A stretch of 64,000 bases of DNA from Parietichytrium sp. I65-24A (taxonomy: Eukaryota > Sar > Bigyra > Thraustochytrida > Thraustochytriidae): contig BLSF01000036.1 in the NCBI GenBank assembly GCA_012862575.1, forward strand, positions 310,001-374,000, read 5' to 3'. Shown here piece by piece: positions 1 through 64,000 of this stretch; the stretch's first letter is position 1; each line of letters starts with the position of its first letter. A model generated the notes under the pieces. The model was not told where the DNA came from. It saw only the letters and a program-made list of their open reading frames with translations, and made no database searches. Made by a program: the position numbers and the translations under genes.

Positions 1-1803
1 GGTCTTCAGATGTGACTGTATATCTCTGGGTCCTGGCAGATCCAGCGATGGAACCCGAGGCTCTTGAACAAGGAACGCTTCTCACTAGAAGCTGGTCAGC
101 GAGGACGAGGATGACGCGCTTCAGGTACTAACTGTGAGTACCACTACCGCAGCTGGTAATGCGGTGGCATTGACCTTCCTTCCCACGTGGAGCGTTCAAA
201 AGTTGGGGCTCTTCTAGCTCTTCTCCTTCTTCCAAATTGGATACAGATACATAGAAACTAAAACCATGACACCCACAGACCCAACGATGTTGCACCGTTT
301 CCAGTACAGTACGCAGTACTCTATAGTATAAGTTGGCAGTCGCACAGCATTCAAGTTCACATCACATTGATTTGACTGATTGAAAAAGCACTGAGAAGAT
401 TGCCAAAATCATTTGTTATTGACCGTGAGTGGAGAACTATGACTGTTAATTCAGAATTTAGAACTTTCCAAACCGGGGCATGGAGGTCATGGAGGCGCTA
501 CTGAGTCACTGCTTGTTTGACGCACAGGTGGCATTCATAACGCTTCCTTCGACTACCTTTTACACTAGCCGGCACCACGTACTACTGCCCTGCCCTAATG
601 GTAAGTACTGGGAGATCTAGGATGAAGATGGCTGAAGATGGAGGGAGAGAAAAAAAGAGAAAAAGAGAGAGATGGACAAACAAGCCAATGTCGCTCATTT
701 CATTCACAGTGTTAGCTAATACAACTTAATAGGTAGTGAAAAACGCTTCACACAGTTGAGGTTGCTAAACCACCCCTTCCAGTCTCCGGAGGCTTTTGAG
801 ATGAGTGAGATACTAATACTCAGTACTATCATCATCTCGGCTACTTCCACAACTAGTAGATGAGCATTTGGTAGGCGCTACTTCTAGAGACGGGCCAGGC
901 AAGATACAAGCCAAGTGTAGTAAGTAGTAATAATGGCTATCTACTGTAGTTCCGCTCAAATCGAGTACTCCGAGTCATACCACTTAGGTTAAGAGAGAGA
1001 GAGAGAGAGAGACGAAAAGAGATGGAAAAGGAGGGACGACTGAGATGAGTTATGAGATGTGAGATGAGGAGGAACAGACCGCCATTCAATGTCAATGTCA
1101 GAGGCTCCTCTGGCTCCTCCCACAGAGAGCCCAGTCCGCTCCAGAGTCTGGATCACCAGGATACTGTACTCAGTACTCAGTACGGAATAGTAACTTGGCA
1201 GAGGCTATCTATCTTCTCCCTCTCTCTCAAACGCTGTTTCCACTACTTCCTTCCTCTCAAACAGCCGCTCTGCCATGCTCTGCCTCTAACTTATCTGCCT
1301 CTTCTCTCCTCCTCTCACAAACGAACGCAACGCCGCACCTAGCACTCCTTCCACTCCATCCATGCTTTCCATGCCTTCCTTTCTTGCTTCCATGCTTCCA
1401 TCGCCTTCCATGTTCCATCCTTCCATCATCTTCCATCCTGGACATCCTGGTATTATTTATCCTGGTCCGAAACTGAACGAGACTGAAGGATGAGGCCAAG
1501 TCCTACGAGGTAGCAGGAGATAGCCGCACTCGTAGGCAACGTCGCTTTCGGAAAGAGCATCACGGTTCAGAAGAGAGAGAGTTCAGAATTCACAGAATTC
1601 AGAATTCAGAACTTGCTGAGAAAGAGAGAAGAAGCTAAGGAGTCTAAGGAAGCTGAAAGGGAAGCTGCGAAAAGGTACTCACAGTCAGTACTCACAGTCA
1701 GTGCTCAGTACGCGGAGTGGGAAGGTTGGTGTGGGGCGCTGCGCAAGAGCTGAGAAAGTGCAGGCAAGAGGTAACGCGGAGACAGGAGTAGAGGTTGTTG
1801 GAG
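1..1803. other. Intergenic region upstream of the reticulon gene
   Basis: I see no convincing gene. The stretch is rich in stop codons and simple sequence. It has a GA microsatellite near 995-1012, an EcoRI-like TTCAGAATTC cluster at 1585-1613, and two copies of the dispersed GTACTCAGTACT-type motif at 1163-1185 and 1674-1712. The second copy lies about 90-130 bases before the reticulon start codon, so it is a candidate promoter-proximal element. Short reading frames here are low in complexity and resemble nothing I know. Confidence 0.6.
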
Positions 1804-2709
1804 ATGAGCGCCGAAGTTGGGGTCAAGGCCGAAGAGGCGCCGCCAGTGCCGCCAGACAATGATGAGGCGGAGTTTTCCGCGGCCGATGTGAAGGCGTCGA
1901 TGAAGGAGAAGCTCGGGTCGATGAAGGAGAAGCTGGGCGGCAATGGGGACGTGGAGGATCTGAGAGCGTTTTTGGAAGAGCTGCAAAGCTGGGACCAGCC
2001 GTTCAACAGCTTTGCTGTCGTCGCCGGAGTCAGCATCCTGTTCTACGCGACCTACGGGGAGGAGGGCTGGTCTCTGCTGACTCTCTTCTGCTACGCACTT
2101 TTGGTGCGGTTGGTTGTGGTGTCCCAGCTGAAGAAGGCGCTTTCCAAAGTTGAGGGCAACGAAAAGGCCAAGAATACCCTGGAGCCTCTGCTCGAGAAAA
2201 TCATTGCTGGCATCGAAGGTACCTTGGTGATCCCAACCTCCGAGGAGATCCGCCGGCTTGTGAGAGGATTCGGCGGACTTATCGAGAGCAGGCTTGACAA
2301 GGTCTGCAAAGCTGCTAATGAGGCCACCAAGCCAACCGAGGATGGCAAGAAGGTGCTGCATTCGATTCTCCTCCACACTGTCGGATTCTTGATTGTGCTC
2401 CGCTTCATGTCCGTTTGGACGTTGTTCTTTGTTTACATCATGTATCAGATGCTCTGGCCTCCATTTTATGGCCACAACCAAGCGGTCATTGACAAGATGT
2501 ACGGAAAAGCGGCGACCGCCGCGGCCCCCCACGTGGAAAAAGGAAAGGCAAAAGCCGGCGAAATTTTCAAGATTGTGGAGGCCAAGGCAGGGGACGCCAT
2601 TCACAAGCTCTTCGCTGCCCTCGGTGATTTGACTAACACTGTTGTAGAAAAGTACAAGGAGAAGATGCCACAATCTCCTACCGCAGCGAAGGAAGAGAAG
2701 GCCGAGTAG
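1804..2709 (+). CDS. Reticulon-domain ER membrane-shaping protein
   Basis: A protein of about 301 residues with the layout of the reticulon homology domain. Two long hydrophobic hairpins lie at roughly residues 68-109 and 184-222, separated by a hydrophilic loop of about 75 residues. The second hairpin ends in PPFYGHNQAVID, which matches the family signature P-x-x-Y-x-x-[HN]-Q-x-x-ID. Reticulons insert as wedges into endoplasmic reticulum membrane and stabilise tubule curvature. The N-terminus is acidic and carries a short internal duplication, MKEKLGS/MKEKLGG. The C-terminus is Lys/Ala-rich and helical, ending KEEKAE, which could act as an ER-retention-like tail (inference). I chose the ATG at 1804; the frame opens slightly earlier but only with a TTG. 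REEP/HVA22 was considered, but its signature residues are absent. The gene is convergent with VAC14. Confidence 0.8.
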   Translation: MSAEVGVKAEEAPPVPPDNDEAEFSAADVKASMKEKLGSMKEKLGGNGDVEDLRAFLEELQSWDQPFNSFAVVAGVSILFYATYGEEGWSLLTLFCYALLVRLVVVSQLKKALSKVEGNEKAKNTLEPLLEKIIAGIEGTLVIPTSEEIRRLVRGFGGLIESRLDKVCKAANEATKPTEDGKKVLHSILLHTVGFLIVLRFMSVWTLFFVYIMYQMLWPPFYGHNQAVIDKMYGKAATAAAPHVEKGKAKAGEIFKIVEAKAGDAIHKLFAALGDLTNTVVEKYKEKMPQSPTAAKEEKAE

Positions 2710-3130
2710 CCTTTTTTCCATCTCTCTGTTGCTTGCTTACAACTCTGATTCGGGCTCGGCACACGAAGTGCCTTTTCAGAGGTGACATTGATATCATGAG
2801 ATCCAACAGCTTACATATAGAAGCTCTATAAACAAACGAACCTCTTACTTTTTACATTTGTAATATACGTATTCTGAGGGTTCGTGACGACTCATTGACT
2901 ACAAAGGAACCAGGTACCACACTTGTCTTGTGGATGTGAGGTTTTGATGTACTCTTCTGTCAATTAGAAAAAGAATGAGATAGATAGACGTGGGTCAAAC
3001 CCCGTGACCTGGGGACGCCAGAGGACGGCGGCTGTTTCTTAATTTTCAAGACCAAATTTTTGCCCCAACAATTGTGGCAGATACTCGCCTTCAGATCAAA
3101 GCAGCTGGCATATGATTCTCAAAAATTAGT
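2710..3130. other. Convergent 3' intergenic region
   Basis: This holds the 3' ends of the reticulon (+) and VAC14 (-) genes. It is AT-richer than the flanking coding sequence and has no long frame or repeat that I can identify. Confidence 0.5.
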
Positions 3131-5734
3131 CTAGTTTCTGTGCAATTCGTCTGTCGAAAACAAAGACTTGGCATGGACCATTTGCTCAAAAGAATCTACG
3201 ATGCCGTCCTGAATATGTAAAAAGTGTTCCAAGAGTTGGTCTTCGAGGAGGCCCTTTTCAGCAATTTTCTTATCGGTAGGCAGCGACGCGGCCGGAGAGC
3301 TGTCCGACTTTGGCGACGGCGGAGACTTGGAAAACATTGTCTTCTTCACTTTAACAGGCTGGATTTCCGGGGAGCTCATCGCCGCCGGCCGCAGCGATGA
3401 GGGAACTGCAGGCTCATAATAATGTATAGCTTGATGAAGCGCTGTGGCAGCGTTGAGCCGATTGGAAAGTGTGATGTAGGCGCCTGATTGGGGAAGGATC
3501 ATAAGTAGACCGTACAAGGTCTTGAGAAGGGATGGCCTGAACTTGCTGCCTGTATTAACAAGCTCCAGGCGAAGCGATAAATATGCTGGCGACTCTAGCA
3601 GCTGCACTAGTTTGTCCACCTCCATGAGGAAACCAACCGTCAAGTTTACCCCAGCGAGCTGCACGACAAGCTTGCTCGAGAGGTCGTAGCACTCAGACAA
3701 TAAGCATAAACTCAGTGTGGCAACGGGATCTACGCACCAGGTCTTGAACAACGAGATGAATATGTTCTCTGAAGTCTGCTTTCCGTCCAAACAAAGCTTC
3801 CACGACTCCTTCAAAGCGGAGCGAAAACGATTCAGCTCGGGCGCAGTAAGCAAAATCAGGTTCAAAGCCTGGACCATGAGGTGCGCAAAGTCTAGCTCCT
3901 TTTCCTTGTCAATTTCCGCGGCGAGAATCGAGTATACGGTGCTTGCATCGAGCAAGACGCATAACTTGCGAATGATGAAGCTGCCACGACTGTCGAATAG
4001 TGTTCGGTCACTCCTAAATAGCCTAATCACCTGCCCAATGACTTGATCCATTCGACTCGTATTACGCGCGATTCGAGCCAAAACGTCCAAGTCGAGAACA
4101 ACGAGCTCATCAGATGGGTCTGACAATGCCGAAAGCATTGCAGGTGTAAGCTTGCCAATGTGCTCCTCCATGTCGGATGGAAACTTGTCCAGTAACATTG
4201 AGATCCACCGCAAAGAGGCTACCCTCGTCGGCAGCGGGGTAACGGCGTTTGCGCTTGACCCGCCACTACTAGAAGCTGTGTTAGAAGTACCGAGTCGTTT
4301 GCTGTTCATATTATTCACTTGCACTCCAGGAGCACCTCCGGAAACGGCCGACGCGCCGCCAGCCTTGATTTGTTGCGCCGGGTCTTCCTTTGGGGCAATA
4401 GGCTTCACCTCCTCTTGCAGCGGCACAGCCAATTTTTGCGCAACTATGACAATCACCGGCCGGAGCGGGAAGGGCGTCGAGGAGCTCCTCACCAAGTCCA
4501 AAAACATGTCATGCGCCTTATCTGCGACCGTTTTGATCTCCTGCTCGGGGTCGCCCAGACAATTTAAAAGTACGCCAAGGATGCCCGCATACATGAGAAC
4601 AAGCCTATCCCCGAAAAGCTCTATAAAGTTCTGAATCCAGGTGACTGCCGTAATTCGATTGAACTTTTGAGTGCTCGTGCTCTGCCCATTGAGAATTGTG
4701 ACGATTGCAACTAGATGCCTCTCCTCCAGCTTGTCGCGAGGCAAAGACTGGATTTCTCCTAAAAATTGCGAGAGCGCCATGTCGCTCTGCTGGCGAATCT
4801 CACGATTTCCGTCTCCCAACATGTTGAACATACCATCCAAAAATTTGGGCAGGTGTACAATCATATCAATCTCTGGAACCGAGTCCAGAGCCAGAATCCA
4901 GCCTAGCAAAAATTGGCGAATGTACGGGTTTGTCATCTTGAGGTACTTTTCCAGCATAGGGATGAACATTTCGACTTGAAATTTGTCACAGTTCTCGGTC
5001 ACAATCTCCTTTGCGAGACGGTCCAAGAGCTGGGCTCCCTTCTTCACGTCTACATCCACATCCGCAAACACTTTGCAAAGACCGTCAAACAGAGCGTTGA
5101 AATAGGCTAGTATGTGCTTCCGAGCCACCTTGGCAATGTTGTAAAGCGCTTCGCAAGCATAATAACGAACTCTGGCTTCAGGGTCGTCAAAGCACTTGAG
5201 CACTGGAGGCAGCAGATACTGAAGGAACTTGGGTGTTCCCGCGGTGCCCAATCCTAGCGACACACCTGCTAGTCCAATCAAACCACCCTTGCGCTGGTTG
5301 CTGTTTATGGAACATGCGTAGTCCATCGTCAGAATGTTGATAAGCGTCACAACATAATCCTCGCCTCCGCCAGCTCCGCCATTCGTCTTCTCAAGCACGA
5401 CCTTTTCGATCTCAACTGCGCCAGCTTTGCGCTTCTCGTACGTCCTGTCACTCAGCGCTCTGACCACTGCTTGCGACAAGTTCACGCTCGTATACGGCAT
5501 CCCTTTGTTTGCTGCAGCGATTGCGCCTTCCAGCTTGCCGACAACGGGTACACCATTCTTAACGCCATGGTCCGACGAAGGTGGCGTAGGCGGCCTCTCC
5601 TCCACTTGCTCCTGTTGCGCATTTCCCGTTCCTGCTTCGCTCTGCTGCTGAGGAGGAGGGGGAGAATGTTGCTGCGGGGACGGAGACCCGTCTTCTGCAA
5701 CTGCAACGTTGGCACCGTCAGCACCTGGCTGCAT
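3131..5734 (-). CDS. VAC14: VAC14, scaffold of the PIKfyve/Fab1-Fig4 complex
   Basis: An 867-residue protein read from the ATG at 5734; the longer open frame upstream is Ser/Phe-rich and unlike the family. After a Pro/Gln-rich N-terminus of about 80 residues come blocks strongly matching VAC14: ALSDRTYEKRKAGAVEIEK, then RKGGLIGLAGVSLGLG, then RVRYYACEALYNIAKVAR and LLDRLAKEIVTE, all typical of its HEAT-repeat front half. The C-terminal third (about 3540-4060) matches the Fig4-binding region, beginning LFDSRGSFIIRKLCVLLD and continuing through a leucine-rich helical stretch. VAC14 scaffolds the kinase PIKfyve/Fab1 and the phosphatase Fig4 and so controls PI(3,5)P2 on endolysosomal membranes. 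At 867 residues it is somewhat longer than the human protein because of the N-terminal extension and a Ser/Gly linker near the middle. No intron is needed. Confidence 0.95.
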   Translation of the reverse strand: MQPGADGANVAVAEDGSPSPQQHSPPPPQQQSEAGTGNAQQEQVEERPPTPPSSDHGVKNGVPVVGKLEGAIAAANKGMPYTSVNLSQAVVRALSDRTYEKRKAGAVEIEKVVLEKTNGGAGGGEDYVVTLINILTMDYACSINSNQRKGGLIGLAGVSLGLGTAGTPKFLQYLLPPVLKCFDDPEARVRYYACEALYNIAKVARKHILAYFNALFDGLCKVFADVDVDVKKGAQLLDRLAKEIVTENCDKFQVEMFIPMLEKYLKMTNPYIRQFLLGWILALDSVPEIDMIVHLPKFLDGMFNMLGDGNREIRQQSDMALSQFLGEIQSLPRDKLEERHLVAIVTILNGQSTSTQKFNRITAVTWIQNFIELFGDRLVLMYAGILGVLLNCLGDPEQEIKTVADKAHDMFLDLVRSSSTPFPLRPVIVIVAQKLAVPLQEEVKPIAPKEDPAQQIKAGGASAVSGGAPGVQVNNMNSKRLGTSNTASSSGGSSANAVTPLPTRVASLRWISMLLDKFPSDMEEHIGKLTPAMLSALSDPSDELVVLDLDVLARIARNTSRMDQVIGQVIRLFRSDRTLFDSRGSFIIRKLCVLLDASTVYSILAAEIDKEKELDFAHLMVQALNLILLTAPELNRFRSALKESWKLCLDGKQTSENIFISLFKTWCVDPVATLSLCLLSECYDLSSKLVVQLAGVNLTVGFLMEVDKLVQLLESPAYLSLRLELVNTGSKFRPSLLKTLYGLLMILPQSGAYITLSNRLNAATALHQAIHYYEPAVPSSLRPAAMSSPEIQPVKVKKTMFSKSPPSPKSDSSPAASLPTDKKIAEKGLLEDQLLEHFLHIQDGIVDSFEQMVHAKSLFSTDELHRN

Positions 5735-6572
5735 CTCCGCGTAATTGCCAGCAATTAGCTCCGAGCCCCTCGCGTGAAACAATCTCTCGCGAACGCCGCT
5801 CCGAGAAGGGCGCACTTTCGTCTCCTGAAGCGTGACCTTGCCGACGGAAGCAGCTGACCAAGTGGACGAGCGACTGAAGCGAACGAACGAACGAACAAAC
5901 GAGTCGAAAGAAGGAAGGAAAGATGGAGGGAAGGAAGGGAGGTAGTTGACACCAATGTCGAGCACTCTTAACGCTTCGCCGCCCGACGGCTCTTTTGCAG
6001 GATGGCGCCAACTGCGGTCGCCACTGGCACCTTGCTCTCCTCCGAGTCGCTCACAGCTGTATGGGATGGTGTCACTTGAACGCGCAAGAGGATCGAAAAG
6101 CCCATCGCTACTGACAGATTACGGCAGCCCTACCAAAAAAAACAGGAAGCATCGCAGGGTCTACATGGATGTGTCTCAATCAAAAAAGGGTCAATCGATT
6201 TGTATTGTATGTAGTACATGAGCAGCTCCTCGCGTGCCGGCTTGTTCCTCCTCTGGTTTGTTTGTTTGTTTGTTTGTGGATTGCGCTCGAGTCAACTCAG
6301 CAACTGCAAAAGTTTGAGCCCGACGCAGAGAGACTGGTTTAAGAAACGTTGTAGAGATGGGCGGCCGGGAACGAAAATGGAAAAATATCTTCATGGTCAC
6401 TCTAATAATTGCCGTAGGCGACGACTAGGTAGGTGGCGGTGGAGATGGAAGTGTTTGGTGAGTGTCAGGTGCGGACACTGGCGCACGTCAAATCACAATG
6501 TTAATTTGAATCGAGGAAAGGAGGGAAAAAAGAAAGAAGTTTTTTTCACTGTCAATACCCGCAATGCGGATT
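5735..6572. other. Intergenic region between VAC14 and the K+ channel gene
   Basis: It covers the 5' flank of VAC14 and the 3' flank of the channel gene, both on the minus strand. It holds a (CGAA)n-like stretch at about 5878-5900 and a (GTTT)n run near 6255-6277. No gene was recognised. Confidence 0.5.
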
Positions 6573-8889
6573 TCAATCACTATACTTTCTGTTGAATCGA
6601 TCCTCGAAGAATCGATCTTCAGTGTCAATACTCATGCTCCTGCCGAGAACTCCCCGAGCCCAGAAGAGAAGCGCGATCCTGACGGCGCACCATCGAGCAG
6701 TGTCCTTCCAGACCCTCGGGTGGATCTCCATCAGCGCTTTGATTGCCCTGCGAGGAATGAAAATTACCTCGGAGTACGTCAAAAAGCCAATAGTAATAAG
6801 ACTCGGAATGAGCTCACTATTTCTCGGGAGGAGAACAAAGTCATGCATGAGGACCCCGCTGCGGCAATAAATTTGCATCTTTGAGATCTGAGAGCGCCCA
6901 TCCATCATTACTGCGATCACCCCTGAACGCAGAACGTACACTCCGCGTCGCCCCCCATCTCCGTCACGATCGATAAAGGTAATGTCCCTGGCATCATACT
7001 GCTCCAAAGAACACAAGCTAGCAACTGCAGATAAGCTGGATGTCTGGATCTGTGACGGCGAAGGGAGCTTGTTAGTGATATGATGGTTGCATCAGGAACA
7101 AAGAAGTAATGGGAAACTTACTGACGAATGACGAAAGTAAGAGACTTGAGACAAGTCTGACCTCACAAGTGCCAAGCAAATCCGATTTCGTAGTTTCACT
7201 GGAAGGTGCTCCAGAACAGGCGAAATCTTTATGAGTTCAGAGTTCTCCCTGTGTCACGCGAATCACCAGTCAGCATACAGTGAAGAAGAAACGAAGAGAC
7301 AATCGAGGACTTGCAAACTACACTTACCTGGTCCCCATGGCGTTCGAGTATTGACGGAACAAAAACATCCTTGTGTCTTCACGGAGACTTGACGACGTAT
7401 CCTCCTGGAAAAATCCCATAAGACGATTTAATTGCACGAGCCGAGAGCGGAACAAAATCTTGTTTCGACTCATGGAGTCCACGATTCCGATGATCTGACC
7501 TATCACCCATGCCCACACCAGGCCAGCACACAACTCCATCAATGAAACATACCAAATCTCAGCAACAGTTTTGGGGGTGATGTCCCCGTAGCCAATGGAT
7601 GTGGTCGATGTGAACGCCCAGTACAAGCTCAAAGTGTACCTGCCCATTGCAGCTTCCAAAGTGTTGCCGACGACGTCCACATAGCCACTGTCCAGAGCAT
7701 ATACCTGGAGCCAGTTGAGTCGTTCGGGATTCATCAGGTCAACCTCGCGGAAGCTCCCAGCCTCTAGCAAAGCAACGAAGCAAAATATGCAGCCAATCCA
7801 GTGACCAAACACGACAAGAATTGCCACGATGCGTAGCACCTCCCAAAAGTAGCTGAAAGTCCGCAGGCGAAAGTGCAAAATTCTACTGTTTGTCGACATG
7901 ATTTTGTACGCTCGGTTGATGCGAAATACCCGCAGGAGATTCACCAAAGCAATCACATTAAACCCAGTGTTGCCGATCAAAAAGTCATTGGGAACAAAGC
8001 GGTAGAGCGCGTCAACAGGAAAGCACGCCAGCAGATCCACGGTGAACCAGCCTTTTAAATAGTGGGACCGAATTCTCTTCTTACTGAAGACAAGGAGCCC
8101 ATTTGGGCCAATGTAGGCCCTGTGAAAGTTGATGATTACATCAGCGATAAATACGCAGTTGATAAAGGTACCAAAAAGAAAGGCATAACCACTTTGATAC
8201 AGGAGCTCTCCATCTGAAACCCCGACCTGAAAAGGTACATACATGATGATAAAGAAGATGAGCACGAGGACGCCCATGTCCCACCACAGCAAAATAACAT
8301 TATCCGGGAAGAGGACATGATGAGCCTCGGTCCTGAGGACCTCCAGGAACTCTTCTGCCTTTAGGTCCTCCTCTTTCCTTTCTCGAGTTCGATCGAGTGC
8401 AGCCGCCTTGTTGCGCAGTCGTTTCTTATGGAGTGTGGTTCCAAGCTCTATATCCGTGTCCGATGCTGCCCCGGAACTACCCACCTCTGGGTCAATCTCC
8501 ATCTTCAAGCCGTTTATGCTAAATGCAGGGTGGCTACTTGTCTTCAGCACTTCTTCGGCGTTAGAGGAGTTGTCCAGAAAATTTCGATTTCGAAACGCGA
8601 TTGCAAGCTCCTGTCGCTCTTCTATCCTGCGCCGGCTCCTTGCGCTTTGTATCTCATCCTCTTCATCGTCATCACTCATGAATCTCGACCTCGACTCTTT
8701 TATTCTTTGCTCCTCTTCTTCATCTCGCATTCTTTGTCGCGTCTCTTCGTCCCCCGTCTCTTCGTCTTCCGACTCTTCGTCCTCCTCCGCCCCGCTCAAG
8801 GGATCTTCCCCGCACTTTAGCTGCTCCCTGGCCTCATCTTCGTCGATCTCGCCCTCTTCAATTGCTGCCTCCGTTTCTCTGTCCAACAT
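6573..8889 (-). CDS. Cyclic-nucleotide-binding-domain voltage-gated K+ channel (three exons)
   Basis: The gene model is exon 1 8889-7328, exon 2 7248-7122, exon 3 7049-6573, giving 721 residues. The introns begin GTAAGT and end ACAG/CACAG, and the joins keep the frame. The acidic N-terminal tail (Glu/Asp-rich, residues 1-110) is followed by six membrane segments, an S4 with the spaced arginines LLRVFRINRAYK, and a pore loop with the K+ selectivity filter TSIGYGD near residue 430. The C-linker runs across exons 1-2. A cNMP-binding fold in exons 2-3 reads LEHLPVKLRNRI and then YVLRSG. The overall layout is that of EAG/CNGK/plant-type channels: a plasma-membrane tetramer gated by voltage and possibly modulated by cyclic nucleotide. 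The phosphate-binding cassette of the cNMP fold is poorly conserved, so nucleotide binding is uncertain. Confidence 0.88.
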
Positions 8890-9517
8890 GCTTCCTTCGG
8901 TGACCTTGTTCTTAACAACTGTGGTCGCTCCCTGAGAGTCACCCCTCCCCCAGCAGCGGAGTCAACACAGGTTTCCTTTTGCTGCTGTTGGACTCAAGCA
9001 AAGCTTATCTGATGAGTGACATTGACATCCGCAGTGGAGCAGAGCCCCAGTCCGGCAGAACGGGCGAGACTGACCCCCAAGTCGCAGAATCCGTCGGCGC
9101 TTCCCGCAATGTGTCGCTCTTGCAAACCTCTCGGCATTTTGCCTCTGCTTTCTTCCCCCTCAATACCCTCATCTGATAAAACGCCTTCTCGGCCACTACT
9201 CAAACTCTAGCCAGAGTGCAGCAGCACTTGAACAACTTGTACATCCTTGTACCCGGTAACCCGGTACATGTTCGCTCTGACAGGGAATCCTGAATTCTGA
9301 ACAACTGAGCAAACTGAGCTGTGCAAAAGTGCCCCGGGGCGTTGGCACGGCTTTGCAGCTGCGACGGAAGAGGAAAACTGTAAAGTCAAGGGAAACATGG
9401 TAAGGAGGCAGTTTATAAATAAAAGCGGTGATCACGTTTGAAATATTTATAGAGGTCCGCCACGTGCGATCGAGTGACAGAGAAGAGTGACGGACAAGAG
9501 AAGGTTTTAAAAGAATG
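8890..9517. other. Intergenic region upstream of the K+ channel
   Basis: A 5' flank for the minus-strand channel gene and 3' flank of the next minus-strand gene. A TTCAGAATTC-like palindrome occurs near 9285-9300 and a CACGTG box near 9461. No gene was recognised. Confidence 0.5.
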
Positions 9518-11845
9518 TTACGCGACCGGGAGGTCGTGAAGCATATTCTTCTCGCGATATGTTCGAAGAGTAGTAATGTTGGCTTCGCCGTTGAGCTTGT
9601 TGAGCAGGGATAATAAAGTGGCCTTCGGACGTTGTGAAAGAGACATCCCAAAAGTCCGGTATTCGGCATATGTATACATCGTTTTTCTCCCGCTCCTGCA
9701 AGAAACCGAACGGCCGATCAGTTCAACAAGGGTCTCTCGAGCCTCAGGGGCCTGCTGAGTGAATCGCCTTGAGACAGCCTCTATCTCCCTCACGTTTGGT
9801 GGAGATGGATTGATAGAGAGTAGAATGCCGTCGCCACGGATGGTCACTGTCCCGCGAATTGGGATACCGTACAGCTGTTTGGCCACAAAGTATTCTAGCT
9901 CAACCTCATACTCCTCGTTCTCGTCTTCTGATTCTGAGTCGTCGACGGAGCGATTCACGAAGCTTTCGAGCGCGCTCCATGCTGAAGTCCCGTTCGACGG
10001 GTGATGCTGAGAATTTGTAGGCGAGCTTGGCTCAGGCTCGCGAACATACGAGTCAAGTGCGTCAAAGTGCGAGGCAAACCCGCTGCTCGAAGATTTAAAG
10101 CTCCTCGACCTTTTAGACCTGCCCCGGCGACGCGGAGATCGCGGTGCCAGCTCCTCGCCGTCGAAACTTGATGAAGGTAAAGAAGCGGATCTGGATCTCC
10201 GCCCTCTCGCTTCTTCTGCGGTCTCGACCGTGCCTTTGAAGGAGCCCGCGTCCGAATCACTGCCACTGACCCTTGTGAACGCGCGAAGCTGACCACTTTC
10301 TTCCTTTGATAGTGGTCCGAATTTCGAGCGATTCTGCCTCTTTTGCACGACCAAGTCTTGCATGAGACTCGAGCGCGTTCGAAATTTTCTCCCGAGAGAT
10401 CCGCTGCCATGGTTTGAGCCCAAGTTGTGGTGATGGTATGAGGGATGATGATGATGCGAATGGCATCGTCTAATACGCTGGCCAAAATAAGTCTCCAGAG
10501 AGGGTTTTGCCCAGAAAAGAATGGAAGCATTCCACTTGGTCTGTGAGACGCGAAGTTTGAAAGGGGCCGGGCCGACCAGGAGAACATCACCAGTTGAGTG
10601 AGTTTTGTTGTCCTCTAGCCTGGTCCATCCTTGGTCCTTTGTTTGAGTCATCAGCGCTGGCACATTAACATTGGATTGAAACGGTAAGAGAGGAGGAGAA
10701 AAGAACACATTTGCACCATTGGAGTGATTGCACGGCTTTTCCCCTTCTTCGGTGCTTTTTTCGTCTGCCGTCAACTTTTGAGTAGCTGAAGAAACCCCGA
10801 GGTGCTCTGGACCATTCAATTCAACCATTTCCCCGTCAACTTCGATAGGGTCGCACAGTATTCTGACTGGTGTGTTTGAGCATCGAGCGTTGGTTACAGA
10901 TTGCTGTTGTTCGGAGCCGTCTTCAGCTCCATTCGTCTCAGGGCCGCCAGCGATATCTGCAGCAACGCCAGGGTCCCTTCTAACAAATCTTTGCTCTGCC
11001 CCGCCCTCGTTACGGTACATTGTCGCAAACTTAAACGCACTGGCGCTCTTTGGCCACCTTATGCTGGTGAGCTCCCCTATGCTTTGGCGAAGCTTGCTGC
11101 TGCCAGAGCTGTCCTCCGGTGATACAGGCGGCGAAAATGTGTTGGAAAAAGAGTTTTGGAATCTTGCTATTTTCTCCAGACCGCTATCGACGATCGAAGT
11201 TGCTGGTACCAAGCGAAATTGGAACCAGCCTTGCATGGAAGATCTTTTTCTGAAAAGCTGCACCAAGTAGTGCAGACAGCCCCAGAACCAAAATTCTGCC
11301 CAGCTCACCATTCGCCGAAGCAACACCGGCAAAGCGGCGTAAGGATTGAGCTGGTGGTCACGCTGAAATAAACCAAATTCGTTGGGGCGCAGATGCGCCC
11401 ATGGACCATCCCCGAAGAGTAGCGCAGAAAGACCCATTGTGCAGTGCAGGAAGAAACTAATGCCGTGCAGGTAAGTATACGCCGCGAGCGGCCGAGCTCG
11501 AAAAAAATAAATTACTAGACTGAGCCTCATGGTGCCAAACACGTACCCAATCGAGACCCTAAACGTGGGCGAGAGCCACTTTATCCTCAGACGCCGCAGG
11601 GCGTGCGACGCCAGCAAGTGCCACACCAAACTAAGGAGCACATCACAGCAAATCAGAGCGAATGAATACAGCTCCCAATCGATCTCCGAGATCCTGCCCA
11701 TTGGCGGTCCCCACTCCCCGTGGCTGGTTCTGAAAGGTTGCGGCGCGCCAAGCGGGCCTACATTGTACAAATGCGGCAGCTTCGGCCAAGCAATCTGGGA
11801 CACCGTCGCCAGCACCGCATTGTCCCGGCTCAGGCAGAACGACAT
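9518..11845 (-). CDS. Orphan membrane protein with long disordered middle and conserved-looking C-terminal domain
   Basis: A 775-residue intronless frame from a clear ATG. I do not recognise the family. The first 215 residues hold several hydrophobic segments (around 55-80, 100-155 and 190-215), consistent with four or five membrane helices. They contain Trp-, Arg- and His-rich turns such as LRPNEFGLFQRDHQLNPY. Residues 240-640 are polar, Ser/Arg-rich and probably disordered, including SPRRRGRSKRSRSFKSSS and a His-rich patch HSHHHHPSYHHH. The last 130 residues look folded (ELEYFVAKQLYGIPIRGTVT, with regular hydrophobic alternation). It might be an organelle or ER membrane protein with a cytosolic regulatory tail, but that is a guess. 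Divergent from MED10. Confidence 0.7.
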   Translation of the reverse strand: MSFCLSRDNAVLATVSQIAWPKLPHLYNVGPLGAPQPFRTSHGEWGPPMGRISEIDWELYSFALICCDVLLSLVWHLLASHALRRLRIKWLSPTFRVSIGYVFGTMRLSLVIYFFRARPLAAYTYLHGISFFLHCTMGLSALLFGDGPWAHLRPNEFGLFQRDHQLNPYAALPVLLRRMVSWAEFWFWGCLHYLVQLFRKRSSMQGWFQFRLVPATSIVDSGLEKIARFQNSFSNTFSPPVSPEDSSGSSKLRQSIGELTSIRWPKSASAFKFATMYRNEGGAEQRFVRRDPGVAADIAGGPETNGAEDGSEQQQSVTNARCSNTPVRILCDPIEVDGEMVELNGPEHLGVSSATQKLTADEKSTEEGEKPCNHSNGANVFFSPPLLPFQSNVNVPALMTQTKDQGWTRLEDNKTHSTGDVLLVGPAPFKLRVSQTKWNASILFWAKPSLETYFGQRIRRCHSHHHHPSYHHHNLGSNHGSGSLGRKFRTRSSLMQDLVVQKRQNRSKFGPLSKEESGQLRAFTRVSGSDSDAGSFKGTVETAEEARGRRSRSASLPSSSFDGEELAPRSPRRRGRSKRSRSFKSSSSGFASHFDALDSYVREPEPSSPTNSQHHPSNGTSAWSALESFVNRSVDDSESEDENEEYEVELEYFVAKQLYGIPIRGTVTIRGDGILLSINPSPPNVREIEAVSRRFTQQAPEARETLVELIGRSVSCRSGRKTMYTYAEYRTFGMSLSQRPKATLLSLLNKLNGEANITTLRTYREKNMLHDLPVA

Positions 11846-12781
11846 CGCCTCATAGGATCTGCCGCCTCCCGCAACCTGAGGCTGCGAGTCCCCCTCTTTC
11901 CCTCTTTCCTCTCGTTTAATGAACGAACCTCAACTACCTTCTCCGTTTCCTTTCGTTTTCTTGCTTTGCCTTCCCTTTCTTCTCGTTTCTCGTCAGCCGC
12001 GTGAGAGTGACCTTGTTGTATATAATATATATTTGCAGTTTCAACGTTGAAGAACGCCCTTGTCCCACTGTGTGCGCGCCTATTCGAGCCCCCAGTGCTT
12101 TGGAGAGAGCGCCGGTAATTTTAGTACGATATACTGCTTTCCCCACAGGTGCGCTGAGGTGTGGAGGGTCCTCGCGTACTAGGCCGCTTAAGAAGTCCTA
12201 TTACAAGTCAGCACACCCCTCTCCTAAGATGACTATTAATGTTTCTGATAGCTAAGTGCGAAGAGTTCAGAAACCAGATTCTCTTGCTAGTAAGTGCATA
12301 AGGAGGGAGTAAGACTCGACAGGCAGGATAGCTGTAGAGCGTTTGGGAGGTACAGCAGAATACTAACGATTTACGTGTAATGGAGCTAGTGTGCAAAAAC
12401 AGCTTTAGGATATTTCTCCTCTGAAGCTGGAGACGGTTAGGCTTTTCCTACGCAAAACTATGCGGAGTATGTTCATTGATTGAAAAGGGTGCATGAGAAA
12501 ATGAATGAGAAATAAAGACGTAGTTTCGGGGTTCTTCAGAACTGTTCGTTTTTGCTCCTTCCCGGTTTTCTCCACCATTAGCTGATTCTGTTAGACATGA
12601 TTAACATAGTGTGCATCGCGTCTCTCCGAGTAATCCGAGTGGCGGAGTGGCGGGGACACTTCCCACAGTTCCCCAAGAGAAAGAGAAAGAGAAAGAGGGT
12701 GAAATATTTGCTGAGAGGAAGAAGAGCGGTTTGAAAGTGAGACTGGCGCGGGAGGCGTGAGGCCTGAGGCGGAGAGCGACG
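11846..12781. other. Divergent intergenic region (orphan membrane gene / MED10)
   Basis: It holds promoters of both divergent genes. I see AT-rich blocks (for example near 12015-12035 and 13730) and a short purine run, GAGAAAGAGAAAGAGAAAGAG, at 12677-12697, about 85 bases before the MED10 start. No additional gene is supported. Confidence 0.5.
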
Positions 12782-13213
12782 ATGCATCGCAGGAAACGAA
12801 CTCAGGTGGAAGAGAAGGCGAGCCAGCTGGGCGGCCCGTTGGTGGACCTATTGGAAGAAACAATCTCGGGGCTTGAGGCAGCGACGGAGTTGATGGGCGC
12901 TTTCTACGATGATGGCCAGGGCGGCGCGGAGAAAGAGCTGTTCGAGCACCTGCGCAGCTTTGAAAGAAGGCTGAAGGAGATGGACGAAAAGAGGGACTGC
13001 CTCAAACCACTGGGAAGTACAGCCATGGTGCCGGTGGATCTGCTGGACCATCTTGACCGGCTCGAGATGTGCAATCCCGAGATTTACACACGGCATAAGG
13101 TAGAGTTTGCGCTGGAGGAGAAACTTCGGTTGGAGCGGATAAAAGGAGACTTTGATGCTGTAAATGGCTTTTTGAAGGATGGGATGGCGGACCTCAGCCA
13201 CGCCAAAGAGTGA
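12782..13213 (+). CDS. MED10: Mediator complex subunit 10
   Basis: A 143-residue protein matching the small MED10/Nut2 family in size and in its core motif VPVDLLDHLDRL...NPEIYTRH, equivalent to the family's (V/I)P-L-(D/E)-V-(L/V)-(D/E)-x-(V/I)-D-x-G-x-NP-x-x-(Y/F)T. N-terminal helices (LVDLLEETISGLEAATELMG) and the terminal helix after the motif fit the all-helical middle-module subunit. MED10 is part of Mediator, which bridges transcription factors and RNA polymerase II in the nucleus. An insertion replaces the usual 'DxGxNP' with DHLDRLEMCNP, so identification rests on the motif ends and overall length. Start codon ATG at 12782; no intron. It lies upstream of another chromatin/transcription gene on the same strand. 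Confidence 0.85.
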   Translation: MHRRKRTQVEEKASQLGGPLVDLLEETISGLEAATELMGAFYDDGQGGAEKELFEHLRSFERRLKEMDEKRDCLKPLGSTAMVPVDLLDHLDRLEMCNPEIYTRHKVEFALEEKLRLERIKGDFDAVNGFLKDGMADLSHAKE

Positions 13214-13910
13214 CTGACGTCATCGCCGGCAGTCGAGGACCAATTGTAAATTAACGAGCCCGGCTTGCGAAAGTCGAAAAATTAGTTGCGTTGCACTGAC
13301 GGAGATCCCTTTCCTGCTGCACGTTTCCTTGAGGCTGTTGACAAGCCAATTAGAGATCGGATAGCTGGTTTTGCGGGCCGACGCCTGCATAGCTTGGCAA
13401 CAGTATTGCCGCTTGCCGCGCCGTGCAGCATAGATAAAGATGAACCAATTTTCCCCAAAGCTTTACCCGGTTCCGCTCGGAACTTTCTTTACTGTTAACG
13501 CAATGTGTCAGCCCAGCTGGATTGGCTCCGTGTTTCCGCGAATGTGATAGGTTTCGTTCCGTTGAAGCTGTGTTCGATCAATCGAGATTGATGCATCAGT
13601 GCTTCCTGCATCTCCTTTTTTTTCCGGACCGGGAATGCGAAGAAGTAAGTGTTGCGCAGTGACCACCAACTTCACAGTCGTAGCACTATCCACCAGCACG
13701 ATAGCACGACTTTCAAAAGAAACAAAAAAAATTTAAAAATTCAAATAAAAAGGACGCAGAAAATCCTCGCAAAATCCCAGCCAAAATCGGGGGAAAAAAA
13801 CGACGCCTACCCCTTTCGGTAGCGTCCTGGTAGTCCTGGTGAAGGAATGAATGAATGAACGAAAGGCAAGGAGATCGATCTATGATCTACGAAGAACAAC
13901 CAACAACTCA

Positions 13911-13938
13911 CAGAGAGAGAGAGAGAGAGAGAGAGAAA
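13911..13938. repeat. GA dinucleotide microsatellite
   Basis: An uninterrupted (GA)n run of about 13 units, some 415-440 bases before the inferred start codon of the chromatin gene. It is one of a set of GA/CT tracts that recur upstream of genes in this window. Confidence 0.9.
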
Positions 13939-14040
13939 GTGAAACAGCACACAGTGGTGTGGATTGGTGTGGGAACAATATAAAAAAGGTGCGCCCACGA
14001 AGAATCCACGCAAATATAGAGCAGCTAGCGGGTTCCTCGC

Positions 14041-14102
14041 TCCCCACACTCCCCACACTCCCCACACTCCCCACACTTCCCACACTTCCCACACTCCCCA
14101 CG
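14041..14102. repeat. 9-bp minisatellite, TCCCCACAC, about 6.8 copies
   Basis: Direct reading gives four perfect TCCCCACAC units, two TTCCCACAC variants and a partial final unit ending in CCCCACGA. The strand asymmetry (C on the plus strand, G on the minus strand) makes this G-rich on the minus strand, where it contains GGGG runs spaced by five bases. It lies about 250 bases upstream of the chromatin gene's first exon. Confidence 0.9.
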
Positions 14103-14350
14103 AGTCTGGCAGCGATTGAGAGCGGAGACATAGTTGCCTCCGAGCTAAGCTGCTGAGGTGCTGGCAAGGGGAGGACGCAAGAAGTGTTTTTACTGTTAGT
14201 GCAAGAATAGGTCGGCTGAAAGCGGAAGTGGCGCTTGGTTGGGTTCTCGGGAGAGGGAGAGAAAGGAGAAAAGGGGGAAAGGCGAGGTACTCGGTCCACG
14301 TTGGCACTTGGGAGAGTTCTGGTGTACTCTATGCTGCAGAGCAGTTTGTC

Positions 14351-17300
14351 ATGAGGGAAAGTAAGTGGGTGGAATGGGGTTGAAATGGGCGATGGAGATT
14401 CGCGGCGCTGATGATGAAGTGGTGTGAATGGAAAAGCAGGGGGAAGGTCTACGCCGCAGGCGAAAGGGCAGAAAAAGAGGAAAAGTGGGACAGGGGTGGA
14501 CGAGGAGGCCGTGAAAGGTAAGTTCAATCAAACACTGTGTTTTGAAAGTTTTGCCTGGATTCGCCAATTGCAATATCACTGATTGGAGTTGATGTGCCAT
14601 GCGTCTGCAGAATGGATCTTGTCACAGACTTCTGCCTCCGCATTTCATACGGTTTCCAAGGGACAAAAAACAAAACAGCTCATTCCTGAGTTGCTGGATC
14701 ACATTAGCATAATGTACGTTTTAGTTTTGTTCCCAAGCCGGTGGGGAGGGCACTTTGTCAAGACTAACTGGATGACCTCTGCTTTTATAAAACACAGCGA
14801 GGCAAAGACCTGCGGTATTGCCTCCTTATTCAACAAGAGGCCGGATGAGGACGTCCCAAGGGAGATCTATGAGGAAGACGTTCATTCTGATTTTCAGTGG
14901 AAAGACCCAAACGAAGATGCGACAATGAGACTTCTGGATAAATTTTTACTTGTCACTGCAAATGGCGAGCTTGCGGGCTTAGAAGCCTTGGATGACGAGA
15001 CGCGGAGCGCGGGGAGAATATACTTGACCGGCACAGTCATTGAGCCAGTGCTCCCAAAGGACGGCGAGCCGCTCCGGCTGTGGACCAGAGCTGAACTTGA
15101 GCAGCTTCGATCCAGCGATCGTCTAGTGACCGTGGAATGCAAAGAGTGGTGCCTGGATTTGACCTACGGAGACGAGTCTATTTGGGTCATTTCGGAGACT
15201 GGTGTCTGGTACAAGCTTCGGGGGGAGAATGGACCTGGGTCGGCGTTAGTCCCGTCTCCACTGTACAAGCCGGCATTTGAAGAATCAAGGAAACGGTATG
15301 AAGCTTGCCTGCATATCGCTAGGTTGCTGCAGGATCCAAAAATAGGTAAGAAAGTCTCCTGCGAGAAGCTTATTCAGCAGGCGGTTGACCTTTCGGCACT
15401 AGGAGAATGGCCAGTGGATGAGACTTTTGTCTTGTCTCGAGCGGACTTCGTTTCAGAGCAAGTTGAGCACGTGCAAAATTTCTCTGCCAAGTCAAACGAA
15501 GCATCACAAAGTGGAAGCCTTTTTGCGACGGATTTGCAGAGCAAGCGGTCTTCTCTGATCTCGAAATACCTAGAGCCTGAAATCAAAACAGCGTCTTCCA
15601 ATAAGAAACAAAAGGTGTCTAGTGGCAGTGCGAAAGCCAAGCGGAGAAAGAGCGTTTCGGCTCAATCGAACGGACACGGCTCCGGGGAAGACTCTGACGG
15701 GAATGATTTTGATATGCATGGCTCGGACAGCGATGGAGGACGAACACCGTCATCCCACAAATCACGAGCAAATGTCTGGAGCTTTCCCATGGAGGATTTG
15801 GAACTCATCAGGAGAGCTAGCGAAAGGAGCGACGAGGAGAAGCTGCCAACTCCGATGAAACGCGTGACCGGTGTTGAGCTCAGTCAAGACCCTTTGAGCG
15901 CATTGCCGCTTCCTCCAAAGCCGGAGCCTCTTCGTTCCAATATGAAAGAAGCTGGGCTTGATGATAAGTTTCTGGGTAGCGTCTTAGCGTCTTTTGAAGC
16001 CTTGCAAATTCTCCATGAATATCTGAGGCTCTCCGCTTTTGGGTTGGAGCAGTTCCTCGAGGCAGTTTCTTTTCGCCCGCAGCCAGACACATTCGTAAAC
16101 AGAGCAAGTCAGCAAAAGTACCAGCAAACGCCGAGCTTCATATCCCCGCTGCTGTCAGATATTCTTCAGCGGCTTGTGGAGTATGTATTGGACCAGCCAG
16201 AAAACCGAGAAATTGGGGCGGCAGTGCTCGGCACCGCGGAGATGAACATGGCCGTTAATAGCGGAAAAGGTGTTGGGATACTTCCTTCGGTGAACAAGCT
16301 CTCGTTGCAATCCATCATTATTAAGCTGCTCCTCGAGGTCGAGAGAATCGCGACTCCGTTCGAAGTGAATTCGCTCGTTCGCACAGACCCTTCTGGTGCA
16401 GACCAGCACTCACAAGAAAGCATGGAAGAGCACCTTTTGAACGGTGTGCTCGCGTTAGAAGAAGATGAAGAGAATGATCATTCGAACGGGTCCGAGTTTG
16501 AGTCGTCGGCCAATGAGGATTCACCGAGAACGGCAAAGCAGCTCTGGGAGGACCTTGAAAACATTCAAAAGAGGTACCCTCGCCTGACGGAGTCCTATGC
16601 CCTTGAGCAGTGCAAGGAGATTATTTGCTCCTTAATCGAAGACCATCGGTCCGGACCGTTCAGTTCGAAAATTGACCCTGATGCGCTGGGAATTCCCGAC
16701 TACCTGGACGTGATTGACAAGCCAATGGACCTAGGGACAGTGTGCGATCGACTTTATTCGGGATTTTATAGCGTGGAAAGTGTGGTTCTTGCGAAAAAGA
16801 TTCTGCACTGTCACCAGGAAAATGTTGCCGCTTGGGCGAAGGCCCTGGGCGGCGCGAACTGGAAGCAAGGTTGGTTTTTCGAGTGCCAGGTGTTGCTTGG
16901 ACAGGCAAAAGACGCGAGCAGGACCTATGTGTCTGTGTTGGGCAAGGAGGCGAAGGAGATTAATAGCGCATTTCAAGCTTCCATTTCTGAGCTCGAGTGG
17001 GTCATCAACGAGCGCCGGAAGGAAATTAAAAATTATGATTCTCGGCGAAGAATCTTACGTGACTCTGCCGTGAAGATTCTTCAGGACTTTTCAAAAAAGC
17101 TCACAGAAAATCCCGACGAGATTTCCGAGCAGGAGTGTGAACCTCTTCGCGAGTTTCTCGCTGCACAAGGTCTCAAGATGCTGAAACCCATGCTCATTGA
17201 ATTTCCCCCCCTCGGTCTCAATATTGGAGACGTGTCTTCCACCACGACATACTTTCGTTCCTTCGAGACCGTGGATCTTGAGAGATTACCAGACTTCTTC

Positions 17301-20300
17301 CAGGTTGCTGTGACTAAAATATTTCCTGAGCAAGCGTGCAAACACGAGAGTATGTGGAACAAAGTACAACAAGGGGACAGATTGATTTACATTGGTGCTC
17401 AACCCACCAATGGACTCGACAATCACCAAGTCGCAAGTCTCTTCAAATCGTGCGCCTTTCCGGTGCGCCTTATTTTCGGCCGATCCGATCCTGCAATGCT
17501 TTCGATTCCTCCCAAAGCACTTGACTTTGCTAGCAGAACGGAAACTCTTCCGATTTCTGAGAATCAAGGATCCACTGCAAAGTCCCTTGATCAAAGTCGA
17601 AGGGACGGCTGATGGAGACGACGACGAGGAAGACGACGAGGAAGACGACGACGAGGAGGAAGAAGGGCAAGGTGGCGGCCTTGATGCTTTCTTCGCAGAT
17701 GTGCAACTCGTATTTAACAACTGTTTCAAGTACAACTCAAGACGAGCCGAGATTTCGTCGTGGGCTCAGAGCCTTAAAGACAAGTTTGAAGAGATGTGCC
17801 AAGCCAAAATCACTGCAAAGCTTGAAAGAATGGACGATACTCGGCAAAGGATCAAATATGATAATCAGCATCGTCGTCACGAAGGCGAAGTAACCCTCTT
17901 TGAAGTCGTCGAGCACCTGTGTGTGTCAGACATGGCAGACATCCCTCCTCGAATTCGGTCCTGGCTTGTTGAGTGGCTCTTGGAGTGCGTCCTTCAGTCG
18001 CAGAGTGTGAGGATGTTAATCGAGTCAGGGTCCGCCCCGCCAGAATTGACAGCACGGGCTCACCGCCCTCGCGGTTTGCGCCATTCGCTTAGTATATCCT
18101 CCGGCATCGAGGCTCCGAATACCCCAGGGGGGTCAGGTGAAAGCGCGCTGGGAATACTTAAAAGCCCATTGACCAGGCTGCAACCTCTAGGGACCGATCG
18201 CTTCCTGAATCGATATTGGTGGTTTGATGGAGATCCGTGTGGAAGAGTTTTCGTGGAAATGCTCGAAGGCGTGGATCCCAGTGAGCAGATAGGAGAGATG
18301 GATCTGGCAAAGCAGGCTGAGGCCATTGGAGCGCGAAACCTCATGGAGACAGATCTTCTCGAAAAGCAGCTTGAGATGAAGTGGGGCGTGCTGTCGAATA
18401 CTGCGCAGATTGACGCGCTCGTGTCATCATTGAATCCACTTGGCCGCGCCGAGAGCCAACTGCTTCAAAATCTTCAAGTTTACTATCGTCGAATCGTTTC
18501 ACGCATGACGCTTGTAGAGCGTGGAATTTTGTGGCGACAAGAGACGCGATCGAACCACATCCAGGAGGTGTTCGAGGAGAGTTTCGAAAATGCTGAACTC
18601 GACGCGAAGGTGTCCTATGGAATTCAGGTTGCAGCCCAGAGCAGAGTTCGGAAGAGCCAAAAACCAATTGCAGATAGCCCGCCTTCATTGCCGTTGCCTA
18701 CAACCAATGCGATCATGCCTCTCCGCGTTCACCATCTGCAATATGAGAGCAAGCCTCACTTTGGGTGGATAAAGCGTGCAAAAAGCGAATTGGCTGCCTC
18801 GACGCACTATGTTGGACTTTTAGAGTATTCGGATCTCGACGTGTTGTGGGCAAACGATGGCCCGCATTTTGGAGAGCCGCGGTCGGACCGCGATAATCTT
18901 ATCTTGTTTATGCTCAATTTCGAGTCTATCATCTGGGAGTCTCGACCACCAGCTGCTCTTGGTCGGCTTTGGTCTTGGCCACGCGTCCGCAAGTCATGGT
19001 CGATGGCTTTGGAGGAACTGAGAAGTTCACATCCGCACGGAAAGCAGATATGGGCTGAAACCACCAGCTCATGGCTCCCGGCGGACGAAACGCTAGGCAA
19101 GTTTGACGCCGACTTTGAGCTTCGGTTCCTAGCTCAAAAAATCCTTCAGCTGGAGTCCGAATGTCTGTCTCACTGGTGCACCACGGGCACAACAAGTGAG
19201 GCGAGCACGGCCATCAACATTCAGTGGCGAGCTGATCGGATGCGATGGCGGGTCCAGGTTAGGCTTGCAGGTACACTCTCCGAGCTTGGCGGCTTAGCAG
19301 CGGAACTCATTCTGAAGGCCATTCGATGGCAAGACACTGACGATTGCCTCAAAGCTATTCTGTCCCAGCACCCCACAAAGTCGCCAATTGCGCGAACGAG
19401 GGTGAGCAAGCTAGATTCAGGAGCGTTCTGGGGTCCCGAAGACCTCGTTCAAGACTATTGTCTTGAAGATGTAACCTATGGTCAGGTTTTGTCCATTTCC
19501 TCATGCGCCGCACATTTTGGCTTCGTAGGCTTTGGAGCGTTTTTAGGAGTTCACCTTTATGCAAATTACTTTGGAAAGCTGTTGCCCATGACGGAGCGGC
19601 TGACAAGCAACTTTGTGCGGTGCTCCCACAACCTTGCAAGCTCAGCCACAAGCGTCGCGTCACAGTCAGCGCAGGTTGGCGCCTTGGGCTTGTACGTAAC
19701 TTCTCGTTCTACCGCGCAGTCCGCAGGCGGGAATGCGGGGCGTATGAGTGGTTCGAATACCACTATCATCGAGTCCATGACCATGGTAAAGAAGGCGATT
19801 TTGCAAGTGATGGGGGCACTGAATATGCGCCAGCGAGATGTGGCAGAGCAGCTTAGTTGTTCGCAATCGCATTTGAGCTTGTGGCTCAACTCGAAGGATG
19901 AGACTGCAAAGAAGAAATTCGAGCAGCGTATCATCAACTGGGCTCGTATCAAGAATAGTGTACACGGCTGGGTTAAATCGGAAGAGGTTTTGGACGCGCA
20001 TGGCAGTCCCGTGGACATAAATGAAGGAATCGAGCCGATCCCTACAATGCCCACAGGTGCAGGTCCTGGCGAGTCCGCAAATCCCACACTCTGGCAGAAA
20101 ACCCACGATGCGCTGTTGCCACTCCTGTGCACTACCTTCGGAGTCTCTGCTCCGGATCACCTCACATCCGGTGCCCCAACCCCTTCTCCAACGCTGCTCT
20201 CAGATGCTGGGTTCAAGTCGCCAACAGGAAGCCACGTTTTTGGCAAGGCTGCAGGTGACCTAAATCTCCATACCGCAAAGAAGTCAAGCTTCACGGATGT

Positions 20301-21582
20301 AACATCCACCTCTCCCGCAGGCGTGCAGCATCCGTATGGTACGTTGTTCAAGAGCGCGGCAAGCCTGCGCTGGGAGAATGTGATTCCTTTCAAGCCTGCC
20401 GTGTGTCATCCGCGCGAGCAGCAAGAAGTAGTCGATTACCGGCGCTGGCTTCCGATTTTTTCCACTCGAGTGCGCGAAAAACTTGAGGCTGCTCACTTTG
20501 GCACAATCGTCTCCGGGTCGACGATAGTGTATTTCCCGGAGGGCCACGCATTTGCAAATGCGCACGCAGAGCTTCGGATGGCCGCAGAGATGAAGCATGG
20601 CGGCCGTGACTGCGCGTATGGGGGGCAAGTAACGAGTGTACCCGCCACAAGGGAGCCGATGGTCTGCAATGTGGTGAGTGTCTCTTTTCACATTGGTGGC
20701 GGCGAACTTGGTGGATCGGTTGCCCCTTCGCCGTACTGTGAGCTTGAGCTCGAGCCGATCGCCAAAGACGACTGGGCTTGCAAAGAGATTCCTATGCTTG
20801 ATCTGGGTCTTCAGGATATGTCAGCCACCAAGCTGGAGGCATCTTCGTACAAGCTGCGACGAGTCCTTTACCAGGTGATGCTGCACCTGCTGTATATGGA
20901 AGAAAGTACGATATGTATGCAAGGAGTGTCTTCAACAGTGTACAAGGACCTGGAAGGTATCGTCGGCAAAGATCACATTGTTGATCTTGCCTCAATTTTG
21001 GCGAAGGTCACCAACGGCGAGTATCAGTCAGCTGAGGAATTCATCAGAGATTTGACTCAGATGGCTCGCTTGACAAGGCGCTATCTCGCGCAAGTCCACC
21101 ATTACAATTTCCGCACGGTGCAAGCTGCAAGTTCACTAGTGTTGCATGCCAAGCTGCTGCTTCGCCACCCTGACGCGCTTTGCTCTCTCCGAGAAATCAG
21201 CAAGCCTTGTCTAGACACAAATACGCGTTCAGGAGCAATATTTAAGGTGGTCCATCGGCCGCACTTTGAGAGCGAGATGCCTGGGTACCTGGTCCCTGTT
21301 GAATGCGCACTGGATTCGCTCTACCTGAGATCTAATACTGGAAAAGCGATTCCTTGGAGCCTCGGTATGCGAGTCACTCGCCAAACTTCCGCCGCTGAAG
21401 ATGGCAAGAGTAGTGGGTTGATTGTGGGTTTTAGACTGGCTTCGAGTGATAATGCCTTGCCGTGGGGATGTCTTGTTGTGCAGTGGGATGTGGAGCCAGA
21501 AGACCATGATCTCGATGTTACCCTGGATTTGCCAAAATTTGCACGCCAGCATGTAAACCCCTGGGAGGTGCGCCCGATCTAG
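14351..21582 (+). CDS. Composite chromatin regulator: RFD, bromodomain interrupted by PDZ-like insert, WHIM, HTH, BRWD/PHIP-like C-terminus
   Basis: One large gene. The proposed exons are 14351-14360, 14440-14517, 14611 to the insert, then to 21582. The first two introns start GTAAGT, and their phases join exactly to the long frame. A third in-frame intron (14714 to about 14799, GTACGT..ACAG) is possible. Domains in order: a DNMT1-type replication-foci domain (about 14925-15310); a basic/Ser-rich linker; bromodomain front half (about 16640-16775, PDYLDVIDKPMDLGTV); an insert with coiled-coil and PDZ-like domain (PLGLNIG...GDRLIYIGAQPTNGL); bromodomain rear half (LDAFFADVQLVFNNC, about 17678-17760); WHIM-like segments (to GTDRFLNRYWWF, about 18195); a helix-turn-helix (about 19800-19960); and a BRWD/PHIP-like region with VSGSTIVYFPEGHAF, a degenerate second bromodomain and terminal VNPWEVRPI. 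The frame changes between 17480 and 17610. It is probably a nuclear reader of acetylated chromatin linked to remodelling. Confidence 0.8.
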
Positions 21583-21800
21583 GGACGACCGCCGTGTGGA
21601 AAGAAAAAATGCGCCCTTTTGCGCGGTGAGATCAAAGCCTTTATAGCTATTGAATGAAAAGAATTGAAGAAATCGGGGGATAGTCGAACGAGTGGTGAAA
21701 GTACACAAAAGGATATTTTAGGTGTTCTAAAGTTATAGGAAAACTATCGTATTTTTTTCTTGGACACAAACCGACACACAGTTGAGATGAGTGTAGACTT

Positions 21801-23384
21801 CTAGTTTTCTTGCAAGAATTGCTGTAGCTTGTTCCGAGATTTGGAGGATGACTTTCTCCGCGGTGCGTTGTCGGTGGATGTCGCTTCGCTCTCCTTTAAG
21901 AAGGATTCGAGGGTCTTTTTGGGTTTGCTATCTGCCTGCGCTTGTTTGGCAGCCTTTTCCTTTGCCTTGGCTTCGGCCTCAGCCTGTCGCTTTTTCTCTA
22001 ACTCTGCCTTGCGCTCCTGCAATGTTTGCGCGAGCTTTGACTTTTGAATTTCCTCGCCAAGTCCAACAGTCGCCGCTCCTGTCATGTATTGGCCCCCACC
22101 TGCGAGTCTGGCCTGCCTCGCGATTTTTTCCTTCAGTTCCTCTTTAGTGGCTGGCCGGTGTGGTTCCTCTTCGCCGCCATAACCATAATCTTGCACCTCG
22201 GGAGGAGGTGGTGGCAGAGCCTCTGGCTTGACGTTCTTCTTAAATAATCGTTGGAACACCTTCGTTTTTGGCTTGGATGGTTGGGCGACAACGATTGGCT
22301 GCGGGGCTTTTAGGGGTTGCGGAGGCTGCATGACCTTTGCATTCGAGACTTTGCCGACGGATTTGTCGAGCATGTTTTGCTCAATCACCCTGTCGAAACC
22401 TTCAGGAACGCGCATGGTTACTGGCCGTTGTTTCGGGCGCGGGAAGTTAGTCGCCGGCGTTGGCGCAACAGCAGGGGCGGAAGAAGGGGCCGGAGCTGTC
22501 GAAGGTTGCCCGGAAGACTTGGCAGAGAGTGATGACGATCCGCGAGAGGATTTGCCTGATTTGGACTTTCGCTCGAAGCGCTGGAGAAACTCCTCCGCCT
22601 CTTTCGATTTGCTGTTGTGCTTGGACTCCTCAGAGCTATTATGCTTAGTGATGCTCCTGGACTTTGACGCTTTCTTGGGCATGCTCAGACGGCCGATAAA
22701 CATTGCGCTGCCGAGTTGCCTCGTTTGCGCCACAGCGGGCTTCTCGCCGATAAAGATGAGCGTTTTAGATCCAGAGAGCTTTCCCCCGAGAAACTGGAAA
22801 AACTCCAAGTCAGCAACGTACTCTTTGGAGTTTCTCCTTCCCGAGACACCTGACTTGCTCTTCTTCTTTGCCTTCTCGCTCGATGACTGCTTTCTCGGTT
22901 TTTCCTCTGCTGATACACGATGCGGCTGCTGTTTTGACGGCTTCTCACTCTCTCTTCGGAGAGGCCCCGACTGTTCCTTCGAAGACGACCTAGACTCCGC
23001 TCTGTTCTCCTTGAAACTGTCCTTCTTGCTACCCTTTCGGCTGCTCTTTCTGCCCTTGCGCTCGCTACTTTCCGCCATCACCGACTTGATTGCGGACATC
23101 CAGTCTTGAGCATCTTGAGGAGTCTTGCAGAAGAATGTGAAGGTCCGATTTGTGTTTGGTGGCCGAGCCATCGGCGAATATTTTACAATGAGCTTGACAT
23201 CTAGCGCGTACACGTTCTCGATTTCGTTCAGCGGGAGCGACCTCCTACTCGAGATATTGGTATCGCTTTTGCCCACGCACAGCGCCTGGAGCTCCTCGTC
23301 CAGCGCCAGGAATCTCTTTTGCTTTATCAGCCCGATCTTGCCGTTCATCAGCACCCATGACGAGTGCACCACCGACGACGACAT
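21801..23384 (-). CDS. PH-domain protein with long basic, Lys/Ser-rich tail
   Basis: A 527-residue protein from the ATG at 23384. The N-terminal 110 residues form a pleckstrin-homology domain: SSWVLMNGKIGLIKQKRFLAL is strand 1-2, FTFFCKTPQDAQDWMSAI is the last strand plus the C-terminal helix with its invariant Trp. PH domains bind phosphoinositides or proteins and recruit to membranes. The middle (110-330) is strongly basic and Ser-rich (RKSSRKGSKKDSF, FLQRFERKSKSGKSSRG), and the C-terminal third has a Lys/Glu/Ala coiled coil (LQERKAELEKKRQAEAEAK) and ends KSRNKLQQFLQEN. No catalytic domain is seen. It is probably an adaptor, but no named family was recognised. The frame opens upstream with a TTG at 23438, which is unlikely to be used. 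Confidence 0.75.
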   Translation of the reverse strand: MSSSVVHSSWVLMNGKIGLIKQKRFLALDEELQALCVGKSDTNISSRRSLPLNEIENVYALDVKLIVKYSPMARPPNTNRTFTFFCKTPQDAQDWMSAIKSVMAESSERKGRKSSRKGSKKDSFKENRAESRSSSKEQSGPLRRESEKPSKQQPHRVSAEEKPRKQSSSEKAKKKSKSGVSGRRNSKEYVADLEFFQFLGGKLSGSKTLIFIGEKPAVAQTRQLGSAMFIGRLSMPKKASKSRSITKHNSSEESKHNSKSKEAEEFLQRFERKSKSGKSSRGSSSLSAKSSGQPSTAPAPSSAPAVAPTPATNFPRPKQRPVTMRVPEGFDRVIEQNMLDKSVGKVSNAKVMQPPQPLKAPQPIVVAQPSKPKTKVFQRLFKKNVKPEALPPPPPEVQDYGYGGEEEPHRPATKEELKEKIARQARLAGGGQYMTGAATVGLGEEIQKSKLAQTLQERKAELEKKRQAEAEAKAKEKAAKQAQADSKPKKTLESFLKESEATSTDNAPRRKSSSKSRNKLQQFLQEN

Positions 23385-26300
23385 GGTCCACCGATGGGCC
23401 AACACTTGACGCAACCAAACTGACCCGCCCTGCTCCAAGCGCCTCCAAAACTCTCCGCCCTGACCTGGCGAGACTCGGGGGGCCTTGCGCGCCTTGAGTG
23501 AGTGAGTGCACTTTGCGAGTGGCGGCAGTGGTCTTGATTGTCGATTCAGCTTTGAGAGGGGGCGGGGGGAGGGGGCGAGAAGGGGTCACCACGGTGGAGG
23601 GGGGGGCGGCAAGAGGCAAAAAGGGGCAAAAAGGTCAAAAAGGGGCGAGAAGGTCTAGTAGAAGTCCCGCCAACTTACTCGCGGGCAGTACACCTGACTA
23701 GTGAGCAAGTGATGAGCAGGGCACGGGGGAGGGAGGGAGCGAGGGAAAGAGAGAGAGAGAGAGAGGGAGGGAGTTGCAAGTGGACTACGAGGAGCTACGT
23801 AAAGGAACAGGGAGTAGTGACAGTATGGCAGTAGCACACTTTTTCTCTTGATTGTGAAGAACTGCAAGATGGCACAAGTAGCCACGACGTGAGAGCAGCT
23901 GCGTACAGTCACACGACTTTTTGCCTGATGAGGCACTTGGAGCAAAAGCACGCAAGCGCGAAAGTAGCGTCTGTTGCGCGAGGCAGTAAGAAGGGGAGCT
24001 TTTGGCGGCTTTCACATGCTTTCACCCTTTCCTGAAAGTCTTTTTTCAACCTTCCCACTTTCTACTTGAGCTTACGTGCCAAGCAAAGTAAACGAAGTAA
24101 GAATACAAGCCCACGTGCCCGCATCGCGTTCATCTTCAGAGTTCAGAACTTGGTAATCAAGAATGTACGTGTAGGTACACGTAAGTACATGGTGCTATAC
24201 TCCACGCGTGCTGCCGTTCAACGGTTGAGCAGCTGAGCCTGCGCGACTCACTGTGACCGTGGCCGAGACACGCCAATTCAACTCTCGTTGTTCTCGTTGT
24301 CAGTTGTCAGCTCTGACCGACTGCATATCTACGGATGGATGTCCACGATCCGCAACTTGACTAACAGTAAAGAATGCAAAGCAAAGGCGGAACTATTGAG
24401 TGGGCATAGAGTATTCCATAGAGATCGCTACCACCCACCTTGTGCACGCTCCTGATAAATTACCACACGATAAGCGTAGTACACTTGGCCCATTCTTGTG
24501 ATCCTGCGTGTTCGCTGGACACTGACAACACTGACACTGGCACTGGCAATTGCGATGCTTATTTCAGAATTTCAGTATCTACTCCCTCTCAAAGCTCCCA
24601 CTTGAACGCTTTTCAAATCGCTTTGAGCTGTTGGTTGAAGTCGACGTGCTGTCTCTCTTTTTTTTGCTTTCTGAAAGTCAGATCGTTTCTGTCGAGAGAA
24701 TTTGACGTTAATGGTGCACACCTTGGCGGGGTGCGTGCACACGCAAGTTCTACTGTATCCTCTATTTCTTACTTACAGTGTTAGTTCTGTTCGAAATGCG
24801 CAAATCAGAGAATAAAGAGCTATTCAGGATCAAGGAAGTGTTCGTTTCTCCGTTTGGTTTGGTTTTTGACGTTTTCGAAGGATTGATTGATTTGATTGAT
24901 TGAAACACTCCAGCTTTGTCGTGATAGCTCATGCCGACTGGGTTCAGTTTGCGCTTCTATTTGGAAAGCCGCACTCCTCTTATGCTCTTGGCATCGTCTT
25001 GTGACGCGTGTGGCGAAGAAACATGTGTCCTCGAGAACCTAAGAGTGAGTTTTTTTTAACATTGAGCGAGGTTGCAAGCCTCAGGTATTGTGCGCAACAA
25101 CAATACGTTGACTTTGTCTCTGACCCAATCAACTCTGACCCAATCAACTCAACGGTGACCATAGTGCGTTTGCTGCGCGCAAATCAACGATGATTGCACT
25201 ATGGTTGCATGTCTCAGTCTGACCTGCGGCCCACACGACCAAAGTGTGAAGTCAAGTCGAGTGTCGATTGTCCATTGCGGAACAGTGCGCTGCTCGCGAG
25301 CAAGGGTATGATCGTCAACCAATATTGGGGCTACATTGGTGCGAAGAGGAGCACGAGAACCTACATGGATGTAACCTCGAAAGGTCCCGAATATTGAATT
25401 TTGTCTTGAAGACCTTCGGCGTACGGAAACAGCGCTTGTGATGTGAGGGGATGAGGGGGAGGCGGGGCGACAGTGGAAGGGCAGCTGCAAACTGAGAAGA
25501 AAAAGTGGTGTTTTTTTCGTCCAAGTTGACTCGGATTAGAATTGCGCGAGCGCTTTTCGAAGTGTTCCATGTTGGTATTGCATCAATAGTATACCAGGTG
25601 GGCTACGTGGGCGCAGTAGATCATCCACACAAAAGAAAGGTGAAAGGCAGTGTAAAGACAATTCCTTGGATAGGTGACACGAGTCATTATATATTTTGAG
25701 AGATTATGGCGCCCGTGTCTCTTCCGACAAAATCAAGAGCAAACACATGTGTGAAAGACATAGTGTGCCGAATCTAGTCGGTCTATAAGGGCTGAACTGC
25801 TTGCTGCGAGAGCTAAGCTTTGCACATCTTTACACAGTCTTTCTCTACGTCCATTCACAACAGATTTCCGAATCACGGCTTTGCACCAACAATGATTCGC
25901 CTCGACGCCAACGCCAAAGCCAAAGCCAATTCATCGTGTTCATCGATTTCGTCCGAAGCCTTGTTTGGCTGCCGTCTTTTCCATCGCACTATTCCTTCCC
26001 GGCATAGGCTTGCCTTCAATAGAGTACAATTTCAGGAAGTCCGTCCGCAGACGCGAGTCAGTCAGGGCCAGGATACAAGCTTAGGGGGCGGATAGCGAAT
26101 GATTAGCTGCGCACGCCAGGGACTCGGGCCAAAAGAGGTGAGTGGAGGAGTAGGAAAGCAAAAATCCGAGCTTTTGAGCACACGCTGTTCCTACTTGGCT
26201 GGCAGCTACGTCTTGCGCGGCTGAAACTCTAGCGGTGCCCTCAGTATCCAAGCGCGCAAGCGGAACAGTGGACTGTGTTGACTTCACTTTCAATTACCAT

Positions 26301-26831
26301 TTACTTTACAATTTTAATTTTCATGACAGTAAGTTTGAATGATTTATCCATTCCAGAGCGTCACCGCTGTACTAGTTCGTACAAATTTGCTCTCGATCGT
26401 GCAAATTCTCACTCCTTCCTGAATCGAGGCTTGGTCGTGGCCGACAGCTGGGAGTTTAGAATGATTAATTCAGGATCCATACGAGTCAGTCAGCGCCAGG
26501 TGCTGATGATGCTAATGATGCTAAGGATGCTAATGATGCCAATGAAAACACCAACAACAACCACCCTGAGCAGATGGATGTGCGTGCTGAGGTAGTGATG
26601 CCGTTAGTGCTCGGAGGCACATTGTGTAGTGTGCTCATACCACAGTACAGTACCGGTACGTAGTACACAAAAAAACATTTGTTTGCAAGGGAAAGAAAGG
26701 TAAAGGTAGGAGTAGGGAGGGATCCATTTCAGGCAAATGGAAAGAAAGAAAGTCAGGAAGCCAAGAGCAAGCGAGTAAGAAGCCCGAGAAGTGAGCTACT
26801 CGCAGCAGACCCAGAACGCAGAGAGGGCAAG
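23385..26831. other. Large divergent intergenic region without a recognised gene
   Basis: About 3.4 kb between divergent genes. It includes a G-rich strand with GGGGGCGGGGGGAGGGGG near 23561-23577, repeated AAAAAGGGGC units at 23614-23650, a GA tract at 23747-23768, GATT-type repeats near 24879-24903 and a CACGTG at 24112. The longest open frames are below about 115 codons and have no domain or codon-bias signal I can recognise. It could hide a non-coding RNA, but nothing in the sequence shows one. Confidence 0.5.
23745..23768. repeat. GA microsatellite upstream of the PH-domain gene
   Basis: A GAGAGAGAGA run of about ten units, some 360-385 bases upstream of the minus-strand PH gene start. 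On the coding strand of that gene it reads CT. Confidence 0.85.
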
Positions 26832-28133
26832 ATGGGAAACTCTTTGGCCTGCGATGCCGCCGTAGACGGCGCACTGTGCACCGGAACGCTCTTGAACAAT
26901 TCGGGCTGCACATTTCCATTCACCCTGGTCCTGGAGGACGGGTCCCAAGCTGTCGTGGAGACATGCTTGAGCACGGCTTTGATCGCGCCGCCTGCAGCAG
27001 TGGCAAACACGTTTACTGCTGCATATTGGTGCTCTCTCAATGAGACCTTGGCGATGACAGATGCGGGGGCCAGCATCGCGGCTTGCGAATGCGTCACTGA
27101 TGAGTCATCGGAAGTGAGTTACACGTGGCTCCTTGGTGTACTGTTCTCCATCTTATCGAGCATGGCGACCACCATTGGAATGATCCTGCAAAAGGTTGCG
27201 CACAACAAAAACGACAGCAAACCTGAAGGCCAGAGAGCCAAAGAGTGGATCGGAATCCTGTTTAGCCCGTACTGGCTGATGGCGTTCACGTTAATGGTAC
27301 TGCTCCCACTTCCATTTGACTTTGTGGCACTTGCGCTTGCCTCTCAGAGTCTTTTGGTCCCCTTTGCAGGGCTCAGTTTGATCCTCAACCAGCTGTTCGC
27401 TCCCTGGATCCTGGGGGAGAAGCTAGACAGAATCGAAATCATTGCGACTTGTGTCATCGTCTGTGGTCTCATCCTGACTACGGTTGGTGGTTCCAAAGAG
27501 GATGTCCAACTCAATGCATGCGAGCTTCTTGCTAGGTACACAGATGCAGACTTTCTGGTGGCAATCTTCACGCTAGCGACAACCATTTCGATTGCGCTCT
27601 TTTTCATTCACATGTTTAAGCCAACTCATTTCCTTGCCAGAGTGCGGCCGGCTATGTACGCTTTCTGTGCTGGAGGCTTTGGAGGGATCGGCAACGTATT
27701 TTTCAAGGCGACAGGGGAGCTGGCCGAGGCTGGGCTTCGGGACGGCGACAGCAGCGGAGGGGCATGGTCCACGGTTCACCCTTATTATCATATTGTTTTG
27801 ATCATCTTCTTCGCAACTCTGCAAATCAGCTACATCAATCAGGGCCTGCGCCAGTACGACGCAGTCCTCTACATCCCGCTGTACAACTGTATGTATATTC
27901 TTTTGAGCGGAACCATGGGCGCCATCACCTACAAAGAGTTTTCCAGCTACTCGACGCTTCAGTTCGTACTATTCCCGATTGGAGTGTCCCTGACTCTGGT
28001 GGGAATTATGATTATGACTCAAAAGACTCCTGGACTTGACCAAGACTTGAAGGTTCGTCCCGACGAGCCAGAGCTTCACAAGGATGGGCCTACCGAGGCC
28101 AGCGATGAGAGACGCGAGATCATCGTGGTCTGA
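26832..28133 (+). CDS. NIPA-type Mg2+ transporter-like membrane protein with Cys-rich N-terminal ectodomain
   Basis: A 433-residue protein starting at the ATG at 26832 (MGNSLACDAAV). The first 95 residues carry seven cysteines (CDAAV, ALCTG, GCTF, TCLST, WCSL, ACECV), probably a disulfide-stabilised external or luminal domain. About nine membrane helices of the NIPA/DUF803 fold follow: WLLGVLFSILSSMATTIGM, then PLPFDFVALALASQSLLVPF with the family-type 'ASQSLLVP' turn, and FATLQISYINQGLRQYDAVL near the end. NIPA proteins transport magnesium and related divalent cations in the plasma membrane and endosomes, which suggests the same here. The cytosolic tail is acidic. N-myristoylation of MGNSLA is possible but lacks Ser/Thr at position 6, so it is doubtful. 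A paralogue-like gene lies 3.5 kb downstream on the other strand. Confidence 0.82.
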   Translation: MGNSLACDAAVDGALCTGTLLNNSGCTFPFTLVLEDGSQAVVETCLSTALIAPPAAVANTFTAAYWCSLNETLAMTDAGASIAACECVTDESSEVSYTWLLGVLFSILSSMATTIGMILQKVAHNKNDSKPEGQRAKEWIGILFSPYWLMAFTLMVLLPLPFDFVALALASQSLLVPFAGLSLILNQLFAPWILGEKLDRIEIIATCVIVCGLILTTVGGSKEDVQLNACELLARYTDADFLVAIFTLATTISIALFFIHMFKPTHFLARVRPAMYAFCAGGFGGIGNVFFKATGELAEAGLRDGDSSGGAWSTVHPYYHIVLIIFFATLQISYINQGLRQYDAVLYIPLYNCMYILLSGTMGAITYKEFSSYSTLQFVLFPIGVSLTLVGIMIMTQKTPGLDQDLKVRPDEPELHKDGPTEASDERREIIVV

Positions 28134-28997
28134 TCCATCTTGTTGTAGTTTACTGTTTCTGTTCATTTGTATTTTTACCAGTTTCGCAATTCTACTAAGC
28201 GTACCCCACTTTTTTCCCCGACACTTCGTGCGTCTCCGTTTTTTCGCACTGCTTCAACCTCTTCCCTTTCCACGTTTTATCAGTTCTATCTTCAATCCTG
28301 ATGGCACGCTTTCTCTCTCTTCTGTCTCTTTTGTCCTAAAATCTTCAGCTCGAATTCGACCCGAACGAAGGACACATTTCGTTTGGTATATTATAATTTA
28401 TATAAATTGAAATATATAACATACGAACATCATGATCATGATTGCTGTCACTTTTGAGTTCTGAAAGCATACAAGTTGTGACAATGAATCATGGTTTGGT
28501 ACCAGTGCAGAGTACACATGACTTGCCACTCGTCCAAACGCTTCTCGGAGAACCAACACTTCCCCAGAGAACCCATCCGCATCACCTGCAACAAGAACCC
28601 ACTCACCGAACATTCCTCGTTCACTAGGGTAGGGCTTCTCCCCTCCATTCGCTTCCCCGCCACAGCGTCTTCCGAGGCTCTTCCCCCCGCCCTTGGTCCT
28701 ATCCTCCCCACTAACCCTCCGCAGCCATTCATCTACCTCTTTCCTTAGTCTCCTCCTCCCAATCGACTGGTCGCAGGCGAAGCAGACTAGCGCGGCCGCT
28801 ATGCGCCCTGCGTAGGAGTGCGCGGGAAAGAAAAGCACAGCGCGTAAGGCGTGGCTAGCAATAAGCGGTAGCGGGCGTGTAGCCCTGGAGGAGAGAGAGT
28901 GAGAGAGAACAAGAGAGAGAGAGAGAGAGAGAGAAGGACGAAGGAGACGGAGAAAGCAGTCGCGTTCACAACACATACAACACACAGAGACGACAAG
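28134..28997. other. Promoter region of the eL36 gene
   Basis: It contains a GA-rich stretch at 28890-28935 ending about 62 bases before the eL36 start codon, which is the probable core promoter/5' UTR area. The rest holds 3' flank of the NIPA-type gene. No other gene was recognised. Confidence 0.5.
28890..28936. repeat. GA-rich tract directly upstream of eL36
   Basis: GAGAGAGAGTGAGAGAGAAC followed by a perfect (GA)n run. It ends about 60 bases before the ribosomal-protein start codon and is the closest of the gene-proximal GA/CT tracts in this window. Confidence 0.85.
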
Positions 28998-29489
28998 ATG
29001 GGCATCGCAAGGGGACTCGACAAAGGTCACTCCGTGACCAAGAGGGTGGAGAAGCCTCGCCCAAGCACACGTGCTGGCGTAAGTTTTGCGGCGAGATGCG
29101 TGCGGGATGGGATTTGGGTGTTGTTGAGATGTTGATGATGATGATGTTGATGGGAGGGGGGGTTGGGATGGCGAGCGGGATGATGGGATACGGCGGTGAA
29201 GGGATGGATGTGCGCTGGACGGGGATCTGACGAGGTGCTGTTGTTGTTGTTGATGGTACAGAAACTCGGCAAGCGCGTCGCACTTGTTCGCTCAGTCATC
29301 CGCGAAGTTGGCGGACTTGCTCCTTATGAGAAACGCTGCATGGACTTGATCAAGCTCCTCGGTGGTAGCGCTGACAAGAAGGTTTACAAGGTTGCCAAGA
29401 AGAGGCTCGGAACACACCGTCGCGCGCTTATCAAGCGTGACGAGATGAAACTTCTTAACCAGAAGATGCGTTCCAAGGCTGCTCAGTAA
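28998..29489 (+). CDS. RPL36: 60S ribosomal protein eL36 (two exons)
   Basis: Exon 1 is 28998-29078 ([16 protein letters not shown]...), the intron 29079-29261 (GTAAGT..ACAG, 183 nt), and exon 2 29262-29489. The joined protein is 102 residues, the usual length of eL36 (about 100-105). Conserved hallmarks are the N-terminal 'GLxKGHxVT', [19 protein letters not shown] and the basic [20 protein letters not shown]. It is a small basic protein of the large cytosolic ribosomal subunit. The intron falls early in the coding sequence, as is common for ribosomal-protein genes in otherwise intron-poor eukaryotes. It contains short GAT/GATGTT repeats but no other signal. Confidence 0.97.
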
Positions 29490-29873
29490 ATTCTGTTTTC
29501 CTGATAAAAGTAACTTTCGAACCTTTTCTATTGCGCTGAAATCTCGTTTATATTTCACCTTTTCCATTTTGGCTTTTTGGTAAACCTCTCGCACGACGAG
29601 CGTGGCTCTCCGTTCTAGGCTTAGGTGCGCCCTGTGTTTCTCTGGGTCACGTTCGAAATGGTGCTTATATGGAAATACATTTGCTCGAATTCCATCTTCA
29701 GTAGGCATATCAAAAGCGGTTGCGGGGCCACAGGAAGGGGTTCACAGAGCCGCTCCACGATCGACGATCGACGAGAGCGGAAAAGAAACAACAAAATTAA
29801 AAGCGAGCAATATTTCAAATTCACAACAAGTAATACAAAACGCAAAGGCAATAGGCTCAAGCAAGTAAATATA
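29490..29873. other. Convergent 3' region between eL36 and a membrane-protein gene
   Basis: AT-rich 3' flanks of two convergent genes. No repeat or additional gene was recognised. Confidence 0.5.
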
Positions 29874-30461
29874 TTACACCACTGCGGCCGGCCCTTCCAC
29901 CATCCGGATGACAATGTTGTCAGACATTGCTGAATTGCGATCAAGAACAAACCATTTCCCATCCCACTTTCCATTGTTAAACTCTGCGCGAATCTCCATG
30001 GACTGGCCCTGATTCTCTTCAGGATTTCCTGTCCCTTTTTCGTAGGACAGCTTGATCGCCATGCGATTCCCAGCGGCATTCACGAGCCCTGTTACAGCAA
30101 AGATCCCAATATCATCTTGGCCTGACCCGAGGACTCGTTTGTTCACGACGGTCATGTCAAAGGAAGGAATATCTCTCCAGCGCCCGAGCCGGTAATACGA
30201 CGCTGAATAGGTTCCGGAGCATATTGTTGAGTGCTTCGGGATTTCCGGGCACGTCTCGTGGAGCCAATCTTCGTAGGTCTCCAATTCTCGAAGAAGTTGT
30301 CGGCGTCGCAGTCCAGTGCTCCGAATGGCACAACATGTCAAAGTGATGAGAAAAACTGCGCACATCACCACGCCGGCAGCTATGAGCAGGTCTACCCCTG
30401 TGCCATCCCTTCGACTCATGCTCTCGACTTCTTGCAACAAGCGCTTGTGGAAGGTGCTCAT
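29874..30461 (-). CDS. Small single-pass membrane protein with a possible beta-barrel (lipocalin-like) domain
   Basis: A 195-residue protein from an ATG at 30461. One membrane helix lies at about residues 23-46 (VDLLIAAGVVMCAVFLITLT), followed by a basic stretch (RSTGLRRRQLLRELE). From about residue 80 the sequence alternates hydrophobic and polar residues with repeated Gly-x-Tyr and Gly/Trp turns: CSGTYSASYYRLGRWR, VLGSGQDDIGIFAVTG, GKWDGKWFVLD. This pattern recalls small beta-barrel proteins in which 'GxY' strands and 'GxGxDxxGxFxxxG' turns alternate. I cannot name a family. Topology would put the barrel on one face of a membrane. No catalytic motif is visible. Confidence 0.6.
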   Translation of the reverse strand: MSTFHKRLLQEVESMSRRDGTGVDLLIAAGVVMCAVFLITLTCCAIRSTGLRRRQLLRELETYEDWLHETCPEIPKHSTICSGTYSASYYRLGRWRDIPSFDMTVVNKRVLGSGQDDIGIFAVTGLVNAAGNRMAIKLSYEKGTGNPEENQGQSMEIRAEFNNGKWDGKWFVLDRNSAMSDNIVIRMVEGPAAVV

Positions 30462-31586
30462 CTTGTTTGTTGCGATGAAGTCTAAGCCCCTGATCTCGAT
30501 TATGTGTGTTCAGGCACCAAAGAAAGCCACCACTGAAGAGCTTGATTGTTTCGGGACTGTGGCCCAATTTGTGGGCAAAACGACCAGCCGCTTGGGCCCA
30601 ATCTGAATTTGGAATGAGACAGAGTCATCTTAATTCGGGGCTCTCATTCAGGTTCGACCCTCGATCTCTGCGATGCAGCAAAACATGAAACGCCAGGGTT
30701 GCGGCGGAGCAGGTCTTGGCTGGCAAAACCGGCTTTTCGTCTCTATTTGGCCCGGCAGAGCACAATCTTGCCTCGTCGGTCGGAGTGCACTGGCACTTGC
30801 GCTTGTTCTGACTTCTGATTGATACACAGTAAGATGTAAGGTATGATCGGGTGTTCAATGTCCTGCATTGGCTCGGGCCGCAAAAGTCGCAAAGCAGCCA
30901 AGATGTGGAGTGTTGCGCTATCCTTCTATCGTACCTGACGCTACGAACGCGAAATTTCTCGAGTCACTGCTACCTGGCGGAGGGGGTGCACCACTGTCCC
31001 ACGAAAGGCAGTTCACACTTTTATCGCTGGGCTTGGCCCACACGCATACACTACACGTATTGGGGACGTCCAAAAAATTCGGAGAAGACCGTTACAAGCT
31101 TTCGCACACCTAGTATAGGCCTCGCTAAGCAATGTGCTTAGAAATTCGACCGCCCTCTGTCCCCCATCAGCGCAACCGCGAGTTTTCATTTGAGCCACGT
31201 CCCATGGACCTCGTGCAGCCGATCAAGAATGGTTTGCAATGATCGCCGCACCAATCGGATCCGAGGGCTGTCGGTTACCGAGCGACTGGTCCATTGTTCA
31301 GAATGATTGTTCCTACGAGCTCGGTCTTGTTCTTGTTTGGTCTCTTCCGCTCTGAGCTGCTCTTGTATTGCTGTCTCCCTCTTTGAAACCAAAACTCGTC
31401 ATGCAAGAAGAAACGAGGTTCGATTGAAAAAACATGTAAATTACCATGCGAGAACTAATAATCGACATCTATCAACTCAGAAGAGAACTTGCTTCTATGA
31501 AGGGCCGGGACCTGGGGTGCAATGCCCGGGTGAGACACAGGCGAGCCCAAAGAATGGAGCCCATAAATTCATGCTCAGAGCACTGA
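30462..31586. other. Intergenic region between two minus-strand genes
   Basis: It is the 5' flank of the small membrane gene and the 3' flank of the second NIPA-type gene. Its only long frames are under 100 codons, with no recognisable similarity. I see no repeats. Confidence 0.45.
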
Positions 31587-33191
31587 TCAAATCAGGTTAC
31601 TGTATGGCTCGCTAGAGAACCGCCGTCTTTGTCTTCCGCTCTGCTTTCGTGGCCCGGCCTGACCAAATTCGTTGGCCGGCGGAGAAGAGGAATTTGAAGA
31701 CGAAGTCGACAAGTATGCAACCCCAGATATGATCAAGCACACGCCTACCAAGAAAATGAGGTACTGCAACGCAGACAGGCCTTTGAAATCACCGTAGTAA
31801 AGCGCCCCTGACAGCGTGGATGAGATTAGCAAGGTAGCCTGGTACACAGGCACAATAAATAGAGGCTCAAAGTTTTGCAATGCCTTATTTATCCACGTCA
31901 GCTGGCACATAGCGGCGCCGCCAGCAGCGAAGAAGATGAGCATGCTGACAGGAGAGGAGAACAAGGCTCCTTGGCTCATGAGCTCCACTGCTGCTTTAGC
32001 AAGGACGTTGGAGAAACCCCCCACGATTCCAGGAAGCATTCCCTGGGCGAATCTCTTCCTGTCCAGCGTCGATTTATAACCATATGCGGTTTGATATAGA
32101 ACAAGAATAACCGCGAGTGCAATGGCGCAATAAATTTGGAAAACTAGGGCGGTGAAATTCGAGAGCAAATCGTCCAGGGTGAAGTGCTTAGTATTGCGCG
32201 GACCTGCGATGACAATGACCACGCACCCCATCAAGGTGAACCACGTTCCCAACGTATCCTTTCGCGTCAGCCGGACACTTCCAAACCACCGCGTCGTAGC
32301 GAGTAGAGCGTTCCAAACAATCGTAAGTCCAGACAATGGCGCAAGCAAGGCTTGGCTTGCGAAAGCGAAGCTGGACAAGGTCAGCACCGTCCCGAGAACT
32401 GTGATGGCAACATTGCCAACAAACCACACGACTGTTGAAGGCCTAAGCAATGTTTTGGCAACCTGCTTGCGAAGGCGGCGATTGGAAGGCACCAGCGACT
32501 GTGCCAATTGCTTGAATGACACCCTGATGAATTCCGAACCGTGATCACGTAACTCAATTACGGCCAGACGATGAGACATCGTCACAAGATGGTTGCCAAT
32601 GGCAGCTACCACAGTGCCAATCAGAGCAATCAACACCCCTATGTACCAAAGGTCTTTTCCCTTGTCTGCGGAAGGGGCGACCAAATTTTCCCCGTCTGGA
32701 ACAGGGCCTTGGGGAAACTCATTTGCCTCCGATATCCCGCGTACATGATCACGGTGCTTGTCGTAATGCACAAAGAACCCAAACCAGTGGTGGTGAAAGA
32801 CAGAATGCACGAATCCCGCGGCATGCTCTATAAACCAATTCCAGAGTCCCTTCTCTGATGTTATCTGATTACCGTGTTCGCCGAGGCCCCCGGCCACGCT
32901 GACGCTGCCGTAGGGTGTCGCCAAGGTGATTCGCGCGATTGCCACTGAAAAGAATGTGATAAACGTTAAGACTGTGAAGAGAGCTAAAAGTTTGAATCCG
33001 GCCTCGTCCGCCACTGTTCTCGTGCCCGCATTGCCTCTGTCGAACTGCTTGAGTCTCTCCAGCTGCTCATCCAGGTACTCCAACCATACTGCCGAGAAGA
33101 CGCCCTTTCGCCTAGGGACTCCTGCGCCAGACGCCGGTCCGCCCCCGGCTGCATGTGCTCCGTCCACTTTGTGGATCGGCATCGGAGTCAT
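31587..33191 (-). CDS. Second NIPA-type transporter-like membrane protein
   Basis: A 534-residue protein from the ATG at 33191 (the frame extends one GTG codon further). The N-terminal half holds one early membrane helix (FKLLALFTVLTFITFFSVAI), a His-rich luminal segment (FVHSVFHHHWFGFFVHYDKH), then a NIPA/DUF803-like core: WYIGVLIALIGTVVAAIGNH, LSSFAFASQALLAPLSGLTI with the same 'ASQALLAP' turn as its neighbour, and AMCQLTWINKALQNFEPLF, which corresponds to ISYINQGLRQYDAVL there. It ends in a Ser-rich, basic tail. The role is probably divalent-cation (Mg2+) transport, by family resemblance only. The His-rich loop could influence metal handling (inference). It and the gene at 26832 lie in opposite orientation on either side of eL36 and the small membrane gene. 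Confidence 0.8.
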   Translation of the reverse strand: MTPMPIHKVDGAHAAGGGPASGAGVPRRKGVFSAVWLEYLDEQLERLKQFDRGNAGTRTVADEAGFKLLALFTVLTFITFFSVAIARITLATPYGSVSVAGGLGEHGNQITSEKGLWNWFIEHAAGFVHSVFHHHWFGFFVHYDKHRDHVRGISEANEFPQGPVPDGENLVAPSADKGKDLWYIGVLIALIGTVVAAIGNHLVTMSHRLAVIELRDHGSEFIRVSFKQLAQSLVPSNRRLRKQVAKTLLRPSTVVWFVGNVAITVLGTVLTLSSFAFASQALLAPLSGLTIVWNALLATTRWFGSVRLTRKDTLGTWFTLMGCVVIVIAGPRNTKHFTLDDLLSNFTALVFQIYCAIALAVILVLYQTAYGYKSTLDRKRFAQGMLPGIVGGFSNVLAKAAVELMSQGALFSSPVSMLIFFAAGGAAMCQLTWINKALQNFEPLFIVPVYQATLLISSTLSGALYYGDFKGLSALQYLIFLVGVCLIISGVAYLSTSSSNSSSPPANEFGQAGPRKQSGRQRRRFSSEPYSNLI

Positions 33192-33556
33192 CACTGCTTC
33201 CTCACGGAGCCAGGCGAGATCAGCCCGCTCTCGGAGGCTCCACGCCGCCTCGATCTCTCTGTCGCTGTCTCCATACCGCCCTCTAAATACTCTAAATCGA
33301 GAGTCCTACTCCAGCATCTACGCTTCAGGACATGCGCTTTCCCAGCTACCTTTTCGCGGACGACGCTGTTAGGCCAGGAGGCTTGTTCGCTTTGTTCTTG
33401 CATTCTGCCATCCATCACGCACGACGCGCAAGTTCAGGTTTGCAACTCATTCTCAATGGAAGAGCCCGGTCTCGAGCAAGATTGTGTCGCTGATCCCGCG
33501 CGAGGTACGCGAGCGAGGAGGGAGAGGTCAGGATGTGCTTTGACTGTGAGCGTCGC

Positions 33557-33697
33557 GCATCTCATTCTCATTCTCATTCTCATTCTCATTCTCATTCTCA
33601 TTCTCATTCTCATTCTCATTCTCATTCTCATTCTCATTCTCATTCTCATTCTCATTCTCATTCTCATTCTCATTCTCATTCTCATTCACATTCTCAT
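33557..33697. repeat. Hexanucleotide minisatellite (TTCTCA)n, about 21 copies
   Basis: Direct reading shows nearly perfect tandem TTCTCA units over about 130 bases, followed by degenerate CATTGA units to about 33723. All six-base reading frames stay open across it, giving misleading Leu-Ile, Met-Arg or His-Ser repeat frames on both strands. It lies 370 bases upstream of the minus-strand NIPA-type gene. Confidence 0.95.
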
Positions 33698-36477
33698 CGT
33701 CATTGACATTGACATTGACATTGTTGCAAGGCGTTGCGTCGGCGTGTCTTTGCGTCGCTGGAGGCCAAGGCGATTGGCTCTTGCTCGTCCAATGCGTTCA
33801 ATGGGTCAAATGTGCGTGTGCCCCAAGCAGAGTATAAGCGACGAACGCGCAAACATACATCCATGCATCAAGAATTTTTGTTGCAGGACCAAATCTCGGT
33901 TCCCAATGACCTACAAACGGCGTGTCACACTAGGAACACATGTGCGAAATGAGCGACGGGTTGGCTTTGGGAACAAGAGTTGGTCGTCTTTGGGCATCAC
34001 AGGTGACGCAGAACTTCACCTCGTGGAGAGATTCAGAAGAGGAGGCCGAGAGCGCGAGACGGGACGGGACGAGACGAAACAATGCTCGAGGTTGGACCAA
34101 TAAGGTTTAACCAATAGCGGAAGCAAGATCCAAAAGTTCTCATCGCTTTTGCATTTGCTCCGCTCCTTCTCAGGTGCAAACAAAGGCGTGTATTGCGTGC
34201 TGCAGAGTGTGGTGTGGAGCGCGGTTGGACAACCCGATGGGTGAGAAAAAAAATGGAGCTCCTGCAAGGTACTCAGTACAGTGACAATGATATGATTCCC
34301 GTTACTGCAGTGGAGAGTCCATCAATCAACTTGCATCCATCACCTCTCTACAACTGTTTAGCTGTGCAACCGTGCACGAAGGAGCGCGTGATCTTTGGAC
34401 TAGCGAAGGGCGTCGCAAACGGCGTGCTCTTGAGGGACGGAATCAAGGTCTCCCGCACTGCATTTCCATTGCACTTTCAAGTAATAATTTCAATTGAGAA
34501 AGATTGTAATCATCGTGGCAAGGCACACGTCTCAGCAGGCCGCACGCCAATCGAACCGTCTTCCTTCACCGCAGTCTCACGGGCAGCGTACAGGGAGGGA
34601 CTTGGTGCAACTCACTTCTCATCGGTAACCAAAGTCCAGAGACAAGAAGCGCTCGTACAACCCGCGACTCACAACTCGCAGCCAACCCCACTGGATGTTC
34701 GCATCGCATTCTCGTGTCCACGTTTCAGCATGGTCGGCGTCGATTGCCTCCGGTTTATTCGCACCCAACAAACTCGGCAAAAGCAGGATATAACAAGTTC
34801 GCAGCCACTTCGCATTGTTCGATCGTTTGTTTGTCTATTTGTTTATTTGTTTGTGCAATCGATATATACTTTTTTCACAGCCACATTTGCATTTGCATTT
34901 GTGATTTTGTTTTTACCTTTTTGCGCGAGCGTGTGCACGTTCTAGCTAAAAGGAATTTTTAGAGCGGTTCCAAAGCCTACAGGCGCACTCTAATGGTGGA
35001 ACTCACTGTGAGCGAACGCAAGCAAACACAACAAGCAAGCAATTAAACGCTTGCGAGCCTCGCGAGGCGAAACAGTGGCTCCTGACGAAGCACACTGAAC
35101 CGTCGTTATTGAATCGTGGGATTGAGATAATTGAGATAATTGAGATGTGAGACGTGAAATCTAACGCCGGTCTTTCCTTGTCTTTCCGATCGCTCGACCG
35201 ACGTGTGTTCACTGGGTGCAAATATGGCGAGGCGAGGAGTTGGTCGTTCGTTAGCACATAGAGATCGCATAGTCTCCATCCACATTGATTCAGCATGCCC
35301 CAACGTGCGGCGCTTTGTGGCATGGACAAAAGGACACATCTACATGCTATGGGGCGCCGCTCAAAATGAACTCTACCCATCTCTACCCAGTGCTGTGAGT
35401 ACAACCCCCAATCCGTGAGGTCCCGTGCGCTCATCACTACCTGACTTACCTGACAGTGAATTCTGAACTGTGAATTCTGATTCTGATGTGAACTGGTGAG
35501 AGTTCCAGGATCTCATGGTGCTGCTCATCTGTCTGACTCGCCCGAACCAAGGCACAAAGACACAGCATGCATGTTAATACTGAGCACAATCAGAATTCAG
35601 ATAATCAGCTCATTATTTCAAAAGTTTGGAACATGCTTCCGTCATTTTAATGACGGATTCGAAACTTTCACTGCACTGCTGACACAAACCATTATCGGTA
35701 CTGGCACTCCTACCGAGTACATTAGCAGGCCAACACTCTTTGCCAGCTTACTATTCATCTACTTCCGAGCCAGCGCAAATTGTAACCGTGCATGCAGATT
35801 AGTCTGTAGATAGCCGTAGCTGCTCGTAGTCCAGTTCAGTGCTTTGTGTTGTTGCCTATCCACTATATATCAGCGTAGCACACACTCTGCTTCACACTGG
35901 CTTATCCATCCACGTAGCCACGGGCTACCCCTGCTCGTGCGTGCGAGGCCAGGTGTTTGACCTAGCTACGAATAGTATCGGTCCTGACTCAACTCGAGTA
36001 GCATTTTCTGATGAGTAGTATAGGCTGGATGGTTACTACTAGCCCAGCCTATCTAGCTCTTTAGCCTTTTGTCTATCTGGCACCTCATGTTTCTTGGGAT
36101 AGACCCTTACGGAGCTCATTCTGAGGGTTAGCGCCCAAGTAGATACACACATTAGCTATCGGTTAACATCCCATAAGACCAATCTTCCTCACAAACTCCC
36201 ATTTTCAGGGCCGATTGCTAAGGAGTACGCTTAAGAGTCCTATCATGACTTCCGCACACTTGCCCAATTTTGGTCTGCTCGCACTTAGCGCATTTCAATA
36301 AGACCAACTAACCCGGGCGCACTCCCACCACCATCTACCCGAAACACCTATTACCGACCCCCACCTGCCTTCCCAGCTCTCTGTGTCTCCTAGCAATTCC
36401 TATCTCCTCGTACCATGCCTGTCTCTCCTCCTGCTTCCGTGGGTGACTAGATAAACGTATAGTCCCCGCTAGCCTTC

Positions 36478-36562
36478 CCGCTCTCTCTCTCTCATTTCTC
36501 TCTCTCTCATATATTTCTCTCTCATATATTTCTCTCTCATATATTTCTCTCTCTCTCTCTGT
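36478..36562. repeat. CT microsatellite with a 16-bp ATATATTTCTCTCTC minisatellite, 3 copies
   Basis: CT runs enclose three tandem copies of a unit ATATATTTCTCTCTC(T). The block lies about 325-410 bases upstream of the pseudokinase start codon. Confidence 0.85.
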
Positions 36563-36885
36563 GGAGAGATAGCGTACGCCCAGAGGACGCACGGTCCGCG
36601 CCCCACAGCTGGCTGTGCATCGCGCGAGGAGCGCAGAATCTGCGTGATCTGCGTAATCTGCGGGATTGTCGCAGAGGAGTTTGGAAGGGAAGGGCAGGAG
36701 AGGCGTCGTTGAAGAAAGAGTCGCCGAGAGGGAGGCGCGAGGTGCAGACAAGGAGAAGAAGAGAAAGGGAGAAGAGGAGATAAGGAGAAGAGGAGAAGAG
36801 GAGAGCGAGGACTCGGCAGTGGGCGCAGAGCGGGGCGCCTGGCCCCCCAGCAGGCGTTTTGTAGCGGTAAAGGAGGTTGGCGGCC

Positions 36886-38280
36886 ATGGGTCCGCGTGTT
36901 CCCGCCTCTGAGAAGGTGAGAATGGCAGCGGAAAGACTTTGCTTCAAACTGACACAGCTGATAAGAAAGCTTAGGCGGGACAAGAGCTGGGCTGGCCCGA
37001 CGTGTACGTGCAAGTCGTTCAAGGATAGGGGCAAGTGCAGACATCTAGATGCGTTTCAGGAGATGAGCCTGAGTACGGCTGTGGAATCAGAACGGAGCTA
37101 TAAGAAGAACGAATCCCGGATAGACCAGCCCCCGCAGCAGCAGGACGCCAGCAACTTTGTATTAGCCACCTCTAAATTTGCCCTCAGCAATGATAACCCC
37201 TACTCGCTGGATCAGGTTGTAGTGCCCAAGTCCGTGAGACGGCTCAATAAAGAGCTTGTGCTACTCGATAATATTGGCCGCGGAGGTTGCGGAAGAAATA
37301 TTTTCAGGGCTACCGCGGAGGATCATGGCGTGGTGCTTGCCAAGGTGCTGCACTGCGAAGCACCCAGCTGTCTTCCACATCACCAGCAGGTAATGAATAA
37401 TGAGCTAGAGATTCTGTCGAAGCTGAAGGCGCACCCGAATATCGCAAACTTTTTGGGGTATGCAGAGACGCTTGTTAACGACGGCGCGGTCCTTGAGAGG
37501 CGTGTTGCCTTTGAATTTGCCGTCGACAATCTCAGCGACCTCGTGCAGCATAGGAGCACCGCTTCTCTAAGGCTGACGTTTTTGGAAATTAGGAATTATG
37601 CCATTGACGTGGTCTCCGCGCTAGAATACCTGCACAGCAGTGGCATTATACATAGGGATCTCGCCTCTGAGCACGTCATCATGGTCATAAATCAGTACCC
37701 TGGCAGTCATCAATGGGGCGAGGCAATGAAGAGACACTTTCGCTTGTCTACTTCTCTCAAGCAAATTTTCAACACACCTCAGCCCGTGATGGATTCGTTC
37801 CGTATGGTCCCAAAGAAGGCCAAGTCTATTGGATGGAAAAGCAAGCCTTTTCAGCCACAGCCTCAGCTACTGGCGCCTCTTGATGAGAACGTGAGCTTGG
37901 GCCCAACCTTAACCGCCAAAATATCAAACTTCGAGGTTGCAAAGCAAATAAATAGCATGCGCACAACCACGAAGGTGTCGTCTCCAGTCTGCATGCCACC
38001 AGAAATGTGGAAGTCCACGCCATACGACTTTTCAGCAGATATATGGGCTGTCGGAGTGCTCTTGTTGGAGATGCTCTCGAAGGAGAAGCCTCTCGTTAAG
38101 CTCAACCTCGCTCAGATTGAGGCCATGGTGAGCAATCGGTCATTCCCGCCTCGGTCAAACGTTGCTCCAATGGACTACAAATCGCTGGAAACGATCATGC
38201 GTAGGTGCTTGTCGTACGAGCCGTCGCAACGGCCGTCCTCGTCGGAGCTCTTAGAGGAGCTGCGTTTGGCCATCGTGTAA
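36886..38280 (+). CDS. SWIM-type zinc-finger pseudokinase
   Basis: A 464-residue protein from the ATG at 36886. Residues 40-53 read CTCKSFKDRGKCRH, the CxCx(n)CxH pattern of SWIM zinc fingers. From about residue 123 comes a protein-kinase-like fold: glycine loop GRGGCG (131-136), a lysine in the beta-3 position (LAKVL, K153), a helix-C glutamate (NNELEIL, E173), HRD (256-258) and SADIWAVGVLLLEML. The HRD loop reads HRDLASEHV, with His263 where the metal-binding Asn should be. The DFG motif is NFE (348-350), so the metal-binding Asp is lost too. Between HRD and NFE sit about 90 residues instead of the usual 20. By family rules it should be catalytically dead or greatly weakened and act as a scaffold or regulator. 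Confidence 0.85.
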   Translation: MGPRVPASEKVRMAAERLCFKLTQLIRKLRRDKSWAGPTCTCKSFKDRGKCRHLDAFQEMSLSTAVESERSYKKNESRIDQPPQQQDASNFVLATSKFALSNDNPYSLDQVVVPKSVRRLNKELVLLDNIGRGGCGRNIFRATAEDHGVVLAKVLHCEAPSCLPHHQQVMNNELEILSKLKAHPNIANFLGYAETLVNDGAVLERRVAFEFAVDNLSDLVQHRSTASLRLTFLEIRNYAIDVVSALEYLHSSGIIHRDLASEHVIMVINQYPGSHQWGEAMKRHFRLSTSLKQIFNTPQPVMDSFRMVPKKAKSIGWKSKPFQPQPQLLAPLDENVSLGPTLTAKISNFEVAKQINSMRTTTKVSSPVCMPPEMWKSTPYDFSADIWAVGVLLLEMLSKEKPLVKLNLAQIEAMVSNRSFPPRSNVAPMDYKSLETIMRRCLSYEPSQRPSSSELLEELRLAIV

Positions 38281-40149
38281 GATGTGCCAGTGAAGGAGGT
38301 GCTGCCGGAAGAGGGCTTGCCCTCTGTTTCTTGCTCGCTCTGTCTTGCGGATTGTTTATTTTATTTCATCATCAGCTGAAGCGCGTTATTTTCGCGCAAG
38401 GCCGATTGATGTTTGTGTTTCTGTGTGTGTGAAGTATGTTTTATACCGTACTGTATACTTGCAAATAAAAAGGAAGAGCATTTTCATGTGTAAGCAGAGT
38501 CCTTGGACCACACCACCCTCGGCGGCCACAGCTTTGTAGAACTGTGCGACGCCCACCCTCGTACCCTCGGAGCGATGAAACGGGAACCAGTCCTGGAAAG
38601 CGAAAGCCCAAGCTGAAAGTGACCAGATTTTCAATCTCGGGACTGCATTCGCCCGTATATATGACACCAAATTAAAAAAGATGTGCAATGAGCGTGCTTC
38701 TGGCCAGCCGAGAACCTGGAGAAACCGGACAGATATGCATTTGCTTGGTCCTGCCTACCAATGTGGTGGGAGAATGGCAAAGCGTAAGCACATCTGTCCC
38801 TCACTCTCCGATGCGAACTTTCCAATCTCATTCGGTTCTCGCTTTGAACGGAAACACTTTGCATCATCAAGATTGGTGTTTGATTGACCAAAATGGTTCC
38901 GCAGGTGAGAGGAGATAGTAAAGTATGAGTAAAGTAATGTAAAGTACACCCCACCTTCCGATAGGGATTGTTTACGCTGAAGCCAAGAACGGCCAACTTC
39001 TTGGCTTCAAAGTCTTCAGTGTTCCCACGAGGTTACATTGCCATGCGGAGTTATCACTCTCAAAACTAGCCAAACCAAAGAATACAAGCTCATTTCTGAG
39101 TATCACAAGCCTATTCTTCCTCTCCAGTTAATTACTTAGCTACTAGAGATCAAAGAAGTGTACTATTTCACTCCTATCCCAAACAAGTACAAGTACAAGT
39201 AAAGTGAATCCATTTGAGCTCTCACCTACCCGATCGCCGCTCTAGTTAGAACAAAGCCTACACATTCCTCATAGGACTGGTAATGCGGCGATGCGGCGAT
39301 GCGGGGGACTCGGACGAGAATCTATCGAAAAATTGTCAAATTTGCCCAATTTTGTACACTTGCTTCCTCCCATTGGCTCCCACGACTCCCTACAAGTAGT
39401 CTCTCACATCTGTCCAGCTGTCTCACAAGTGCGCCGATGCACTGACGTACTGCCAGCTATGCATAGCTATGCGGCGCACCTAATGGCCATCCCGGACAAG
39501 TCTTTCTTTGCATTCATTCCTTCTTTGCGTGAATTGTGCGCTCCACCCAACACAAGCAAAAGAAAAAGAAAACTTTGCACAGTTTTTGGTTTTCGGTGAG
39601 TTTGGGAACAAAACGGGTATAACCTCCACACAAAGGCCTAGTGCTCGGCGTAACGAGGCTGCGGAGCAGGGCCTCCCCCCTCCTAACCTCCCTCTATCTG
39701 AGTTACTCTCTCTTCTCTGTGCGAGACTACGCTTCCCTATGCGGCGCCGCGGTCACTCTCGCTGCCTCTCTGTGAGCTCTCTCTCTCTGTCTCTCTCTCT
39801 CTCTCAGAGGCTCTCTCTCTCTCTTTGTCTCCACCAACAGGTAGGTGGTAAGGAAGGTTATTGGTTGTGTCAAATCGGAGCAGGCAATCAGAGTTGAGAG
39901 TGTTGAGAGTTGAGGAGTTTGTGATAGTTTGTGTCAGAGCGCAAGCGACTGGAGGAAGGAGAGCAAGCAGCGCGAAGGGAAAGAAAGAAAGAAAGAAAGA
40001 GAGGTGAGAAGAGCAGGATACCGCGGAGTCATCTGCAGAGCGCGGTCGGGCAGGGGTGATCATCAGACTGAGCAGACCGGCGCGTGAAAGTGTGGGTACG
40101 CAGCGTGAGCGTATTTGTGACTCTTGGAAAGTGAGCGACTACGTTGAAA
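38281..40149. other. Intergenic region upstream of the BCKDHA gene
   Basis: 3' flank of the pseudokinase gene and 5' flank of BCKDHA. It contains a CT tract at 39777-39832 and a (GAAA)n run at 39979-40000. I recognise no gene. Short frames are under 130 codons and low in complexity. Confidence 0.5.
39777..39832. repeat. CT microsatellite upstream of BCKDHA
   Basis: Interrupted (CT)n over about 55 bases, 320-370 bases before the BCKDHA start codon. A separate (GAAA)n run at 39979-40000 lies between it and the start. Confidence 0.85.
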
Positions 40150-41418
40150 ATGCTGGGATTGAGCGCTGCAAAGAAAGCTTTCGCCGCGGGGGCAAGAAGG
40201 TCCGCGGCACAATGGTCGCGCGGAATCGCGACCGCTGGCTCGCCTGAAAACGTCTCGTACGGGTTCACCACCGAATTCGAGTTGCAGAGACCTGAGGAGC
40301 TCAAGGTTCGCCCAGCGTACCAGATCCTTGGTCGCGACGGTAAGCTTGTGGAGGGGGTTGCAGAGCCAAACGTATCAAAAGAGCTTTGCGTCGAGATGTA
40401 CAAGAAGATGGTGCAATTGCAGGTCATGGACCATGTTCTCTACGAGGCCCAGCGCCAGGGACGGATTTCGTTTTACATGCAGACTAATGGAGAAGAGGCC
40501 GTCAACATTGGCAGTGCTTCAGGTTTGAAGAACAAGGATGTTGTTTTCGGCCAGTACCGCGAGGCTGGAGTCCTCCTCTGGCGTGGATTCACTCTTCAAA
40601 ACTTTGCTGACCAGTGCTTCAGCAACGCTGACGACCGTGGCCGTGGAAGACAGATGCCTATCCACTACGGTTCGAATGAACATAACTTTCACACAATTAG
40701 TAGTCCGCTCACCACACAGGTGCCTCAAGCTGCTGGAGCTGCTTATGCCATGAAGAAGGAGGGTCCGGAGGGCGCTGTTGCCGCTACCTACTTTGGTGAA
40801 GGTGCGGCAAGCGAGGGAGACTTTCATGCTGCAATGAACTTTGCCGCCACCCTGGAGTGCCCAATCTTGTTCTTGTGCAGGAACAACCAGTACGCCATCA
40901 GTACGCCTATTGAGGACCAGTACCGCGGTGACGGTATCGTAAGCAGGGCGGCTGGCTATGGCATGGCTTCCATCCGCGTCGACGGGAACGATCTGTTGGC
41001 TGTTCACCAGGCTGTTTCTGAAGCACGCAAGTACGCTCGCGAAAACAGCAAACCAATCCTTGTGGAGTTTATGTCTTACCGTATCGGACATCACTCTACT
41101 TCTGATGACTCGACTGCGTACCGCGGAGTGAAAGAGATTGAGTCATGGAAGTCTACCGCGCACCCAATCACTCGGTTTCGTACGTTTATGGACGACCGCA
41201 ACATGTGGAGCCAGGCTCAAGAAGACCAGCTTCGCGAGGAATCCCGCAAGAGCGTGCTCAAGGCAATGACCACTGCCGAGGAGAAACCAAAGCCAGAGGC
41301 TCTGTCCAACTTATTTAACGATGTTTACGATGAGCTTCCACCAAACTTGAAGGAGCAGAAGGCAGAGCTTGAGGAGCTCATGCGCCTTTACCCAAAGCAC
41401 TACACCACTCTGTATTAA
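40150..41418 (+). CDS. BCKDHA: Branched-chain 2-oxoacid dehydrogenase E1 alpha subunit, mitochondrial
   Basis: A 422-residue protein from the ATG at 40150, with an amphipathic, Arg/Ala-rich N-terminus typical of a mitochondrial presequence (MLGLSAAKKAFAAGARR). The family motifs are clear: YREAGVLLWRGF, GEGAASEGDFHAAMNFAATL with the thiamine-diphosphate-binding core ending in RNNQYAIS, and RIGHHSTSDDS, which is the phosphorylation loop that BCKD kinase targets in animals. E1 alpha with E1 beta decarboxylates the 2-oxoacids of leucine, isoleucine and valine in the mitochondrial matrix. The animal phosphoserine loop is almost perfectly kept, so regulation by a BCKD kinase is plausible. No intron is needed, and the E1 beta gene is not in this window. 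Confidence 0.97.
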   Translation: MLGLSAAKKAFAAGARRSAAQWSRGIATAGSPENVSYGFTTEFELQRPEELKVRPAYQILGRDGKLVEGVAEPNVSKELCVEMYKKMVQLQVMDHVLYEAQRQGRISFYMQTNGEEAVNIGSASGLKNKDVVFGQYREAGVLLWRGFTLQNFADQCFSNADDRGRGRQMPIHYGSNEHNFHTISSPLTTQVPQAAGAAYAMKKEGPEGAVAATYFGEGAASEGDFHAAMNFAATLECPILFLCRNNQYAISTPIEDQYRGDGIVSRAAGYGMASIRVDGNDLLAVHQAVSEARKYARENSKPILVEFMSYRIGHHSTSDDSTAYRGVKEIESWKSTAHPITRFRTFMDDRNMWSQAQEDQLREESRKSVLKAMTTAEEKPKPEALSNLFNDVYDELPPNLKEQKAELEELMRLYPKHYTTLY

Positions 41419-41760
41419 GCATTTTCTCTCAATCTGTTCGATTATTTATTTCCCTGCAACCACAGAAAAGGGTGAAAGCGCTGTCTCGGTTGCCTACATC
41501 TTCTCTCTAAAAACAAAACAAAGAGCAAATTCGTGACCCGAAGGAGGCTACGCAGAAAAGCCAATGGACGCACCGCGTGTAGCGGTTGGACGAAGGTTCC
41601 AGTACAAGTTGATGAAAATTTAGAGAGATACAGACAGTACTTCAATCAGTTCAGATTCAGATTTCAGACGTTTTGAAAGAGGATAAGACGACAAAGTCGT
41701 AGGGGGAAGTGCGAGATGAAATAGACTGAGGAATCTTAGAGCAACAAAACCCTTTGAGAC
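41419..41760. other. Convergent 3' region BCKDHA / UMP synthase
   Basis: AT-rich 3' flanks of two convergent genes, with no recognised feature. Confidence 0.5.
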
Positions 41761-43263
41761 CTATTTCTTGGCGGAGACTCCATAGGTTTCACGGTACTTT
41801 TGGACTGCTTCAATAAGGGTATCGGAGAGAGATCCGCTGGACTGAACGTACGTGAGCAAGTCGTCGAGACAGACGATCGGGAAAACGTCAAAGCCAAACT
41901 CCTCTTTGACGGCCTGGATAGCGCTTGATTTAGACTCGCTGTTGACGGTCTCCTGGCGGTCCAACGCGATCACCACCCCCGCGACCGACGCGCCTTCCTT
42001 TCCAAGAATATCAATGCTCTCACGGATGGCAGTTCCGGCAGTGATTACATCGTCCACGACAAGCACGCGCTTTCCCTTCACTGGCGCACCAACTAGCACA
42101 CCACCTTCTCCGTGGTCTTTGGCCTCCTTGCGGTTAAAGGCGAACGGAACATCGCGGCCGTGATCGCGGCACAATGACATCGCGATTACGGCACCGAGAG
42201 GGATGCCCTTGTATGCAGGCCCGAAGATGACGTCGAACTCTACCTTGCAATTGACGATGCACTGCGCGTAATAACGGCCAAGGCCGTCCAGGGCGGACCC
42301 AGTATTAAAGAGGCCTGCATTGAAAAAGTAAGGGCTCTTGCGGCCGGACTTGAGCGTGAACTCTCCGAATTTTAGAACGCCACACTTGAGGGCGAGCTCA
42401 AAAAACTCGCGCTGATGAGGCAGAAGATCTGAGCTGGACTCCTTAGAGCTCTTCAATTTGCGGACTTGATTAAGCTGCTCGCGAAAGTCCTCTGCGGCCT
42501 TCTTTGGGCTCTCTGCTCGAGAGATTCCCCGCGAGACTGGCACCAAAAGTCCCATGCCGTCCTCTCGAAGCCCAGCACGAGCGGCGTCTTCCAAAGATCC
42601 ACCTTGGAAACCGACGCCAGGCGCTAAAATCCACAGTCCTGGCGCAGCTTTGCGAGCACGCTCGAGAGCCTCGACATCAGTGGCCCCAACGACAAGGCCG
42701 ATGTTGTCGTTTGTGTTCCATTGCGCGCACTGGCGAGCAATTTTCTCGTACAGCAGACCACCTTCGGCCAAAGCGGCAGTCTCAAAGTCGTTCGAGCTGG
42801 GGTTGGAGGTCTTGCAAAGCACAAACGCCCCTTTGCCTTCGCGCATGAACGGACCCACCGAGTCATACCCCATGTATGGGTGCAGGGTCACGCAGTGCGC
42901 TCCAAGCTGGTCGAACGACGCCGCCGCATATGCCTCCGCCGTGGTGCTGATGTCCCCGCGCTTGTTATCTAGCACCACCGGAATGTCATCCGGCACTGCG
43001 CGGATCACTTGCGCCAACGTCTGGAAACCCTCCTCCCCCAGCGCCTCGAAGAAGGCTGCGTTGGGCTTGTAGGCTGCCGCCACGTGCTTGGTCTCCTCGA
43101 TCAGCCTCAAGCTGAAGTCCAGCGCGGCCTTTGCCTGGCTCTTCGCGTCCGTGCCGCTCGCAAGGCTCGAGAGGTCTGAAGCGTGCGGGTCAAGGCCCAC
43201 GCACAGCAGCGAGTCCACTGCGGCGACGCGCCGCTCCAGTGTCTTGAAGAAACCCTCCGCCAT
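41761..43263 (-). CDS. UMPS: UMP synthase, inverted fusion: orotidine-5'-phosphate decarboxylase then orotate phosphoribosyltransferase
   Basis: A 500-residue bifunctional enzyme of pyrimidine synthesis, converting orotate plus PRPP to OMP and then to UMP. The decarboxylase comes first: LLCVGLDPH near residue 20, the catalytic [10 protein letters not shown] (Lys-x-x-Asp set) around residue 95-105, and the phosphate-binding region toward residue 225 ([10 protein letters not shown]). The phosphoribosyltransferase follows: [27 protein letters not shown], and the PRPP motif [17 protein letters not shown] around residue 400. Animals and plants have the reverse order (OPRT-OMPDC). The inverted order is known from stramenopiles, kinetoplastids and some cyanobacteria. 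The DNKRGDI form is the bacterial-type decarboxylase clade. The C-terminus SAKK is not a canonical PTS1, so glycosomal/peroxisomal targeting as in trypanosomatids is not indicated. Confidence 0.96.
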
Positions 43264-44887
43264 CCTGCTCAGTGGCTCACCCGCTAGACTACTGAATACT
43301 AAATTGCCGAATTGCGAGCTTGTGTCGCCGCACGTTGATGGACGGTTGACGATTGATGCGCGCTCGAGTACACAACTGCGAGTACAAGCACTGACTGTGA
43401 GTTCTGTGAGTACTCAGTACTGTCAGTATCTGTCAGTGGCGCGTCTCTCTGTGCCTTTAAAGTGATCTTCCGCGGCTACGAAAGTTAGGAACAATGTGTA
43501 AGCGGCGTCTATGTTGTCTATGTATCTCGTTCCTTCTATCTTTCTAAATGCTAAATGCCAAATTCTAATCTTTCTTCCTTCCTTCTTGTACTTGTTCTAA
43601 TCGCAGCGAGATTTCAAATGATGTTTGAACTCGTGAATTCGTTAGTCTCTCCGTCCGAGGATGTCGGAGGCTCCAAACTAAAAAGGTTGTAAAGAATGAA
43701 TGTGTGAGTTCTCTTTTTGGAACAAATTACATCATTCGCCATTCCATGTCATTCATTCCATGCATACATTCCACTGATACGTGAGTACCAAGTACTACAG
43801 TGGCGATCCACACAAGTCCATGGTCATGGATGGTATCCATGGATGGTATCCATGGTCCAGAACACCTTTGTGAAAGAAGCAAAGTCATTTCGACATGCGC
43901 ATAACACAATCTAGCCTCTAGCTAAGCGACCAGTGCTAAGGCGACATTACTACGACCACTTTAGCGAGAAGCAAGGCACAGTCAGAAAGAGACCAATAAA
44001 CAACTCAAATTCATCATCAGATTCATCAGATTCAGAATTCACGGGTCAGGAATTTTGCTTTTATCTAGAGCCAGATAATTTAGATTGAAATGCTTTCTTT
44101 ACAGTCTGAGCATTGAGCATATCTGCAATCCTGAGGCAGTTTGAGATCGTTGGTGGAACACTTGAAGCTTTTGAGGCGCCCCACTGACACCGGTATCGTT
44201 CGAGCGCTGAAAGCTCTGCACCTCTTGGAACAAGGTCCTCGAAGAATGTGAAGAGACGTACTGGTACTGTTGCTAGTACTCAGTACTACGTCCTTTCGGG
44301 CGCGGCACAACGAGCCCCGATTCACAATTATAACACTCGCAACAGAATTGAAAGTGCATGCAATTGCCGGTTCTTCTCTCTAGAACCCACTGGAGAACCC
44401 ATTCAGCCTTCAAAGACCGGTAGTGGTATGGCCTAAGAACCTCAAAGCCCTATGTAGCACCATCATCGGTTCCGCGTACACTTCGAAAAAATTCGGAGTA
44501 CACTGGGCGTATGCCACTAGCACCATCAGCCTCGAACGATTAGACGATCTACCAAATTCTACGCAGGCCGTTGAACGACACATTTCCCTTCCCGTGCCAA
44601 CAACCCCACAGGTGGAAACACACGACACACCCACAGTTTGCACGATAGCAGCAGGAAGGAAGGAGTACGCGAGGACAGGACGCTGGAAGTGGGCAACACG
44701 GGCAAACGCAGTTGCGCGGAACCAACCGCCCGCGGACCCGGTGTGGGAACCGGGATCCTGTTGCTCAACCAACACATCAACCAACCAGCCAACATTCGGA
44801 GACTCGGAGACTCGGAGATTGTGGAATTTAGGTCTGTCTACTCTGTCTCTCATCTTCGCGAGGACCCCTTGTCAGCTCAGCTCAAGC
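43264..44887. other. Divergent intergenic region UMP synthase / 2-oxoacid dehydrogenase E1
   Basis: It holds the longest cluster of the dispersed GTACTCAGTACT-type motif (about 43396-43437), some 130-170 bases upstream of the UMP synthase start, and another copy at 44273-44289. A 13-bp direct repeat, ATGGATGGTATCC twice (43826-43851), forms part of a palindrome. The open frame before 44888 is the unspliced 5' extension of the E1 gene and looks non-coding. Confidence 0.55.
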
Positions 44888-44918
44888 ATGCGTCGCGGCG
44901 TGTCGAGAGGCGTGCGCT

Positions 44919-44952
<34 letters not shown>

Positions 44953-47900
44953 TTGGTCGGGTGGCGTGGAGGCGTCCGCGGAGGAGAGCGCGCGAGTGTT
45001 CCATCTGATCCAGGCGTACAAGTCGCACGGGCATCTGATCGCGAAGCTGGACCCGCTTGGGCTGGCCGTGGACGACCCGCTGCGCGCCCCGTTCTATCTG
45101 CAGGATGTGCCGGTGCTGCAGCCAGAGACGTACGGTCTGACGGTGGACGCGGCGGCGCTGCGGCGCGTGTATTGGGTGGGCGATGCTTTGCGGCCGGCGC
45201 TGGAAGGGCCGAGGCACGAGCTGCGCGAGGTGTTGGCGGTGCTGAAGGAGGCGTACTGCGGGACGGTGGCGCTGCAGTTTGCTCATGTGACGCGGCCGGA
45301 CTGCATCAAATGGCTGGACGCAAGGGCGCTGGCGGGGGCGAAGGCGCGGCAGTGGACGCCGGCGGAGAAGCGCAAAGTGCTGCGGCAGATCGCCAGTGCG
45401 ACTTATTTTGAAGAATTCTTCGGCGCGAGGCTGTCCGGCGCGAAGAGGTTCTCGCTGGAGGGCTGCGAGTCCATCGTGCCGGGGCTGGAGGCGCTGTTGA
45501 AACGCAGTGCAGAGCTGGGCATTAGGTCGGTGGAGATGGGGATGGCGCACCGAGGCAGGTTGAATGTGTTGAAGAATGTGCTGAATGTACCCCTGGAAGC
45601 AATTGTGTACAACTTTCAGGCGTATTTGCCCGACGACAATGAACACCCCAACAACTCGAACGATGTTAGGTACCATCTGGGAACCTCCACAGTCAGACAC
45701 TACGACAATAACCTGTCCCTACGCGTGTCTTTGGCTGCCAATCCGTCGCATCTGGAAAGCGTCAACAGCGTGGTGTTGGGGAAGACGAGGGCCCGGCAGT
45801 TTCTGATCCGCGGCGCCACAGTGGAAGACGACACCGGGGCGATCCATGTGCGCAAATCGCCCAAGCGCGGCTCAGTGGACTACAGCCCTAGTGATAGCGC
45901 CAAGAAGGAGTCCATGGCTCTTCTTTTGCACGGCGACGCATCCTTTTATCAAGGAAGCGTCCGAGAAGTGCTTGGATTTAGCAACCTTCGAGACTACACC
46001 ACCGGAGGAACGGTGCACATCATCATTAACAATCAGATCGGCTTTACGACGATGCCCAAGGAGTCACACTCCTCGATCTATTGCTCAGACGCCGGGCTCT
46101 CCATTGGTGCGCCTATTTTCCACGTGAATGGCAACGACCCGGAAAGCGTCGCGAGGGTATGCCAAACCGCCGTCGAGTACCGGCAAGAATTTGGGAGGGA
46201 CTGCATTGTGAACGTGTGGGGATACCGGAGGCATGGCCACAACGAACAGGACGATCCCAAAGTCACGCAGCCAATCATGTACTCTCGCATCCAGCAATTA
46301 CCAACCCTGTGCAATGCATATGCGCAAAAGCTTTTGGCTGACGGTGTCCTGTCCTCGGCAAAGGAACTGAAAACTATCAAGAAGGAGCTTATGAAAGAAT
46401 ACATACCTGCTGTTGAGGAGGACAGCGAGGCGAGCGAAGCCAGCGCGGAAAGAATGAAGCTAACCTACATGTGGAATGAGCTAGGTTTGCTCACGGGCAC
46501 AGAGAATGCTGTACCAAATCTCAACCGCAAATTATTATTGGAGTCGTTGGTGACCGGCGTGGACGTGGAGCTCCTACGCTCGTATGGCCGCGCTATCTTC
46601 ACGCTGCCGCCACCTTCTAGCTTTAATGCGCACCCCAAGGTTGAGGCAAACTTCAAGCAACGCTTGGCTTCTATCGACGTGGACGCAGGGGCTTCCATTC
46701 GATGGGCAACCGCAGAGGCCCTCGCTTTCGCAACATTGCTGACCGATGGCTTTCACATTCGCCTCAGCGGACAGGATGTTGAGAGAGGGACTTTCAATCA
46801 GAGACATGCAGTAATCTACGACCAGCTTCGATCATTTCGCGGAAACGAGGCATTTTACAAGCCCTGGACCGCCTTGCAAAACCTAGAGTGGCATCAGGAG
46901 GACATTCGGAAAGATATGATCCGCCGAGTGAATTCCATGTCAGACATGTCGATCGAACGTGGGGCTTCAGCGTCTTTACCCGCAGAGGCCGTTGACGACA
47001 CAGTCGCGGAAGAAGAGGATGAAGAGGATTGTTTTCTCGGAGACACCTCCTCCTACGCAGGACACTACAGTTTTCCTTCTGTTCAAGAAGGCAAGGACAA
47101 AGATAAGACACACAATAAGGCGTTCTCGCCTTCCTCTTCTCACTCCAATCGCCAGGTATATGCAGGGCATTACACCTTTGATTCATCCCCAGGGAGAAGT
47201 GCACGAGGACTGAATGTCAGCCAACCGCTCAACGCGGTCATGGCGGAGGTGGGCGACGCAAGTCTCATTCAGAACGAACTTGATCGGATTCAACGAGGCG
47301 TGGACTCTCGCGCGCAACAAAGACGAGATTCCAAGCGAGTGCTCCGATGGCGAGAGCCTCGCGAGTATGCTCCCGAGCTGGGAGAAATGGAGGTGTGCAA
47401 CAGCCCTTTGAGTGAAGAAGCAGTGCTTGGATTCGAGCATGGTTACAGCCTTTATTCGCCCAACATCATGCCGATCTGGGAAGCCCAATTTGGCGACTTT
47501 AGCAACTGTGCTCAGACTATAATCGACACCTTCATTGCTAGCGGAGAAGAGAAGTGGGTTCGCTCTTCTGGCCTCGTGATGCTTTTGCCTCATGGCTACG
47601 AGGGCCAAGGCCCAGATCATAGTTCAGCCAGAGTAGAGCGTTTTTTGCAGCTCTGTTCTGAACCTGACGATCCCCAAAAGCTCCCTGGCGACATAGGCTC
47701 TGAGCGCGACTTCCTCGCGCAGGTGAATCTACACGTGTTGAACATGTCCACCCCAGCACAATACTTTCACGCGCTACGACGCCATATGCTTTTACCTGTT
47801 CGAAAGCCACTGATTATCTTCACGCCAAAGTATCTGCTTCACCATCGCCCATGCTCATCTTCGCTTGAGGAGTTTGGCCCAGATCATAGCTTTCAAGTGG

Positions 47901-48421
47901 TTCTCGACGACCCTGTGTTCGCCCAAGCCAAATTCACCGACGCCAAACCTCGCAAGCCGAAGCGAGTGATTATGTGCTGCGGGAAGATCTACTACCATTT
48001 AGTTCACAAGCGAAAGAGCCTCGATCTCGATGATCAAGTCTGTATCCTTCGAGTAGAACAGCTTTGCCCGTTTCCCTTCTATTCGCTCAAAATCGCACTG
48101 GGCGAGTACGTCGGCGATGACAATGTCGAGCTGGTCTGGGTGCAAGAAGAGCCCAAGAACATGGGTGCTTGGTCGCACGTGGATCCAAGAGTTCGAAGAA
48201 TTCTCCGAGATATCAACAAGCAAGCTGGGACGAATCACTCCTTAAGCTACATTGGGCGGCCACATTCGGCATCGACAGCAACCGGGTCCTTCGAATTGCA
48301 CCGAGAGGAGCTGAATCAGGTCGTAACGCATGCTCTTACGAAACCTCTCCACTATTCACCATGGCATCGGAAGCGTAGCGAAGTTACAGTAAAGGCACAT
48401 GGACCCGCTGACATTGTCTAA
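44888..48421 (+). CDS. DHTKD1: 2-oxoacid dehydrogenase E1, OGDH/DHTKD1 family, with large internal insert
   Basis: An 1177-residue thiamine-diphosphate enzyme. The ATG at 44888 gives an Arg/Ser-rich presequence (MRRGVSRGVRCASSSSSSSS), suggesting mitochondria. Core motifs are SHGHLIAKLDPLGL, GMAHRGRLNVL, HGDASF, INNQIGF, VERGTFNQRHAV and WEAQFGDF. The family holds 2-oxoglutarate dehydrogenase (TCA cycle) and DHTKD1 (2-oxoadipate, lysine breakdown). Several motifs favour DHTKD1: SSIYCSDAG, NSPLSEEAVLGFE and GYEGQGPDHSSAR. The N-terminal E2-binding arm of OGDH is also missing. Other blocks look like bacterial SucA, so the symbol is tentative. About 165-185 extra residues (about 46830-47388) lie between GTFNQRHAV and NSPLSEEAV. 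They contain an acidic run and two YAGHY-(S/T)-F repeats. Confidence 0.9.
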
Positions 48422-48558
48422 AAGGTTCGAGCCCTTCTCTTCTGGGATCCGCGGCTCGGGACTGACTGTGAATGTGGAACGGCGGGTAAGGCATTGGACC
48501 AGAGACTTTTGTACTTCTAGTATGTGTTCATGAACGAGAATGTTCATTGACTGTGAAA

Positions 48559-50385
48559 TTATTTTTGAAGTGTCAAATAACAGGGTAATAGGATCGACAA
48601 CGTAATCATGCATATGAGGGCCATTGCAGATGCTTTGTAGTAGCGGCCCCAAATTTTGAAACAAACGTGAAAATACAATCAGTCAGTTTCTACGCGACTC
48701 CAAGCTATTCAACACACGCTTCGAAAAGTTGGCTACTTACAAGTAATACAGAGAACGACGTAAAAGCCCATCTTGAGATGCGTGCGGGCAATGTACACCC
48801 GATGCCTTGCGCAGATCAAGTGCTTGACGACGTCAACAACATTCTCAATAGCAACCATGACAATAAACTTCACGACCACTGGCCCGCTCGCTCCAAGAAA
48901 ATCCCGGAATGACTCTTCCTGAGTCGAAGACCAGTCCAGGAACAGGACGACAAAAATCGCAACAAAGACTGCATTCTTTTCTCCAAATTCTTCGGAGCTA
49001 ATACGCAACGCAAGAGAGTGTTCCAATTGCTACATCCAACATTTCACCTCCTGATTGTCAGTCTCGAGAAACACTGAGAGAAAAATACTCGGAGGTGCCA
49101 AAATCAAACTTACTCTGCGAGAGGTACCACTCGTCGTGGCCCCTCCATCACTACACGGAGCCGTGGGGTTTGCGTCGCCTTCTTGTGACAAGTCGGAGAT
49201 TGGGTTATCGAGGACATGAACTGCAATTTTCCCGAATCGGTCGCCTAACATAATGTTCAGCGAAGCCTGAATTCCGAACAACTCGAGCATGAAGGAAAGC
49301 AAAACCGCGGTGAAAAAAGACGAATACTCCTGTATGCGAAGCATGGCAATAAAGCCCGGGGAAGTAAGGAAGATCTCCACCATGAGGTAGAGCTCTTGCA
49401 TAAATGCATTGTAGGTCTCGCTATCCCACTCACTTCTTGCCCTTTGCTTTTGGAGAAAAGTTGTATTTGCTCTGACAAAAAGTTTTCGCAACAAGAACTG
49501 AATCGCAGGGAAAACCGCTCCAGTGAGCAGTACCTCTGCGTGAAGTCCAATACAACAAACATTGTACGTTGCGTGAGTTTGGCGGCCCATAATGGAACAT
49601 TTGGCCTCAGGACCTTGAAAGTGGGTCAACTTACCTTGCCAAAACACTGTCAACGTGGCCGTGACATGCAAGTAGAGGAAAACAGTTGCTGCGAATAATA
49701 ATGTGCAGAACGGGACCGCAGCTGTCTGGAAGAAGAGCAAGACGATGCTTCTACACGAGCTTCTTCTCGCTGAGCTCCGAATAAGAAGTCGGACAAAGTC
49801 AGACAGGCCCAGTGTTGCGAATGCGAAAAGGACATTTAAAATGCCAGGAACCCACTCAAGCCACAACCTTGTGCACAAAAGGAACACCACCCAGCACGAG
49901 ACTGTGAATGCAATAGAAAATCTGTAGCGAGAAGAAGCTTTGGCAGAGAAAGGCCTGACGGCACTGTAATTGATGGTGAGAACGTAGAGTGTTGCGGCCA
50001 CACTTGGAGTCAGGAGCTCCACCCCTTCACCAGCGCGGGATGTCCACTCCTGACATGTAACGTTGTTGTTGTTCACCAAGCTGACGTCCCGCACGCTGAA
50101 GTTCCCGTAAAGTGACATTTCGATCACGTACATGAGGAGGAATAAAATGCAGACCTGCGGGAGTGCCGCAAATATCTGGACACACGATGCTTGCAACGAA
50201 TGGAGGCCTTGATGCTCCACGATCTCACGCAGAGTCGGGGGATCCTCCTCATAGTCGTAGGAGCAAGACCGAGTCACGGCCCGAGGTATATAGGCGAGAG
50301 TGGAAACGCGTCGCCCCGCTCCGGCTTGCCGAATGACGTATTGGCTTCCCGACTTGGTGCCACTCAGTCTCGCTGGAGGCGTCAT
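48559..50385 (-). CDS. Multi-pass membrane protein of unknown family, four exons
   Basis: The model is exon 1 50385-49635, exon 2 49535-49114, exon 3 49029-48741, exon 4 48632-48559, giving 511 residues. All introns start GTAAGT. The first two (99 and 84 nt) are multiples of three; the first contains no in-frame stop, while the second ends in a TAG that is the splice acceptor. The last exon (ending ...TLQK) is less certain. About nine or ten hydrophobic segments are visible, including ALPQVCILFLLMYVIEMSLY, IAFTVSCWVVFLLCTRLWL, LFAATVFLYLHVTATLTVFW and, in exon 3, NAVFVAIFVVLFLDW. Between them are a Cys/Asn-rich loop and a polar Ser/Gly segment before exon 3. No transporter or receptor signature was recognised, and function is unknown. 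Confidence 0.65.
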
Positions 50386-51298
50386 CGGGTGGCAGCTCCA
50401 GCAGCGGCCCTTCGGACCCTTACTGCGTCATGCCAAACCTCTCGCGTCCAATCCGGAGTTGCGACTAAGAAAACCCTTTTGCCGTGCTTTCGGGAAGCAA
50501 ACTTTCTGTCAGTTCGTTTATGTAAAAAACTCTTTTGGAATTATATACAGTAAAAGTTATGCGTGTTCAAATTACAGAATCAGAAACCTCCTTAGCGAAA
50601 GCAGCAGCACAGCATCTCAATCGCCAGCAAAGTGTGACCGACCACTTTTCGGAGTCAGGATTGTCAGGATGCTGGTACAGCTCCACAATTGGCTACCCTT
50701 TCGGACTGTGCGCTGTTTGGACTGCGAATCTGAGTGTTGCTCATTTTCATACCAACTCAACGTCAAGATGCTCGCCCGCCGATGAGCGCGGCGTACAGAA
50801 TTCAGGTTTCCAGAGCGAGCCAGCCAGTAGTCAGAATAATTAACTTTTCAATCAACATCAACCCCTCCCCTACAGCAATCACGCAGCGCTCGTTGCACTC
50901 AGAGGCTCGCTGAGGCGCACTGTCATTTGATGCCATTTACTCTCCCAGAGGCTCTCCCAGAGGCTCTGAGGGCGACTAGTAATTTGTCGAGGGTGAGGGT
51001 CACGGCGACGGTCGGATCTGGTCCAACGAATCTCTCCCATGTGCACGATAGCACGAAAGGTTACGCGCTGCCATTAGCCACGCCCGACGTTGTTCGCTCA
51101 AGAGTTGCCATGCGAAGAAGGTGTTGAGGGCAGGCAGGCGCAGGACAGGGAGGGCCTCAGATTCGTTTCTCTCGCGATGAGACTGCTGCACTTTCTTCCA
51201 AGACTTTATGCAGTCGAAGTCAATGCAAGCAAGGTCATGCGTGGCACGAGCGACATTCCTTTCAAGAGTCTAAAGATGCCGGCGCGACTGGCGTGATC

Positions 51299-51357
51299 TC
51301 TCTCTCTCTCTCTCTATTTATCTCTCTCTCTCACTCTCACTCACTCACTCACTCACT
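51299..51357. repeat. CT/CTCA microsatellite
   Basis: (TC)n followed by TATTTATC, more (TC)n and a (TCAC)n run. Low complexity, about 1 kb upstream of the p28 gene. Confidence 0.85.
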
Positions 51358-51805
51358 TTGCATGGGTCCACACTACGCCATTCTTCATTCCGGCTGTGTT
51401 TCTTACTCTCCACCGTAAAAGCCCATCGTTCAACCTTTTCAAGAGTCTCGACAATTCCGCAAGTGCGCTTGCCAACTAACCTTAATCTTCACTTTTGCTC
51501 ACGCAAGTGCACGTAAGTCTCCAAGTTGCCTGGTCTCCCATTCCATCTGGGCCATCTGGGCCATCTGGCACGTCTGGCAATCCATCGCGCGGTGGGAGAA
51601 CGACACCTGTTCTTCCGCGTTCGCTCGCAAGTGTCCGTTTCGACCGTTGACGGGCTAGCGCCCCGTCCTAAAGCGCCGCTGCCTCGCCGGCATCTGACGT
51701 CATGTAAGACGGCGCTGTTAAGCACGTAATGGTCCACTGCTGACGGAATCATCTGGGATGGACGAGCGAGTTAGCTGGATAGCTGGTTCAATCATTCATG
51801 TTCAT

Positions 51806-51845
51806 TGAGATTGATTGATTGAATGATTGAATGGTTGATTGATTG
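51806..51845. repeat. GATT/GATTGAAT tandem repeat
   Basis: Direct reading gives consecutive GATT and GAATGATT units. Similar shorter runs occur at 24879-24903 and 12476, so this is a recurrent simple sequence in the genome. Confidence 0.75.
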
Positions 51846-52333
51846 TTCGAATGAAAAGAGGCAATTGGAAGCAATGAAGCTTTGTTTGTTTTCTTAGTTC
51901 TCTTGACAGCGGCTTGGAGTTTACAATCGGAACAAAATCGCGCTTGGAGGCAGCAGGGAGATGAGGTAGACGAACGCCGTCTCTTGACTTTGGCCGCAAT
52001 CATAATTGAATCATTGAACAACAACCCTAGAGTTTGTCTGTCTGGTCACTCGCTGGGCGTTAAGCTAGCGCGAGGTACACGCTTTGGTCGCAGAGCAGCT
52101 GAGCTGAGCTCCTGGTCGAAGAAAGGCACTAGCTAGCTAGCAGTTGTCGCCCTTTTCGCAACCACATCACTGGTCCCACCGGTCGGTCCGTGTCAAGGTC
52201 GGAAAAGCCACGCACGCGCTCGCGAGCCACGGGGCGGGAGACGGACATATCGATTCTATTGCGCAGCCAAAAGGGGAGGTCGAGGCGCGGGAGAGCATCT
52301 TGATCGGCGCTTCAGGCTTGTGCGCGAGGAAGG

Positions 52334-53148
52334 ATGGCGACCCAGACGAGCTTGGTCAAGTACAACAACCCCGTGCTGGTGAGCACGACCAAGGGGAAGA
52401 GCGCGAAGAAGGAGAAGCCAGCGGCTGACAGCAAGGAGATCGTGCAGACGGAAGACATACTTAATTCCATCTTGCCGCCCAAGTGAGTTTCTGGAGAGAG
52501 CTGTGGTCCGCGAGTGTATTTTTTTGTGTGTGTTGGGGGGCGGGGCGGGGGGAGTTAAGATGGCGGTCTGACCAGTTGCTCGACGTTGTGCGCAGGGAAT
52601 GGACCAAAAACGGACAGCTTTGGGTCCAATACGTCTCAAGTACACCTGCTACGAGGCTGGAGGTGGTGAACCTGCAGGAGCAGTTGGACCAGAAACTTCA
52701 GCAGAGGCAAGCGCGAGAGACTGGTATCTGCCCTATTCGGGAGGAGTTGTACGCACAGTGCTTTGACGAACTTATTCGCCAGGTGACAATCAATTGCGCC
52801 GAACGCGGCCTCTTGCTCTTGCGCGTTCGCGATGAGATTCGAATGACAATCGCAGCGTACCAGACACTGTACGAGAGCTCCATTGCCTTTGGCATGCGTA
52901 AAGCACTGATGGCGGAACAAAAGAAGGCAGAGCTGGAGGCCAAGATCAAGCAGCTTCGGTCCGAGAAAAAGGATCTCGATCAGCAAGTCGCTGATCTCAA
53001 GAGCAAACGCGAGGAGATCGAGCAGTCGTCTAAGGAAAGGCAAGAGGAGGAGAAGAAGAAGCACGAGGAAGAGGTTACCTTTCTCAAAGAGACCAATGAT
53101 CAGCTTAAGAAGAATCTTGAGGCACTTTTGTCTGCGCCGAAAAAGTAA
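52334..53148 (+). CDS. DNALI1: Axonemal dynein light intermediate chain p28 (two exons)
   Basis: Exon 1 is 52334-52482, the intron 52483-52595 (GTGAGT..GCAG), and exon 2 52596-53148. The product is 233 residues, a little shorter than the 250-260 of animal and algal p28. Family features are SLVKYNNPVLVS at the start, EDILNSILPPKEW, TCxI-type ETGICPIREELYAQCFDELIRQVTINCAERGLLLLRVRDE, and a C-terminal coiled coil of 100 residues rich in Lys/Glu. p28 is an inner-arm dynein subunit that binds dynein heavy chain with actin and drives ciliary beating. Its presence shows the organism makes motile flagella. The next gene on the opposite strand also carries a microtubule-binding domain. Confidence 0.96.
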
Positions 53149-53397
53149 TCTAGCAAGGAATGGATTCTCGTTGCTTTCTTAGTTTTATATATACCCGTAC
53201 ATATTATGTCCTCACAAGCAAAAGCAATGTGCAAATCACGATTCCTTATAAGATACTCCGTTTCCTAATTTCTGCTTTGTCGACGCTAAGTTTAGTTGCC
53301 CGAGGAGAAAGTCCGTGCCAAACCAGGACAAGAGAAGATCCAATAATGAAGAGAAAATGGTTTCTTCAAATCATTGCAACAACTGTGGTTAATAAAT

Positions 53398-56300
53398 CTA
53401 AGGGTCCACCTCCATATCAGCAGAATCTGACTGGTGCGGAGGCGGAGGAGGGGTAGCTGGCTCCTGCGATCCCAGCGACGTTCGCCGCGGCTCTTGAAAC
53501 ATGGGGTCGTTGAGGTCCATGTACGAGCTACTCTTGCGCAGCAATCCGCCCTTCTGGTTGGCCGTGTCGGATATGTTCAGCCCCATGAAGAATTCGCGGT
53601 AATCGATTGTCCCGGATCCGTCGCGGTCAAGACCCTGACGCAGCTCATCAATCTGCTGAGGGGTCAACGGGGACTCGAGTAATTCGTTCACGGCATTGAA
53701 TCCATTCATAAACTCCTCGCTACTAATTACTCCGTCGCCATTTACGTCAAACATGCGGAACGCGGCCTTGAGGTGGATCCGGTTCTGATACAGAACGTTG
53801 GCGACTTGTTGCACAACTCCTTGCTTCCACGACTCTGATCGTGCGCTGCGATCATCCACCCAAAATGCGTCGATAAATTCCAAGTAATTCATCTTTCCGG
53901 AGTCGTTGGTGTCGATGACGCGGAACAGCCGCGTGGCATCCTGCTCCGAGAGGTCCAAGTCGCAATAGTTTTTGAGAGCATGTACCCAGTCAGCCATCTC
54001 TATGACGCCTTTGCCTGATCTATCAAACGCTTTGAACGCCTCCCGAAGAGTATCCGTCTTCTTGAAAATCGCTTTGCAGGTGGTCGTCAACGCGTTCACT
54101 GTCCATGGGTCCATGGCGTTCCAGTCCAGCTTCATTTTGTGCGCCTTGCGAGGAGAGATTGGTGCGTCCGGCATTTCGAGCATTGTCTTCTCCTCCAATG
54201 CGCGCATCGACTCGGTACGGACGGTCTTGTGAACCGGCCGCTCTGTCGGGCGATTTTGCTCCAACGAGGCAGATACCTTACCAAAGGAAACCCCAAATCT
54301 TTCTGCAAACTCCTTAAAGTCGATATGCGCATCGTCATCCACGTCAACAGACCGCATTAGTTCGAAGATCTGCTGCTCAGTCAAGCCTACCTTGAGATTG
54401 CGCAGGGTTTTGGTAAACTCTTCGTATTCAACCTTGCCGTCGTTGTTGGTGTCAAATTTCTTATACGCAGACTCTAAATCTGCACCCACCAAACTGTAGA
54501 GCTTTTCGCAGATGCGCCGAATGATGCCATCCTGCCAGGCAGAGTCCTCCTGACGCATCTGGATCTGGAATCGCGAGAGAAACTTGGAATAGTTGATGAG
54601 TCCGTTCGGCTCGGATTCAGCCAAACGATTCTGGTAATGAAGGAAAGGCAGGTCGAGTCCCAGCACATTGGCGAGGCCAGTGGCCCACTCGACACGAGTG
54701 ATCTTGCCGTCGTGGTCCTGGTCGTGCTGAGTGAAATATCTGAACAAATCCACGCGCTTGTCGCAAATGTTTTCGATGATCATGTTGATGGCGTCGCGTT
54801 CCAATATTGCTTCTCGCTCCTCGTCCGACAGGAACGTCCCCTTGTCTACCGCGTGCGCATAAAACTGCTGAATTTCTGGCTGCAGATCCGGTCCAAATGC
54901 GATGAATGCGCCCTTGTTGGTTTGAGTTCCGCAGTATCTCGAAGCGCTAAAGATGGTAATGAGGCGGCCATTGTGAAGCACTTCGAATCCTTCCGGCACA
55001 CATTCGTGGGACCGAACGACCAAGGCGATCTGATTCATTGCGCAGAATTTATTGGTTACCAAAGGCCCAAACTCGCACCCAGCGCCGCGCTCGGACGGGC
55101 GCTTGTACTTTAGAGGTCTGGTGTAAGTGGCAGTGGGGCGAGGATCGGACCAGAGCAAGTCTTCGTAAATGCGGTCCTCTGCTGAACGGCCTTCCAAAGG
55201 AGGCTCCCTTTTGCGGTTGATTGCGCGAATTTGCTCGATCTTGACGTGGTCGTTTCGAAACAGGCCCCCGTGGCAAACAAACACCCGAGACTGAATCAAG
55301 GCACACAGAGGCAAGGAGTCAAACATGGCCTGGCAGAGCATGTAGAGCTTGAGCGACGCAAGGCGATCGCCAGGCCCGAACTGGTTCATGCTTTGCCTCA
55401 TCGCGGTGGGGCGATCCATGGAGTTTTTCCTTGCCTTCTTTAAAGGTGAGGTCAACGGCTCTGGGCGATCGCGGGGTTTCATGGAAACGGCGACAGATTC
55501 GTGGCCATACTTGGTTAAAAGCTCTTCCTCGAAGCCCATCCAAGCGTTTTGCGCGCGGGCCTCGTGGTTACCGCGGTTTAGAAACACGCACTTTGGAAAC
55601 AGAATTTTGAAGGCCAACATGGACGCCACGATTTCGCAGCCTTTGGGGCCGCGGTCCACAAAGTCCCCATTGAACAGATACCAATTCTTCTCCGAAGGAA
55701 GCCCGTTGATGGTGAAGATCGTGTAAAGGTCTTGCAGCTGGCCGTGCGTGTCCCCCACCACAGTAAGTTTGACGCCTTCCGGGATAACAATATCTTGAAC
55801 AGTCTCCTCCGCATCAAACAACTTTTTGCCGTGCAATAAGATCAACATGAAGTACTTAAAATGGAGAACCTTATCCACCTTGAACGCATCGAGCATCTCC
55901 AAGACAGACTCCATTCGAAGTGGAAACTTCAAATGTACGCCCTCGTAGTCAGCACCAGGGTTGATTACTTGGAGCATGTCCGCCTCGAGCTCCTCCACCG
56001 CATCGGCTGCTGCCTGCTGCAGCTCCTCCACAGTGGCTCCCATGAACAGGTCGTCTTCTTCCGAGCTCTCGGCAGAGTTGACACTTTGCTCGTCCGTGGC
56101 AGCGGCAGGGGCTTTGACTGCTGAAATGTCCGTGTCCTCTTCCATCGGCGTGACTTCTTCGTCTCTAGAATCGTACATGGACTCATTCACAATCGTCTTG
56201 GCTTTCAGCTGTTTCGTGGCTTTCTCTACCGCCTTGCCCTTTCGAAGGCCCACCTCTTCAAAGTGGTTATCAAGAACGTTCCACGTGCGAGCAGCTTGCC

Positions 56301-56634
56301 TTGCCTTGACTTTCTTCTTGGCGAGATGCGTTCTGAAAATATTCTGCAGCTTTGTGGCCGCTGCAAACTGGTCCGACCAGCGCTCCACGAATCTCCTGGA
56401 TAGCAGCAGCCCGTGTTTGTCTGGGCACTTGAAGTAAGACTTGCCTTTCACCGTACCATCGTGCTTGCCGTCCGGAGTCTCCAGCTCCACCCCGATGTAC
56501 ACACCCGTGTCAAACTCCACCGGGCCCACGAACTTGACTTCCCCGGAGAATTTCGCCATCACAATCACCTTGTCCCCCACGTTCAGCGCATGGCGGTCAT
56601 CCGCCGCCGCGCCGTCGTCTGCTGAAACCTCCAT
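53398..56634 (-). CDS. CAP-Gly / IQ / PPEF-type Ser/Thr phosphatase with eight EF-hand loops
   Basis: A 1078-residue protein from the ATG at 56634; the frame continues upstream to a GTG, without an obvious Met. Residues 18-86 form a CAP-Gly domain (GVYIGVELETPDGKHDGTVKGKSYF), a fold that binds the C-terminal EEY/F of tubulin and EB1. Residues 91-111 are an IQ motif (ATKLQNIFRTHLAKKKV). The phosphatase core has GDTHGQ (294-299), GDFVDRG (323-329), GNHE (355-358), HGG (455-457) and RSHE (541-544), so all PPP metal-binding motifs are intact. The C-terminal 450 residues contain EF-hand loops starting near 638, 673 (degenerate), 728, 764, 871, 908, 963 and 1003. PPEF phosphatases usually have two or three. 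It is inferred to be a Ca2+/calmodulin-regulated phosphatase anchored to microtubule ends. Confidence 0.9.
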   Translation of the reverse strand: MEVSADDGAAADDRHALNVGDKVIVMAKFSGEVKFVGPVEFDTGVYIGVELETPDGKHDGTVKGKSYFKCPDKHGLLLSRRFVERWSDQFAAATKLQNIFRTHLAKKKVKARQAARTWNVLDNHFEEVGLRKGKAVEKATKQLKAKTIVNESMYDSRDEEVTPMEEDTDISAVKAPAAATDEQSVNSAESSEEDDLFMGATVEELQQAAADAVEELEADMLQVINPGADYEGVHLKFPLRMESVLEMLDAFKVDKVLHFKYFMLILLHGKKLFDAEETVQDIVIPEGVKLTVVGDTHGQLQDLYTIFTINGLPSEKNWYLFNGDFVDRGPKGCEIVASMLAFKILFPKCVFLNRGNHEARAQNAWMGFEEELLTKYGHESVAVSMKPRDRPEPLTSPLKKARKNSMDRPTAMRQSMNQFGPGDRLASLKLYMLCQAMFDSLPLCALIQSRVFVCHGGLFRNDHVKIEQIRAINRKREPPLEGRSAEDRIYEDLLWSDPRPTATYTRPLKYKRPSERGAGCEFGPLVTNKFCAMNQIALVVRSHECVPEGFEVLHNGRLITIFSASRYCGTQTNKGAFIAFGPDLQPEIQQFYAHAVDKGTFLSDEEREAILERDAINMIIENICDKRVDLFRYFTQHDQDHDGKITRVEWATGLANVLGLDLPFLHYQNRLAESEPNGLINYSKFLSRFQIQMRQEDSAWQDGIIRRICEKLYSLVGADLESAYKKFDTNNDGKVEYEEFTKTLRNLKVGLTEQQIFELMRSVDVDDDAHIDFKEFAERFGVSFGKVSASLEQNRPTERPVHKTVRTESMRALEEKTMLEMPDAPISPRKAHKMKLDWNAMDPWTVNALTTTCKAIFKKTDTLREAFKAFDRSGKGVIEMADWVHALKNYCDLDLSEQDATRLFRVIDTNDSGKMNYLEFIDAFWVDDRSARSESWKQGVVQQVANVLYQNRIHLKAAFRMFDVNGDGVISSEEFMNGFNAVNELLESPLTPQQIDELRQGLDRDGSGTIDYREFFMGLNISDTANQKGGLLRKSSSYMDLNDPMFQEPRRTSLGSQEPATPPPPPHQSDSADMEVDP

Positions 56635-57211
56635 GCCCTCTCTGCGACTCTGATCCGCGCTCTTTTCCTCGCCACCAGATACCGTGCACACCCCGAGCGG
56701 ACTTGGCGCCTGCGGAGCTTGCGGAGGATGTCGGGCCTGTTGATTCTGCCTTCCCAGGTCTTCTCTAAAGCGTTCCGGCCTCCTTCCCGCCTTGAGGAGG
56801 CTGGACAACGCCTGCTGAGCCTTGGAAAACACCTTGAAGAAGCGCCGCTCTTCCCGCCCAGCTCACCTATTCAACTGCTTCTTTCCCACGATTTCCACAC
56901 TTATTTTGCTCTGCTCCTGTGTTCCGGGGCCCGTCGTCGCCTTCTGCTGCTCTCTATTTCTCTGTTTCTCTATTTCTCTATCTCTCTGTTTCTCTGTTTC
57001 TCTATTGCTCCAGCCTGATCTGATCTGCCCAGTCGAGCTAGTTTCTTTCCTTCTCTCAACACCTAAAACAAAAGAGGCTGGCTCTCTAGCCGGCGGTTTC
57101 TCCGCGCGGACACCTGCTGTGCGTGTCAGTCCGCCTTTCGCGCGTGTCCTCGCTCGCGTTAGCGGCCAGTAGGGCTTTGTATTGGAGGGAAGGAGGGAGG
57201 GAGTGAGAGGC

Positions 57212-57236
57212 GGATAGATAGATAGATAGATAGAGA
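57212..57236. repeat. (GATA)n microsatellite
   Basis: Five GATA units in a row followed by GAGATA, in the divergent promoter area upstream of the phosphatase gene. Confidence 0.9.
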
Positions 57237-57320
57237 TACAAAGAAGCAAAGAAGGGAAAAGATCGGGTTCTAGAGGTGGGTTCTTCTATGGAGAACCGGA
57301 AGTGGGACGCGCGTCCCGTG

Positions 57321-57360
57321 GGATCACGTGGCATCACGTGGCATCACGTGGCATCACGTG
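57321..57360. promoter_or_regulatory. Four tandem CACGTG boxes with exact 10-bp period
   Basis: Units GGATCACGTG, GCATCACGTG, GCATCACGTG, GCATCACGTG lie head to tail. Each contains the palindrome CACGTG, recognised in most eukaryotes by bHLH (E-box) or bZIP (G-box) factors. The period of 10 bp, close to one helical turn, would put all sites on the same face of the DNA. The array is about 690-725 bases upstream of the phosphatase start codon (minus strand) and about 2.15 kb before the next plus-strand gene. The binding role is an inference. Confidence 0.55.
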
Positions 57361-59510
57361 GCTGTCGGAGTTCTTTGGCAGGAAGAGAACTGAGCGTTGG
57401 AAGTTGTTCATATTTAAATGGCACGAAAGCCAGCGAGCTCTGTGTGGCGGCGATTTTGGAAGGCACAGTTCGGAAAATGCAAAATTCAACAGCTTTGGTA
57501 CTCAGTACTCACAGTCAGTAGAGTACACGCCCATTCACCAATCTGAAGAGTCTTGACCTTGACATCTATCCGCATCTACGCGGCCACTGTAATGTGAAGC
57601 TGTTGAAGCTGCTATCTATTCAGCTAACTCTCAATCTAACAGCCCAGGTAATCGATCTTATATCCTGAGTACCGGTAACTCGTAGCTGGTATGGATTCGA
57701 CTCTACTCGCGTTCATGAATGTTCGCAAAGATGGGTTCGTTGTTCGTCTTAGCAAGCTTCCAGAGGAAATTTCTATCCCTCATTCTAAACTAATTGTTAA
57801 AGAGGCCGGTATGTGCGCCTTGAAAGTGTTTGTTTTCGAAGTTTTCCATTGCATTCCAGCGATTGATTGGGCACTGCAAACCTGGCATGCGCCGGACATG
57901 TGGGTGGGTGTCTCTGCGCGTTTCTCAAATGCAATTTAAAAAAAAGTTGCACATGCCCAGTCAGGCTTTGCACTTGCCACTCTTGCCACGGTCGTCCAGC
58001 ATTGGTCTCAAGGCGGCCTTGGCGCATCCATTCCTCTCTCGCGAACGCTCAAACCTTGTCTCGAGCCCACAATCGTTGAGTCTCGAGGCGAGCGAGGCAT
58101 GAAAAGAGCGGCAAGATTTCGACCAAAGCTCACCCTCTTTACGCCTCTGCATTTAGGTTGACCGTGAGTCCGTTCACACGTTGCACTGCGTAGGCAGTTC
58201 CCGTTCACTCTTCCAATTCGAACAATTCATCCAAAACAATGCGCGAGCCCTTGTTTACTCTGTTTACTCGCGCTTTCTCATCTTTCTCAGTTCCCACCCA
58301 CCCACACCACCCACTCCACCCACTCTCATCGACGATGGGCTCGCGCTTTTCACTATCTGCTATTGTTTCCTCTGTTCATTATCTCTCTCTACGCCCTATT
58401 AGCGTAGCTCTCTTTACACATATGGTATATACAGTGAAGCGTGGACTGGCACAGGCTAAAAAGCTGTCGTACCTGTGTACCTGTTTGTTGATTAGTATTG
58501 TAGCACTGTTAGGTCTTTTTCGGGGGTGGGTGCTATCAGTGCTATCCACATTTGCAAAGAAGCAACTATTGATAAGAATAGCTATTCGTAGCGCGTATTC
58601 CTTTCTTTTTGGCATGGCATGTGTCGAGCCTAGCGCTTGCTCATTCAATAAGTTAGCAACATTAGCAACGGTCTTAACTTCCGCGTAGGACTCTCCACTC
58701 TCACTCTCATAAAACTTCGCACAAGCTTGCCGAGACCAAGCATGAATTGTAGGCAACGTAGGCATGGAATACTGTTCTCGTCTTGCGCTCCAAAACTCCA
58801 GTAGCTCCTGTCGTCGTAAGGCTGGTCAAGATACAGCTTGAGCAGACCTCACGCTTCTCAACGCTCACGCTCCCGCTCTCCCTCGAGTCCCTCGAGTCTC
58901 GAGACCTCATCGATACATAGATAGCTCCACCTTGTTTATCAAAATCACAGGTGGTCTTGTTTTGCTCCCAGCTGGGCGGCCTACGTGCATGCGTAGCTGT
59001 TTCTAGTACAGCACGTTCACGAAAGACAGCGCAGACGGAAATTGCCACAGGTTCAAAAAGCGACTTCTACACGCGCCGTGGCAAGCACTAGGCGTGTGTG
59101 GCGACGGGAGCGAGAGATGGCGGTGGCCTCAAAGAGAAGAGAAGCACTCACTCTAGAGATGGAAGGAGGGCGCCTCGGAAGGCTCGGGAGGAAGGGCGCT
59201 ACTGTGTGCCCAAGAGGGTTGTAGTGCTGGAAGATTGTGCATCGTCAATGATTCGTCATGCCATTTTGTGGCTCATGGCAACTTCTCAATCGCATACAAC
59301 TCGTCAGTCAGTCACACGGTTCAGGCAAAGGATTAAGGGGATCATCTATCTAGCAGCGTAGCGCCAAGGTTTGCCGTCGCTTGCTTCGCAGTAAACAAAA
59401 GTGGGGAGCGATCTTGGCGACAAATCCCAAATTCACCACTTGCGCTGACAAAGCTCAAGAGCAACCCTTGGATTGCGAGAAGCCATCTCATTGTCTGCGT
59501 CAAGATCAAG

Positions 59511-60872
59511 ATGGGCAGCTCGAGCAGCTCTGCCAGTCAGCAGCACAAGCAAAGGCTGCAGAAGCATGAGCAGCAGCAAGCAGAAAAGAGAAAGCAGGCC
59601 ACCAAGCGTCGAGTGTCGTGGAAGAGACTCAGCGGATCGTCTGTTGGGAAGACTCTGACCAGAAGCTTCGGCAAGAATGAGAAAGCCCAAAAGTCTGAAT
59701 CTGCAAAGCCGATGCCGCAGGAATCGACCCTGAGGAGAGTCCAGGCAGCAGACCAACCACAGCGCAAGAGCAAGAAGATGGCTCCTTCCCGGCAGGTTGA
59801 ATATCAAACTTTGGTTGAGAAGTTGCACAGATTTTACTCTCTCTATGAACCAGACAGTCTGCGTAACGGGACCGTCAACGTCGAGGAGATTGCGGAGTGG
59901 ACACTCTCACAACCAAACGGAGCAAAGGAGCTTCACGATGAGCTGTTTCAGCGCTTTGGCGTTGGACTTGACGATCCTCTCGAGGACGAATTCGAGTCAC
60001 CGGCAACTTCTGGTTTCTCTGAAGTTTTAGACACACCTCCACCACCTCCTCCGCCATTTGATGAAGAAGAGGAGTACGGTGACATTCAGTACAGGGCGGC
60101 TCCTGAGAAGCCAAAAAGGCGGTCATTCTTTCTCGACCGAGTAACATACAGTGACTTGGCCCCTTACAAGGCGAACGAGTTTGGGGATGACGCGTTCGAT
60201 GACGATGACTTGAGCGACGAAGAGGAAGGCGACGACGAAGAGGACGACGAAGACTACAGCAGCGTGCCGAGCGAGGAGCAAGTAGAGGAGATGAGAGATC
60301 ACCTCGAGCGATTCTTCTTGCAGCATGATCCAACCATTTTGATGACGGAGCTCGAGTCGATGTTGGCCCGATTTAAGCGCTCAGGCTTGATTCCTCTCGA
60401 TGCAGAACTGCTCGAAAGGTACGGCCAAAATGTGACAACCATGCTGACAGAAGAGCGTCGTTCCACTCGTACCGCAGAAAACTCCAGGAAGGCTTCCTTC
60501 CAAGAGAAGTTTGGTGTCAAGTTGCACAGCGATGCCATCCAGCACGACGTTCTACGACCAAAGCACCTTCAGGCAACCAAAGTCCGCACTGCCTACAGGA
60601 AGGTTTCCAATGTTTCAAGCTCGCTTGAGCGTAAGTGGCAGAACCGTAAGGAGTCCACCACATCCGTGACCTCCAACAACCCGATGCACCTTTACTCCCT
60701 CAAGCGCAACAGCAAAACGCAGCCGCCTTGCTCCGGATTCGTGTTGGACATGTCCGCGAGTGAGTTTGGCGCGTGCGGCAACTGCGGCAAGAAAAAGCTC
60801 GAGCACGAGACCAGCACCGGCCCAACCCTTTCGCGCTCCCTTCAACGAAAGTGGAAGAACCGTGTATACTAG
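59511..60872 (+). CDS. Probably N-myristoylated acidic protein with C-terminal FGxCxxCG motif
   Basis: A 453-residue protein from an ATG at 59511 beginning MGSSSSSAS. Gly2 plus Ser6 fits the N-myristoylation rule, and the following basic region (KRRVSWKRLS) could add membrane binding or be a phosphorylation site. The middle holds a Pro run before FDEEEEYGD and a long acidic stretch (DEEEGDDEEDDED, near residues 235-250), with helices between (VEEMRDHLERFFLQHDPTILM). The C-terminus has PCSGFVLDM then FGACGNCGKKKLEHE, a Cys-x-x-Cys pair followed by His that could bind zinc. Tandem KWQNR/KWKNR segments flank this end. I know no named family. It looks like a signalling or cytoskeletal adaptor. 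Confidence 0.65.
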   Translation: MGSSSSSASQQHKQRLQKHEQQQAEKRKQATKRRVSWKRLSGSSVGKTLTRSFGKNEKAQKSESAKPMPQESTLRRVQAADQPQRKSKKMAPSRQVEYQTLVEKLHRFYSLYEPDSLRNGTVNVEEIAEWTLSQPNGAKELHDELFQRFGVGLDDPLEDEFESPATSGFSEVLDTPPPPPPPFDEEEEYGDIQYRAAPEKPKRRSFFLDRVTYSDLAPYKANEFGDDAFDDDDLSDEEEGDDEEDDEDYSSVPSEEQVEEMRDHLERFFLQHDPTILMTELESMLARFKRSGLIPLDAELLERYGQNVTTMLTEERRSTRTAENSRKASFQEKFGVKLHSDAIQHDVLRPKHLQATKVRTAYRKVSNVSSSLERKWQNRKESTTSVTSNNPMHLYSLKRNSKTQPPCSGFVLDMSASEFGACGNCGKKKLEHETSTGPTLSRSLQRKWKNRVY

Positions 60873-61511
60873 ACGTCCTGTCGTTCCAGTTCCAAAAGTA
60901 GTTGATGTACTGTACTATATACACTATTTGTTAGATTTTCGACTTTTCCAACTCTCCGTGCTTCTCCTAAATCTCGTATTGCACTCTCTTTTCGAGCCTT
61001 TCGCATTATCCCCCCCCCCTCATCACCGTTCTTCCGCAGTAATCGAGTACCCCGTGCGTGTATGCTTGCACACTCCTTTCCAAGCTATCTTCTTTATTTT
61101 TCATGAACATCTTCTCTTATGTTTCAAAGTCGCCATGGCATGGAAAAACGCATAAGCTTAGCTCACACGTAGAGAGCATAGGTGCCCATAGGTGACCTGT
61201 GCTACGAAATCATGCATCGCAGATCAAGACCATCGCAAAGCAACCAACAAATCCGTTTACGATGATCACCCCGGTCACACTGGCGCAGTGTCCATGCTAG
61301 TTAGTGCGAGTGCGAGTGCGTGAACGAGCAACTTGTGCAAGTCAAGCGTGGCCAAGGCAAGGTTTGTGACGCGAGGAAAGCTCTGAAGCTCCAAGCCGAA
61401 AGGAGCGCGGACAGAGAGCGTTTGGCGGGACTCTGAGTGGACTGGACTGGACTTGTTGTTGTGGACTGGGAAATAGAGCGATCTGGGACGCTCAGGGCAA
61501 GGGAAAGGAAG
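60873..61511. other. Intergenic region between two plus-strand genes
   Basis: 3' flank of the acidic protein gene and promoter of the RIIa-like gene. It includes a CCCCCCCC run at 61010 and short GTGCGAGTGC repeats at 61304-61320. No gene was recognised. Confidence 0.5.
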
Positions 61512-62510
61512 ATGAGTGTCACGGTCAACTCATTCGAGACGAAGAAGATGTTGAGGGAGCTCGTGGCCAGCATACTTCAAGACTTCAGGCGAGCAGAGTC
61601 CGAGTACATAATGGAGAGTATCCTTCCAACTCTCCTGCCATCCATTATCACATTGTTGGAGACATATGAAAAGCGGCAGTCGAAGCGGGACGGCAAGACG
61701 GAATCGAAGTGCGCGAGCACGGAGCTACAGTTTAAACCCGTGAATGCACTGGCTTCAATACTTTTTCGCAACAATCCGCGCGCGTCACAGAATCAGACTA
61801 AACTTTCTCGACATCGCGAATTAATCCAAGAAACTATTGCAGAGGAGAGGAAGTTTACAGAACAGATGCGGATTCAAAAAAGAATGCGCAGCTCAACCGA
61901 AGAAGAATTGTTACGGCTTGAGATTTGGCCCGGCACGCAAAGCTACGGACAGCCAGAACCGTTCATCAGCCTTCGGTCAGCTGCATTGCGAGACTTGCTC
62001 GACCAAGTAGAGTGGTCCACAGGATTGGTTGGTCTCAGATCGGAATTTCTAGCAGTTTTGGAGATGCTAGATGTTTCCAAGGGGCATCAAGTGCCCTGGG
62101 CAGACCTCGTCATGGTGTTGCAGCGGTGGTTGCAGATGAATGGCGAGACTCGGAGGGCGAAAATGGGCAAGGATTTCAAGCAGTGGCTGCGCACGCAAGT
62201 ACAAGAAAATATCACAAAGGCCCTCAATGCGTACTATGGCGCCAGTTTCCCTTCAAGTGCGTTTATCGGGTTGCAAACGAACGATGGGTACATTACCTAC
62301 GAACAATGCACAGATACGATGAACGAGATCAAAGACTCAGTCCTTGCTTGGACCAAAGAAGATTACTATTTCTTTGAGGCTGAAGACATATTAGATTCGC
62401 GAGAAATGAAGTTTAGTGACGAAGCGTCTATCGGAGCACAGGAATTTGACGAGATCATTCGCACATATACTTGGAAGCTGTCCAATTCTCGAGTCGATTT
62501 CTTCTTGTAA
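61512..62510 (+). CDS. RIIa/DPY30-like protein, possibly ciliary
   Basis: A 332-residue protein from the ATG at 61512; a GTG upstream extends the frame without adding a domain. Residues 29-45 (SILPTLLPSIITLLETYEKR) followed by FKPVNALASILFRNNP resemble the short helical dimerisation motif of RIIa/DPY30-type domains, which ends in the pattern NP-x-x-x-LA-x-x-L-x-x-NNP. Here the pattern is KPVNALASILFRNNP. Such motifs dock A-kinase anchors and are frequent in radial-spoke and other axonemal proteins. The rest is helical and acidic, with WPGTQSYGQPEPFISL in the middle, a possible degenerate EF-hand-like region (QTNDGYITYEQCTDTM, near 252-267), and no catalytic residues. Its association with cilia is inference only. 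Confidence 0.6.
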   Translation: MSVTVNSFETKKMLRELVASILQDFRRAESEYIMESILPTLLPSIITLLETYEKRQSKRDGKTESKCASTELQFKPVNALASILFRNNPRASQNQTKLSRHRELIQETIAEERKFTEQMRIQKRMRSSTEEELLRLEIWPGTQSYGQPEPFISLRSAALRDLLDQVEWSTGLVGLRSEFLAVLEMLDVSKGHQVPWADLVMVLQRWLQMNGETRRAKMGKDFKQWLRTQVQENITKALNAYYGASFPSSAFIGLQTNDGYITYEQCTDTMNEIKDSVLAWTKEDYYFFEAEDILDSREMKFSDEASIGAQEFDEIIRTYTWKLSNSRVDFFL

Positions 62511-62941
62511 CCAGTGATTGCTTGACCTTTAATTCGCACATCGAAATCATTTTCCATTTCGTAATCATCCTCTCACGGCATATATAGTTTATTCCTAAAT
62601 TCAGAACAGAAAGAGCTCCTGTGATGGCGACGTTGGAGACATACAGCGCCAAAACCAATCTCGAACGCGGGTCACCTTCAAACGAAGAAGCGAGCTCGGA
62701 TGAAATTGTCGTCTCACTTCACTTTACCGCTCAACGGATGCACAGTGGAGCTGTTGAGAGTTAGAGTCAGATCAGAACTTGGTTTATCAGGAGAAACAAA
62801 AGCGCAGGCATTGGAAAGCGACGCTGATGAAACGTAAAGAGAACGAAAAACTAGAAAAATTATCCAAAAAGTGATCAACAAGGGCCGCAACTCTATCGGT
62901 ATTTTTTGGGGGGCCATGGCAGCTTTGTTGTGCGCGAGAGT
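62511..62941. other. Convergent 3' region
   Basis: 3' flanks of two convergent genes; no repeat or other gene was recognised. Confidence 0.45.
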
Positions 62942-64000
62942 TTATTCAAAGTCAAGCATTGTCTCAAGACCTCCAGAGGCAGCACCCTTCTTGCCTCCGG
63001 AGGTTTCGGCACTGGCGGGTGCTTCTTTTTTGGCAGAAGTAGGATCAGCACTTTTCTCGCTATTCTCCTTCGATTTCGGCCCTTCCCCACCTTCACCGCT
63101 GCCCTTCTCACCAGACTTGTTGCAACCGTTCGCGTTCCCCCCCTTACTTTCGCCATCTCCCTCTTTGCCGGCTCCATTACCTTTTCGTCTCTTGTTTCTC
63201 TTCTTTTTCTTTTTTTGTGGACCCGAAGCACCTTCCCTTGTGTCCGCCGGTGCGCCTTCGTCTACTTCCTCTGTATTGCCATCAGCACTCTTCTTGCCAC
63301 CAGCGGATGATTTTGAATCAATGCTTTTGCCGCGGTTGCGTTTTCGCCTTTGCCTGGGATTCTTCTTATCACCACGGTTAGTCTCGTCCCTTGAGGGAGG
63401 GCCCGGCCTACCTCGCCGTCTTGGAGACGGAGAACGTCTGCGGCGGTCAAATCCGGGAGACATACGCTCGCGCCCATCTCTATCTCGTCCAGGAGGTTCG
63501 CGTCCAAAGTCGCGACGATCACGTGGCCAGCCATCTCGTCTGTCGCGCTCGAAGTCATCACGTCTATCCCGCTCCCAATCATCGCGCCTCATTCGGTCCC
63601 ACTCCTCGCGTCTGTCCATTTCCCTCCAGTCCATGCGCTGCCTGTCCCAGTCAGGGTGCCGATCATCCCTGTCCCATGGCGGAGGTGGGCCGTCCCGACC
63701 ACGCCGAGGTGGTAGATCTTCTCCTCTTCGCCCCCGCTCCGGAAATTCCTCCATACCATTGCCAGGCGGCCCGCGCGGTGGAGGTCCATCTCTCAGGTTC
63801 TGTGGCGGCCTTCCGCTTGGTTGTGAAGACTGTGGAGTCGCCCCCTGCGGCGGAGGCTTTTTAGGTTCCTTTAGAGACGATCTTATTTTTGCCAGTTGCG
63901 CTTTTGGTAATCTCTCCTTCTCTTCCCAAGAGTCCAGCATTTTGCTAGCATACTCGCGCACCTTCTCGGGCGCAGTTGGTTTCATGAGCGCAGAAAACAT
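62942..64000 (-). CDS. Arg/Asp-rich nuclear protein, C-terminal part (truncated by window edge)
   Basis: An open frame of 352 residues running off the right edge of the window. The ATG found at the very edge may be internal. The first 30 residues, MKPTAPEKVREYASKMLDSW, are helical and resemble the last helix of a CTD-interaction (CID) domain as found in SCAF/Pcf11/RPRD proteins (weak). Next is a Pro/Gly/Arg linker and a long tandem of charged blocks (RRDDWERDRRDDFERDRRD, RDRRDFGREPP) with an SR-like patch (RRRRSPSPRRRGRPG). A poly-basic segment (KKKKKKRNKRRKG) follows, then an acidic Ser/Gly tail ending GGLETMLDFE. The composition fits an RNA-binding or splicing/transcription-coupled nuclear protein. 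Family assignment needs the upstream sequence. Confidence 0.6.
   Translation of the reverse strand: MFSALMKPTAPEKVREYASKMLDSWEEKERLPKAQLAKIRSSLKEPKKPPPQGATPQSSQPSGRPPQNLRDGPPPRGPPGNGMEEFPERGRRGEDLPPRRGRDGPPPPWDRDDRHPDWDRQRMDWREMDRREEWDRMRRDDWERDRRDDFERDRRDGWPRDRRDFGREPPGRDRDGRERMSPGFDRRRRSPSPRRRGRPGPPSRDETNRGDKKNPRQRRKRNRGKSIDSKSSAGGKKSADGNTEEVDEGAPADTREGASGPQKKKKKRNKRRKGNGAGKEGDGESKGGNANGCNKSGEKGSGEGGEGPKSKENSEKSADPTSAKKEAPASAETSGGKKGAASGGLETMLDFE

Follow-up and report, generated by a model that had tools for sequence, protein, structure and literature searches.

A bromodomain encoded in the genome of the thraustochytrid Parietichytrium sp. I65-24A probably carries a coding insert in the loop between its helices A and B, made up of a helical segment, a PDZ-like domain and, at its end, an acidic linker, which is read as protein and not removed as an intron, with one frame change inside positions 17484-17612 of the window (the whole stretch of 64,000 nucleotides that was analysed). 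We favour this reading because of the codon scores, the PDZ match, a related bromodomain with an insert in one open frame and the predicted fold. If it is true, an acetyl-lysine reader hosts a PDZ module, a pairing for which our literature searches found no example. Judging from its domain matches, the gene product is best explained as a chromatin protein in which RFD-like and weak DDT-like domains are followed by two bromodomains with a WSD domain between them (Table 1).

Table 1. Features of the gene, in positions of the window
Feature	Position	Strand	Evidence
Possible 5' intron, GTAAGT ... CTGCAG, 93 nt	14518..14610	+	motifs read in sequence; inferred
Possible intron, GTACGT ... ACACAG, 84 nt, frame-preserving	14714..14797	+	motifs read in sequence; inferred
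RFD-like domain (DNMT1-RFD)	14913..15380	+	Pfam E 1.4e-7
DDT-like domain	15975..16184	+	Pfam 17.6 bits, below cut-off 22
Bromodomain 1, front half (helices Z and A)	16611..16772	+	Pfam profile 1-52, 26.3 bits
Insert, helical part	16779..17198	+	positive front-frame codon scores; predicted helix
Proposed exitron, rejected	16780..17671	+	donor -0.46, acceptor -13.4, rank 199/337
Insert, PDZ-like domain	17199..17490	+	HMM match 17304-17483; outer borders by eye
Shorter GT..AG pair, GTATGT ... CTAG, 184 nt	17350..17533	+	score 3.05, 3rd/337; cuts PDZ in half
Frame-change zone if PDZ kept	17484..17612	+	PDZ match end, open frames
Acidic tract and GGG, insert end, rear frame	17611..17676	+	rear-frame codon score
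Bromodomain 1, rear half (helix B onward)	17677..17760	+	Pfam profile 53-80
WSD domain	18172..18480	+	Pfam E 2.8e-17
Second bromodomain, partial match	20962..21084	+	Pfam profile 33-71; 25.2 bits at C36:330932-331084

The split bromodomain and its insert

The initial annotation described two bromodomain halves about 300 codons apart in different frames, and the Pfam matches and open frames bear this out: a TGA at 17610-17612 closes the front frame, which has been open since 14583, and the rear frame runs without a stop from 17386 to 21582 (1398 codons). The claim that the joined halves make an ordinary bromodomain also holds. Typed together without the insert, they gave a single bromodomain match of 59.5 bits (E 3.2e-16), while the form with the insert kept scored 47.2 bits in two stretches of the profile (helices Z to C), and the rear half alone reached 21 bits, just short of the Pfam cut-off of 21.7. 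The rear half contains FKYN at 17725-17736, whose asparagine (17734-17736) we take to be the acetyl-lysine asparagine of the YN motif.

The space between the halves had been described as encoding a helical segment and a PDZ-like domain, open for about 280 codons and placed in the helix A/B loop, and both statements are supported. In the front frame, no stop interrupts the insert for 277 codons. A PDZ HMM built from 17 PDZ domains of this genome matched it with 23.5 bits, whereas neither the reversed sequence nor any of 500 shuffles exceeded 5.6 bits; this match covers the later PDZ part only (17304-17483, profile 25-80), the first PDZ strands having been assigned by eye. In addition, phmmer matched the insert to 2dlu, the PDZ domain of an InaD-like protein (E 0.0043). 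The Pfam PDZ model gave no match on the insert, and a scan of the genome with PF00595 returned 29 places, the insert not among them. A search for a second copy of the insert across this genome matched the locus itself only, and no relative with the same PDZ insert was found there. A phycobilisome linker search, made on the guess of a red-algal source, gave no match. At its end, the insert carries an acidic tract in which 17 of 23 residues are D or E, followed by GQGGG before helix B. For the helical part, a BAR domain was suspected from weak BIN2 matches (E 1.4 and 1.5) and then rejected: Pfam gave no BAR match on this part, and when it was scored with an HMM built from four candidate BAR domains in this genome, of which three exceed the Pfam cut-off, it ranked 36th among itself and 500 shuffles.

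Coding character, predicted fold and other loop inserts

The front-frame codon score was positive (0.6 to 10.5) in all 150-nt windows starting at 16380-17430, and so also across 16780, where an intron had been proposed to begin. It dropped to 4-5 from about 17130 and to 0.6-2.2 from 17330, and other frames scored up to 5.9; the rear frame scored 10.7-12.8 in three windows from 17530 to 17779, over the acidic tract. The score is noisy, because the true rear frame itself dips to -3.8 near 18030. The best reading is a single frame change, placed within 17484-17612 if the PDZ is kept; within this zone the change-point score was flat, a change at 17611 scoring 0.59 below the best. The alternative named in the initial annotation, a coding insert plus a one-base frameshift near 17590, is the account that the evidence favours, with the frame change placed no more closely than 17484-17612.

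A structure was predicted for the read-through protein, with one chosen frame step and 19 aligned rows, all bromodomains. In this model, the bromodomain folds around the insert (7l9l, Z 17.2, rmsd 1.4 A over 110 residues, model range 7-417), with pLDDT block means of 90-98 at residues 11-70, 86-98 at residues 371-430 and 65-84 over a helix at 104-183. The PDZ part is of low confidence (block means 27-56), with a strand-helix-strand order at the expected place. Modelling the insert from its single sequence gave a poor result (pLDDT 42.5 overall, block means 23-43 over the PDZ), with strand-strand-helix-strand at the expected place. VIA-align of the read-through model gave bromodomain entries only among the matches listed; the bromodomain fills this list, so the absence of a PDZ entry is uninformative. 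In the bromodomain fold, the helix A/B loop and the acetyl-lysine pocket are at opposite ends of the helix bundle, and therefore the bromodomain can close around an insert. The first bromodomain would then hold acetylated chromatin, and the PDZ, carried out on the helical stalk, might bind the tail of a partner.

Within this one genome, the helix A/B loop appears to have received insertions several times. Among 36 bromodomain rows, 24 (22 domains) were compared and 12 were left out, including 3 of the focal gene. Counted from the PMD motif to the asparagine of helix B, seven of these 22 other bromodomains have at least 7 extra residues (7-97), and in four of them there are 15-97. By alignment, the extra residues numbered 7, 15, 30, 8, 21 and 97; L027, L031 and L037 were outside alignment A1 and were measured apart, L037 having 8. 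The insert of C57a precedes the conserved tyrosine in the alignment, which places it either in the last part of helix A or where the loop begins. In the relative G000:C18, bromodomain profile 1-52 and 54-83 are encoded in one open frame with about 97-99 residues between them. This insert consists of 30% D/E and ends in CLGGG before helix B, where the focal insert has GQGGG; the PDZ HMM detected no PDZ in it (-1.8 bits).

Accounts of the frame change

The initial annotation proposed that the segment 16780-17671 is an exitron, so that splicing would yield an ordinary bromodomain and retention a truncated protein ending in the PDZ. The GT at 16780 and the AG at 17670-17671 are present as described, and excision of the 892 nt between them would bring the two frames together. 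The lengths fit, and the bromodomain scores 59.5 bits when its halves are joined, more than the 47.2 bits obtained with the insert. However, the splice signals are poor. The 14 introns resolved in this genome all have GTRNGT donors and lengths of 69-165 nt (where several acceptors fitted, one was picked by eye from protein continuity; that of L010 is doubtful, with a score of -13.9). Under a splice model trained on 13 of the 14 (L056 excluded), the donor GTGTGG, correctly described as weak compared with other introns here, scored -0.46, and 217 of 1669 coding GTs were as good; the purine-rich acceptor scored -13.4, equalled or bettered by 2275 of 2378 coding AGs. The pair ranks 199th among 337 frame-restoring pairs. 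In addition, a TGA stands in frame at 17610 inside the segment, and splicing would delete the acidic tract, which is coding by codon score and has an acidic counterpart in C18. Given the atypical splice sites, the low rank, coding character throughout, the in-frame stop and the in-frame insert of the relative, we regard the exitron as hardly credible. The top-ranking pair, 16870-17533 (664 nt, score 3.41), was also rejected: its donor is not GTRNGT, its length is far above those of the introns seen, and it would excise most of the insert.

The plainest cause of the frame change would be a base-level difference, either an assembly error or a mutation of the strain. Base errors would cluster in homopolymer runs, and 17484-17612 holds no run longer than three equal bases. 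Frame breaks were counted at kinase loci: 125 of 353 first-look candidates were scored in a tally made by hand from 138 rows, in which a few unbroken domains begin or finish short of the profile ends; 115 of the 125 showed no break in frame, and introns account for the remaining 10. Frame-breaking base errors therefore look rare here, while the frame break stands in the assembly, which is a point against the coding insert. A frame change truly in the genome could point to a gene broken in this strain by recent mutation, its rear part no longer made. We consider this very improbable: the rear frame keeps 1398 open codons and intact WSD and bromodomain matches, and any loss must therefore be recent.

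The apparent rarity of such errors would agree with two further accounts. A shorter facultative intron at 17350-17533 (or to 17536) could join the frames, though we consider this unlikely, and it is equally unlikely that splicing yields a full-length protein whose PDZ is broken, and retention a protein that ends at 17612 with a whole PDZ. Its GTATGT donor is of the genome's type, it ends in TTGAC...CTAG, and it is the best restoring pair under 300 nt. Against it, the intron splits the PDZ match in half and is longer than the 14 introns seen. Its score is not significant: when frame changes were simulated at other places, 69 of the 332 could be mended by a pair of 60-250 nt with a score of 3.41 or more, which exceeds its own 3.05. 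Moreover, at the frequency of GTRNGT in coding sequence (42 in 30,619 nt), about one chance site is expected in the insert, and two are present (16997 and 17350). A programmed +1 ribosomal frameshift, perhaps at the front-frame UGA, would yield a short PDZ-ended and a long double-bromodomain form. Codon scores permit a change at 17611, and the acidic tract begins directly 3' of the stop. However, we know of no +1 frameshift signal that could be recognised at the locus, no relative in this genome lends support from conservation, and an antizyme search gave no match but was uninformative, its controls being equally blank; we judge this account improbable. If the frame change is real, it would act as a switch between short and long forms of a chromatin protein, and one that can be tested. 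In the most far-reaching version, one gene would have two products by a programmed frame change just after the nested PDZ: without the shift, a short one of RFD, DDT and PDZ with only half a bromodomain, and with it, a long double-bromodomain protein in which the acetyl-lysine reader encloses the PDZ. We hold this to be a long shot.

Comparison with known systems

Exitrons resemble the focal segment in being coding segments between GT and AG. According to one account, all core splice signals are present in exitrons, though the sites are weak, and stop codons are absent; the focal segment differs in its poor splice signals and in-frame stop (PMC8758631). The coding insert, our preferred reading, can be set beside inserted PDZ domains: PDZ is known as an inserted domain and is counted among the generalists, with 13 host H-groups, in a survey whose main text does not use the word bromodomain (PMC13114784). 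Human bromodomains with loop insertions likewise bear inserts in their loops; the focal insert differs in its place in the A/B loop, in its length of about 300 residues and in having a PDZ-like domain inside.

The accessory subunits of ISWI remodellers include ACF1/BAZ1A and WSTF/BAZ1B. The predicted focal protein has in common with them a WSD domain (D-TOX E; E 2.8e-17), a DDT-like match (17.6 bits, below the cut-off of 22) and a bromodomain in one long protein. It differs from them in having no PHD or WAC match in Pfam, and in its RFD-like front, a first bromodomain placed before the WSD domain and a PDZ in a bromodomain loop.

The PDZ-like domain and the layout of the gene

The source genome comprises 42.5 Mb in 172 contigs, and its genes are mostly without interruption. 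In the bromodomain gene under study, the front frame encodes the front half of a bromodomain, preceded by an RFD-like domain and a weak DDT-like one; in the rear frame, the rear half is followed by a WSD domain and another bromodomain. Open frames and Pfam matches bore out the coordinates and frames that the initial annotation had assigned to the two halves. The insert that separates them in the helix A/B loop consists of a helical stretch, a PDZ-like domain and an acidic tract. The proposed PDZ-like domain was supported, since the insert scored 23.5 bits with an HMM trained on 17 of this genome's PDZ domains, compared with at most 5.6 bits for 500 shuffles and the reversed sequence, and PDZ domains of solved structures matched it at E 0.0043 and 0.052 in phmmer. 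The Pfam PDZ model did not reach the insert in the window search or in the own-genome scan.

Between the WSD domain and the second bromodomain, HNF-1_N (E 0.012) and HTH_3 (E 0.15) weakly matched a stretch (MRQRDVAEQLSCSQSHLSLWL) that is perhaps a CUT-like DNA-binding part. The end of the protein showed an ARF_AD match below the cut-off (E 0.0036) and presumably resembles the region that follows the bromodomains in BRWD/PHIP proteins. Elsewhere in the window, one protein unites several EF hands with CAP-Gly and a calcineurin-like phosphatase.

Locations of the features (bare numbers, window positions; G000, own genome, with contigs C18, C57 and C7)
Feature	Location	Remark
Focal gene	about 14500 to 21582	
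GTRNGT donors close to gene start	14518, 14714	
GTRNGT farther within gene	16181, 16997, 17350	
Proposed exitron	16780-17671	rejected
PDZ HMM match	17304-17483	front frame
Alternative GT..AG pair	17350-17533	frame-restoring
HNF-1_N/HTH_3 stretch	19771-19902	
ARF_AD match	21346-21579	
CAP-Gly/phosphatase/EF-hand protein	53401-56862	minus strand
C18 relative (L002)	G000:C18:67500-76500	ORF 2274-8999, minus
Two-bromodomain protein (L003)	G000:C57:133500-142500	very long single frame; first bromodomain, C57a
Six bromodomain matches	G000:C7:100303-103713	common open-frame length 1870 codons

Coding character, splice sites and the frame change

Codon usage was scored with a training set of 15 stretches of the window, including the two outer parts of the focal gene. 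The front-frame score was above 0 in all 150-nt windows starting from 16380 to 17430; near 16780 it fell from 8.7 to 4.4 and then rose to 10.5, indicating that coding character is not lost at the start of the proposed intron. It was lower from about 17130 (4-5) and lower again from 17330 (0.6-2.2), and the rear frame led in windows from 17480 on, peaking (10.7-12.8) over the acidic tract, which the proposed intron would excise. The score is noisy, reaching 5.9 in other frames and falling to -3.8 in the true rear frame near 18030, and it fixes the position of the frame change poorly: the best change point was 17587, with every position tried from 17386 to 17611 within 3.4 units. Because the PDZ match lies in the front frame, this frame must be read at least to 17483, which places the change within 17484-17612.

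Among 125 kinase loci scored in one search and counted by hand, 115 were free of frame breaks, and in each of the other 10 the break was accounted for by introns. The 14 introns resolved in all, including two more from a bromodomain gene, were 69-165 nt long, and every donor was of the GTRNGT type (nine GTAAGT, three GTACGT, one GTATGT and one GTGAGT), a motif found by chance 42 times in 30,619 nt of coding sequence. The initial annotation had suggested that the insert could be an 892-nt exitron and had called its donor, GTGTGG, weak and unlike those of other introns; this donor scored -0.46. The acceptor scored -13.4, below most AGs within coding sequence, with pyrimidines at 6 of its final 40 bases, and the pair ranked 199th among 337 frame-restoring pairs. 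Given these scores, and coding character across both ends, the exitron was rejected.

The plainest guess is that the frame change reflects a single base error, in a finding that was itself picked for its oddity; the cause may instead be a strain mutation, a programmed shift or splicing. Careless assembly is countered by the kinase loci, where unexplained frame breaks were absent. As for splicing, the alternative pair scored 3.05, which by itself is no evidence because 69 of 332 frame changes simulated elsewhere had a restoring pair scoring at least 3.41, and such an intron would break up the PDZ.

Inserts in other bromodomains and the predicted fold

Among the titles and abstract openings listed by a literature search that covered few subscription papers, none described a PDZ inside a bromodomain. 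The survey also drew on PMC3326523, PMC13114784 and PMC8758631.

Loop length was taken as the distance between the PMD motif and the asparagine of helix B (median 31 residues). At least 7 extra residues were present in 7 of the 22 other bromodomains compared (7 in L029, 8 each in L036 and L037, 15 in L032, 30 in L035, 97 in C18, and 21 in C57a, which lie either in the A/B loop or where helix A ends); in the focal read-through there are 301. The six matches on C7 form a polybromo-like array.

The C18 protein unites FYRN, FYRC, TFIIS-N-like, RFD-like, bromodomain, WSD and WW domains, a set that we take to be unusual; its RFD-like match, with 22.0 bits, lies right at the cut-off. This protein matched the focal protein in the front (E 1e-11) and rear (E 2e-4) bromodomain halves and in the RFD (E 1e-4) and WSD (E 2e-9) regions. 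Its bromodomain is split where the focal one is (profile 1-52, then 54-83) by 97-99 residues in a single open frame, 30% acidic and ending in CLGGG just ahead of helix B; the focal insert ends in the acidic tract and GQGGG. Neither a domain search nor the PDZ HMM (-1.8 bits) found a PDZ in the C18 insert, and thus C18 supports a coding insert at this site, but not the focal PDZ.

In the read-through model, the frame change was bridged at the stop by one chosen step, and 19 bromodomain rows were aligned. The halves (block means 86-98) were predicted to form a single bromodomain spanning the insert, whose long helix had block means of 65-84 and whose PDZ part had 27-56. According to this model, which is no proof that it does so, the bromodomain can bear the insert. 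E-values from plain Foldseek were weak throughout, the best being 0.0037; the best structural match was BRD3 BD2 (Z 17.2, rmsd 1.4, 110 residues), whose alignment covers the model range 7-417.
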